Positions 1 through 45,482 of a stretch of DNA of 45,482 nucleotides are shown here, in pieces. A program made the position numbers and the translations under genes. Every line of letters starts with the position of its first letter. Position 1 is the stretch's first letter. The notes beneath the pieces were generated by a model. It was not told the origin of the DNA and made no database searches. It saw only the letters and a list, made by a program, of their open reading frames with translations. This stretch comes from Bacteroidia bacterium (GTDB taxonomy: Bacteria > Bacteroidota > Bacteroidia > SXHM01): positions 1-45,482 of the forward strand of contig JAGVLY010000108.1 of assembly GCA_020054035.1 (NCBI GenBank), in the 5' to 3' direction.

Positions 1-2
1 CA

Positions 3-467
3 GAGGTATTGGCCATTGCTTTAAGCCGTTCTACCAGCGCAACAATCGGTGATATTATCTTGGTCATCAATATTTTTATCTTCTCGGCAGCGGCCTATTT
101 TCTGGGCATTGAAACAGCGCTTTATTCTATCATCACGTATCTGGCCGCCTCCAAAACATTAGACTTTATTATTGAAGGCATTGAAGAATATACGGGCATA
201 ACCATTGTATCCAGCCACAGCGAAGAAATACGCGAAATGATTACTCAGAAATTAGGAATGGGTGTAACGGTTTATAAAGGTAAGCGCGGTTTCGGAAGCC
301 ACGGACACCAAAGCGATACCGATATTATTTTCACCGTTATTACGCGATTGGAAATAAGCAAGCTGCGCGCTGAAATTGAAAAGATTGACCCCAATGCTTT
401 TGTGGTGATGAACAGCGTGAAAGACACCCGTGGCGGAATGATTAAAAAGCGCCCCTTTACTGAATAA
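3..467 (+). CDS. YitT/DUF2179-type membrane protein, C-terminal part (5' truncated by window edge)
   Basis: Frame open to window edge (EVLAIALSRSTSATIGDIILVINIF...); hydrophobic N-part followed by GVTVYKGKRGF..., typical of YitT C-terminal DUF2179. Confidence 0.75.
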   Translation, partial: EVLAIALSRSTSATIGDIILVINIFIFSAAAYFLGIETALYSIITYLAASKTLDFIIEGIEEYTGITIVSSHSEEIREMITQKLGMGVTVYKGKRGFGSHGHQSDTDIIFTVITRLEISKLRAEIEKIDPNAFVVMNSVKDTRGGMIKKRPFTE

Positions 468-521
468 AGCCAACTAGGAATTAGCCAATCAGGGAAATAG
501 CAACAGCACAAAAATTGAATA

Positions 522-1103
522 ATGACGAATGAAAATCAATTAGTAGGCGAAGCACTGGAAGCGTATTTTGAAAAATACGGTCTTGGTAAAGATGGAGGAC
601 TCGATAAGCTCTGGGGAAAAGTTAAAGTAGGTAATTTCTATATCCCTATTCCCAACCCCGATGCGCGCAAACGGGCATTGGTTTGTCACGATATACATCA
701 TCTGGTAACGGGCTACTCGGCCGAGTGGCAGGGCGAAGCAGCCATTGCAGGCTGGGAAGTAGGCTCGGGCTGCAACGATTTTTATGCGGCATGGGTGCTT
801 GACCTGGGATTGATGGCGCTGGGTATCTGGATATTTCCGAAAACTGTTTTTAATGCTTTTGTGCGCGGCCTGCGCTCACGCAACCTTTACCATTATTTAC
901 TTACTCCGCAGGAGGCAAAGCAAATGACCATTGCCCAGTTGCGTACCTTTCTTGAATTGAAAGTGCCCGGTTACGAAAACCCTACCACCCAAGAAAAAAT
1001 TGAATTTGTAAAATGGTGGACTATCTCGTGGGTGTTTTCGTTTGTGTTTTTTCTGCTGCCGCTGCCGTTGATTGGGTTTGGGGTGTGGTGGTTGATGAAG
1101 TAA
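522..1103 (+). CDS. COQ4-like protein with HDxxH-x11-E motif and C-terminal TM segment
   Basis: HDIHH-LVTGYSAEWQG-E matches the COQ4 metal motif exactly; hydrophobic C-terminus. Confidence 0.6.
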   Translation: MTNENQLVGEALEAYFEKYGLGKDGGLDKLWGKVKVGNFYIPIPNPDARKRALVCHDIHHLVTGYSAEWQGEAAIAGWEVGSGCNDFYAAWVLDLGLMALGIWIFPKTVFNAFVRGLRSRNLYHYLLTPQEAKQMTIAQLRTFLELKVPGYENPTTQEKIEFVKWWTISWVFSFVFFLLPLPLIGFGVWWLMK

Positions 1104-1150
1104 CGAAGGGATGTGAGGCAGGTGAGGGGGGAAATGTGGATGGATTTAGG

Positions 1151-1238
1151 GCTAAGCGGCATTTGCAATGCCGCTCTTGTTTTTTGCCGAATTTTAAATT
1201 CGGCTATGTTCTAAGCGGAATTGCAAATGCCGCTTAGC
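1151..1238. repeat. Nested palindromic (REP/MITE-like) element with 18-bp perfect terminal inverted repeats
   Basis: GCTAAGCGGCATTTGCAA (1151-1168) and TTGCAAATGCCGCTTAGC (1221-1238) are exact reverse complements; internal GCCGAATTTTAAATTCGGC palindrome at 1186-1204. Confidence 0.85.
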
Positions 1239-1280
1239 GAAGATGCCGCCTAACAGGGGCATTTGTAACTGTGCTTCTAT

Positions 1281-2066
1281 TTAAGGATTTTGAGATGCTA
1301 ATTGTCCGTTGGGCACATATAGATAAAATGAGTTTGACTTTTTGTCCTTTTTTTCAAACACGGTTTCACCATTTTCATAACCAATTGCCTTACCTCTGAA
1401 ATGGTTTAATGACATTTCGCGCACTGATGCAACATAAAACTCATTATCAATAAAGACAAAACTTGTTGCATCCTCTGAACCACTAATTGCTATATAGTTT
1501 CGGAATAATATAGGCGTGTTATCTTTGGAATAACTGTCAACATATACAGTAGCCTTTTTCTTTGGCTTAACTGAATAAGGAACTTCTGTTTCCTTTTTGT
1601 TTTTTGATAATGTGAAATACTCTTGTGGCATAAGATAGAATGACACTTTTTTAGAACTTGATTTTGGAGGAGTGAATGTTACCTTTTCGGGTTTTGTTGT
1701 AACACTTTCTGCTGATGTTTTCGAACTTCCTGAACTCACTCCATAACGACTGTATATCGCATACCCAGTCGTAACAGCATCGGTTTTTGTATTTTCTACA
1801 TCGCTCCAATAATCATACTTTTCTCCATTTACTATAAACGATGAGTTTTTCCAATTTACATAAATAGGTTTATCCGTCTTGTTAAAAACGCTGAACGCCA
1901 TATTGCCATGAAGACCCCAAAAATTATAAATAATTTTTACACTATCATTCTCAAAAAAGTGTGTGTCGCTCTCGGTCTTACAGTTGGTAGATTTAGTGTC
2001 AATAATCTGAATGTAAGAGTTGCAAGAAGCACAAGTAAAGGCGATAATAATTGTCAAAAATCTCAT
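1281..2066 (-). CDS. Hypothetical lipoprotein
   Basis: N-terminus MRFLTIIIAFTCASC lipobox-like; single long ORF. Confidence 0.6.
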   Translation of the reverse strand: MRFLTIIIAFTCASCNSYIQIIDTKSTNCKTESDTHFFENDSVKIIYNFWGLHGNMAFSVFNKTDKPIYVNWKNSSFIVNGEKYDYWSDVENTKTDAVTTGYAIYSRYGVSSGSSKTSAESVTTKPEKVTFTPPKSSSKKVSFYLMPQEYFTLSKNKKETEVPYSVKPKKKATVYVDSYSKDNTPILFRNYIAISGSEDATSFVFIDNEFYVASVREMSLNHFRGKAIGYENGETVFEKKDKKSNSFYLYVPNGQLASQNP

Positions 2067-2223
2067 AGGTTATGGTTTGTTTTAGTCTTTAAAATGTTTT
2101 TTCTTCCCCAAATATAAACCATTCCCCCAATTCAACAACCTACCTACTTCACTCTCCTAAGCGCCCACCCCGTTCCGTCAATTTTCTTTTCCCTCTCATT
2201 ATATTTATATCAAAATGAAGTGT

Positions 2224-2251
2224 GTAAACTATTTATTGAAATATAGTTTAC
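2224..2251. promoter_or_regulatory. Inverted repeat GTAAACTAT-N10-ATAGTTTAC, candidate operator overlapping the -33 region of the AlkB-like gene
   Basis: Perfect 9-bp arms; followed by TATATTTG (2268-2275), matching the Bacteroidota -7 TAnnTTTG. Confidence 0.55.
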
Positions 2252-2304
2252 TTTTAAAATAATTCTATATATTTGTCATCATCAAACCCCAAAAGCAACG
2301 CAAC

Positions 2305-3375
2305 ATGAAAACAAGGCAACTGAAATACATGACTGTTTTTACAGCACCTATTGTAAGTCTATTAGCATTTTACGGCCACGGCTGGTGGACCTGGTCGCTG
2401 ATACTCTATGCCTTTGTTATGATACCCTTGGGTGATGCCTTCTCTAAGCCCAGCAAGGCAAACATGAGCGAGGCCGAAGAAGAAATGTCTCTGAACGACC
2501 CGTATTACGATTGGTTGTTATATGCGCTGGTTCCGCTGCAATATATTTTTCTTGTTATCTTTTTGTTTCAGGTAAAAGAGCAGGGGCTAACAACCTTTGA
2601 AATAACCGGAAGAGTGCTGACTATGGGTATTGGCTGTGCAACCATAGGAATAAATCTTGCGCATGAATTGGGTCATCGTATTAACTGGTACGAGCGTGCG
2701 ATGTCAAAAATGCTGCTGCTCTCAACACTTTACATGCACTTCTTTATTGAGCACAACCGCGGCCACCATAAAAATGTATCCACTGATAAAGACCCTGCAT
2801 CTGCGGATAGGGGAGAAGTGGTGTATTTCTTCTGGTTCAAGTCCATTATCTTCAGTTACATTTCTGCATGGCACCTTGAAATAGAAAAGTTGAAAAAAAA
2901 CGGGCACAGCTTTTTCTCTATCCACAATGAGATGATACGCTTTCAGTTGATACAGATGGCATTGCTGGCTGTTATCTATTTTATTTTCGGCCTCATGCCG
3001 ATGATTTATTTTATCGCAGCTTCGTTAATCGGCATATTGTTATTGGAAACCATAAACTATGTAGAGCACTACGGTTTGCGCAGGAAAAAAACAGGCGAGA
3101 ACAGCTATGAAAAAGTGCTGCCTGTGCATTCATGGAATTCAAACCACGCGGTAGGCCGCATCATGTTATTTGAATTAACCCGCCACAGCGATCATCATTA
3201 TAAAGCAAGTCGTAAATACCAAGTGCTACGCCATTTTGAGGAAGCACCTCAAATGCCGTTGGGCTATCCTGCTATGATATTAATGTCGCTGGTTCCGCCT
3301 CTGTGGTTTTCTGTTATGCACAAGCAGATTGATGAATACAGGAAGCAATTGCCGGAGGGAAGTGCGTTGGCTTAA
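2305..3375 (+). CDS. alkB: AlkB-type alkane 1-monooxygenase / membrane fatty acid hydroxylase
   Basis: Histidine boxes HELGH, EHNRGHH, RHSDHH and NYVEHYGL signature. Confidence 0.88.
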   Translation: MKTRQLKYMTVFTAPIVSLLAFYGHGWWTWSLILYAFVMIPLGDAFSKPSKANMSEAEEEMSLNDPYYDWLLYALVPLQYIFLVIFLFQVKEQGLTTFEITGRVLTMGIGCATIGINLAHELGHRINWYERAMSKMLLLSTLYMHFFIEHNRGHHKNVSTDKDPASADRGEVVYFFWFKSIIFSYISAWHLEIEKLKKNGHSFFSIHNEMIRFQLIQMALLAVIYFIFGLMPMIYFIAASLIGILLLETINYVEHYGLRRKKTGENSYEKVLPVHSWNSNHAVGRIMLFELTRHSDHHYKASRKYQVLRHFEEAPQMPLGYPAMILMSLVPPLWFSVMHKQIDEYRKQLPEGSALA

Positions 3376-3381
3376 GAATGG

Positions 3382-3447
3382 CTCGCAAAGGCGCGAAGAC
3401 GCAAAGAATGTTTTGCAATTTTCTTAGCGACTTTGCGCCTTTCCGAG
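3382..3447. repeat. Imperfect inverted repeat, 25-nt arms (CTCGCAAAGGCGC...), intergenic
   Basis: Left CTCGCAAAGGCGCGAAGACGCAAAG versus reverse complement of right CTCGGAAAGGCGCAAAGTCGCTAAG: 4 mismatches. Confidence 0.75.
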
Positions 3448-3451
3448 AAAA

Positions 3452-5377
3452 TTAGTTGCCCAATACAGTAAACTCAGTTCTCCTATTCTCTGCCCGCCCT
3501 TGTTCGGTATCGTTGGAAGCGATAGGAGCAGTTTCGCCAAAGCCTTTGTAGCTCAGTCTTTCGGCAAGAATACCGTTAGTGGTCAGGTATTCGTAAACAG
3601 ACTTGGCGCGGTTCTCAGAAAGCAGTTGATTGCTTTTATCATCGCCTACATTATCAGTATGCCCACCAATCTCAATTTTCAGATTTTTGTTTTTCTGCAA
3701 CAACCCAAGCAGCTTCTGCAGCTCAGCAGTTGACTCGCCTTTCAACTGAAATGAATTGGTTTCAAAGAAGATATTTTTCAGAATTACTTTCTCTCCCGTT
3801 TTCACAGGTTGCAGCCCCACATTCAGCTGATATGGCTTAGTAATGTCCTTAATATCTTTCAGTGAAAAGTTTTCAGAATAAAACAGGTAGCCTTCTTTTG
3901 AAACGTTGAGCGCATAGTTTTTATTTACCGGAAGGCTCACCAAAAACTCACCTTTCTCGCTGTTAGAACTTGATTCCACTACCACTTTGTTAGTTTCTAA
4001 ATCAATCAGCTCAAATTTTGCAACCAATGGTTTCTTGGTATCGCTCGCGAAAACACTGCCTTTTACATACGTTACCATTGTTGGTCGTGCAGCTTCATAC
4101 AACTCAAATGAGTACAGATCAAGGCTGCCGAAACCACCTTTGCGGTCGCTGGCGAAGTAGGCAATTTTGCCTGAGCCGCCTACAATAAAGCTGTCATCAT
4201 TATTCCAGGTGTTGATTGGATAACCAAGGTTCACCGGCTTTTGCCAGTTGCCCAGTGCATCTTTGCGTGAGTAGTAAATATCTTTTTTACCCATACCCAC
4301 TTGTCCGTCAGACGAGAAATAAAGCGTTTGATTGTCGGGGTGAATAAAAGGGCTTTCTTCCTGTCCTGCTGTATTTATAACATCACCCAGGTTCACAGGA
4401 ACGCCCCACACACCTTGGTCGGTAAGCGTGCTGCTCCATAAGTCTTTATGACCTTTTCCACCTGCGCGGCTGCTCGAAAAATAAACTGTTCTCTTATCAG
4501 GCGAAAGTGAAGGTTGTGATTCCCATTTAGCACTGTTAATAGGGTTGCGGATATTCTGTGGTTCTGTCCAGTTATTTCCAACCTTGCGTGAAAAATAAAT
4601 ATCGCATCCTCCTAAACCTTCAGGACGATTGCAACCGGTAAAAAACATTAGTTGCCCGTCAGGCGAAATGGTTTGTGCGCCTTCATTATCGGGCGTATTA
4701 AGCGGTGCACCTAAGTTGAGTGCGGTAGTCCATTCGCCATCTGCCAAACGGCTTTCATAAAAATCTTCCTGCCCGTGTCCACCACCAGCCGGGCGGCTGT
4801 TGCGGGTTATAACAATGGTTTGCTCATCAGCAGTAAGCGCAGGAAAATATTCTGCATCGGCTGTATTTACACCGGCACCTAAATTTTTAGGGTCAAAAGG
4901 AACAGGCTTTTTTATGGCCTCGCTGCCAAATTCTGCCGTGCGTATTGCAAGTTTTGCCTTCTCGCGTGTTTCGGGTTTAGTGTTTTTGAGTTGAAGAAAA
5001 TTCTCAAGACTGGTTTTTGCATCATCGTATTTGCCCACTTGAAGCTGAATGTTTCCAAGTATATAATAAGCATTCGGGAAAAAGTTAGGATCAAGTGAAA
5101 CTACTTTTCGGTATTGTGCAACAGCCTGTTCATATTCATCCATTTCAACATAAATATCAGCCAGCATAATACGAGCTTCCAGAAATTTTTCGTCATTGTC
5201 AAGCGCTTTTAACAACGTAGTTCTTGCCTGTTCATCAGCGCGGGCATTATAATAATCCAATGCCGTTTCGTAAAGGCTGATGGCGCGTTTTGATTCAGTG
5301 GTGTATTTCTTTGGTTGTGCAAAAGATGCAAGAGCAAAGAAGCAAGAAACAAGAAGTAGAAAGATGTATTTTTTCAT
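3452..5377 (-). CDS. OmpA-family protein with N-terminal TPRs and WD40-like (PD40) beta-propeller
   Basis: TPR-like repeats, repeated ISPDGQLMFFTG / LSPDKRTVYFSSSR units, C-terminal IEIGGHTDNVGDDKSNQLLSENRAKSV OmpA motif; start placed at MKKYIFLLL. Confidence 0.88.
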   Translation of the reverse strand: MKKYIFLLLVSCFFALASFAQPKKYTTESKRAISLYETALDYYNARADEQARTTLLKALDNDEKFLEARIMLADIYVEMDEYEQAVAQYRKVVSLDPNFFPNAYYILGNIQLQVGKYDDAKTSLENFLQLKNTKPETREKAKLAIRTAEFGSEAIKKPVPFDPKNLGAGVNTADAEYFPALTADEQTIVITRNSRPAGGGHGQEDFYESRLADGEWTTALNLGAPLNTPDNEGAQTISPDGQLMFFTGCNRPEGLGGCDIYFSRKVGNNWTEPQNIRNPINSAKWESQPSLSPDKRTVYFSSSRAGGKGHKDLWSSTLTDQGVWGVPVNLGDVINTAGQEESPFIHPDNQTLYFSSDGQVGMGKKDIYYSRKDALGNWQKPVNLGYPINTWNNDDSFIVGGSGKIAYFASDRKGGFGSLDLYSFELYEAARPTMVTYVKGSVFASDTKKPLVAKFELIDLETNKVVVESSSNSEKGEFLVSLPVNKNYALNVSKEGYLFYSENFSLKDIKDITKPYQLNVGLQPVKTGEKVILKNIFFETNSFQLKGESTAELQKLLGLLQKNKNLKIEIGGHTDNVGDDKSNQLLSENRAKSVYEYLTTNGILAERLSYKGFGETAPIASNDTEQGRAENRRTEFTVLGN

Positions 5378-6087
5378 TACGGTATGTTCATGTATTTGTG
5401 TGTTTGCAGCGAAATATTCCACTTCGGATGTTGCATCACATAGTCAGTAATGAGAGGCATCATTTCTTTTGCTTTGCTCCATTCGGGTTGCAGAAAAAGG
5501 ATGCACTCTTTATTGGTCTGTGCCGCATTTTTTTCAGCCCATTCAAAATCATTTTTGTTGTGGATGATCACTTTCAGTTCGTGTGCTTTTGCAAACACCT
5601 CAGGCAAAGGTGATGCCGTTTTTTTAGGTGAAAGGCATATCCAGTCAAAATCACCGCTAAAAGGGTAAGCACCGGAAGTTTCAAGATAAATGGTAATTCC
5701 TTTTTTCTTTAACTCAGCGCAGAGATAATCTAAATTATAGGTAAGCGGCTCACCACCGGTAACAACCACTGCTTTTGAGGGATTATTAAGTGCGTTCGCA
5801 ACAATTGTATCCGTTGAAGTAAGCGGATGCAGCGAAGCATCCCATGATTCTTTAACATCACACCAGTGGCAACCGACATCGCAACCACCTACGCGAATAA
5901 ACCAAGCAGATTTTCCGCTGTGAAAACCTTCGCCCTGAATGGTGTAAAATTCCTCCATCAACGGAAGGTTTTTACCGTCCTTTAACAATGTATCATCTGT
6001 TGCCTGCAAAATCGTATTTTTGAATAAGGCTTCAAAATTAATTCTTTTAGCTATGCAGGCATGTCGTTTGTCGAGACTTATGAACAT
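5377..6087 (-). CDS. queE: 7-carboxy-7-deazaguanine synthase (radical SAM)
   Basis: EEFYTIQGEGFHSG, GGCDVGCHWCD (CxxxCxxC); TAATG stop/start overlap with downstream OmpA gene. Confidence 0.85.
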   Translation of the reverse strand: MFISLDKRHACIAKRINFEALFKNTILQATDDTLLKDGKNLPLMEEFYTIQGEGFHSGKSAWFIRVGGCDVGCHWCDVKESWDASLHPLTSTDTIVANALNNPSKAVVVTGGEPLTYNLDYLCAELKKKGITIYLETSGAYPFSGDFDWICLSPKKTASPLPEVFAKAHELKVIIHNKNDFEWAEKNAAQTNKECILFLQPEWSKAKEMMPLITDYVMQHPKWNISLQTHKYMNIP

Positions 6088-6133
6088 TATCCTACAGTTG
6101 CCTGTATAAATCAGTAATTAAATTACCCAGAGT

Positions 6134-6760
6134 ATGACTGAAGCCCGACTGTTTGACGACTCAAAGCACTTAGACTTAATTTACCAGCTTTTTGGTTTTG
6201 ACCGCATAATGACTGAAAAAGAGCTGTTGCTAGTTTTTCGTGACGAAATGACCCATGATACTGTTCATGATCTTTTAGCTATTGCCGAAATAAAAATGAA
6301 AGGAGCCAGCGGTGAGAAAAAACTCATTCGTAGAGTGTTTAATATATTGGTTGAATCTGTTCAGAATATTGTAAACCACGCTGACAGGTCACCCATTAAA
6401 AAATTAAACCAAGCGGCTATTCTTGTTATAGGAAAAGGCATTGACCACTATTTTGTTATAACGGGCAACCTGATACGAAATGAGCGGGTTGAAAATCTGA
6501 AAGAAGTAATTGACCTCATTAATGGATTAAGTCCTGAAGTAATACGTGATTATTATACCGAAAAAATGAAGCTTTCTGAGTTCTCTGCAAAAGGTGGCGC
6601 AGGACTTGGCTTATTGGATATTTCACGCAGAAGCGGCAGAAAAATGGAATATGATTTTCGTCCGGTGGACGATAACTTCTCTTACTTTTCCTTCAAAATT
6701 AATATAGCGTTTGAACTGCCCGGAGTTGAAGTACCGGCAGAAGTAAACAAAAAAGGCTAA
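6134..6760 (+). CDS. SiaB-family (DUF6272) histidine-kinase-like ATPase protein
   Basis: NILVESVQNIVNHAD and GGAGLGLLDISRRSG ATP-binding-like motifs. Confidence 0.72.
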   Translation: MTEARLFDDSKHLDLIYQLFGFDRIMTEKELLLVFRDEMTHDTVHDLLAIAEIKMKGASGEKKLIRRVFNILVESVQNIVNHADRSPIKKLNQAAILVIGKGIDHYFVITGNLIRNERVENLKEVIDLINGLSPEVIRDYYTEKMKLSEFSAKGGAGLGLLDISRRSGRKMEYDFRPVDDNFSYFSFKINIAFELPGVEVPAEVNKKG

Positions 6761-6789
6761 AACTTCTTTTCAGAAGTTTTAGCCTTTTT
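6750..6789. terminator. Bidirectional intrinsic terminator shared by convergent genes
   Basis: 17-bp perfect stem AAAAAGGCTAAAACTTC / GAAGTTTTAGCCTTTTT, 6-nt loop, poly-T on both strands. Confidence 0.9.
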
Positions 6790-7438
6790 CTGCTTTAATC
6801 TTAAGTAACTTTATTTTTTCTTTTTTGGCTTTAGCTTTTGGGGCAGCAGCGGGTTTTGCCTTAGCTTTTGCAGCAGGCTTTGCTTTTACTGCTTGGGCAC
6901 CTGCAGGTTTAATCTTATTCAGGCTGTTGGTTTCTCCAAATAACTCACGCGATTTTTTGTTATAAGCCTTTGCAGCTTCTTCCGCAGTTTTGAAAAAACC
7001 TAAATTGTGGTTTACACCTTTGTGGTAAAGGTTTGCACGGAAACGTTTATTTTCTTTTGTAACACCGCGATAACCGCTACTGTTTTTTGTAGTGCTGTTA
7101 GATCTGCGTAACTCGCTCATGGTTACATATTCCAGATTTTCAATTCGACAATCCTGAACATTTCCGTTTTTAAAACGAAGAAATAATTTACGGCTGCTCT
7201 TTGGTTTTTTAACAAATTTATCAGCAATCCAACGATGCAGGTAAATGGTTTCATATACCGGACCTTTTTTGGTTGTTATGCAGCGCTGGTATATGGGATA
7301 GCCGCTTGAATGTGCCCGCAAGTTATCCATAAAATTAAGCGCGGAAAGTTTTTTGTCGCCTTTCAAAGCTTTGTAACCTTTGTCATCAAGAACTGCGCTT
7401 TTGTCCTTGGTGTTTTTAAGTTTGATTTTGTAACTCAT
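6779..7438 (-). CDS. AP2-domain protein with degenerate HNH-like N-region and Lys/Ala/Pro-rich (H1-like) tail
   Basis: NSSGYRGVTKENKRFRANLYHKGVNHNLGFFKTAEEAAKAYNKKSRELFGE = AP2; LHRWIADKF...CRIENLEYVT = HNH_3-like; tail AVKAKPAAKAKAKPAAAPKAKAKK. Confidence 0.8.
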   Translation of the reverse strand: MSYKIKLKNTKDKSAVLDDKGYKALKGDKKLSALNFMDNLRAHSSGYPIYQRCITTKKGPVYETIYLHRWIADKFVKKPKSSRKLFLRFKNGNVQDCRIENLEYVTMSELRRSNSTTKNSSGYRGVTKENKRFRANLYHKGVNHNLGFFKTAEEAAKAYNKKSRELFGETNSLNKIKPAGAQAVKAKPAAKAKAKPAAAPKAKAKKEKIKLLKIKAEKG

Positions 7439-7450
7439 GTTGTGGGGGTG

Positions 7451-8338
7451 TTAGTGGTTAATACTCAATTTGTTGCTCAAAGATAATAAAGTATTTTTCA
7501 ATAAAGCAACTATTGTCATTGGACCAACACCTCCGGGTACCGGAGTAATGTAACTGCTCACAGGTGCAACTTCATCAAAATCTACATCGCCCATGATGCG
7601 ATAACCCTTCTCGGTTTCCGGAGCATCTACCCGTGTGATTCCCACATCTATAACAACCACCCCATGCTTTACCATATTGGATTTCACGAAACCCGGTTTA
7701 CCTAATGCAACTATTAAAATATCTGCTTCACGGGTATATTTTTCAATATCGGGAGTGCGACTATGACAAAGCGTTACAGTACAGTTTCCAGGGTAGGTAT
7801 TTCTTGATAATAAAATACTTACAGGCGAGCCCACAATGTTACTTCTTCCTATAACAATACAATGTTTACCTGCTGTTTCAATTTTATAACGTTCCAGAAG
7901 TTGCATAATGCCATAAGGTGTAGCTGAAACAAAGGTAGGCAGGTTTAGTGCCAGTTTTCCCACATTTAAAGGATGAAAGCCATCTACATCCTTTTCAGGA
8001 ACAATGGTTTCGGTTACTTTTTTCTCTGAAATATGTTTTGGTAAGGGGAGTTGAACAATCAGTCCGTCAATATCTGCGTTGTTATTGATTTTAATTACTT
8101 CTTCAAGCAGCTCTTTTTCTGATATTGTTGACGGAAGGCGAAGAAGTGTGCTTTCAAATCCAACCTTCTTGCAGGCTTTAACTTTTGATGCGATATAAGT
8201 TTCGCTGGCTCCATCATTTCCCACCAATATGGCAGCAAGATGTGGCCTTTTACCGCCATTTTTAAGAATGTTTTGTACTTCAACGGCAAGTTCTGCCTTT
8301 ATTGTTTCTGCTGTTTGTTTACCGTCAATTAATATCAT
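7451..8338 (-). CDS. folD: Bifunctional methylenetetrahydrofolate dehydrogenase/cyclohydrolase
   Basis: DGLIVQLPLPKHI, PEKDVDGFHPLNVGKL, IGRSNIVGSPVSILL, TPVPGGVGPMT. Confidence 0.95.
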   Translation of the reverse strand: MILIDGKQTAETIKAELAVEVQNILKNGGKRPHLAAILVGNDGASETYIASKVKACKKVGFESTLLRLPSTISEKELLEEVIKINNNADIDGLIVQLPLPKHISEKKVTETIVPEKDVDGFHPLNVGKLALNLPTFVSATPYGIMQLLERYKIETAGKHCIVIGRSNIVGSPVSILLSRNTYPGNCTVTLCHSRTPDIEKYTREADILIVALGKPGFVKSNMVKHGVVVIDVGITRVDAPETEKGYRIMGDVDFDEVAPVSSYITPVPGGVGPMTIVALLKNTLLSLSNKLSINH

Positions 8339-8414
8339 TACCGCAAATAAGTTCGTTTGCGGCAAAAGTAGAAAAATAGGTGTCGGGGCAGAAAAGCCTT
8401 TTGGATTTCTTTGC

Positions 8415-9380
8415 TTACGGAGTTATAGAAAGCAGAAACTTCTGTTTCATTTCTGTTTTTTCAAACATACCGCTGATGTCGGTATATTGCGGAGCGGTGC
8501 TGCCATCCCAACCGGCACCATTGTTTTGCATTCCGCTCATTCCTGCCATGCTGTTGTTGGGATATCCGTTCATTCCGTTCATACCGTTCATGCTGTTCAA
8601 GCCATTCATGCCACCCATTGAACCGGTATTTTGCATACCGCCTCCTGTTCCGTTGCCCATGCCTCCATAAGTTTGCATACCGCCACCGTTTACTACGCTG
8701 GCACCGGCATTTGTATTTAAGCTACTGAGATTAGCGTTTTCCATATTGGCAGGGCGCTCAACAGCAAATATTTCAACATTCAGGGTTAGTTCTTTTGCAA
8801 TATCTAAAGGAGTGTATCCACTGCCGAAGAGTTCTTTAAATGGTATGGCTAATTCATAAACAAGTGTGTAGAGGCTGTCCCAGTTCATGGCTATTAATAT
8901 GTTCCTGCTTTCTTTAACAGGAGTAGTTCCGTTTTGGGTGGCAAAGCCTTCGGCAAGCATCACATAATTATTTAATAGAAAGTTGGCTTTTATTCCTTCT
9001 ATTCCGTTCAGGTTTTCAAGTATTAATTGGTCTTGGTTAGTGTTCTTGTCCTTCTTTAGGGGAAACTGAATGGAAGCATCCAGTTTATTTTTTCCTTTGG
9101 TGCTTAGGTTTACCTGCATTCCTGCCTGCATTATCTTATCCTGGTTCACCGGGTCGGGACATTGAAAGCATAAATAAAGTGTACTATCATTATTAGCAAT
9201 AGAAAACATCAGTTTTGTTTTTGCTTCATATAAGTTAAAAGGTGTTATCCATTCTTGATAACTTCCGTCAACGGAAACTGGTTTTGTTGCCCGTTTTGAT
9301 TGTGTTGTAGTTTGTGAAAAGCAATGCGCTGAAAGCAGTGTAAAAAGGAGAAAATTTATAATTCTGAACATGAGCCGCAA
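8415..9380 (-). CDS. Secreted protein, N-terminal CBM9/DOMON-like region and Met/Gly/Asn-rich tail
   Basis: Signal peptide MFRIINFLLFTLLSAHCFSQ; VDGSYQEWITPFNLYEAKTKLMFSIANNDSTLYLCFQC; GGMNGLNSMNGMNGMNGYPNNSMAGMSGMQNN. Confidence 0.6.
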   Translation of the reverse strand: MRLMFRIINFLLFTLLSAHCFSQTTTQSKRATKPVSVDGSYQEWITPFNLYEAKTKLMFSIANNDSTLYLCFQCPDPVNQDKIMQAGMQVNLSTKGKNKLDASIQFPLKKDKNTNQDQLILENLNGIEGIKANFLLNNYVMLAEGFATQNGTTPVKESRNILIAMNWDSLYTLVYELAIPFKELFGSGYTPLDIAKELTLNVEIFAVERPANMENANLSSLNTNAGASVVNGGGMQTYGGMGNGTGGGMQNTGSMGGMNGLNSMNGMNGMNGYPNNSMAGMSGMQNNGAGWDGSTAPQYTDISGMFEKTEMKQKFLLSITP

Positions 9381-9419
9381 AAGTACGAAATAACGGATTG
9401 TGATTGTTTTATTCTCTAC

Positions 9420-9722
9420 TTATCGTTGACCACAGAGTTTTCTGTAATCGTCATCATTGCCTGCTCTTAGTTTTACCCAAACATTCAGTTGTTTGTGTAA
9501 TTTGTTTTCCATACGGCAAAAGAGAGCAGTATAATGAATGCCTTTGTTCACTGAAATTAAGCCATTTATTTGTTGTGGTTTCTCAGAACGGAAATCAGGA
9601 CTATTAAAGGAAGCGGATTTTTGCAGGCTAACCTTTGGAGCATAAGCCACTTTCAACGCCTGAGCAATAGCGGGCGAAATAATAAATAGATAAACTACAA
9701 AAAGTAAAAGGCTTTTAAACAT
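9420..9722 (-). CDS. Small hypothetical secreted protein
   Basis: Start set at MFKSLLLFVVYLFIISPAIAQ signal peptide. Confidence 0.55.
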   Translation of the reverse strand: MFKSLLLFVVYLFIISPAIAQALKVAYAPKVSLQKSASFNSPDFRSEKPQQINGLISVNKGIHYTALFCRMENKLHKQLNVWVKLRAGNDDDYRKLCGQR

Positions 9723-9767
9723 TGTTTGTTTTGTCATGCAAAGATACAGATACCTTTGCCGCAAAGC

Positions 9768-10310
9768 ATGAAAACACCTAAGAACTTTATTTACCTTGCC
9801 TACAACAAACCAGTGGGTATTGTTTGTACCACCGAAAAGATTGAAGGCAATATAATAGATGCCATCAAGTATCCCGAAAGGATTTTGCCTGTTGGCAGAT
9901 TGGATAAGGCATCGGAAGGGTTGATATTAATGACCAATGACGGAGCCATTATGAATAAGATAACGCATCCTGATTTTGAGCATGAAAAGGAATATGTGGT
10001 AACGCTTAACTTGCCCTTGCGCAAACAATTTATTCAGGCTGTTGCACAAGGAATGGAGATTGGCATTGGTTTTACCAATCCCTGTGAGATTATTTCCGAC
10101 CCGGGCAGCAGGCGCATCTTTCGCATTATTTTAAAACAAGGTATTAACCGGCAGATACGCAGAATGTGTAATGTGTTTGGTTATCAGGTTTTGAAGTTGC
10201 AGCGCGTGCGCATCATTAATATAAACCTTGGTAAATTAAAAGTAGGAGAGTGGCGACACTTAACGGAAGAAGAAAAGGCAGAACTGTTTGCCGCTTTTAC
10301 TAAGCACTAA
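9768..10310 (+). CDS. rluF: RsuA/RluF-type rRNA pseudouridine synthase
   Basis: AYNKPVGIVCTTE, GRLDKASEGLILMTNDG, KQGINRQIRRMCNVFGYQVLKLQRVRI. Confidence 0.88.
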   Translation: MKTPKNFIYLAYNKPVGIVCTTEKIEGNIIDAIKYPERILPVGRLDKASEGLILMTNDGAIMNKITHPDFEHEKEYVVTLNLPLRKQFIQAVAQGMEIGIGFTNPCEIISDPGSRRIFRIILKQGINRQIRRMCNVFGYQVLKLQRVRIININLGKLKVGEWRHLTEEEKAELFAAFTKH

Positions 10311-10427
10311 ACTATTTATCAGGCATAAGACGAAAGCAGTTAAAGGCTTTTGCTTTCTCTGTACCTCCGTGCCTATGTGGTAAAAAAACTTTGCGCCTCA
10401 TTTCTCAATTCCTAACTTTGCCCACCC

Positions 10428-11534
10428 GTGCATCTCCAAACACTTTCCCTCATCAACTTTCGCAACATAGCCCAGGCCGACCTGGAGTTTTCGCCACAGG
10501 TAAACTGCTTTACGGGTAATAACGGAGCCGGCAAAACAGGCCTGCTGGATGCCATGCACTATATAGCCATGTGCAAAAGCTATTTTAACCCCGTTGACAG
10601 CCAAAACATACGCCATGAGGAGGCCTTCTTTGTAGTAGAAGGTAAATTCCAGATCAACGGAGAAGAAGAAAATATCTATTGCGGACAAAAGCGCAACACC
10701 AAAAAACAATTCAAGCGCAACAAAAAAGAATATCCCCGCCTTGCCGAGCACATCGGGCTTATCCCCATCGTAATGGTATCGCCAGCCGATACCGAACTGG
10801 TTACCGGAGGCAGCGAAGTGCGCAGAAAGTTTATTGACTCCGTGGTATCGCAATACAATCGCGAATACCTCTATAACCTCATTAACTACAATAACGCACT
10901 TAGCCAGCGCAATGCTTTGTTAAAAGCCACATCTGGTCAAAGCACCATAGATTACGAGCAGTTCGAGATATGGGACAATCAACTCGTCATTTACGGTCAG
11001 CAGCTATTTGAAAAACGAAAAGAATTTATCATCAATACCCTGCCTGCGTTTACCGAATACTACAGCCACATTTCAGGTCAGGCCGAAGTAGTAAATATCA
11101 GCTATGAATCGCAATTAGAAAAAGGTAACTTTACTGAACAACTGCGCAACGCATTTAACCGCGACCGCATTTTGCAATATACTACCGTGGGCATACACAA
11201 AGATGATTTAAACTTTCAGATAAACCAATACCCCGTAAAGCGCTTTGGCTCGCAGGGGCAGCAAAAATCATTTCTGGTGGCACTGAAACTAGCAGAGTTT
11301 GATTTTATGAAAAAGGTAAAAGGATATGCTCCCCTGTTGCTGCTGGATGATATATTCGACAAGCTGGACGAAACACGAATTACCCGCCTGATAGAAAAAG
11401 TAAGCAACGAAAACTTCGGACAGGTATTCATTACCGACACCCACACCGACCGCCTTAAAAATATTTTTAAAAACAGCGATAGGAACGTTAAGATATTTGA
11501 AGTAGATAAAGGGGAAGTAATAAGTAAAATGTAA
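10428..11534 (+). CDS. recF: DNA replication/repair protein RecF (GTG start)
   Basis: LINFRNIAQADLEF, GNNGAGKTGLLDAMHY, FGSQGQQKSFLVALKLAEF, LLLDDIFDKLD. Confidence 0.93.
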   Translation: MHLQTLSLINFRNIAQADLEFSPQVNCFTGNNGAGKTGLLDAMHYIAMCKSYFNPVDSQNIRHEEAFFVVEGKFQINGEEENIYCGQKRNTKKQFKRNKKEYPRLAEHIGLIPIVMVSPADTELVTGGSEVRRKFIDSVVSQYNREYLYNLINYNNALSQRNALLKATSGQSTIDYEQFEIWDNQLVIYGQQLFEKRKEFIINTLPAFTEYYSHISGQAEVVNISYESQLEKGNFTEQLRNAFNRDRILQYTTVGIHKDDLNFQINQYPVKRFGSQGQQKSFLVALKLAEFDFMKKVKGYAPLLLLDDIFDKLDETRITRLIEKVSNENFGQVFITDTHTDRLKNIFKNSDRNVKIFEVDKGEVISKM

Positions 11535-11592
11535 TAATTAACATAGCCTCCAACAAAATATTACTTCTTAAATATTACCATTAAATAGCTAA

Positions 11593-11883
11593 ATGAAACG
11601 CAGCAATCAACAAACCCTCGGTCAAGCCATCAACGAAATGCTCCGTGTCTTTGGTCTGCAACAAAAGCTGGACGAAACCAAACTCATCGCTTCGTGGGAA
11701 AAGGTAATGGGCAAAACCATAGCCAAACATACCACCCGCCTTTACATCAGCAAAAAGAAACTCTTTATACACCTTAATTCATCTGCCGCTCGCGAAACCC
11801 TGAGCTACGAAAGAGAAAAAATCATTTCGCTCATGAACGAAGAAGCAGGCAAAGCACTTATTGAAGAAGTTGTATTACTTTGA
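11593..11883 (+). CDS. DUF721 (DciA-like) protein
   Basis: SWEKVMGKTIAKHT ... LFIHLNSSAARETLSYEREKII; directly downstream of recF. Confidence 0.8.
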   Translation: MKRSNQQTLGQAINEMLRVFGLQQKLDETKLIASWEKVMGKTIAKHTTRLYISKKKLFIHLNSSAARETLSYEREKIISLMNEEAGKALIEEVVLL

Positions 11884-11966
11884 AAAACAATTTAAGATGT
11901 AAAATGTAATATGTAATATTGGCTCGGCTGTCATTACATATTACTTCTTACTTATTACATAAAAAC

Positions 11967-14636
11967 ATGCGCACCATCATCACTGCCCTCTGCCTACTGC
12001 TAACTGCCTGCTTCTCCTTCGCTCAGCCTTTTGTAAACGGCCAACTCCTTGTCCAACTCAAACAGGGCAAAAGCATAGAATCCGTAACCCGCAGTTTCCA
12101 AACCTATGAAGGCAGTAATATCAACCTGAGTGCAAAGAAATTTATTTCTCCGCCCATGAACATCTGGCTGGTAGAGTACAACTATGAAGGTGTAAATCAG
12201 GAACGTTTTCTTAATGAAGTAAAATTCCATCCCGCAGTAAATGAAGCACAACTAAATCACCATATCTATTACCGTTCTACTGTTCCAAATGATCCCCAAT
12301 TCAACCAGCAATGGCAATACATTAACACCGGCCAGGGTGGTGGTACTCCCGGTGCAGATATTGATGCCGACCTTGCCTGGGATATTACCACAGGTGGACT
12401 TACCGCCTTTGGTGATACCATTGTAGTCTGTGTTATAGATGAAGGCTTCAGCCAAACCCATCCTGATTTTGGCGACAACAAATGGATAAACTATGCCGAA
12501 ATACCAAACAACAATGTTGACGATGATGGCAATGGCTACGAAGATGATTACCGCGGCTGGAATGCTGATAACAACACCGATGATATTTCAGGCGGAACAG
12601 GAGCAGGCGGACACGGGACCTGCGTGGCGGGTATTGTAGGCGCGCAAGGCGACAACGGAGTAGGTGTAACCGGTGTAAACTGGAATGTGAAAATAATGTT
12701 TGTAGTAGGTGGCGGAAACGAAGCACAGGCAGTGGAAGCATACACCTATCCTTTGGTACAGCGCAAGCGCTATAACCAAAGCGGTGGCACAGAAGGTGCT
12801 TTTGTGGTAGCCACCAACGCATCATGGGGAATTAATGGAGGCCAACCTGCCGATGCACCGCTGTGGTGTGCCATGTATGATTCATTGGGTGCTTATGGTG
12901 TGCTAAACGCAGGAGCAACTATTAATGGTAACAATAACGTTGACAACTTTGGTGATTTGCCAACTGCTTGTCCAAGCGATTGGCTTATTTCCGTTACCAA
13001 TACCAATGATGATGATAACAAAGTAACACAGGCAGGATATGGTCTTATCACCATTGACCTTGGCGCACCGGGCGAAAACGCACACACCGTTGCTTATCCA
13101 AATGGCTATGCCGGTTTTGGCGGTACATCGGGCGCAACACCGCATGTTGCAGGTACTATAGGATTACTGTATTCAGCACCCTGCACCTCATTTATGGCAC
13201 TGGCTTATGCCGACCCTGCAGAAGCTGCCTTGCAGGTAAAACAATACATCCTTGATGGTGTTGACCCCAACGCAAGTCTTAATGGTATCACCGTAACAGG
13301 CGGAAGATTAAATGTCTTCAATGCTCTTAATGAATTACTCAATAATTGCAGTGCAGGAAGTTGTGTTACACCTTTTTCAATCAATACAAATTCTGTAACC
13401 GATACCAGTGCAGTATTCGTCTGGAACAGCGCACCCGGCACAGTGGACTTTGATTTAATTTATCGTCCCACAGGCAGCAATATCTGGACATCTGCTCCCG
13501 GAGTAACATCACCCTTTTCTGTTACTGATTTGGTTGCCTGCACCGAATATGAGTTTCAGGTGCTTGCTATTTGTGATACCGACAGCAGCAACTGGTCGCA
13601 AAGCCATATATTCACCACTGATGGCTGCTGTCTGCCACCTTCGGGATTAATCCTTACAGCTACTACCGATACTTCGGCAACCTTTACATGGGATGATTTG
13701 CTGGCAGCGGAATCTTACAATGTTGAGTACAGCATTGAAGGTTCATCATCATGGACAGTTTTCGGGAACATAACCGACAACACTTATGAACTTACCGGTC
13801 TTGAGCCCTGCAAAGAATACCAATTTCGTGTGCAAACAGTTTGCGATACAGGCTTAACAGACTACTCGGATATTTTATCATTCACCACAAAAGGTTGCGG
13901 AGCCTGCACCGACCTTGCCTATTGCGAAACCAAAGGCGAAGATGCCAGCGAAGAATGGATAGCAGGTGTGGAACTTAACCAAATTGATAACAACTCAGGC
14001 TCTGATGGCGGTTATGCTGATTATACAGACGGATCAACTGTATTAGGAAGAAACCAGATTTACAACATTATACTAACACCCGGTTTTCCCGGTCAGGCTT
14101 TCAATGAAGTTTTTCGTGTGTGGATTGACTATAACCAAAACGGAAGTTTTGGTGATGCAGGCGAAACTGTTTATGCTTCAGGAACTACAACCACTGCCGT
14201 AACCGGAACTTTTACCGTTCCTTCAACAGCAACATTGGGAAGCACCCGTTTACGTGTAAGCATGAAATTTACCAGCGCACCGCAGTCATGCTCTAATCCG
14301 TTTAACTATGGGGAGGCAGAAGATTACTGCGTGGAAATTATTGAGCACGATTCAAGCAATACCAACGGAATTTATTCGGGTGAACCGGAACTAAACCTCA
14401 GCGTTTATCCTAATCCGTTTACTGATGTTGCGGTAATGGAATTTACTGCTCCAGCCAATGAAACGTATTCTTTAAATATACTGGACGTACAGGGTAGGAT
14501 TGTGCAGAACTACAGCAATATCAATGCCGGTAGAGTAATGATTGAAAAGAAAAATCTTACAGCAGGAATCTATTTGTTTGAATTGCGTAACAGCAAAACC
14601 AAAATAGAGGCAAGAGGAAAAATAGTGTTGAAATAA
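11967..14636 (+). CDS. Secreted S8 subtilase with two FN3 domains, GEVED domain and T9SS type A sorting domain
   Basis: VVCVIDEGFSQTHPDFG, GGHGTCVAGIVGA, GGTSGATPHVAG; C-terminal VYPNPFTD...GRIVQN...LTAGIYLFEL. Confidence 0.9.
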   Translation: MRTIITALCLLLTACFSFAQPFVNGQLLVQLKQGKSIESVTRSFQTYEGSNINLSAKKFISPPMNIWLVEYNYEGVNQERFLNEVKFHPAVNEAQLNHHIYYRSTVPNDPQFNQQWQYINTGQGGGTPGADIDADLAWDITTGGLTAFGDTIVVCVIDEGFSQTHPDFGDNKWINYAEIPNNNVDDDGNGYEDDYRGWNADNNTDDISGGTGAGGHGTCVAGIVGAQGDNGVGVTGVNWNVKIMFVVGGGNEAQAVEAYTYPLVQRKRYNQSGGTEGAFVVATNASWGINGGQPADAPLWCAMYDSLGAYGVLNAGATINGNNNVDNFGDLPTACPSDWLISVTNTNDDDNKVTQAGYGLITIDLGAPGENAHTVAYPNGYAGFGGTSGATPHVAGTIGLLYSAPCTSFMALAYADPAEAALQVKQYILDGVDPNASLNGITVTGGRLNVFNALNELLNNCSAGSCVTPFSINTNSVTDTSAVFVWNSAPGTVDFDLIYRPTGSNIWTSAPGVTSPFSVTDLVACTEYEFQVLAICDTDSSNWSQSHIFTTDGCCLPPSGLILTATTDTSATFTWDDLLAAESYNVEYSIEGSSSWTVFGNITDNTYELTGLEPCKEYQFRVQTVCDTGLTDYSDILSFTTKGCGACTDLAYCETKGEDASEEWIAGVELNQIDNNSGSDGGYADYTDGSTVLGRNQIYNIILTPGFPGQAFNEVFRVWIDYNQNGSFGDAGETVYASGTTTTAVTGTFTVPSTATLGSTRLRVSMKFTSAPQSCSNPFNYGEAEDYCVEIIEHDSSNTNGIYSGEPELNLSVYPNPFTDVAVMEFTAPANETYSLNILDVQGRIVQNYSNINAGRVMIEKKNLTAGIYLFELRNSKTKIEARGKIVLK

Positions 14637-14639
14637 AAG

Positions 14640-15137
14640 CTATTCGCCTGCGCTCTTCCATGAAATTTTTGACAGAATATCAAAGATTTCAAAGCAGGAG
14701 GCCTTGTTTTTATAGAAATAGAAGTATGAACCATCACGGAACTTCTTGCGCAATTCGCTGAAGTTGGTATCAAGCAAATGCTTTAATTTTTCATTTTCAG
14801 AAGCAAGCTCTGCTTTTCCTGAAAGTACAAAGCCTAATATGTTAGGGTACTTTTCACGCAGCTGTCCAAGAACTTTTACTCCGTTTGTTCTATCGTTGTT
14901 ATCTGTTCCTATGTAATAGTCAAGTATAGCAATGTCTGGCTTTACCTTGCTTTTAAGGCAGTCTTCATAACTGGAAAACTCATAGATGGTAAAGTCTGTG
15001 AATTTTGAAAGGCAGGAGGTAATAAGTTTTAGAAAAAACTCGTCATCATCTACAATGAAAATCTTCAACTCCTTTGCAGGAATAAGCGACCCCGACAGTC
15101 CCTCAATGGTAGTGTGAACAGAATTCCGCTTTCTCAT
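14640..15137 (-). CDS. Response regulator receiver (CheY-like) protein
   Basis: IFIVDDDEFFLKLI, PDIAILDYYIG, VLSGKAE. Confidence 0.85.
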   Translation of the reverse strand: MRKRNSVHTTIEGLSGSLIPAKELKIFIVDDDEFFLKLITSCLSKFTDFTIYEFSSYEDCLKSKVKPDIAILDYYIGTDNNDRTNGVKVLGQLREKYPNILGFVLSGKAELASENEKLKHLLDTNFSELRKKFRDGSYFYFYKNKASCFEIFDILSKISWKSAGE

Positions 15138-15140
15138 TAC

Positions 15141-16121
15141 TTAAAACTTGAACCCGATAACAAGTACATCATCAATCTGCAGTAAATCGCCTTTCCATTC
15201 GTTGAATGTGTTTTCAAGCAGCGGTAATTGCTCGCTGCAAGGCAGACTGCTCATGCTTTTGAGTAAGCTTTTATATTGATCGTACTTGAATTTTTTTCCT
15301 TTTGGTCCGCCAAACTGGTCGGGAAAACCATCGGTGAAAATGTAGAACATATCACCGGGCTGTATGTCAACCGTATGATTACTGAATTTATTAAAGTTGT
15401 CTTTAAATGAAATGCCAATAGGGAATTTATCACCTTTGGTTTCCATCAATTGTCCATCGCGAAAATGGTAAAGCGGATTGTAAGCTCCTGAATATTGCAG
15501 TTGCATTTTCTTTGTATCAATGCTGCAAAAGGCTATGTCCATTCCATCTTTAATAGACATATCCTCTTTGTTCTGACGCAATGTTTTATTCACACCCTGA
15601 TTTAATTGGTCAAGAACCAGATTGGGTTGTGTTAATTGATTTTGTTTTACCGCAGTGGTCAATAAATTATAACCTACAATAGACATGAATGCACCCGGAA
15701 CGCCATGTCCTGTGCAGTCAACAGCAGCAATCATGGCTTTGCCATCATGTTCTTCCAGCCAGTAAAAGTCACCGCTAACTAAATCGCGTGGCTTAAAGAA
15801 AATAAAATGGTCGGGAACTAATTTTTTAAATGCAGTATCGGGTGGAAGGATAGCCTCCTGGATCATTTTTGCGTAACGGATACTGCTCAGTAGGTCGTTG
15901 TTTTTTTCTTCCAGATCTTTAAAAAGCGTCATCAGCTTTTTATTGGCTTGAGTCAACTCAATGGAGTTCAACTCCACTGTGCGTTCAAGCATCAGGCGGT
16001 CTTCCTCGTAATGGTCGTAAGCATGACTCACGGCTTTCAGCAACTCTTCTGCTTCCGGTGGAAGAGGAGGGTTGTTACGTAAATACCTTTTAAGCTGGCG
16101 GTCTAAAAGTCCGTTGTTCAC
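15141..16121 (-). CDS. PP2C/SpoIIE (RsbU-like) serine phosphatase
   Basis: VSGDFYWLEEHDGKAMIAAVDCTGHGVPGAFMSIVGYNLL and FTDGFPDQFGGPKGKKF. Confidence 0.9.
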   Translation of the reverse strand: MNNGLLDRQLKRYLRNNPPLPPEAEELLKAVSHAYDHYEEDRLMLERTVELNSIELTQANKKLMTLFKDLEEKNNDLLSSIRYAKMIQEAILPPDTAFKKLVPDHFIFFKPRDLVSGDFYWLEEHDGKAMIAAVDCTGHGVPGAFMSIVGYNLLTTAVKQNQLTQPNLVLDQLNQGVNKTLRQNKEDMSIKDGMDIAFCSIDTKKMQLQYSGAYNPLYHFRDGQLMETKGDKFPIGISFKDNFNKFSNHTVDIQPGDMFYIFTDGFPDQFGGPKGKKFKYDQYKSLLKSMSSLPCSEQLPLLENTFNEWKGDLLQIDDVLVIGFKF

Positions 16122-16147
16122 TGTAATTTCTATCTCTTTATGAATCC

Positions 16148-16174
16148 AAAAACCTGTCCGTTCAAACGGACAGG
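16148..16174 (-). terminator. Rho-independent terminator downstream of FIST gene
   Basis: CCTGTCCGTT/AACGGACAGG hairpin followed on the minus strand by TTTTT. Confidence 0.75.
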
Positions 16175-16200
16175 CTTCAAGGATGTTTCAGTCTTTTTTA

Positions 16201-17340
16201 TCAAGCTTCTGTAAACGTTGTTATAGTCATGGTCTGGTTGTGTAGCTCACATTTTACCGTTGAGAAAAGCGGAGAAATTTCACCGTAAGAATAAAATCCT
16301 GTAATGGATGGAGTGTTTCCAAGAATATCTCTTACCGCTTCTACTTCTTCTTCAATACGCTGGTCAAGCACCAGTTTGCGCCCTACGCAGCTGATTAAAA
16401 TTGCAAAATCTGATTCTGCACCAAGTGACTGGTAGCTGTTTTCGGCAGCATTTCCGGCTCCGTCAATCAGTTTATCAAAGTTGGCTTTCATCAGGCGAAC
16501 AGTTGCTCCCTGAGGAATATCGCCTGCAAAGGTCATTGATTTATCTTCTTCGCTTACGGCCAAGACCGTTCTTACAAGTGATTCTGAATCTTCGTTCACT
16601 TTCATACCTAAAGGGAAGAGTAGTGCAGAACCCGGAAGATCTTTTGCTTTATCACCTAAATACATTTTATACAAATCAAGAGCGGGTTGCCCGTCTAACT
16701 CATATAATATGTTACCTACTGATTTTGTAACATGGCGTTCTACACCAAAAACATCCCAGCCTCCAACAGAACCAAAGCCAACTTTCAGGTCAGTTCCGTA
16801 AAATCCTACGGCTACAATGTTTCCTTCAGTAGGCGTTTCATTTAAACCTACTAATGTTTTTTCAAACTTAGCAGCATCACCTGCCAACCCACCTGTTACG
16901 GTAACTTTATTTTCAAGCGCATCATTTAAACCTCGTGATAATTCGCTGCCGTTTACTTTTAATCCATCAGAAAGGATAAACACGTGTTTAAGGTCATCCG
17001 CTTTTAGTTGTTTTGCAATGGCAGCGCCTGTTGCGTAGCTGTCGCCATTGTGTTCGCTGATAGTTGATTTAACTGTTTTTATTTTTGTTTTTTCAAACTC
17101 AACTGCTGATACAACAATAGAATCGTCATAAACCGAGTCGTTGAAAATTTCGCCCGATGTAGTTCCCGACATTATTTGTGCGTTGGGGTAAAAGGCTTTA
17201 ATTTCGTTGAAACGTTCAGGGTTGGTTAATGCATCACGTGAACCAAATACGGTTACAAAATTAGCTGAGCCATTAAGTCCTTTATCTGATGCCTGTTGCC
17301 ATCCTTTGTTTGATGTCCAGTTACGTTGTTCTGTTTTCAT
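16201..17340 (-). CDS. FIST N/C domain signal transduction protein
   Basis: ILSDGLKVNGSELSRGL, VTGGLAGDAAKFEKTLV, GSVGGWDVFGVERHVTKSVGNILYELDGQPALDLYKMYLG. Confidence 0.87.
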   Translation of the reverse strand: MKTEQRNWTSNKGWQQASDKGLNGSANFVTVFGSRDALTNPERFNEIKAFYPNAQIMSGTTSGEIFNDSVYDDSIVVSAVEFEKTKIKTVKSTISEHNGDSYATGAAIAKQLKADDLKHVFILSDGLKVNGSELSRGLNDALENKVTVTGGLAGDAAKFEKTLVGLNETPTEGNIVAVGFYGTDLKVGFGSVGGWDVFGVERHVTKSVGNILYELDGQPALDLYKMYLGDKAKDLPGSALLFPLGMKVNEDSESLVRTVLAVSEEDKSMTFAGDIPQGATVRLMKANFDKLIDGAGNAAENSYQSLGAESDFAILISCVGRKLVLDQRIEEEVEAVRDILGNTPSITGFYSYGEISPLFSTVKCELHNQTMTITTFTEA

Positions 17341-17582
17341 TTTTTGCGAGGTTAAATTATTTTTTGTTAGTGTAAGTATTTTTATTTTTTAGACCGATAC
17401 AGTTATTATTGCTACTAATGCTTTATATATAGTTACCGATTTTATAGCGCGGTTTTTAACGCAATTAAAACTGTTAAGGTTTCCGTTGGGCGGAAATATT
17501 TTCAGGTTCGTCCATTTGTAAAATGAGAAAATCTGTTCTACTGCAAATTCTTTTTACCTTAGTCGCCTCTTGAATAATTTCA

Positions 17583-17999
17583 ATGGCTAAAGCAAAATCA
17601 AGCATACTTTCTAATCAGGCGCAACACGAAATGCTTGAAAACTTCCGTCACGAAACCAAACGCTGGCAGAGTGAAATTGATTTCTGGAAAGTAGAGGGCT
17701 TGTTTTTTAAACGTTTGCTGGATATTTATTCATTGAAAATATCCAATGATGACGACCGTCTTGCCTTCTCCAGTTTTGAAGAAAAACTGAAACAATACAT
17801 TGAACATGTAATGGATAATCTGAAGAAGGAAATTCATTTGCACGAAGAATACCTTACTGAAGTATTGGACAAAAAAGCATTTTCGGAAGAATACACCTAT
17901 AAACTGCGCCACGAAAAACTGGCAAAGAATACCGCTGCACTTAAAAAGGAGTTCGTGATGTTTAAAGAGCGGCTTTATAAATTTACAGATACTATTTAG
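17583..17999 (+). CDS. Hypothetical coiled-coil/helical protein
   Basis: Complete 138-aa ORF directly upstream of biotin carboxylase. Confidence 0.6.
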   Translation: MAKAKSSILSNQAQHEMLENFRHETKRWQSEIDFWKVEGLFFKRLLDIYSLKISNDDDRLAFSSFEEKLKQYIEHVMDNLKKEIHLHEEYLTEVLDKKAFSEEYTYKLRHEKLAKNTAALKKEFVMFKERLYKFTDTI

Positions 18000-18002
18000 T
18001 TG

Positions 18003-19484
18003 ATGAAGAAAATATTAGTTGCCAATCGTGGCGAAATTGCTTTGCGCATTATGCGCTCGGCAAAGGAGATGGGGATAAAAACAGTTGCCGTTTTTTCAGA
18101 AGCTGACCGTAATGCGTTACATGTACGTTATGCGGATGAGGCGGTTTGTATTGGCCCTCCTCAAAGTTCAAAGTCGTATCTGGATATTGATAAGATAGTA
18201 GATGCCTGCCGCAAAACAGGTGCTGATGCGGTGCATCCCGGTTACGGTTTCTTATCTGAGAATGCAAAGTTTGCTGAGCGTTTGAAGAAAGAAAAGATAA
18301 CATTCATCGGTCCTTCGCCTGAAGCGATGGAGATGATGGGAAGTAAATTGCAGGCAAAAGCAGCAGCTAAGAAATACAATATTCCCCTTGTACCCGGAAC
18401 AGATAAAGCCATTGAAAATATTGAAGAAGCAAAGAAGATAGCTAAAGCAACCGGCTTTCCTGTACTGATTAAAGCCAGCGCAGGTGGTGGTGGAAAAGGA
18501 ATGCGTCTAGTTGAGAGCGAAGAAAATCTGGAAGAGCAAATGACACTTGCTATTAATGAAGCTACATCTGCTTTTGGCGATGGCTCGGTGTTTATTGAAC
18601 GTTTTGTTACTTCACCGCGACATGTAGAAATTCAGGTGCTTGCAGATAATCACGGAAATGTTGTTCACTTATTTGAACGCGAATGTTCTATTCAGCGCAG
18701 ACACCAGAAGGTGATTGAAGAAGCACCTTCATCAGTACTTACGCCTGAAATCAGGCATAAGATGGGTGAGTGTGCAAAAGATGTGGCACGTGCCTGCAAT
18801 TACTCAGGTGCAGGAACAGTGGAGTTTTTGGTGGATGATAAACTGAATTTCTATTTTCTGGAAATGAATACGCGTTTACAGGTGGAGCATCCTGTTACCG
18901 AAATGATAACCGGAATTGATTTGGTGAAAGAGCAGATAAAAGTGGCGCGCAACGAAAAGCTTTCGTTCACACAGGATGATTTGAAGATTAACGGACATGC
19001 TATTGAAGTGCGTGTATATGCCGAAGACCCGACTAATAATTTCCTCCCCGACATTGGGAAATTATTGACCTATCGCAGACCCCAAGGTCCCGGTATTCGT
19101 GTGGACGATGGCTTTGAAGAAGGAATGGATATTCCTATCTATTACGACCCGATGATTGCAAAACTCACCGTTCATGCAGATACACGCAAAGCGGCAATTG
19201 ACAAAATGCTTCGCGCCATTGATGAATACGCTATTTCAGGAATAGAAACAACCTTGCCGTTTTGTAGTTTTGTATTGCAGCACAATAGTTTTACTTCGGG
19301 TAAATTTGATACCAATTTTATCAAGCATTATTTTGAGCCTTCAATGCTTGATAATAATAATGTGGAAGAAGCTGAGATAGCTGCTATTCTGGCTTCAAAA
19401 CTGTTGGCTGAGAAACAGGAACACCACACTAACTCTAATGGTTCAGCCGTTAAAACATCAGCGTGGAAAAAGAACCGTGTTTAA
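18003..19484 (+). CDS. accC: Biotin carboxylase (acyl-CoA carboxylase subunit, no BCCP domain)
   Basis: KKILVANRGEIALRIMRSAKEMG, KASAGGGGKGMR, RRHQKVIEEAPS, FLEMNTRLQVEHPVTE. Confidence 0.9.
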   Translation: MKKILVANRGEIALRIMRSAKEMGIKTVAVFSEADRNALHVRYADEAVCIGPPQSSKSYLDIDKIVDACRKTGADAVHPGYGFLSENAKFAERLKKEKITFIGPSPEAMEMMGSKLQAKAAAKKYNIPLVPGTDKAIENIEEAKKIAKATGFPVLIKASAGGGGKGMRLVESEENLEEQMTLAINEATSAFGDGSVFIERFVTSPRHVEIQVLADNHGNVVHLFERECSIQRRHQKVIEEAPSSVLTPEIRHKMGECAKDVARACNYSGAGTVEFLVDDKLNFYFLEMNTRLQVEHPVTEMITGIDLVKEQIKVARNEKLSFTQDDLKINGHAIEVRVYAEDPTNNFLPDIGKLLTYRRPQGPGIRVDDGFEEGMDIPIYYDPMIAKLTVHADTRKAAIDKMLRAIDEYAISGIETTLPFCSFVLQHNSFTSGKFDTNFIKHYFEPSMLDNNNVEEAEIAAILASKLLAEKQEHHTNSNGSAVKTSAWKKNRV

Positions 19485-19518
19485 TGCGCGGCACGCTTTT
19501 AGCAGAAGGGTTTGCATT

Positions 19519-20142
19519 ATGAGTAAACTTTCTTATTTATTCTCAATCGTATTTTTAATTGCTTTTTCTGCCCATGCGCAGGACACTATTCCTCAAACGG
19601 GGTTAAAGAAAAAAAGTAAGTCTTCTAAAAAAGAGCAGGAGCGAACCGTAATTGATGGCGACACGTTAGCTGTTTATAATTTGCCGGTTGTGAGCATTGG
19701 CGGAGAGCGTACTTTTAAAACCAAGAAAGAAGAAAAGAAGTATTGGCGCATGGTGCGTAATGTGAAGAAAGCCTTGCCTTATGCAAAAATCGCGAAAGAA
19801 AAACTGGATAAATACGAAGCGCAATTAGAAGGCAAGCAAAAGCGTGAGCGTAAACTGATAATGAAACAGGTAGAGCAGGAGCTGCTGGATGAGTATTCGG
19901 ATGAGTTGAAAGGATTAACCATTACTCAAGGACGAATTTTATTGAAGCTGATTGACCGCGAAACCGGGCACACATCTTATGATTTAGTGGAAAGTCTGCG
20001 AGGGTGGTTTTCAGCCAACTTCTGGCAGGGAATTGCGGTATTATTTGATGCTGATTTAAAAAGTGATTTCAATCCTAAGACAAGCGCTGACGATGCCATG
20101 ATTGATGAAATTGTGGTGAGGATTGAGAACGGAGAACTTTAA
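19519..20142 (+). CDS. DUF4294 secreted protein
   Basis: Signal peptide MSKLSYLFSIVFLIAFSAHAQ; YWRMVRNVKKALPYAKIAKEKLDKYEAQL...TITQGRILLKLIDRETGHTSYDL. Confidence 0.8.
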   Translation: MSKLSYLFSIVFLIAFSAHAQDTIPQTGLKKKSKSSKKEQERTVIDGDTLAVYNLPVVSIGGERTFKTKKEEKKYWRMVRNVKKALPYAKIAKEKLDKYEAQLEGKQKRERKLIMKQVEQELLDEYSDELKGLTITQGRILLKLIDRETGHTSYDLVESLRGWFSANFWQGIAVLFDADLKSDFNPKTSADDAMIDEIVVRIENGEL

Positions 20143-20903
20143 AACTTCTCAAACACCCCCAACCCAAACAGCGCAAAGTCATATTTTACAGGGTCTTTAG
20201 CATCAAACTTTCTCAAGGCTTTTGTGAGTTCTTCTGTTGCCTGCCAGTCGTTTTGTTTGCGTTTTAGTAGTTTAAGTTTTCGGGCAACATTGCCGGAATG
20301 GACATCCAGAGGGCAATAGAGTAGGGAAGGAGAGATGCTTTTCCAGATTCCGAAATCAACACCGCGCTTGTCGTTGCGCACCATCCAGCGCAGGAACATA
20401 TTCAATCTCTTGGAAGCCGAGCCGGCTGCCGGATTAGAAACGTGCTTCTCTGTTCGCTTGGGATGCGGGATAGAAAAGAATACGTTGTTAAAATAAACCA
20501 AAGCATCTTTGATATTTTCTTTTTTGCTGAAGACTTTTTCCATTCCACCGTGCTGCGAATAAATGTTGCGCAGCGATAAAATAAAGAACTCCAAATCAAC
20601 AGCATTGAAGGTGCGGTGTTTAAAATTTTGGAGCCTTTGTAATTCTTTATCACTTGCCTGCATTACAAAATCATAAGGACTTAAGTCCATCGCCTCTACC
20701 AGCTTTTTTGCATTGTTGATAATGGTGGTGCGTTGTCCCCAGGCAATGGTTGCAGCAAGAAACGCGCTGATCTCAATGTCTTCCTTTTTTGTGAAAAGAT
20801 GCGGAATACTTATCGGGTCGGAAGTGATGAAGTCGGGACGATTGTATTTATCGTAAGCGGCTTCCAGAAAATCATGAAGCTGCTCTTTGTTGAGTGCTGC
20901 CAT
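20139..20903 (-). CDS. TIGR02757/DUF2400 family protein
   Basis: AAYDKYNRPDFITSDPISIPHLF, ISAFLAATIAWGQRTTIINNAKKL, DVHSGNVARKLKLL. Confidence 0.85.
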   Translation of the reverse strand: MAALNKEQLHDFLEAAYDKYNRPDFITSDPISIPHLFTKKEDIEISAFLAATIAWGQRTTIINNAKKLVEAMDLSPYDFVMQASDKELQRLQNFKHRTFNAVDLEFFILSLRNIYSQHGGMEKVFSKKENIKDALVYFNNVFFSIPHPKRTEKHVSNPAAGSASKRLNMFLRWMVRNDKRGVDFGIWKSISPSLLYCPLDVHSGNVARKLKLLKRKQNDWQATEELTKALRKFDAKDPVKYDFALFGLGVFEKF

Positions 20904-22057
20904 TATTGTCCTGTTATTTTCTTGTAGCCTTCTGTGTTTTGAAGCGTGATAAATAAGGTCTCGCTTCTCAGTCTTTCAGCATCTGCAAAGCCAAGTGCTG
21001 CTGCTTCATTCAAGGCTATTTCTGCTTCAACAGAATTGTTCATCATCATAAAATATTTAGTTCGCAGGTAGGCGTGTTCTGAATTAGTGGGGTCAACTAA
21101 TTTGTAAATACTCAGAAATTTATCTGCTTCGGGTAATCTGCGGCTGTTAAGTGCTGAGTTGGAATAACTGAATGCAACAAGGTTGAGGAAATTCTTCAGT
21201 CTTATATTCATGAACTTTTCATCACCATTGTTTTTGGCAATCCTTTGTTCAAGGTTTTTAAACTCATTCTTCCACCAGTTGAAATCATTTTTTACAAAGG
21301 CTTCGGAGTAGAATTGCTTTTGTTTTTTTTCGCGTCCAATTATTTTCTTGTCGATGGTGTTTTCATTTTTTTGGGATGGGGCAGGCGAGAGGCAGAAAGT
21401 AATTGCCTTGCTCATGGTTTCCACCGGTGGCCATTCGTGCGCACCATCAAAGTATTTAATCAGGTGTTTTAGTTCTGAATTTTTAAGTGCTTCACCTGCA
21501 TCATAAATCTCGGTCAGGTTCATGTCTTCTTTTCCGGCAATGCCGACAAAAATTAAATCAGTTCTTTGTTGTGAGGGTTGAGCAGGCAGACCTACAGAGC
21601 AGGAGATTACACCTGCGATGTTGTTGTTTTGTACTGCAAGGTTTCCGGCAATTCTTCCGCCACCTGAAAATCCGCAGGTGAAGATTTTCTGTTCGTTAAT
21701 TTTTAGTTTTTGTTTTGTGTCGGCAAATAACTGATTGGCTGCGGTACTTACTGTAGTCCAATCCATGCCGTTTTTTGTGGTGTTGCTTGCGATGAAAATG
21801 ATACTTAAACTATCGGCTATGGATTTGTATTTCTCAAGCGGAAAATTTCCTTTTCCCTGCGGGTCGAAAAAGTAAATTGCCGGGAAGGTTTTTGTGGTGT
21901 CGTAATTTACAGGGAGGTAAAGGGTGTAGGTATTTTCGGTATAGATTTTTCCTGCGGAGTAAACGGTTTTTGCTTTTGGGGTTACAGTTTGTTTATTTTC
22001 TTTTTCTGAGCAGGAGAAAATAACATATGAGAAGATTAATAGATAAGTCTGTTTCAT
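20903..22057 (-). CDS. Lipoprotein alpha/beta hydrolase (esterase-like) with C-terminal helical repeats
   Basis: LIFSYVIFSCSEKE lipobox; CGFSGGGRIAG nucleophile elbow. Confidence 0.7.
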   Translation of the reverse strand: MKQTYLLIFSYVIFSCSEKENKQTVTPKAKTVYSAGKIYTENTYTLYLPVNYDTTKTFPAIYFFDPQGKGNFPLEKYKSIADSLSIIFIASNTTKNGMDWTTVSTAANQLFADTKQKLKINEQKIFTCGFSGGGRIAGNLAVQNNNIAGVISCSVGLPAQPSQQRTDLIFVGIAGKEDMNLTEIYDAGEALKNSELKHLIKYFDGAHEWPPVETMSKAITFCLSPAPSQKNENTIDKKIIGREKKQKQFYSEAFVKNDFNWWKNEFKNLEQRIAKNNGDEKFMNIRLKNFLNLVAFSYSNSALNSRRLPEADKFLSIYKLVDPTNSEHAYLRTKYFMMMNNSVEAEIALNEAAALGFADAERLRSETLFITLQNTEGYKKITGQ

Positions 22058-22067
22058 GATTTAAAAC

Positions 22068-22090
22068 ACTTCGACTACGCTCAGTGTGAC
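22068..22090. repeat. Short intergenic repeat-like sequence CACTTCGACTACGCTCAGTGTGAC
   Basis: Recognised as a recurrent intergenic sequence in Bacteroidota; short CACT/AGTG dyad. Confidence 0.4.
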
Positions 22091-22100
22091 AAAACGCTCT

Positions 22101-22583
22101 TTAATTTACGGTTTGCAAAATCCAGCTGTCTTTCAGCGCTATTTCCCAATTTGTTTCCCAGTCTTTTTTTGTGGTAACAAGGTTGTTGAAAATAACAGTG
22201 TTCTCTGTCAGCTCTGATTTTTCAAGCAGGGTTGAGACCTGTGGAAGTTTGCAGGTTTTTATTTGCCCGTCTTTGCGGTAGGCAATCTGCATGCGGTCTA
22301 ACAAATCTGTATTGAAATCTGCTTCTATCTTTTTAACCAATGCTACCGATTTATCAATGGAGCAGCCGCTTGCTGCCGCTTGTTGCTCGTCAACACCAAT
22401 TACTAAAAAGCGGTTGTGCAGTATTTCTGCCGCAGCTTTAAGTGCAGCTCCGTGTGCCGACCATGTTGTTACAAACTCGGTTGCAAGAGTATTTAGTTGC
22501 TGAACTTCAGCGGCAGTAAATTCTCTGCTGCTCTGGTAAATCCAGATGCGTGAAGAGGGGGATAGTTGGGATAGTGTTGTCAT
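22101..22583 (-). CDS. Conserved Bacteroidota protein (sometimes labelled ABC transporter ATPase)
   Basis: SRIWIYQSSREFTAAEVQQL...WSAHG; adjacent to CCG-domain Fe-S protein; no Walker motifs. Confidence 0.65.
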   Translation of the reverse strand: MTTLSQLSPSSRIWIYQSSREFTAAEVQQLNTLATEFVTTWSAHGAALKAAAEILHNRFLVIGVDEQQAAASGCSIDKSVALVKKIEADFNTDLLDRMQIAYRKDGQIKTCKLPQVSTLLEKSELTENTVIFNNLVTTKKDWETNWEIALKDSWILQTVN

Positions 22584-22584
22584 T

Positions 22585-23370
22585 TTACAAATCCTGTGCG
22601 CTGGCAATTAACTCAGCCACGTCATACACTTTTACTTCGCCTTCTTTGTTGAAGTGCTTTACGCCATCGGTCATCATGGTCATACAAAAGGGGCAGCCGG
22701 TTGCAATTACGCTGGGGTTTAATGCCAATGCTTCTTCGGCACGCTCTACGTTTACTTCTTTATCACCGTGTTCGGCTTCTTTAAACATTTGCGCACCGCC
22801 TGCACCGCAGCAAAGTCCGTTGGCGCGACTGCGTTTCATTTCGGTTAATTCGCTGTCGAGTTTTTCGATAACACTGCGTGGAGCTTCATATTCGCTGTTG
22901 GCGCGGCCAAGGTAGCAGGGGTCGTGAAAGGTTATTTTTTTGCCTTTGAACGAACCGCCTTCTACTTTCAGTTTGCCTGAATCAATAAGTTGCTGAATGA
23001 GTTGGGTGTGGTGGATTACTTCGTAGTTACCGCCTAAATCGGGATATTCGTTTTTTAAGGTATTGAAGCAATGTGGGCAGCCTGTTACAATTTTCTTTAC
23101 TTCATAGCCGTTCAGCACCTGAATGTTGGTGAATGCCTGCATCTGGAAAAGGAATTCGTTTCCGGCACGTTTTGCTGGGTCGCCTGTGCATGATTCTTCA
23201 GTGCCAAGCACCGCAAATTTTACTTCGGCTTTATTTAAAATCTTAACGATGGCTTTGGTTATTTTCTTAGCGCGGTCGTCAAAACTCCCGGCACAACCCA
23301 CCCAGAAAAGTATTTCGGGAACTTCACCATTGGCAATACATTCAGCCATTGTTGGAACTTTCATTTCCAT
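22585..23370 (-). CDS. (Fe-S)-binding protein with CCG domains (HdrB/GlpC-like)
   Basis: VTGCPHCFNTLKNEYPD, HDPCYLGR, GLCCGAGG, ATGCPFCMTMM. Confidence 0.88.
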   Translation of the reverse strand: MEMKVPTMAECIANGEVPEILFWVGCAGSFDDRAKKITKAIVKILNKAEVKFAVLGTEESCTGDPAKRAGNEFLFQMQAFTNIQVLNGYEVKKIVTGCPHCFNTLKNEYPDLGGNYEVIHHTQLIQQLIDSGKLKVEGGSFKGKKITFHDPCYLGRANSEYEAPRSVIEKLDSELTEMKRSRANGLCCGAGGAQMFKEAEHGDKEVNVERAEEALALNPSVIATGCPFCMTMMTDGVKHFNKEGEVKVYDVAELIASAQDL

Positions 23371-23395
23371 ATTCTAATTATTTAGATAATTAATA

Positions 23396-24694
23396 TTATG
23401 CTTCGTTTGCCCAGTTCAGTCTGTCGGCCTGGCCGAATTGCCAAGGCGCACCGTTGTTTTCTACATTGGTAAACATTCCGGCTAAAGCAGCAGGGGCGTT
23501 TGATTCTTCCATTACTAAGTTTCTGCGCAGGTCAATAATGATGCTCAACGGGTCAATGTTTATAGGACAAGCCTCCACACAGGCATTGCACGAAGTGCAG
23601 GCCCATAACTCTTCTGGAGTTATGTAATCGTGTAACAATGATTTGGTGTCGGGTGTTTTTTTGTCAAGATTTTTACCATACTCTTCTAGGCGGTCGCGGG
23701 TATCCATCATGATTTTGCGTGGCGAAAGTTTTTTGCCCGTAATGTTGGCCGGGCAATTAGATGTGCAGCGTCCGCACTCGGTGCAGGAGTATGCATTCAT
23801 CAATTGCACCCATGATAAATCGTTTACATCCTTTGCTCCGAACTTAACGGGAGCAGCATCGGCAGGTGGGGGAGTGGCAGAGGGATCAAACATCAGCTTT
23901 ACCTCATTGGTAACCGATTCCATGTTGCTGAATTTACCTTTTGGATTAAGGTTGGAATAAAACACGTTCGGAAAAGCCAACAGAATGTGGAAGTGTTTGG
24001 AGTAAGGAACATAATTGAGGAAGAAGAGAATACCGCAGATGTGGAACCACCAAACCGAGCGCTCAATCATAATAAGTGTTTCGCTGCTGAGGCCTGTGAA
24101 CAGGGCTGAATAGTATTGTGAAATAGGATACGCCCCTGCCTGAACATAATGTTCAACACCACGGCTTTGCAATACCTGATCGGTTGCATTCATGGTGAAG
24201 AAGGCGGTCATCAATAAAATCTCGATGGTAAGAATCAAGTTGGCATCGCTGCGTGGCCATGAGGTCATTTCGGTCGACCAGAAACGTTTTAGTTTTATAA
24301 TATTTCTGCGGATAAGAAATACGATACAGGCTATTAACACACCTAGCCCGAGGAATTCAAAGGAGGCGATTACAAAATCATAAAAACCACCGAGAAATGC
24401 GAATACGCGGTGCGTGCCTGCCACTCCGTCAATAATGATTTCGAGTAATTCGATATTCATAATCACAAAGCCGATGTAAATCAAAATGTGCATGATTCCG
24501 GCAACGGGGCGCACCACCATTTTTGATTGTCCGATGGCAACCAGCGACATTACTTTCAGTCGTTCGGCAAAGTTGTCGTTCAGATTTTGATCTCTGCCCA
24601 ACCTGATGTTGCGCACGATGGTTTTGATTTTAAGCGCGAATAAAGTGAATGCGCCAACGAACAGCAGTAAGAAGATTATGTTGGAGATACCCAT
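23396..24694 (-). CDS. Membrane-bound 4Fe-4S dicluster oxidoreductase
   Basis: TM helices then CTECGRCTSNCP and CTSCNACVEACP; start set at MGISNIIFLLL. Confidence 0.88.
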   Translation of the reverse strand: MGISNIIFLLLFVGAFTLFALKIKTIVRNIRLGRDQNLNDNFAERLKVMSLVAIGQSKMVVRPVAGIMHILIYIGFVIMNIELLEIIIDGVAGTHRVFAFLGGFYDFVIASFEFLGLGVLIACIVFLIRRNIIKLKRFWSTEMTSWPRSDANLILTIEILLMTAFFTMNATDQVLQSRGVEHYVQAGAYPISQYYSALFTGLSSETLIMIERSVWWFHICGILFFLNYVPYSKHFHILLAFPNVFYSNLNPKGKFSNMESVTNEVKLMFDPSATPPPADAAPVKFGAKDVNDLSWVQLMNAYSCTECGRCTSNCPANITGKKLSPRKIMMDTRDRLEEYGKNLDKKTPDTKSLLHDYITPEELWACTSCNACVEACPINIDPLSIIIDLRRNLVMEESNAPAALAGMFTNVENNGAPWQFGQADRLNWANEA

Positions 24695-24725
24695 TGTAGA
24701 TTCAGTGATCGGGTTTAACGTTAAA

Positions 24726-25703
24726 TTATTGTTTAGCCTCTTTTTCCTTTTTCCCGAAAACAGAAATAGATACATATCTGCCCGGATGTTCTTTGATGTC
24801 AATGAACAGGTTATCGAGATTTTTAGAAGCGTTGTTAAGGTTGTTGTAAAGGCTGTCGTTATTCACGAGCATACCGATTGAACCTTCACCGTTATTGATT
24901 TTGTTGAATACATCCGCTGCTTCGGTCAGGGCTTTATCAGCACTTTCAATTGCTGATTTAAAGTTTGATTTTGCCAGTGTATCGCTCAGAGCAGAAAAGT
25001 TAGTAAGGATATTCTGAATTTTATCGTTATTGTTTTTAATGTTTCCGGTAATGGATTCAAGGTTGTCGAAGATCTTAGCTAGCTTTCCTTTTTCTTCGGT
25101 TACGAGTGTATCCAGTCCGCCTGTTGCGCTTTCCAGATTAGCAAGCGTTGATTTTAAACTCGCCACGCTTTTAGAAAGGTTATCGCGGTTCTCTTTGTTT
25201 ACAATGTGGCGAACATCACCCATTACTGAATCTAACTGCGCGAAAATGGAGAGTGCCCTTGCTTTTAAAGGCTCAACGGTTTTATTAAGTTCGTCTGTAA
25301 GTGTGGCTTTAATATCAGGCAATAAAGTATCACCGCTTTGGGCATAAACGAGGGTGTCTTTCATTACCAGTTCAATTGCTTTTGAACCCAATAAGTCTGC
25401 ACTGATAATGCGGGCAGTAGATTGAACAGGAACATTAAAGCTGGTGTTGGTAAGCTGCATTTTCACAATTACCTTCCCTGAATTATCGGGATGGAAATAC
25501 ATGGTTTGTACAAACCCGATTTTGTAACCGTTAATCAATACCGGACTTGAAATGGTTAAGCCTTCCACCTTTGGGTAAATTGCATAAAAATGGCGCTGTG
25601 TGCCGAAAATATTAAAGCCTTTGAGGAAGTTAAAACCCCAGAAAGAGAAGGCAATGGTTAACACGATAACCGCACCTATTTTTATTTCTTTTGAATATTT
25701 CAT
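24726..25703 (-). CDS. MCE/MlaD-family lipid transport protein
   Basis: N-terminal TM, VEGLTISSPVLINGYKIGFVQTMYF, long helical C-part. Confidence 0.87.
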   Translation of the reverse strand: MKYSKEIKIGAVIVLTIAFSFWGFNFLKGFNIFGTQRHFYAIYPKVEGLTISSPVLINGYKIGFVQTMYFHPDNSGKVIVKMQLTNTSFNVPVQSTARIISADLLGSKAIELVMKDTLVYAQSGDTLLPDIKATLTDELNKTVEPLKARALSIFAQLDSVMGDVRHIVNKENRDNLSKSVASLKSTLANLESATGGLDTLVTEEKGKLAKIFDNLESITGNIKNNNDKIQNILTNFSALSDTLAKSNFKSAIESADKALTEAADVFNKINNGEGSIGMLVNNDSLYNNLNNASKNLDNLFIDIKEHPGRYVSISVFGKKEKEAKQ

Positions 25704-25709
25704 CGTTAC

Positions 25710-28157
25710 TTACTTGTTCAAAATTTCTTTTGCCTTTGCCATATCAATGCGCTCACCGTTAAGGAAAGCCACCACAAATGCATCGGGATAACCCTGCTTG
25801 CGCACTTTAGCCTGATGTGCAGTTGCGGCTTCAATACTATCAAAATTTCCTGAAGCGTATTTATGTAATCCGCCTGCCTGATATTCATAGATATTATCAA
25901 TACCCGAAAATTTTGGCGAAGATAATGGAAACGCAGTTGGTGAGCCAAAAAATTGCACCCTGAAAACTAATTTTCCTGATGCAGGGGTTTCTTTGGGTTT
26001 GTTGTCAACAGGAGTTTGGTTTTTTACCTGCTCTTTTACTTCTGTTTTCTTTGGTTCAACTGTAACCTGAGTGTCTGTATTGTTCTCTAATGTTTCTCTT
26101 ATTTTTCGTAAAAGTTCTTCTTTCTTAGCTTGCATTACCTCGCGCTCCAGTTCAGCAACTTCTTCGGCTTTTATGCGGGCAATGGCTTCCTTCTTTGCTT
26201 TTTCTTCTAAGTCGATTTCTTCTTTGTTATTGTTTTCGGCTTTAGCTTCTGCTTCCTGCTTCAGTTTTTGTGCTGCTTCTTCTTTAGCTTTTTGCTCGGC
26301 CTCCAGTTTAGCTTTGGCTTCAGCCTTTTTCTTAGCTTCTTCGGCTAATTTTTTGACTTCAGCTTCTTGCTTTGTTTTTAAAGCTGCTTCTTCTTTAGCT
26401 TTCTCTTCTGCCAAGGCAGCAGCATTCTTTTCTGCTGCATCATTTATTTCGGTTTTGCCAAAGAGTTCGGCATCTATTTTCTCTTCTACTTTTTGACCAA
26501 TTTTCGCATTTTCATCCGCTATGTTTTTTATTCTGTTCAGTGCTTCGTCCTGTTGCTTTTTTATTGCTTCCAGTTCTTCTTTCTCTTTCATGCGCTGATT
26601 AAACTCAGCCATCAATTGTTCTTTTTCCTGATTCTTTTTTTCTTCTTCTAATAGCGCTTGTGCTTCCGCCTTTTGTTTTGCATTTCGTTCTGCTTCAGTT
26701 TTAGCAGCCTGTTCTTTTATATCCTGCTCTTTAATGGCTTTTAATTTAGCTACACGTTCAGCATCTTCCTTAGCTTTCAGTTCTTCAGCCTCTTTAGCTT
26801 TTGCATCGGCATCGGCTTTAGCCTTTGCTTCACTCTCTTGCTTTGCTTTCAGGTCTGCCTGTTCTTTTGCCTTTTTATCGGCCTGCAATTTTGCCGTTAA
26901 CTCTTCAAAGGCCTTTGCTTTAGCATCAGCAGCTTCTTTGGCTTTTAGTTCTGCCTGTTCCTTTGCTTTTTTCTCAGTCAGTATTTTGTTTTCAGCGTCC
27001 TGCTTAGCTTTTAAATCCGCCTCCGCTTTTGCTTTAGCCTCTGCTTCCTGTTTAGCTTTTAGCGCAGCATCCTCTTTTATCTTTTTCTCGGCAAGTGCTT
27101 TCGCATCAGCATCCGCTTTTGCCTTAGCTTCTGCTTCCTGTTTGCTTTTCAGTTCGGCATCTTCCTTTGCTTTCATTTCAGCATGCTTAGCTTTTAAAGC
27201 AGCGTTTTCTTCCATTAATCGTTTTTGCTCAGCCTCCAGTTTTGCTTTGAGTTCGGCTTCTTCTTTTAATTTTTTATCCGCTTCCGCTTTAGCTTTTGCA
27301 GCAGCTTCGGTTTTTAGTTGTTCAGGAGTTTTATTGTTTTCAACTTCAGAGTTTGATACACCAGCATCGGCAGTTTCGTGTTTTGATTTATACTTTTTCA
27401 GTGCTGCAAAAATGGATGTTGCCATTTTTAATTTACCGTTTGCCGACACAAGGAAATCTTCGTCTGTTTTATTAGTAAGGAAACCTAATTCAATAAGAAT
27501 AGCAGGCATGGTTGTTTTTCGCAGCACCAGAAATCCTGCTTGCTTTACACCACGGTCTTCGCGGTGAATGCTTTTGACAAAATCATCCTGAACATAGGAT
27601 GAAAGTTCAATGCTTTGATTAAGAAAGGCGCTTTGCATCATGGTGAGTGCAATCATGCTTTCGGCTGAGTTAGGGTCAAAGCCTTCGTATTTGGTTTCGT
27701 AATCATCTTCCATGAAAATTACCGAGTTCTCCTGCTGTGCAATCAAGAGGTTTTCCTCCGTTTTGTGTAAACCAAGTACAAAGGTCTCGGTACCGTTAGC
27801 TCCCAGATTTTTTGCAGCATTGCAGTGGATGGAGATGAATAAATCGGCATTGGCATCGTTTGCAATTCTGGCGCGCTCGTCCAACCCGATAAATACATCC
27901 TTGTCGCGGGTGTAAATAACTTTTATTTCAGGAAACTCAGCTTTTATCAGTTCGCCCACTTTTAAAGCAACATCAAGCGCCACGTTTTTCTCGGTGACTT
28001 TGTATCTGCCTGTACCTGTGTTTCCGGGATCTTTGCCGCCATGCCCGGCATCAATAACAATGGTCTTTATCTTGTAGCCACCACCCGGAAGGAATGTCCA
28101 TGCGCAGGAGAAGTAAGCAGTAAAAACAATAAAAAGACTGATAAGTCGTTTATTCAC
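25710..28157 (-). CDS. N-acetylmuramoyl-L-alanine amidase with long Lys/Ala/Glu-rich helical linker and C-terminal SPOR-like domain
   Basis: IVIDAGHGGKDPGNTG, LFISIHCNA, ELGFLTNKTDE; ~400-aa AKAKAEAD/EAELKAK linker; RVQFFGSPTAF... tail. Confidence 0.88.
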   Translation of the reverse strand: MNKRLISLFIVFTAYFSCAWTFLPGGGYKIKTIVIDAGHGGKDPGNTGTGRYKVTEKNVALDVALKVGELIKAEFPEIKVIYTRDKDVFIGLDERARIANDANADLFISIHCNAAKNLGANGTETFVLGLHKTEENLLIAQQENSVIFMEDDYETKYEGFDPNSAESMIALTMMQSAFLNQSIELSSYVQDDFVKSIHREDRGVKQAGFLVLRKTTMPAILIELGFLTNKTDEDFLVSANGKLKMATSIFAALKKYKSKHETADAGVSNSEVENNKTPEQLKTEAAAKAKAEADKKLKEEAELKAKLEAEQKRLMEENAALKAKHAEMKAKEDAELKSKQEAEAKAKADADAKALAEKKIKEDAALKAKQEAEAKAKAEADLKAKQDAENKILTEKKAKEQAELKAKEAADAKAKAFEELTAKLQADKKAKEQADLKAKQESEAKAKADADAKAKEAEELKAKEDAERVAKLKAIKEQDIKEQAAKTEAERNAKQKAEAQALLEEEKKNQEKEQLMAEFNQRMKEKEELEAIKKQQDEALNRIKNIADENAKIGQKVEEKIDAELFGKTEINDAAEKNAAALAEEKAKEEAALKTKQEAEVKKLAEEAKKKAEAKAKLEAEQKAKEEAAQKLKQEAEAKAENNNKEEIDLEEKAKKEAIARIKAEEVAELEREVMQAKKEELLRKIRETLENNTDTQVTVEPKKTEVKEQVKNQTPVDNKPKETPASGKLVFRVQFFGSPTAFPLSSPKFSGIDNIYEYQAGGLHKYASGNFDSIEAATAHQAKVRKQGYPDAFVVAFLNGERIDMAKAKEILNK

Positions 28158-28270
28158 AGAGATAATTAATTGAGATAAGTGTGCAGGCTGAAAACCCTGT
28201 TACCGTTCATAAAAATATGTAGTTTTGCCCTCTTCTGAAAACAACGTTATTCCTGCAAAAATAGTATAAA

Positions 28271-30844
28271 TTGCGCTTGGCTAAACCCCTCTTATTTGTA
28301 GTTTTATCAACAGTGCTTGGTTTATTCAGTGATGCGGTTCAGGCACAGATAAACAAACGAAAAGATATTGTTGAAAGCGACAGTGCAAAAGCAGATAGCT
28401 TGCGACCTGTTGTTTTTTCAATCCCCGATACAATTCCTGCGAAAAAGGATACCGTTATAATTATGAAACCTGCGGGTGATGGATTTCTGAAATCAAAAGT
28501 GCATTACACAGCAGACGATTCAATTCGTTTTGATGTGAAGGATAAGAAGGTTTACCTGTATGGTAATGCGGATATTACCTATGAAGAGATTAATCTGAAA
28601 GCAGCCCGTGTAATTATTGACTGGACTACAAATACTGTTTATGCAACAGGTGCGCCCGACAGCACAGGGAAAATGCAGGGTGAACCTGTTTTTACTGAAG
28701 GAGCGCAGAGTTTCAGAACAAAAGAAATTACATACAACTTTGAAACCAAGAAGGGGAAAATTAAAGAGGTAATTACCACCGAAGGAGAGGGGCATATTCA
28801 CGGAGAAATAGTGAAGAAGATGGAAGATGATAATTACTTTATCCGTAAGGGCGGCTATACTACCTGCGATTTAGATGATCCGCACTTTTTGATTGCAGCC
28901 AACAAACTGAAAGTAATTCCCAACGACAAAGTGGTAACAGGTCCGGCTTATCTGATGATAGAAGATGTGCCGATGCCACTTGTGTTACCATTCGGATTTT
29001 TTCCGAATAAGAAAGACCGGACAACGGGAATGAAACTGCCTGCTTACGGAGAATCGCCTTCACTTGGTTTTTTTCTTAAAGAAGGAGGCTATTATTTTAC
29101 GCTGGGACAAAAAGCAGATTTGCTTTTATTGGGTGATATTTATTCGAAAGGCAGTTATGGTGCGAAAGTGATTTCGAATTATAAACAACGCTATAAGTAT
29201 TCAGGTAATCTTCAATTGAGTTATGCGAGCGTAAAAGAAGGTTATAAGGAGTTCCCGAATTATTCGGTAAACAATAATTTTTTCGTTCGATGGAAACACA
29301 TTCAAGACCCTAAAGCGCGTCCCAACAGCACATTTTCTGCGGATGTGAATGCAGGTAGCAGAAACAACTTTAAGAACGGAACAACCAGTAATGCTCAGAA
29401 TTTTTTGACCAATACGTTTCAGAGTAATATTTCGTGGAGCAAATCATGGGCAGGAACACCGTTTAACCTTTCGGCAAGCATGGCGCATAGCCAGAATACG
29501 CTGAATAAAACGGTTGACTTAACCTTGCCGCAAGTGGCTCTCTTGGTTAATAGAATAAATCCTTTTAAGCGAAAAATTGCTGTTGGTGCTACAAGGTGGT
29601 ATGAGAAAATTAGTGTAGGGGCAACCTTAGATTTAAAAAATGAGATCAGAACTGCCGATTCTCTTTTTTTAAGAACAGAATCGTTTAATAATATGGTGAA
29701 TGGCGCACAGCTTTCCGTTCCTATTGGCACACAGTTAAAGCTATTTAAGTTTGTGAATGTTTCGCCTACATTTAACAGTAATGCAAAATTATATTTTCAA
29801 ACTCTGCGAAAATACTGGGATAATGAACTACAGGAAGCAATAACCGATACGGTGCAAGATATAAGAGTGCGCGGTTCTTATAGTTTTAATACAAGTTTTA
29901 GTACACAAATATTTGGAATGTTTAAATTTAAAAAAGGGAAAGTTCAGGCTATACGCCATGTAATGTCTCCAACCATAAACCTGAACTACACACCTGATTT
30001 CAGTACACAGCAATATGGATATTATGGAGATAATGGTTCAATGACTTCGTATTCCATTTATAATCTTGGTTATGGAGCACCTCCGGCAGGAAGAACCGGT
30101 TCAGTGGGTTTTGGTTTAGGGAATAACCTGGAAATGAAAGTGAAAACACCAAATGACACGGTGAGTTCAACTAAAAAAATTCCAATTTTTGAAGCACTTG
30201 CTATTGGTGGTTCTTATAATTTCTTTGCAGATTCATTAAAACTTTCCGACTTCTCGTTAAGTGCAAGAACAACGCTTTTTAAAGTTATCAATGTTGTGTT
30301 TTCGTCAAATCTTACGCCTTATGTTTTAGATTCACTCTATAGAAGAATTGATACTTATCGATGGGAAGCAAAGCAAGGCTGGCTTAAACTGACAAAAGCC
30401 TCGTTAGCTGTTGGGTTTAGTTTAAACAGACAAGGGAATCTGCAGAAACAAAGTACCAAAGGCACAGAAGCGGAACAAAACATGGTGAACTTATATCCTA
30501 ATCAGTTTATAGATTTTAATATTCCCTGGCAGTTTTCAACAAACTATAATATTAACTACGATGCTTTGAAAAAGAAGGATAATATAACACAAGCATTGAG
30601 TTTTGATGGTAACATTAATTTAACTCCTAAATGGAAATTAGGCTTTAGGTCTGGTTATGATTTTGTTGCAAAAAAGCTAACTCAAACTTCATTGAATATT
30701 TATCGTGATTTACATTGCTGGCAAGCCACATTTAACTGGGTGCCTTTCGGAACTATTCAGAGTTATAGTATAGATATTAACGTAAAATCTTCTATTCTTC
30801 AGGATTTAAAACTTTCGCGCAAACGCGATTGGTATGACTTTTAA
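28271..30844 (+). CDS. lptD: LPS assembly outer-membrane protein LptD/OstA-like (TTG start)
   Basis: OstA-like region VYLYGNADITYEEINLKAARVIIDW, followed by a long beta-barrel. Confidence 0.8.
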   Translation: MRLAKPLLFVVLSTVLGLFSDAVQAQINKRKDIVESDSAKADSLRPVVFSIPDTIPAKKDTVIIMKPAGDGFLKSKVHYTADDSIRFDVKDKKVYLYGNADITYEEINLKAARVIIDWTTNTVYATGAPDSTGKMQGEPVFTEGAQSFRTKEITYNFETKKGKIKEVITTEGEGHIHGEIVKKMEDDNYFIRKGGYTTCDLDDPHFLIAANKLKVIPNDKVVTGPAYLMIEDVPMPLVLPFGFFPNKKDRTTGMKLPAYGESPSLGFFLKEGGYYFTLGQKADLLLLGDIYSKGSYGAKVISNYKQRYKYSGNLQLSYASVKEGYKEFPNYSVNNNFFVRWKHIQDPKARPNSTFSADVNAGSRNNFKNGTTSNAQNFLTNTFQSNISWSKSWAGTPFNLSASMAHSQNTLNKTVDLTLPQVALLVNRINPFKRKIAVGATRWYEKISVGATLDLKNEIRTADSLFLRTESFNNMVNGAQLSVPIGTQLKLFKFVNVSPTFNSNAKLYFQTLRKYWDNELQEAITDTVQDIRVRGSYSFNTSFSTQIFGMFKFKKGKVQAIRHVMSPTINLNYTPDFSTQQYGYYGDNGSMTSYSIYNLGYGAPPAGRTGSVGFGLGNNLEMKVKTPNDTVSSTKKIPIFEALAIGGSYNFFADSLKLSDFSLSARTTLFKVINVVFSSNLTPYVLDSLYRRIDTYRWEAKQGWLKLTKASLAVGFSLNRQGNLQKQSTKGTEAEQNMVNLYPNQFIDFNIPWQFSTNYNINYDALKKKDNITQALSFDGNINLTPKWKLGFRSGYDFVAKKLTQTSLNIYRDLHCWQATFNWVPFGTIQSYSIDINVKSSILQDLKLSRKRDWYDF

Positions 30845-30847
30845 ATT

Positions 30848-31429
30848 ATGCGTAACCTAATAAAAAAATACATGATAGAAGGCGATGCAATAACTGCATG
30901 GCTGATTATGAAAGCTCCTTTTTTGGTTGCTCTTATTTATGCCTATTTTGCTGTAAAAGGTGACAGACAAGCCATTTGGGTAGCACTTTTCTTTTTTCCG
31001 TATGTCTATTTACTGATTAAAAATCTCTGGCTTGAAATAGTACATGCCGAATTACTTACAAAACTAAAAACAGACAGCGGACTGGAGATTGAATTAACAA
31101 CTAAAATGTTTCGAATTACCCGTTTCAGTATTGCAGTGCTCGGTGCAATTGAAATTTTTTTGGTTCCCGTACTGCTTGATTTGCCGGGAAGTCCCAAACT
31201 GACTGATATTCCACTGATGATACTTACAAGCCTTGCTTTGGTGGGAACTTTGTCTTTGTTTCTTTTTCAGGTCAGGTTTACTTATCATATTGGCAAATTG
31301 CTTTATGTTGTTGAAACAAAACGAAAGTTTGATCCTTTAAAAGAATTGAACAGCGAACATCGTATCAAAATACTGAATCCTGTGGCATTTAAAAAATATC
31401 ACGAACGCATAAAGAAAGCACTAAAATAA
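30848..31429 (+). CDS. Hypothetical membrane protein
   Basis: Four hydrophobic segments; complete ORF just downstream of lptD. Confidence 0.6.
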   Translation: MRNLIKKYMIEGDAITAWLIMKAPFLVALIYAYFAVKGDRQAIWVALFFFPYVYLLIKNLWLEIVHAELLTKLKTDSGLEIELTTKMFRITRFSIAVLGAIEIFLVPVLLDLPGSPKLTDIPLMILTSLALVGTLSLFLFQVRFTYHIGKLLYVVETKRKFDPLKELNSEHRIKILNPVAFKKYHERIKKALK

Positions 31430-31466
31430 TTTCGATCAATTTGTTTTTTGTAACGACAAAGTTTTA

Positions 31467-31474
31467 TATTTGCC
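31467..31474 (+). promoter_or_regulatory. Putative Bacteroidota -7 element (TATATTTG) upstream of repeat leader
   Basis: TTTTTTG...TTTTATATTTGCCCC fits TTTG-N~19-TAnnTTTG. Confidence 0.5.
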
Positions 31475-31499
31475 CCTCATTAAATTTCGAATCATGAAA

Positions 31500-31531
31500 C
31501 GAGTTTCCGAGTTTCCGAGTTTCCGAGTTTC
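31500..31531. repeat. 8-bp tandem repeat (CGAGTTTC)x4
   Basis: cgagtttc repeated exactly four times. Confidence 0.95.
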
Positions 31532-31629
31532 AGCTATAGTTGCGCCTTAAATTTATCAAGGGCCAAAAATCATAAAAAAGCTTCTGTTTTTTCCTTTTAC
31601 GGCAACCCCGTAACCTCATTATCCTTTAC

Positions 31630-31665
31630 CGGATTAGGTTTGCCAGATACGGCAAACCCAATCCG
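31630..31665. repeat. Hairpin with 15-nt arms at head of the 42-bp array
   Basis: CGGATTAGGTTTGCC-agatac-GGCAAACCCAATCCG, one mismatch. Confidence 0.8.
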
Positions 31666-31951
31666 CTATACCTTATTTACTGTTCTAAGATTAGCAAGTC
31701 AAATCTGCTATTCGGGATTACATCCTCTAAACTTAGCAAAGCAAATTTGCTATAACTTATTTACTCTTCTAACCTTAGCAAACCCAATCCGCTATACCGG
31801 ATTGCATCTTCTAAGGTTAGAAAATCCAATCCGCTATACCTTATTCACTCTTCTAAGATTAGTAAACCCAATCTGCTATACCGGATTGCCTCTGCTAATA
31901 TTAGCAAACCCAATCCGGCAAATACCTTTATATATAAACCATCACTAAAAC
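31640..31951 (+). CDS. Possible 14-aa-repeat Leu-rich protein (coding status uncertain)
   Basis: 42-bp units keep the frame: ANPIRYTLFTVLRL / ASQICYSGLHPLNL / AKQICYNLFTLLTL / ANPIRYTGLHLLRL ...; only a TTG start, no ATG. Confidence 0.25.
31652..31926. repeat. Tandem array: six exact-length 42-bp units plus a partial unit
   Basis: Units start at 31652, 31694, 31736, 31778, 31820, 31862, partial at 31904; consensus GCAAACCCAATCCGCTATACC...CTAAGRTTA; no indels. Confidence 0.92.
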
Positions 31952-31979
31952 CAATCACTAACCTTTAAAAACAAACAAA

Positions 31980-32915
31980 ATGAGCTCAATTTCACGTGAC
32001 CTACCCAAAACCTTCGAGGATCGTTATGAGGCCCTCGCACTTGCACGTAATAAACGCGACAGCCTTGCCGCCAATCCGTTAACAGCAGCCACCAATACCC
32101 GGCTTGATGCTATATGGACTGAAATCACCAACAAACGCATTGCGCTTGTAAACGCCAAAGCCACCTATAACGGCAACACGGTGGCAAAAAACACAGCAGG
32201 CACAGCCTTGCGCCTGCTTAACAGTCATTTTATACAAGTGTTTAACTTTGGAGTAGCACGCGGAAAATATCCCAAAGCACACCGCGATTTTTATACCCTT
32301 CCGTTGGAAGACAGCCCGCTGCCCGATTTTACAAAAGATAAAGATGCCCTTAAATGGGGGGCTTATATTGTTGAAGGCGATGCCCTGCGCGTAGCAGCCG
32401 GTGGTTTACCTATGAGCAACCCCGATGCCCTTGAAATGGATACGGCAAAAAACCTGTTTCATACCTTGTTTACCAACCAAAGCACGTTTAAAGATGCCCT
32501 TGATAACGCTCAAGAAGCATTAGAAGCCCTTGAACCAGAAACCGACAAGGTGGTTAGAAAAATATGGGACGAAATAGAAACCCATTACAACGAAGAAACC
32601 GAAGAAAGCCGCAGAGATAACTGCCGTGAGTGGGGAGTAGTGTATATTACTGTAGGCGACCAAAAAACATTAAGCGGTACAGTAACCTATAATGGCGCAC
32701 CGGGTGCAGGTTTGCAGGTGCGCTTTAAACGCGGACGCAACATCAGCATTGTTACAGCAGCCGGAGGCTACGCACTAAGCACCAATCTTATGGACGCACA
32801 AAAAATAGTGGTAGAAAAACTTGACGAAAACGATGATGTAATAAAAACCTGGGAATTTGAAATTACCCTGAACGAAAGCGGGGATAAGACGGAGAATTTT
32901 ACGGTGAATGATTAA
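31980..32915 (+). CDS. Orphan hypothetical protein, helical N-region with C-terminal CarboxypepD_reg-like beta domain
   Basis: ATG after AAAACAAACAAA; C-terminal LSGTVTYNGAPGAGLQVRFKRGRNISIVTAAGGYALST; no signal peptide. Confidence 0.65.
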   Translation: MSSISRDLPKTFEDRYEALALARNKRDSLAANPLTAATNTRLDAIWTEITNKRIALVNAKATYNGNTVAKNTAGTALRLLNSHFIQVFNFGVARGKYPKAHRDFYTLPLEDSPLPDFTKDKDALKWGAYIVEGDALRVAAGGLPMSNPDALEMDTAKNLFHTLFTNQSTFKDALDNAQEALEALEPETDKVVRKIWDEIETHYNEETEESRRDNCREWGVVYITVGDQKTLSGTVTYNGAPGAGLQVRFKRGRNISIVTAAGGYALSTNLMDAQKIVVEKLDENDDVIKTWEFEITLNESGDKTENFTVND

Positions 32916-32926
32916 GTGAATTTTTT

Positions 32927-32965
32927 AAATCCCTCTCGCCTCAGGCGAGGCGAGAGGGATTTTTT
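32927..32965 (+). terminator. Intrinsic terminator
   Basis: AAATCCCTCTCGCC / GGCGAGAGGGATTT 14-bp stem, then T-run. Confidence 0.9.
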
Positions 32966-32998
32966 CTTAATATTGCTTACCAATTAAAAACAAAACAG

Positions 32999-33469
32999 AT
33001 GAAAACAAAACTACTAATCCTTATCAGCGTCCTATTTGCCACTTCCTATAATTCTAATGCTCAAAAAGTAAAAATCAAGAAAGGCATTGTTTCAGTTGAC
33101 GATAAAGAATATTTAAAAACCAATAAAGACTACGGGAACGAAATTATTTCCACACTTGATGGTAAAGACATTATTAAACTGGAATGGAATTCATTTGATG
33201 TACCTAATCCGGCAAGAAATAATGCAAATGACCCTGCACGTTATAATTATCCCGCTACTATAAAGAACTGGTATGCGGTAGCCAGTTTCTTAGATTTTAA
33301 CATAACCTTTGAAACAGAATTAAGCCAGAAAAATATATTTGAAGCACTTTATAAGGATAAAGTGGTTGATGAATCAGGAAAGGTTAATGAAGAGAATGCC
33401 AAATCTCTGGCGAAAAAAATTCACAAGAATGTAAGTGGAAATCGCCCTGATGTTTTGATTATTTATTAA
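32999..33469 (+). CDS. Hypothetical secreted protein
   Basis: Signal peptide MKTKLLILISVLFATSYNSNAQ. Confidence 0.6.
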   Translation: MKTKLLILISVLFATSYNSNAQKVKIKKGIVSVDDKEYLKTNKDYGNEIISTLDGKDIIKLEWNSFDVPNPARNNANDPARYNYPATIKNWYAVASFLDFNITFETELSQKNIFEALYKDKVVDESGKVNEENAKSLAKKIHKNVSGNRPDVLIIY

Positions 33470-33489
33470 AATTTAACACAAGAAAATAC

Positions 33490-34368
33490 ATGCAAACACT
33501 AAACTCCTATCAGGTACATTATAAAGAAGAACGATATTTCAGAATAAAGCTGTTTTTCACTGTTCTGTTTTATGCAGTTCTTGGATATGGGCTTTATATT
33601 GGTGTTGCATGGTTAGATTTTAAAATTTTATTTTTTATTGGTTTTTACATTGCGCTTATTGCACTGATACTACTTTTCAGAATGGGACTTTTAGTGGGTT
33701 ACCTTAGGGGTAATGCAATAAAAATAACTAAGGAACAATTTCCTGATATTTACAGAATAGCAGAAAGCCAGTCAAGTGCATTAGGTTTGACAAAAGTTCC
33801 TGAAATTTATTTGCTTGAAGCGGGTGGTTTACTCAATGCGTTCGCTACCCGGTTTTTAGGTCGTAACTATGTTATTTTATATTCTGATATTTTTGAAGAA
33901 GCCTATGAAAACAATCTTGAAAGTCTTGAATTTATTATTGGACACGAACTCGGACACATTAAACGTAATCACATAAATAAAGAATTGCTGCTTCTGCCCT
34001 CTGCATTTGTTCCGTTTTTAAGTTGGGCATACTCAAGGGGCTGCGAATATACCTGCGATAGTATTGGTGCAGCACTTAGTCCGAAAGGTGCAACAACCGG
34101 ATTGCTGCTGCTTGCCTCGGGTAAAAAGCTTTACAATAAAGTGAATGTTAAAACATTTACGCAGCAAAACATAACAGAAGGTGGCTTTTGGGCATGGTTT
34201 GCAGAAAAAATATCAACGCATCCTAAACTAACAAAACGGGTTGCGGTATTTCAGCAACAAGAATTTATTGCAATGACACCTACTTTGAAACAAGAAACAC
34301 GTACTGAAACAAAAGAGTCGAAAAAAATAATTGAAGTAGAGAGCTATGATAGGTATATGCCGAGATAG
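33490..34368 (+). CDS. M48-family membrane metallopeptidase
   Basis: GHELGHIKRNH zinc motif, two N-terminal TM helices, ECTCDSIG-like downstream motif (CEYTCDSIG). Confidence 0.87.
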   Translation: MQTLNSYQVHYKEERYFRIKLFFTVLFYAVLGYGLYIGVAWLDFKILFFIGFYIALIALILLFRMGLLVGYLRGNAIKITKEQFPDIYRIAESQSSALGLTKVPEIYLLEAGGLLNAFATRFLGRNYVILYSDIFEEAYENNLESLEFIIGHELGHIKRNHINKELLLLPSAFVPFLSWAYSRGCEYTCDSIGAALSPKGATTGLLLLASGKKLYNKVNVKTFTQQNITEGGFWAWFAEKISTHPKLTKRVAVFQQQEFIAMTPTLKQETRTETKESKKIIEVESYDRYMPR

Positions 34369-34371
34369 ATA

Positions 34372-34490
34372 ACTAAGCAAAGGCATATATTTACTAAGCC
34401 TAATTGATGGCGTGCATCAGCAAAATAGGAAGGTAGTAAAGCAGTAGGCAGTAAAACAGAGCCCCATAGCAATAAGGGGCTTTTGTTTTT
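34372..34490 (+). repeat. Intergenic repeat copy 1, ending in terminator
   Basis: ACTAAGCAAAGGCATATATTTACTAAGCCTAATTGATGGC...AGGAAGGTAGTAAA...AGCCCC/GGGGCT + T-run; homologous to 34848-34995. Confidence 0.75.
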
Positions 34491-34529
34491 ATAAAGACAA
34501 TGAATTATCTTTGGTAAAAATTTACACCA

Positions 34530-34832
34530 ATGAACAACGAAGAAAGGCTAATTGAAGTAATGGCAGAACTTCTTGCCGAAGTACATGAAATGCGCACTGA
34601 TACTAAGGAGCAATTAGGCACACTCAACAATAAAATAGATGGTTTAAATTCCAGAGTTGATGGTTTAAACAACCGTGTTGATAAGGTTGAACAGGAAATG
34701 GTAAAAATGAATGTTCAGCTTGCCGAAAATTCACGTGCGATTATTAAACTTGCAGATAAGATTGAGATGATTCCTAATATAATAGAACGAATAATAAAAC
34801 TGGAAACAACAGTTTACAGAAAGGCATCCTGA
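34530..34832 (+). CDS. Small coiled-coil protein
   Basis: Heptad-like NNKIDGLNSRVDGLNNRVDKVEQEM; TATCTTTG -7-like box at 34508-34515. Confidence 0.6.
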   Translation: MNNEERLIEVMAELLAEVHEMRTDTKEQLGTLNNKIDGLNSRVDGLNNRVDKVEQEMVKMNVQLAENSRAIIKLADKIEMIPNIIERIIKLETTVYRKAS

Positions 34833-34847
34833 TTTAGATGTAAGCAC

Positions 34848-34995
34848 ACTAAGCAAAGGCATTTATTTACTAAGTCTAATTGTGATGGCAAGCAGCAGGT
34901 AAACAGGAAGGTTGTAAAAGAGTAAGAAGAAAGTAGGCAGTAGCAGTAGGCAGTAAAAACAAAGCCCCGCGCCTTTGGCGCGGGGCTTTGTTTTT
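34848..34995 (+). repeat. Intergenic repeat copy 2, ending in strong terminator
   Basis: ACTAAGCAAAGGCATTTATTTACTAAGTCTAATTGTGATGGC...AGGAAGGTTGTAAAA; terminator stem AAAAACAAAGCCCCGCGCC/GGCGCGGGGCTTTGTTTTT, 19-bp perfect. Confidence 0.8.
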
Positions 34996-35051
34996 TATAA
35001 AAGGGTTATATTTGCAGATAAAATTGAAACACAAATAATAAATTATACATA

Positions 35052-35249
35052 ATGAAAGGTATTGAACATAATCTTCCTGTAACTATTGAGCAGGTGCTTG
35101 CATGGGTTCGTCAATGCACAGCAAATGAGAAAAAAACATTACTTACCGAGTTAGTAAGCGATACACAGGCATTAATGTTTGCAAGTGAAAAAAGTCTTGC
35201 TAAAGATTGGTTAAGTAAAGAAGAGGATGAAGCCTGGAAAAATTTATGA
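35052..35249 (+). CDS. Putative antitoxin of MazF-type module
   Basis: Small acidic ORF overlapping the downstream MazF-like start by 4 nt; TATATTTG box at 35007-35014. Confidence 0.65.
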   Translation: MKGIEHNLPVTIEQVLAWVRQCTANEKKTLLTELVSDTQALMFASEKSLAKDWLSKEEDEAWKNL

Positions 35250-35563
35250 AAACTCAGGTTGTAATTATTCCTTTTCCATTTTCAGACCTTTCGGGAAGCA
35301 AGCGCAGACCAGCTCTTGTAATTGCCGATTGGGGCAGTGAAGATGTAATGCTGTGCCAGATTACGAGCAAAACAAAATCAGACGGATATGAAATAAATTT
35401 ATCTGACACAGACTTTAGTTCAGGAATGCTTCCGGTGCAAAGCAATATAAGACCAAACAAACTATTTACTGCCGATAAAAAATCAATAATTTCTGTTGCA
35501 GGAAAAATTTCTGACAAAAAATTCCGTGAAGTGGTAAGCCAAATTGTGAACTTGATTTCATAA
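35246..35563 (+). CDS. PemK/MazF-family toxin
   Basis: VVIIPFPFSDLSGSKRRPALVIAD...MLCQITSKTKSDGYEI...SNIRPNKLFT. Confidence 0.85.
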   Translation: MKTQVVIIPFPFSDLSGSKRRPALVIADWGSEDVMLCQITSKTKSDGYEINLSDTDFSSGMLPVQSNIRPNKLFTADKKSIISVAGKISDKKFREVVSQIVNLIS

Positions 35564-35581
35564 GGATTTTTAATCACGCTG

Positions 35582-35678
35582 CCACCAAGTTTAGTTTAGA
35601 TATAAGCGCACTCAGTCCCGCCTTTGGCGTGGGGCTTTTTATTTAATAAAACTACGTGCGCTTAGTGCCCTTAGTGGT
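35582..35678. repeat. Degenerate CCACTAAG-type inverted repeat with internal terminator-like hairpin
   Basis: CCACCAAG...TAAGCGCAC versus GTGCGCTTAGTGCCCTTAGTGG; internal CCCGCCTTTGGCGTGGGGCTTTTT. Confidence 0.6.
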
Positions 35679-35732
35679 AAAAACTGTGCCTGTTAAAAAA
35701 AAACATAATTTCACAGCCCTGATTTCAGAAAT

Positions 35733-37325
35733 ATGTCAGTCTTTAAAACAAAAATAAACCGCAATTCCGACAGCTATAAAAACAATCTTGCATTGATGCA
35801 GGAGAAGATAAAAGAGCTGGATGGAAAAATGCAGGAAGCGCTTTTTCAGGGCGAAGAAAAATATCTTGCACGTACCAAAAAGGCAGGAAGATTATTAGCG
35901 CGTGAGCGCATTGAATTATTGCTTGACCGCGATTCGCCATTTATGGAATTATGTCCGTTAGCAGGTTGGGGAATGGATGGATTTGGTCCGGGCGGCACTA
36001 TCGTTTGCGGAATTGGTTTTGTAAGCGGAAGAATGTGCATGATTAACTCCAATGTAGGAACCATAAAAGGCGGAGCCATTGATTATGCTACGTTACAGAA
36101 AGGTTTGCGCATTGGTGAAATTGCGTTGGAAAACGGTTTGCCCGGAATTAATATGGTTGAATCGGCAGGTGCTAATCTTCCCGATCAGGCAAAGATTTTC
36201 AATTATGGCGGAGCTAATTTCCGCGAAATAACAAGGCGCTCAAAAGAAGGTATTCCAACCATTTCTATTGTTTTCGGAAATAGCACCGCAGGTGGTGCTT
36301 ACATTCCCGGAATGAGTGATTATGTGATTATGGTGAAGAACGAAGCCAAAGTTTTTCTTGCAGGACCACCGCTTGTAAAAATGGCTACGAATGAAGTAAC
36401 GGATGAGGAAAGTCTGGGTGGAGCAAAAATGCACAGCACCGTTTCAGGCGTTTCGGATTACATGGCAGAAGATGAGTTGGATGCCTTGCGGTTAGCGAGA
36501 GAAATTCTCTCCAATCTTAAATCACCTCAGGAGAAAGAAAGTCTTGACATAAAAGAACCGCTTTACGATAAAGAAGAAATTCTTGGAGTTGTTTCAGCAG
36601 ATGTGCGCATTCCGTTTGACCAGCGTGAGTTGATTGCGCGGATTGTTGACGGTTCGGAATTTTCGGAATTTAAACCGCTTTACGGAAGTACATTAGTTAC
36701 AGGTTATGCAAGTGTTAATGGTTTCAGAATTGGAATTATAGCCAACAATGGAGTATTGTTTTCTGAGGCTGCAAATAAAGGCGCACAGTTTATTCAGCTT
36801 TGCAATCAGAATAATACACCCTTGCTTTTTCTGCAAAACATTACGGGCTTTATGGTGGGGAAGAAATATGAGGAAGAGGGAATTATTAAGAACGGGGCGA
36901 AACTGATTAATGCAGTCAGTAACTCAACTGTTCCTGCAATCACCATTATTACAGGAGCCAGTTATGGTGCAGGAAATTATGCCATGTGCGGAAGAGCTTA
37001 CAAACCACGGTTTTTGTTCAGCTACCCTCATTCTAAAATTGCTGTTATGGGTCCCGACCAGCTTGCAGGAGTGATGCAGATTATTGGTCGTGCTGCTGCT
37101 GAAAAATCAGGGATTTCTTATGATGAAGAACAAGGTAAACAGATGGCGCAATACATGGTGAAAGAAGCAGAAAAACAAAGCAACGCATGGTATGCAAGCG
37201 GTCAGTTGTGGGATGACGGAGTGATTGACCCGCGCGAAACAAGAAATTATTTAAAGATGTGTATGGATGTAATTCATAACACAGAGTTCAAAGGTGCTGA
37301 AGGGTTTGGGGTGTTTAGAATGTAG
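35733..37325 (+). CDS. liuB: Acyl-CoA carboxylase carboxyltransferase subunit (methylcrotonyl-CoA carboxylase beta-like)
   Basis: ARERIELLLDRDSPFMEL, GGAYIPGMSDY, GLIANNGVLFSEAANKGAQFIQLC-like, GASYGAGNYAMCGRAY; operon context. Confidence 0.85.
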   Translation: MSVFKTKINRNSDSYKNNLALMQEKIKELDGKMQEALFQGEEKYLARTKKAGRLLARERIELLLDRDSPFMELCPLAGWGMDGFGPGGTIVCGIGFVSGRMCMINSNVGTIKGGAIDYATLQKGLRIGEIALENGLPGINMVESAGANLPDQAKIFNYGGANFREITRRSKEGIPTISIVFGNSTAGGAYIPGMSDYVIMVKNEAKVFLAGPPLVKMATNEVTDEESLGGAKMHSTVSGVSDYMAEDELDALRLAREILSNLKSPQEKESLDIKEPLYDKEEILGVVSADVRIPFDQRELIARIVDGSEFSEFKPLYGSTLVTGYASVNGFRIGIIANNGVLFSEAANKGAQFIQLCNQNNTPLLFLQNITGFMVGKKYEEEGIIKNGAKLINAVSNSTVPAITIITGASYGAGNYAMCGRAYKPRFLFSYPHSKIAVMGPDQLAGVMQIIGRAAAEKSGISYDEEQGKQMAQYMVKEAEKQSNAWYASGQLWDDGVIDPRETRNYLKMCMDVIHNTEFKGAEGFGVFRM

Positions 37326-37358
37326 AACTTGAGGTGCCAATTTGGTATCTCAAGTTCT
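37324..37358. repeat. ORF6N-associated palindrome P1 (17-nt arms, 2 mismatches)
   Basis: AGAACTTGAGGTGCCAA-T-TTGGTATCTCAAGTTCT. Confidence 0.85.
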
Positions 37359-37366
37359 TAAATAAA

Positions 37367-37395
37367 ATTGGAGGTCACAATTTGTGACCTCCAAT
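37367..37395. repeat. ORF6N-associated palindrome P2 (29 bp, perfect; identical to P4 in CDS)
   Basis: ATTGGAGGTCACAA-T-TTGTGACCTCCAAT. Confidence 0.97.
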
Positions 37396-37413
37396 AAGAT
37401 TGAAAATTAAAAT

Positions 37414-37438
37414 TTGATATCACAAATTGTGATATCAA
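37414..37438. repeat. ORF6N-associated palindrome P3 (25 bp, perfect)
   Basis: TTGATATCACAA-A-TTGTGATATCAA; ends 8 nt before the ORF6N ATG. Confidence 0.97.
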
Positions 37439-37446
37439 GATAAAAA

Positions 37447-37992
37447 ATGGCAAAAACTAAAGTTGCAGTTTCTATTCCGGATGAAAATATTCTTTCTAGA
37501 ATATATGTTATTCGTGGGGAAAAAGTAATGCTTGACCGCGACCTCGCTGAGTTATATGGTATAGAGACAAAAGTATTTAAACAACAAGTCAAAAGGAATT
37601 TGGCTCGTTTTCCAGAAGACTTTATGTTTCAACTTACAAAAGAAGAATTTGAAGATTGGAGGTCACAATTTGTGACCTCCAATTCAGGAGATAAAATGGG
37701 GTTGCGTTATGCTCCATTTGCTTTCACTGAGTTGGGTGTATCAATGCTTTCAAGTGTTCTTAACAGCGAAAGAGCTATTAAAACCAATATTCAAATCATT
37801 CGTTTGTTCACAAAAATGCGTAAACTGATTTTATCACAAAAGCACCTATATGATAAGATTGTGAATATTGAAAAACGGGTAGATTTACATGATGGACAAA
37901 TCACCGGATTATTTGAATTGATTGAAAAATCACAAGAAATGAAACCTGAACCAAGAAAGAAAATTGGTTTTAAAAGAACAGGCGAAGAATGA
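37447..37992 (+). CDS. ORF6N-domain DNA-binding-type protein
   Basis: IYVIRGEKVMLDRDLAELYGIETKVFKQQVKRNLARFPEDFMFQLTKEEF...RYAPFAFTELGVSMLSSVLNSERAIKTNIQIIRLFTKMRKL. Confidence 0.92.
   Translation: MAKTKVAVSIPDENILSRIYVIRGEKVMLDRDLAELYGIETKVFKQQVKRNLARFPEDFMFQLTKEEFEDWRSQFVTSNSGDKMGLRYAPFAFTELGVSMLSSVLNSERAIKTNIQIIRLFTKMRKLILSQKHLYDKIVNIEKRVDLHDGQITGLFELIEKSQEMKPEPRKKIGFKRTGEE
37655..37683. repeat. Palindrome P4 inside ORF6N CDS, identical to P2
   Basis: ATTGGAGGTCACAATTTGTGACCTCCAAT, encodes part of EDWRSQFVTSN. Confidence 0.97.
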
Positions 37993-39974
37993 CAAAAATT
38001 AAAAAAATACTGATTGCCAACCGTGGTGAAATAGCCATCCGAATTGCACGCACAGCACAGGACATGGGCATTATAAGCGTTGCAGTTTATTCCGATGCAG
38101 ATAAAAATGCCTTGTTTGTGAAATCAATGGACGAGGCAATTTGCATTGGCGGAACACATGCGTCTGAAAGTTACCTGGTTCAGGATAAAATTATTGATGC
38201 TGCAAAACGTTCAGGTGCTGATGCTATTCACCCGGGATATGGTTTTCTGTCTGAGAATGCTTCGTTTGCTAAACGTTGTAAGGATGAAGGAATTATTTTT
38301 ATTGGCCCATCACACAAAGCAATTGAAAAGCTTGGTTCTAAAATGGGAGCAAAGGAAATAGCGGTGAAAGCAGGCGTTCCTGTTGTTCCTGGTTATAGTG
38401 GCGAAGACCAGAATTTTGATCGTTTTAAATATGAGGCCGGTGAAATTGGTTTTCCGATTTTATTGAAAGCAAGTGCAGGTGGAGGCGGGAAAGGAATGCG
38501 CATCGTCAATAAAGCATCGGAACTGAAAGAAGCCTTTGAAGCAGCAAAGCGCGAAGCTGAAAAGAGTTTTGGTGACGGCACGTTGTTAATGGAAAAATAT
38601 TTTCCGTCAGCAAAGCATATAGAGTTCCAGATTTTTGGTGATACGCATGGTACTTACACACACTTTTTTGATCGTGAATGTTCCATGCAAAGGCGCTACC
38701 AGAAGGTGATTGAAGAAAGTCCTTCACCTTCGCTTACTCCCGAATTGCGCGAGCAAATGGGGAGTGCATCTGTTGAACTTGCTCGTGCTGTTAAATACAC
38801 CAGCGCAGGCACGGTTGAATTTCTTTTTATTCCTGCTTCTGAAAATCAGGAAGCAGCATTTTATTTTCTGGAAGTAAATGCGCGACTACAGGTGGAGCAT
38901 CCCGTTACCGAAGCGGTAACATGGCTTGATCTGGTGCGTTTGCAGATTGAAGTAGCACAGGGAATGCCTTTACAATTTACCAACGAAAATGTGCAGCAGG
39001 TTGGTCACGCTATTGAATGTAGAATTTGTGCAGAAGACCCTGAAAATAATTTCTTCCCTGCAACGGGTGAGTTGTTGTATTATCAGGAACCGCATTTGCC
39101 AAACATGCGCTACGACAGTGGTGTGATGACCGGCTCGGAAGTAAGTGTGTTCTATGATTCTATGATTTCAAAAGTTATTTCGTTTTCTGAAAAACGGGAA
39201 AGCGCCATTACACACATGGTTCATGCGCTCAAGAAAATGAGCATCCTTGGTATTACCACCAACAAAGACTTTCTGATTGAATTAATTAACAATCCATCGT
39301 TTATTGACGGCAGTTTTGATACCAAATTAATAGAGCGTGAATACAGCTCCTATAAAAGAGAAGTTTCTGAAAGTGTGTTAATGGAAATGGCCATCGTGGC
39401 GACTATTCATGATTTTTTAGATCGGAATATGGGACACAGTTACCCACCCGGATTACTTGGCTGGAGAAACATTTTCTATCAGCATCAATTCTTTCAGTTG
39501 GACTACAACGGTAGGGAGCTTAAGGTTGAATACGCGTATTTACAGAAAGGTAAATTTGATTTCAAAATCGGTGAAAATAAATTCTCTGTTGAAACAGGTG
39601 AAAATCATAAAAATCTTCTTGCGTGTAGTATTGATGGTCACCGCAAACATTTTTTCATTGCCAGAAATAAGGAAGAAATTTTTGTGCAGCATCCAACAGA
39701 AGGCACATTTAAATTCAAAGAAATTCCTCGCTTTCCTGAACCAGGAGCAGGTGATTCTAAAAGCGGATATGTTGCACCTATGCCCGGTGAAATTATTAAA
39801 GTATTGGTAAAAGCAGGAGATAAGGTTCAAAGCGGGAAAGGCTTATTGGTAATGAGTTCTATGAAAATGGAAACTACTATTGAGGCGCATGCTGATGGTG
39901 AAGTGGAAGAAGTTTTTGTAAGCGATAAAAACTTTGTGGAAGCCGGAACTGTTTTATTAAAAATGAAAGAATGA
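37989..39974 (+). CDS. liuD: Biotin carboxylase-BCCP fusion (methylcrotonyl-CoA carboxylase alpha-like)
   Basis: IKKILIANRGEIAIRIARTAQDMG, KASAGGGGKGMR, FLEVNARLQVEHPVTEAV, biotinyl motif VMSSMKMETTIEA; ATGA overlap with ORF6N stop. Confidence 0.9.
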   Translation: MTKIKKILIANRGEIAIRIARTAQDMGIISVAVYSDADKNALFVKSMDEAICIGGTHASESYLVQDKIIDAAKRSGADAIHPGYGFLSENASFAKRCKDEGIIFIGPSHKAIEKLGSKMGAKEIAVKAGVPVVPGYSGEDQNFDRFKYEAGEIGFPILLKASAGGGGKGMRIVNKASELKEAFEAAKREAEKSFGDGTLLMEKYFPSAKHIEFQIFGDTHGTYTHFFDRECSMQRRYQKVIEESPSPSLTPELREQMGSASVELARAVKYTSAGTVEFLFIPASENQEAAFYFLEVNARLQVEHPVTEAVTWLDLVRLQIEVAQGMPLQFTNENVQQVGHAIECRICAEDPENNFFPATGELLYYQEPHLPNMRYDSGVMTGSEVSVFYDSMISKVISFSEKRESAITHMVHALKKMSILGITTNKDFLIELINNPSFIDGSFDTKLIEREYSSYKREVSESVLMEMAIVATIHDFLDRNMGHSYPPGLLGWRNIFYQHQFFQLDYNGRELKVEYAYLQKGKFDFKIGENKFSVETGENHKNLLACSIDGHRKHFFIARNKEEIFVQHPTEGTFKFKEIPRFPEPGAGDSKSGYVAPMPGEIIKVLVKAGDKVQSGKGLLVMSSMKMETTIEAHADGEVEEVFVSDKNFVEAGTVLLKMKE

Positions 39975-39986
39975 TTCTGTTTTTTG

Positions 39987-39994
39987 TAAATTTG
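39987..39994 (+). promoter_or_regulatory. Possible internal promoter -7 box (TAAATTTG) before RelE/ParE module
   Basis: TTTTTTGTAAATTTG upstream of 40032. Confidence 0.35.
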
Positions 39995-40031
39995 AACAGG
40001 TCTTTAAAACGTATTTTTAACAATCAACAGA

Positions 40032-40265
40032 ATGAAAACAATAACATTAAAAATAGAAAACGAAAAGGATTTGGAATTAGTGAGGAATTTTCTTCGCACA
40101 ACTAAATTTAAAGATTCTATTGAAACTGTTGAAGATGAAGATAGTTTTAGTGATGAAGAGTTACAAGTATTCTCTGAACGCTGGGAAAAATATGAGAAGA
40201 ATCAATCTTCGGCTATTTCACTGAAAGACTTTAAAAATGAATTAAAAAATAAGTATGGCTTATAA
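40032..40265 (+). CDS. Putative antitoxin of RelE/ParE-type module
   Basis: Short acidic ORF overlapping the toxin ORF by 11 nt. Confidence 0.65.
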   Translation: MKTITLKIENEKDLELVRNFLRTTKFKDSIETVEDEDSFSDEELQVFSERWEKYEKNQSSAISLKDFKNELKNKYGL

Positions 40266-40548
40266 AGTAAGCCTACTTGAAGAAGCTGCAGCAGAAGTAA
40301 TCAAGACAGCCCATTTTTATAAAGAAATAGACGAAAAATTAGCAAACGATTTATTAGAAAAGTTTTTTGAAGCCATTTCATACATTTCAAAAAGTCCATT
40401 TAATAATCAAGTAATTAAAAATAATTTCAGGAAATCAAATCTTAAAAGGTTTCCTTACAAAGTTGTTTACAGATTGAAGGAAAATGAAATAATAATAGTG
40501 GCGTTTGCTCATAGTAAACAGAAACCTCATTACTGGAAGAAACGATGA
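40255..40548 (+). CDS. RelE/ParE-superfamily toxin
   Basis: YKVSLLEEAAAEVIKTAHFYKEIDEKLANDLLEKFFEAISYISKSPFN...RFPYKVVYRLKENEIIIVAFAHSKQKPHYWKKR. Confidence 0.82.
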   Translation: MAYKVSLLEEAAAEVIKTAHFYKEIDEKLANDLLEKFFEAISYISKSPFNNQVIKNNFRKSNLKRFPYKVVYRLKENEIIIVAFAHSKQKPHYWKKR

Positions 40549-41366
40549 TTTACACTGCTGAACAAGCTCTGAAACTGAAAGAATATACGTTCGCCCATTT
40601 ATTGGTGGAAGAAAATAATCACCTGTTTACGATTACTTTAAATCGTCCGGAGAAAAAGAATGCACTAAATCCTGTGTTGTTTAAAGAGATTGCTTTTGCG
40701 CTGAATTATGCACACTATAATCATGAAATATGGGCAGTGGTGATTGCAGCAAATGGAGACGTGTTTTGTGCCGGAGCAGATTTGAAAGCCTTTTCAGGAC
40801 AAACAGAAGAAACTACTTCAACTGTTCCTGAACCGAGTGGTGAAGTGGTTATGGGTGATGTGTTTGACAGTTTACATAAGCCTTGCATTGCCAAAGTTCA
40901 CGCACCTGTTTTTGCAGGTGGTTTTCTGATTATTTGCGGTTGTACACATGTGATCGCAACATCCAACGCAACATTCAGTTTGCCTGAAGTAAAGAGAGGA
41001 TTGTTTCCTTTTCAGGTAATGCAAAGTATGTTGCAAATCATGTCGCCACGTGCAGTGCTGGATTTTTGCATTCGTGCAAAATCGGCAACTGCTGATGAAG
41101 CTGAGAAACTGGGATTGGTAAGTAATGTAGTTGAAAGTGCAAATCTTGATTCTGAAGTTCAGGCTTTGGTGGATGAGATTTTTCAGTTCTCGCCTTCTGC
41201 AATTCGTTTAGGTTTGCAGGCATTTGATAATCTTAAAAATATACCTGCTGCCGATGCACATAAATATTTAAAAGAAATGCTTGGACAAGCCATACAGACT
41301 GAAGATGCAGCAGAGGGAATGATGGCGTTTATGCAGAAAAGAAAACCTGAGTGGAAAGGGAAATGA
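40545..41366 (+). CDS. liuC: Enoyl-CoA hydratase/isomerase (methylglutaconyl-CoA hydratase candidate)
   Basis: ITLNRPEKKNALN, GDVFCAGADLKAF, PCIAKVHAPVFAGGFLI; operon context. Confidence 0.82.
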   Translation: MIYTAEQALKLKEYTFAHLLVEENNHLFTITLNRPEKKNALNPVLFKEIAFALNYAHYNHEIWAVVIAANGDVFCAGADLKAFSGQTEETTSTVPEPSGEVVMGDVFDSLHKPCIAKVHAPVFAGGFLIICGCTHVIATSNATFSLPEVKRGLFPFQVMQSMLQIMSPRAVLDFCIRAKSATADEAEKLGLVSNVVESANLDSEVQALVDEIFQFSPSAIRLGLQAFDNLKNIPAADAHKYLKEMLGQAIQTEDAAEGMMAFMQKRKPEWKGK

Positions 41367-41370
41367 TTCA

Positions 41371-41459
41371 CCACTAAGAACACTTAGAGCACTGAGAAAA
41401 TAAAAAGAAAAACAATAAATAAACACTTAAAATACTTAGTGAACTTGTGTCCTAAGTGG
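41371..41459. repeat. Degenerate inverted repeat CCACTAAGAACACTTAGAGCACTGAG ... CTTAGTGAACTTGTGTCCTAAGTGG
   Basis: Arms complementary with several mismatches, intergenic. Confidence 0.7.
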
Positions 41460-41468
41460 TAAAAAAAT

Positions 41469-42329
41469 ATGGCAAAAAAAATAGTAATCACCGCATCATT
41501 AACAGGAGTATTGGCAAGACGCGAACAGTGTCCTTATATTCCTTACACACCAAAAGAAATTGCTGAAGAAGGCAAACGCGCAGTTGATGCAGGCGCAAGT
41601 GTTTTACACATTCATGCAAGGCAGGATGATGGTTCACCGGCTTATGATATTGAAACGTATAGACAGATAGGAGAGGAGGTTCGTAAACTTTGTCCCACTG
41701 CAATTATCAATTACAGCACAGGTGCCGTAGGTCTTTCAAGAGAAGAGCGTATTCATCATATTGTTGCTTTAAAACCTGACATGGCTGCATTGAATATGGG
41801 TTCTATGAACTATGGCATCTATTCAGCCAAACAGAAAAGATTCTACCATGATTTTGTGTTTCAAAACTCCTTTACTGATATTCAGTTTTATTTGGAGAAA
41901 ATGAAAGAAGCCGGAACAATTCCGGAGATGGAAGTGTTTGATAACGGACACATCAATAACGCGGAACCTTTGATTGATATGGGACTTTTACAAAAACCGT
42001 ATGTGTTTAGTTTTGTAATGGGTGTGTTGGGCGGTATTCCTATTTCAACTAAAAATATTCTTCACCAGGCATCATGTGTTCCTGCGGGTTCGCACTGGCA
42101 GGTGATTGGTATAGGGCGCAAACAGTGGCAAGCCATTGCAGCAGCTATTACGGTTGACGGCCACATCCGTGCAGGACTGGAAGATAATTTTTACCTGCCC
42201 GAAGGAGAAATGGCAAAGAGTAACGGAGAATTGATTGATGCCGCTGCAAAGCTTGTTCGTATGTTGGGCAGGGAAGTAGCAAGCATTGAAGAAACCCGGG
42301 CTATGCTGAATATTCCATTAAAAAAATAA
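41469..42329 (+). CDS. BKACE (3-keto-5-aminohexanoate cleavage enzyme/DUF849) family protein
   Basis: VLHIHARQDDGSPAYDIETYRQIGEEV, INYSTGA, MAALNMGSMNYG, VFDNGHI, HIRAGLEDNFYLP. Confidence 0.88.
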   Translation: MAKKIVITASLTGVLARREQCPYIPYTPKEIAEEGKRAVDAGASVLHIHARQDDGSPAYDIETYRQIGEEVRKLCPTAIINYSTGAVGLSREERIHHIVALKPDMAALNMGSMNYGIYSAKQKRFYHDFVFQNSFTDIQFYLEKMKEAGTIPEMEVFDNGHINNAEPLIDMGLLQKPYVFSFVMGVLGGIPISTKNILHQASCVPAGSHWQVIGIGRKQWQAIAAAITVDGHIRAGLEDNFYLPEGEMAKSNGELIDAAAKLVRMLGREVASIEETRAMLNIPLKK

Positions 42330-42376
42330 AGACTATACATTTTTAAATAATTTATAAAAACTAAAATTTAATAACA

Positions 42377-43555
42377 ATGATCTCTACTAATCCTTTTACC
42401 GAAGAACACAACATGCTCCGCGAGAGCTTTTCACAATTTGTTGACAAAGAAATCCGCCCCAATATTGAAAAGTGGGAAAAAGAAAAAATCTGCGACCGCG
42501 AAGTGTTTCGCAAAATGGGCGAGCAGGGATTTTTTGGTGTGAGTTTTCCGGTAGCATATGGCGGCAGCGGAATGGATATGTGGTCGGCAGTGGTTATTGC
42601 CGAAGAATTATCGCAAGCCAATATTGGCGGACTTTCTATGTCGTTGTATGCACATACCTATTTGCCATTGCCGGTTATTAATGCGCTGGGAACTGAGGAG
42701 CAAAAACAGAATTATCTTGCTCCGGCTTTGCGTGGCGAAAAAATTGCTGCGCTTGGAATTACCGAGCCGGGTGCAGGTTCTGATGTAGGCGGAATAAAAA
42801 CTACTGCAGAAGATAAAGGCGACCACTTTGTGGTGAATGGTTCTAAAACCTTCATCACCAACGGAACAATGGCTGATTTTATAGTATTGGTGGTGCGTAC
42901 GGGAGAAGGACATAACCTCTCTCTTTTATTGTTTGATACAAAAACTCTCGGCTTTTCTGCCAATTCTATACACAATAAATTAGGTATGCACTCGTCTGAC
43001 ACAGGCGAGTTGTTTTTCGAGAATTGCATTGTTCCAAAATCTGCTTTGCTAGGCGAACAGAATTTTGGGTTCTACTACATCATGAGCAATTTTCAGGAAG
43101 AGCGTTTGATAGCTGCTATTACCGGAACTGCTGCTGCAGAATCGGCAATGGAGAAAGCAAAAAAATACATGAAAGAGCGTCAGGCATTTGGTCGCCCTAT
43201 TGGTAAATTTCAGGTGCTGCGTCATAAACTGGCTAAAATGTCAATAGGTGTGGAGGCCTGTCGTTCGCTTTCTTACCGCGCAGTTGCCGAGTTTATTGAA
43301 AAAGGTCCTGAGGCCTACAAAATTATTTCCATTGCAAAAGCTTTTGTTTGCGAAGAAGCATTTACTATTATCAATGAAGCGCTTCAGATACATGGCGGTT
43401 GGGGATACATGGAAGATTATGGTATTGCCCGCTCGTTCCGCGATATTCGCTTAATGACTGTTGGTGCAGGAACTACTGAAATCATGTATGAAATCATCAG
43501 CAAGATTGAGATTGATGAAGTGAAGCACAAACGTCAGATTAAGGCGAGGGTTTAA
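42377..43555 (+). CDS. liuA: Acyl-CoA dehydrogenase (isovaleryl-CoA dehydrogenase candidate)
   Basis: LGITEPGAGSDVGGIKTTA, KTFITNGTMADFIVLVVRT, ERQAFGRPIGKFQVLRHKLA, QIHGGWGYMEDYGIARSFRDIRLMTVGAGTTEIM. Confidence 0.9.
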   Translation: MISTNPFTEEHNMLRESFSQFVDKEIRPNIEKWEKEKICDREVFRKMGEQGFFGVSFPVAYGGSGMDMWSAVVIAEELSQANIGGLSMSLYAHTYLPLPVINALGTEEQKQNYLAPALRGEKIAALGITEPGAGSDVGGIKTTAEDKGDHFVVNGSKTFITNGTMADFIVLVVRTGEGHNLSLLLFDTKTLGFSANSIHNKLGMHSSDTGELFFENCIVPKSALLGEQNFGFYYIMSNFQEERLIAAITGTAAAESAMEKAKKYMKERQAFGRPIGKFQVLRHKLAKMSIGVEACRSLSYRAVAEFIEKGPEAYKIISIAKAFVCEEAFTIINEALQIHGGWGYMEDYGIARSFRDIRLMTVGAGTTEIMYEIISKIEIDEVKHKRQIKARV

Positions 43556-43584
43556 TCCGATTAGCTGATTAGCTAATTGGGTAA

Positions 43585-44994
43585 TTAGCTGATGAAGAAT
43601 TGTTCGCTGAAATTCACTAAGTAAAGCTTTTGTGATGCGCGGGTAAATGCGGTGTAGAGCCAACGCAGGTACTCGGTATTTACCATTTCATCGGTTAGGT
43701 AGCCTTGGTCAACAAACACAGCGGGCCATTGTCCGCCTTGGGCTTTGTGGCAGGTAACAGCATACCCGAATTTTATTTGCAAGGCATTGTAATAGGGGTC
43801 CTCTTTTATCTTTTTGTTGCGCTCAATTTTTAAGGGAATATCCTTGTATTGCTGTGCAACAGCCTGATACAATTCATTGCTTTGCTCAAAGGTAAGCGAA
43901 GGTGTTTCGGATGCAACGGTGTCAAGAATTACTCTTCCTTCAATAGCAGGTTGATCGGGATAATCCATCATGCGGAAAGTGGCATCGCCAAAGCGAAAGC
44001 CGTGCATCTCGTGTATGTTTTTTATTTTCAAAAGTTCAATCATATCACCGTTGGCAATAAATCCCGCCTCTGATTCAGGCGGAAGCCAGTGGTAATTATT
44101 TTTTACCACCATCAGGTAATCACCGGGCGAGATTTCTTCTTCTCTTCCAAGTAAACGATTACGTACTTCCTGATTGTATTGATAGGCGCGTTTATTGGAA
44201 CGCGTGATGAAAATGCAGCCGTCCCTTCCATATTCATGGTATGCCTCATTCAGCGCATCTTCCAGTTCGTTACCGATGATTTTTTTTACATCGGGATAAA
44301 CCTGAATGCTGATTTGTTTGATTTTGTTTTCAAGGTTGCTGCGCAGGGTGGTGGCGTTGGCAAGTATTCCCGAATCCTTTTGCTGGCGCACCACTTCGCG
44401 CAGGGTAATGGTGTCTATCTTTTGTCCGAAAAAATGACTTTCCATGTATTTTACATCTAATGCGGGACTTACCAAAAGACCTACAGGCGGCAACTGAGCC
44501 ACATCACCGATGAAAATAATTTTGCAGTTTACTCCGTTTTGTACAAACTGCATCAGGTCGTCAAGCAGATTGCCAGATTGCGCAAAGTTGCTGTTGCTTT
44601 CGCTGCCCGAAATCATGGAGGCTTCGTCCACAATAAACACTGCATTGCTCAGCACATTTTCTTTCAGTTGAAAATAAGCGCCACCATGAGGTGCCACTTT
44701 CATGCGGTAAATTATTTTGTGAACGGTAAAGGCTTTGCGCTCGGTATAGTTGCTCAGCACCTTTGCTGCACGGCCTGTTGGCGCTAATAACACCGTAGTT
44801 TTATCTAAGCGCGAAAGTGTTTTGGCTATGGCGCTGACCATGCTGGTTTTTCCCGTTCCTGCGTAGCCTTTTATGACAAAAATTTTGCGTTCGTTTTCGG
44901 GATTGATGAATGCAGCCAGTTTTTCAATCAGCGCGGCTTGGTCGCCCGTGGGAGTATGCTGAAAGTGTTTGAAGAGGAGGGGGGTGGTTTCCAC
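43585..44994 (-). CDS. RecD/PIF1-like ATP-dependent DNA helicase
   Basis: VIKGYAGTGKTSMVSAIA, FIVDEASMISG, FIGDVAQLPPVG, YAVTCHKAQGGQWPAVFVD, LYTAFTRASQKLYLVN. Confidence 0.88.
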   Translation of the reverse strand: METTPLLFKHFQHTPTGDQAALIEKLAAFINPENERKIFVIKGYAGTGKTSMVSAIAKTLSRLDKTTVLLAPTGRAAKVLSNYTERKAFTVHKIIYRMKVAPHGGAYFQLKENVLSNAVFIVDEASMISGSESNSNFAQSGNLLDDLMQFVQNGVNCKIIFIGDVAQLPPVGLLVSPALDVKYMESHFFGQKIDTITLREVVRQQKDSGILANATTLRSNLENKIKQISIQVYPDVKKIIGNELEDALNEAYHEYGRDGCIFITRSNKRAYQYNQEVRNRLLGREEEISPGDYLMVVKNNYHWLPPESEAGFIANGDMIELLKIKNIHEMHGFRFGDATFRMMDYPDQPAIEGRVILDTVASETPSLTFEQSNELYQAVAQQYKDIPLKIERNKKIKEDPYYNALQIKFGYAVTCHKAQGGQWPAVFVDQGYLTDEMVNTEYLRWLYTAFTRASQKLYLVNFSEQFFIS

Positions 44995-45482
44995 AGGAAA
45001 GCAAAGGTAAATTATTGAATGCTTAAATTGAACTGAAAGTATGATTAATATATATTTAATGATAAATTAGTGAGAGATTTAATTGTATCTGAAAATTAAT
45101 TTTTATATATGAATGTTTAAATGTCGGTTTTGTCAGGTAGTTGATTTAAAATACCTGTTTTATTAATATTTTCAGAGTGAATGTGTATGATTTAAGTCAT
45201 AATTTAATATGGATAATTTTAATGCTGGAAGATTAAGTATTGTTAAAATATTGTAAACTTTTTGGTTGTATATACAGTTAAATATCATAATTTTGGTGGT
45301 CAAATTGTATTATACAGTTGATTGTCGCATATATTTATTGATGTTTAATTATGATTATAATTTTAATTTTGAAATAATATTTGGATTATTGGTATAGGCA
45401 CTTAGGTCGCAAAGTTTTATAGCTTTGCAAAATGGGATATAGCTTTAAATTTGCAGGTGTGAATTCAATAGCCTTCCACCAA

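What the first reader, a model, noticed from the sequence alone, without database searches (positions are those of the whole stretch)
31484..31979. Leader region with promoter, 8-bp microsatellite, hairpin and exact 42-bp tandem array upstream of an orphan gene
After a TATATTTG box there are (CGAGTTTC)x4, a 15-nt-arm hairpin and six 42-bp units with no indels, then an ATG at 31980. Units alternate between two types (…TATACCTTATTTACT… and …TATACCGGATTGCAT…), giving an 84-bp higher-order period. Several units contain dyads (CAATCCG-ctatac-CGGATTG at 31788; palindrome AGCAAATTTGCT at 31739). This could be a structured 5' leader RNA, a recombination-prone regulator of the orphan gene, or a repeat protein.
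Basis: partly seen in the sequence, partly recalled or inferred. Interest (0 to 1): 0.72.

Follow-up and report, generated by a model that had tools for sequence, protein, structure and literature searches.

The report
Gene family with private 42-bp arrays
A previously unnamed bacterial gene family almost always carries, just upstream, a stack of 42-base DNA repeats whose length is fixed at four turns of the double helix while their sequence differs completely from gene to gene, which gives a concrete handle on the unsolved question of why some bacteria keep repeats of constant length but arbitrary sequence.

Summary
The array is real (about 6-7 units of 42 bp, 31652-31917, alternating in 84-bp pairs) and is one case of a general pattern. 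The 'orphan' gene at 31980 belongs to a multicopy Bacteroidota family of unknown function (helical bundle plus Ig-like domain). Nearly every member in five taxonomic families has an upstream tandem array with the same 42-bp period and an unrelated sequence. Prospectively, 25 of 34 new members had it, against 1 of 34 downstream regions and about 1.5-6% of ordinary genes in array-rich genomes. Units contain ~18-bp palindromes, often with a second palindrome exactly 21.0 bp away (two helical turns); this replicated in an independent set. Copy number changes in 84-bp steps. RNA-leader, coding and curvature readings are not supported: one copy lies between convergent genes, 13 of 25 arrays have no open frame, and there is no G-U strand bias. 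Best reading: a helically phased operator-like array that loads a protein cooperatively, evolving like satellite DNA. Closest known kind: the constant-length, variable-sequence bacterial repeats (20-21 or 52 nt) of Subirana and Messeguer. The 42-bp two-palindrome form and its tie to one gene family appear new. The binding protein is unknown.

The parts
31652..31917 (.). Core 42-bp tandem array, about 6.3 units of two alternating types (84-bp higher-order period); degenerate units extend it to about 31603-31956
   Evidence: TRF; lag scan
31785..31804 (.). Type-1 palindrome CAATCCGCTATACCGGATTG, axis at 31794.5
   Evidence: axis analysis
31811..31820 (.). Type-2 palindrome CTAAGGTTAG, axis at 31815.5, exactly 21.0 bp from the preceding type-1 axis
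   Evidence: sequence; axis analysis
31853..31862 (.). Type-2 dyad CTAAGATTAG, axis at 31857.5, exactly 21.0 bp before the next type-1 axis
   Evidence: sequence
31869..31888 (.). Type-1 palindrome CAATCTGCTATACCGGATTG, axis at 31878.5
31740..31751 (.). Palindrome AGCAAATTTGCT, the diverged type-1 site of that unit
31627..31668 (.).
31500..31531 (+). (CGAGTTTC)x4 microsatellite; not seen at the related loci read here, so probably incidental
   Evidence: loci printed
31465..31472 (+). TATATTTG box, matches the Bacteroidota TAnnTTTG promoter element; only a consensus match
31980..32915 (+). Array-linked gene, 311 aa: helical bundle (residues 1-216) plus Ig/transthyretin-like C-terminal domain (222-311)
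   Evidence: AlphaFold2 (mean pLDDT 91); Foldseek
31640..31948 (+). 102-aa open frame across the array, judged spurious

Best explanation
The array is a helically phased, operator-like DNA platform belonging to the gene at 31980. Shown: palindromic sites recur every 42 bp, in about 40% of arrays with a second palindrome set exactly 21.0 bp from the first, so equivalent sites face the same side of the helix. Unit length, palindromy and position upstream of this gene family are conserved across several Bacteroidota families; unit sequence is not. Arrays change length by whole 84-bp pairs in close relatives. Inferred: one or more dimeric DNA-binding proteins occupy the sites cooperatively as a one-sided nucleoprotein array that sets expression or topology of the adjacent promoter. 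Unequal exchange homogenises units within an array, so each array drifts to its own sequence while the helical register is kept by selection. The protein that binds is not identified; the family protein itself shows no DNA-binding fold.
For: Gene link: arrays of period 42 upstream of family members in genus g1, other taxonomic families, and prospectively in 25 of 34 new members versus 1 of 34 downstream controls. Background genes: 12 of 795 in G002, 8 of 124 in G135, 0 of 192 in two genomes without arrays. Length kept, sequence free: unit consensus of proteins below 60% identity is no more alike (18.4 of 42) than shuffled (18.0), while pairs above about 75% mostly keep it. Dyads: axis between bases in 23 of 25; an axis at exactly +21 bp is in the top two of 77 in 11 of 25, against about 0.65 expected. 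Replicated in 24 new arrays: 9 in the top two (0.6 expected), second-best axis exactly +21.0 in 7, dyad strength 0.61 versus 0.49 in column-permuted controls. Pairing extends to 9 bp either side of the axis with a less conserved centre, like an ~18-bp operator. Non-coding arrays in 1.2 Mb of G002: 27 of 35 have periods that are multiples of 21. Copy steps of 84 bp. The same unit in trans, as an array on contig 85, fits a shared recognition site.
Against: No binding protein is known. The family protein's N-terminal domain is acidic in many members and matches no DNA-binding fold. About half the arrays show no clear second dyad. In genus g1 and G135 similar arrays also precede unrelated genes. 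Several g1 paralogues carry unrelated arrays in one genome, which a single sequence-specific binder could not read. No expression data.
Confidence: 0.45

Rival explanations
1. Satellite-like DNA without a cis function for the gene: slippage or unequal exchange, biased by the 10.5-bp helix, makes arrays with periods that are multiples of 21 wherever intergenic space allows.
For: Arrays of 21, 42, 63 and 84 bp are scattered through G002 and G135; rapid sequence turnover; copy number varies; one array lies between convergent genes.
Against: Strong tie to one gene family across taxa. In sampled stretches of G014 and G057 the family gene's array is the only non-coding one in 100 kb. Dyads exceed permuted controls, and dyad-preserving changes exceed shuffles (1694 versus 1525 paired cells).
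Confidence: 0.25
2. Structured 5' leader RNA: the array is transcribed ahead of the gene and its hairpins regulate expression or bind a protein.
For: TAnnTTTG box 5' of the array in the window; dyads fold as hairpins, mean z -3.3 against column-permuted arrays; constant-length repeats of Bacillus coagulans are transcribed (PMC8625621).
Against: An exact 21-bp dyad spacing and between-base axes are not needed for RNA; GT 62 versus AC 46 mismatches; sense strand more stable in 9 of 25 only; promoter boxes not enriched; one copy is between convergent genes; no Rfam family at gathering threshold, only weak chance-level hits.
Confidence: 0.15
3. Private address: each family protein (perhaps as an oligomer) assembles on its own array, as plasmid partition or replication proteins do on their iterons, so paralogues keep distinct arrays.
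For: One array per gene, mutually unrelated among the g1 paralogues compared; F-plasmid parS is a set of twelve 43-bp tandem repeats with ParB sites (PMC8465637).
Against: No DNA-binding fold, acidic N-terminal domain in many members, unrelated array-linked proteins exist, short Bacteroidales homologues have no array.
Confidence: 0.12
4. Repeat protein or cryptic coding sequence (14-residue repeat).
For: Period divisible by three; a 102-aa open frame in the window.
Against: 13 of 25 arrays have no open sense frame; antisense equally open; AT-rich arrays are full of stops.
Confidence: 0.03

Closest known systems
Constant-length, variable-sequence bacterial tandem repeats (Subirana and Messeguer; PMC8161180)
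   Same: Non-coding arrays whose unit length is fixed and whose sequence varies within one genome; 20-21 nt class found in many phyla; function unknown
   Different: Here the unit is 42 bp with two alternating palindromes 21 bp apart, it is tied to a gene family, and dyads are kept. PMC8161180 reports only 20-21 and 52 nt classes plus coding repeats, and a text search of it found no palindromes, no upstream link and no Bacteroidota. Their 2020 paper was not available to read.
F-plasmid centromere parS/sopC
   Same: Tandem repeats of about four helical turns (43 bp) holding protein-binding sites, in cis to the cognate genes (PMC8465637)
   Different: Conserved sequence, ParA/ParB neighbours, plasmid-borne. 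Here no ParA/ParB match, not found in plasmids, sequence not conserved
Iteron arrays of plasmid replication genes (from general knowledge)
   Same: Repeated sites next to the gene of the binding protein; paralogous systems carry distinct iterons
   Different: No replication protein; family has no DNA-binding fold; chromosomal
REP/BIME palindromes (PMC3733652, abstract only)
   Same: Intergenic palindromes
   Different: REPs are dispersed copies of one sequence; here the unit occurs at two loci only

Membership tests
Constant-length variable-sequence tandem repeats (Subirana and Messeguer) | Unit length constant across arrays of unrelated sequence | tested here: met
   42 bp at 55 family loci; unrelated consensuses
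Constant-length variable-sequence tandem repeats (Subirana and Messeguer) | Unit length 20-21 or 52 nt | tested here: inconclusive
   Unit is 42 = 2 x 21 with dyads 21 bp apart; self-identity at lag 21 is only 0.25 in the window; true 21-bp arrays coexist in G002 and G135
Constant-length variable-sequence tandem repeats (Subirana and Messeguer) | Not protein-coding | tested here: met
F-plasmid-type centromere | ParA/ParB genes in cis | tested here: not met
   Pfam hits of tested neighbours in the window are LptD and M48 only; no Pfam hit above cut-off for the family protein
F-plasmid-type centromere | Repeats bound by a partition protein | not testable with these tools
   needs binding assay
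REP/RAYT palindromes | Many dispersed copies of one palindrome per genome | tested here: not met
   Unit at two loci only in G000, which is 68% complete
CRISPR array | Repeats separated by unique spacers, cas genes nearby | tested here: not met
   Units contiguous with no spacers; no Cas match among tested neighbours; no PADLOC match for the protein
Known structured RNA (Rfam) | Match at gathering score | tested here: not met
Known protein family for the gene | Match in Pfam, NCBIfam, PHROGs or PADLOC | tested here: not met
   only the C-terminal domain resembles CarboxypepD_reg-type folds

The most novel reading that the evidence does not exclude
A private-address system: each paralogue of a chromosomal gene family works with its own satellite-like array, whose four-turn register and palindromes are conserved while its sequence diverges to keep paralogues apart. 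This would be a chromosomal, gene-linked analogue of plasmid centromeres or iterons.
Probability: 0.15. Interest if true: 0.9.

Novelty: new variant of a known kind. Interest (0 to 1): 0.74.

Why it matters
Bacterial tandem repeats with constant length and free sequence were described as enigmatic, with nucleoid or small-RNA roles only suggested. This work finds a subclass in which the constraint can be stated (palindromes every two or four helical turns), ties it to one gene family in several Bacteroidota families, and finds genomes in which the sampled stretch holds a single array next to a single family gene. That makes the question experimentally tractable: which protein reads a fixed register of variable palindromes, and what it does to the adjacent gene.

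Tried and rejected
Intrinsic curvature: mean z 0.1 against dinucleotide-shuffled units, using wedge values recalled from memory. Coding repeat. RNA strand bias. Conserved TAnnTTTG promoter 5' of arrays: not enriched, 4 hits in 7.25 kb. Mobile element or phage origin: no relative in viral contigs, phages or plasmids. Conserved gene neighbours: none found in the loci looked at. PDB sequence search: one match, E 0.75. A first call of alignment A2 failed on coordinates and was corrected. Profile A2 at class level mostly hits the C-terminal domain in unrelated proteins, so family counts rest on A1.

Full report
The sequence. The window is contig 45 of a 1.87-Mb, 68% complete Bacteroidota assembly. 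The described elements are there: TATATTTG at 31465, (CGAGTTTC)x4 at 31500-31531, an inverted repeat at 31627-31668 and a 42-bp tandem array at 31652-31917 with a stronger 84-bp period. Self-identity at lag 42 (0.81 over 105 bp) is far outside shuffles (maximum 0.49 in 2000). Units match each other at about 70-80%, so the length is exact but the sequence is not.

The gene. It is not. Relatives were found in 23 loci of other genomes, in all seven genomes of the same family, all of one genus, with one to six matches each, and in 27 of 389 class-level genomes. No Pfam, NCBIfam, PHROGs or PADLOC family fits. AlphaFold2 (mean pLDDT 91) gives a helical bundle (1-216) and a C-terminal beta sandwich (222-311) like usher and CarboxypepD_reg-type domains. 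The helical part alone (pLDDT 92) matches nothing in the PDB at E below 0.001.

The array travels with the gene, not with its sequence. Reading upstream of other members showed tandem arrays with the same 42-bp period and unrelated units. The same holds in other taxonomic families of the class: f9, f16, f21 and f70. As a prospective test I searched two further genera and scored the best self-match lag between 15 and 120 in 800 bp upstream: 25 of 34 members had 42 or 84 at 0.58 or more. L197, L203 and L220 were best at 42 just below threshold, L215 was similar at 85, and L219 had a 41-bp array. The 800 bp downstream of the same genes gave 1 of 34. A few of the prospective loci were genomes or loci already met in the class search, so the set is mostly rather than wholly new. 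Among ordinary genes the rate was 12 of 795 in G002, 8 of 124 in G135 (these counts include the family genes) and 0 of 192 in two genomes without arrays. Short Bacteroidales homologues of about 235 aa have no array. Across 55 arrays, unit consensuses of proteins less than 60% identical are as dissimilar as shuffled sequence, while proteins above about 75% mostly keep theirs (L199/L204 at 80% and L039/L057 at 73% are exceptions).

Geometry. Each unit carries a palindrome of about 18 bp: complementarity is 0.7-0.95 from two to seven bases from the axis, falls to about 0.62 at nine, and drops to about 0.35 at ten. The axis lies between bases in 23 of 25 non-redundant arrays. In 11 of 25 an axis exactly 21 bp away ranks in the top two of 77 (0.65 expected). 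In 24 new arrays 9 rank in the top two (0.6 expected), the second-best axis is exactly 21.0 bp away in 7, 17 of 24 axes lie between bases, and mean dyad strength is 0.61 against 0.49 for column-permuted arrays. In the window the axes are at 31794.5 and 31815.5, and at 31857.5 and 31878.5. Twenty-one and 42 bp are two and four turns of B-DNA at 10.5 bp per turn. Within arrays, changes that keep the palindrome exceed shuffles (1694 versus 1525 paired cells, 170 versus 110 pair types over 61 arrays); this test chose the best axis per array, which favours it slightly.

Dynamics. Between close relatives the arrays differ by exactly 84 bp, one type-1/type-2 pair (L049 versus L050, L010 versus L011). 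In one pair of species two bases changed together on both arms of a palindrome (L035 versus L036). This looks like satellite-style turnover with the register kept.

Wider setting. In 1.2 Mb of the same-genus genome G002, 27 of 35 non-coding tandem arrays have periods that are multiples of 21 (21, 42, 63, 84, 105), and G135 is similar, 9 of 15. The coding mask was crude, so these counts are approximate. In G014 and G057 the only non-coding array in 100 kb is the family gene's own; G168 and G045 had none in 200 and 100 kb. Several non-family genes next to arrays encode other small proteins, some with CarboxypepD_reg or fn3-like C-termini. In the window's own genome the same unit recurs as a seven-unit array between two convergent genes on contig 85.

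Mechanism. DNA-level phasing explains fixed length, between-base axes and 21-bp dyad spacing without sequence conservation. RNA explains none of these and fails strand tests, and the convergent copy is not a leader. Coding is excluded for half the arrays. Intrinsic curvature shows no excess. I therefore favour a platform for cooperative binding by a dimeric protein. The binder is unknown, and the family protein is a poor candidate: no DNA-binding fold, and an acidic helical domain in many members. A functionless satellite remains a serious rival because arrays occur elsewhere in two of the genomes, but it does not explain the tie to the gene family.

Known kinds. Subirana and Messeguer described non-coding repeats of constant length and variable sequence (20-21 nt in many phyla, 52 nt in Firmicutes), of unknown function, possibly nucleoid-related or transcribed (PMC8161180; PMC8625621). 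This is the closest kind. The 42-bp two-palindrome unit and the gene link are not in the papers I could read; their 2020 paper was not available. F-plasmid parS, twelve 43-bp repeats with ParB sites, is the nearest mechanical analogue (PMC8465637), but membership fails for lack of Par genes and sequence conservation.

Limits. Most genomes are metagenome assemblies. Relatedness among arrays was not modelled with a tree, though the prospective set spans two genera. No expression or binding data exist here.

Noticed in passing
G000:C85:9815-10120 (L008): Second array of the same 42-bp unit, seven units, between two convergent genes and next to no family gene.
   Followed up: yes
G002:C1:1137167-1137643: 42-bp array whose palindromes change sequence along the array while staying palindromic (55 paired cells versus 34.7 shuffled), between convergent genes; the strongest sign that dyad symmetry itself is kept.
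   Followed up: partly
L060:17695-18909, L130:2951-3868, L149:13540-14442: A second array-linked family (21-bp arrays), two members with CarboxypepD_reg C-termini.
   Followed up: partly
L129:4519-5244 and L156:15623-16294: A third array-linked protein family, no Pfam match, next to 42- and 41-bp arrays in two taxonomic families.
   Followed up: no
G002:C3:65925-66254, G003:C73:9727-10056, G004:C95:8022-8345, G005:C37:17800-18129: Proteins of about 120-180 aa matching only the first 55 and last 53 positions of the family profile: the same bundle without its middle.
   Followed up: no
G002:C1:357615-358004: A 42-bp array just upstream of a gyrB-like gene, possibly of interest for supercoiling.
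   Followed up: no
L044, L053, L055, L056: Several contigs in related assemblies end inside family genes near the same residues, suggesting near-identical paralogue segments that break assembly.
   Followed up: no
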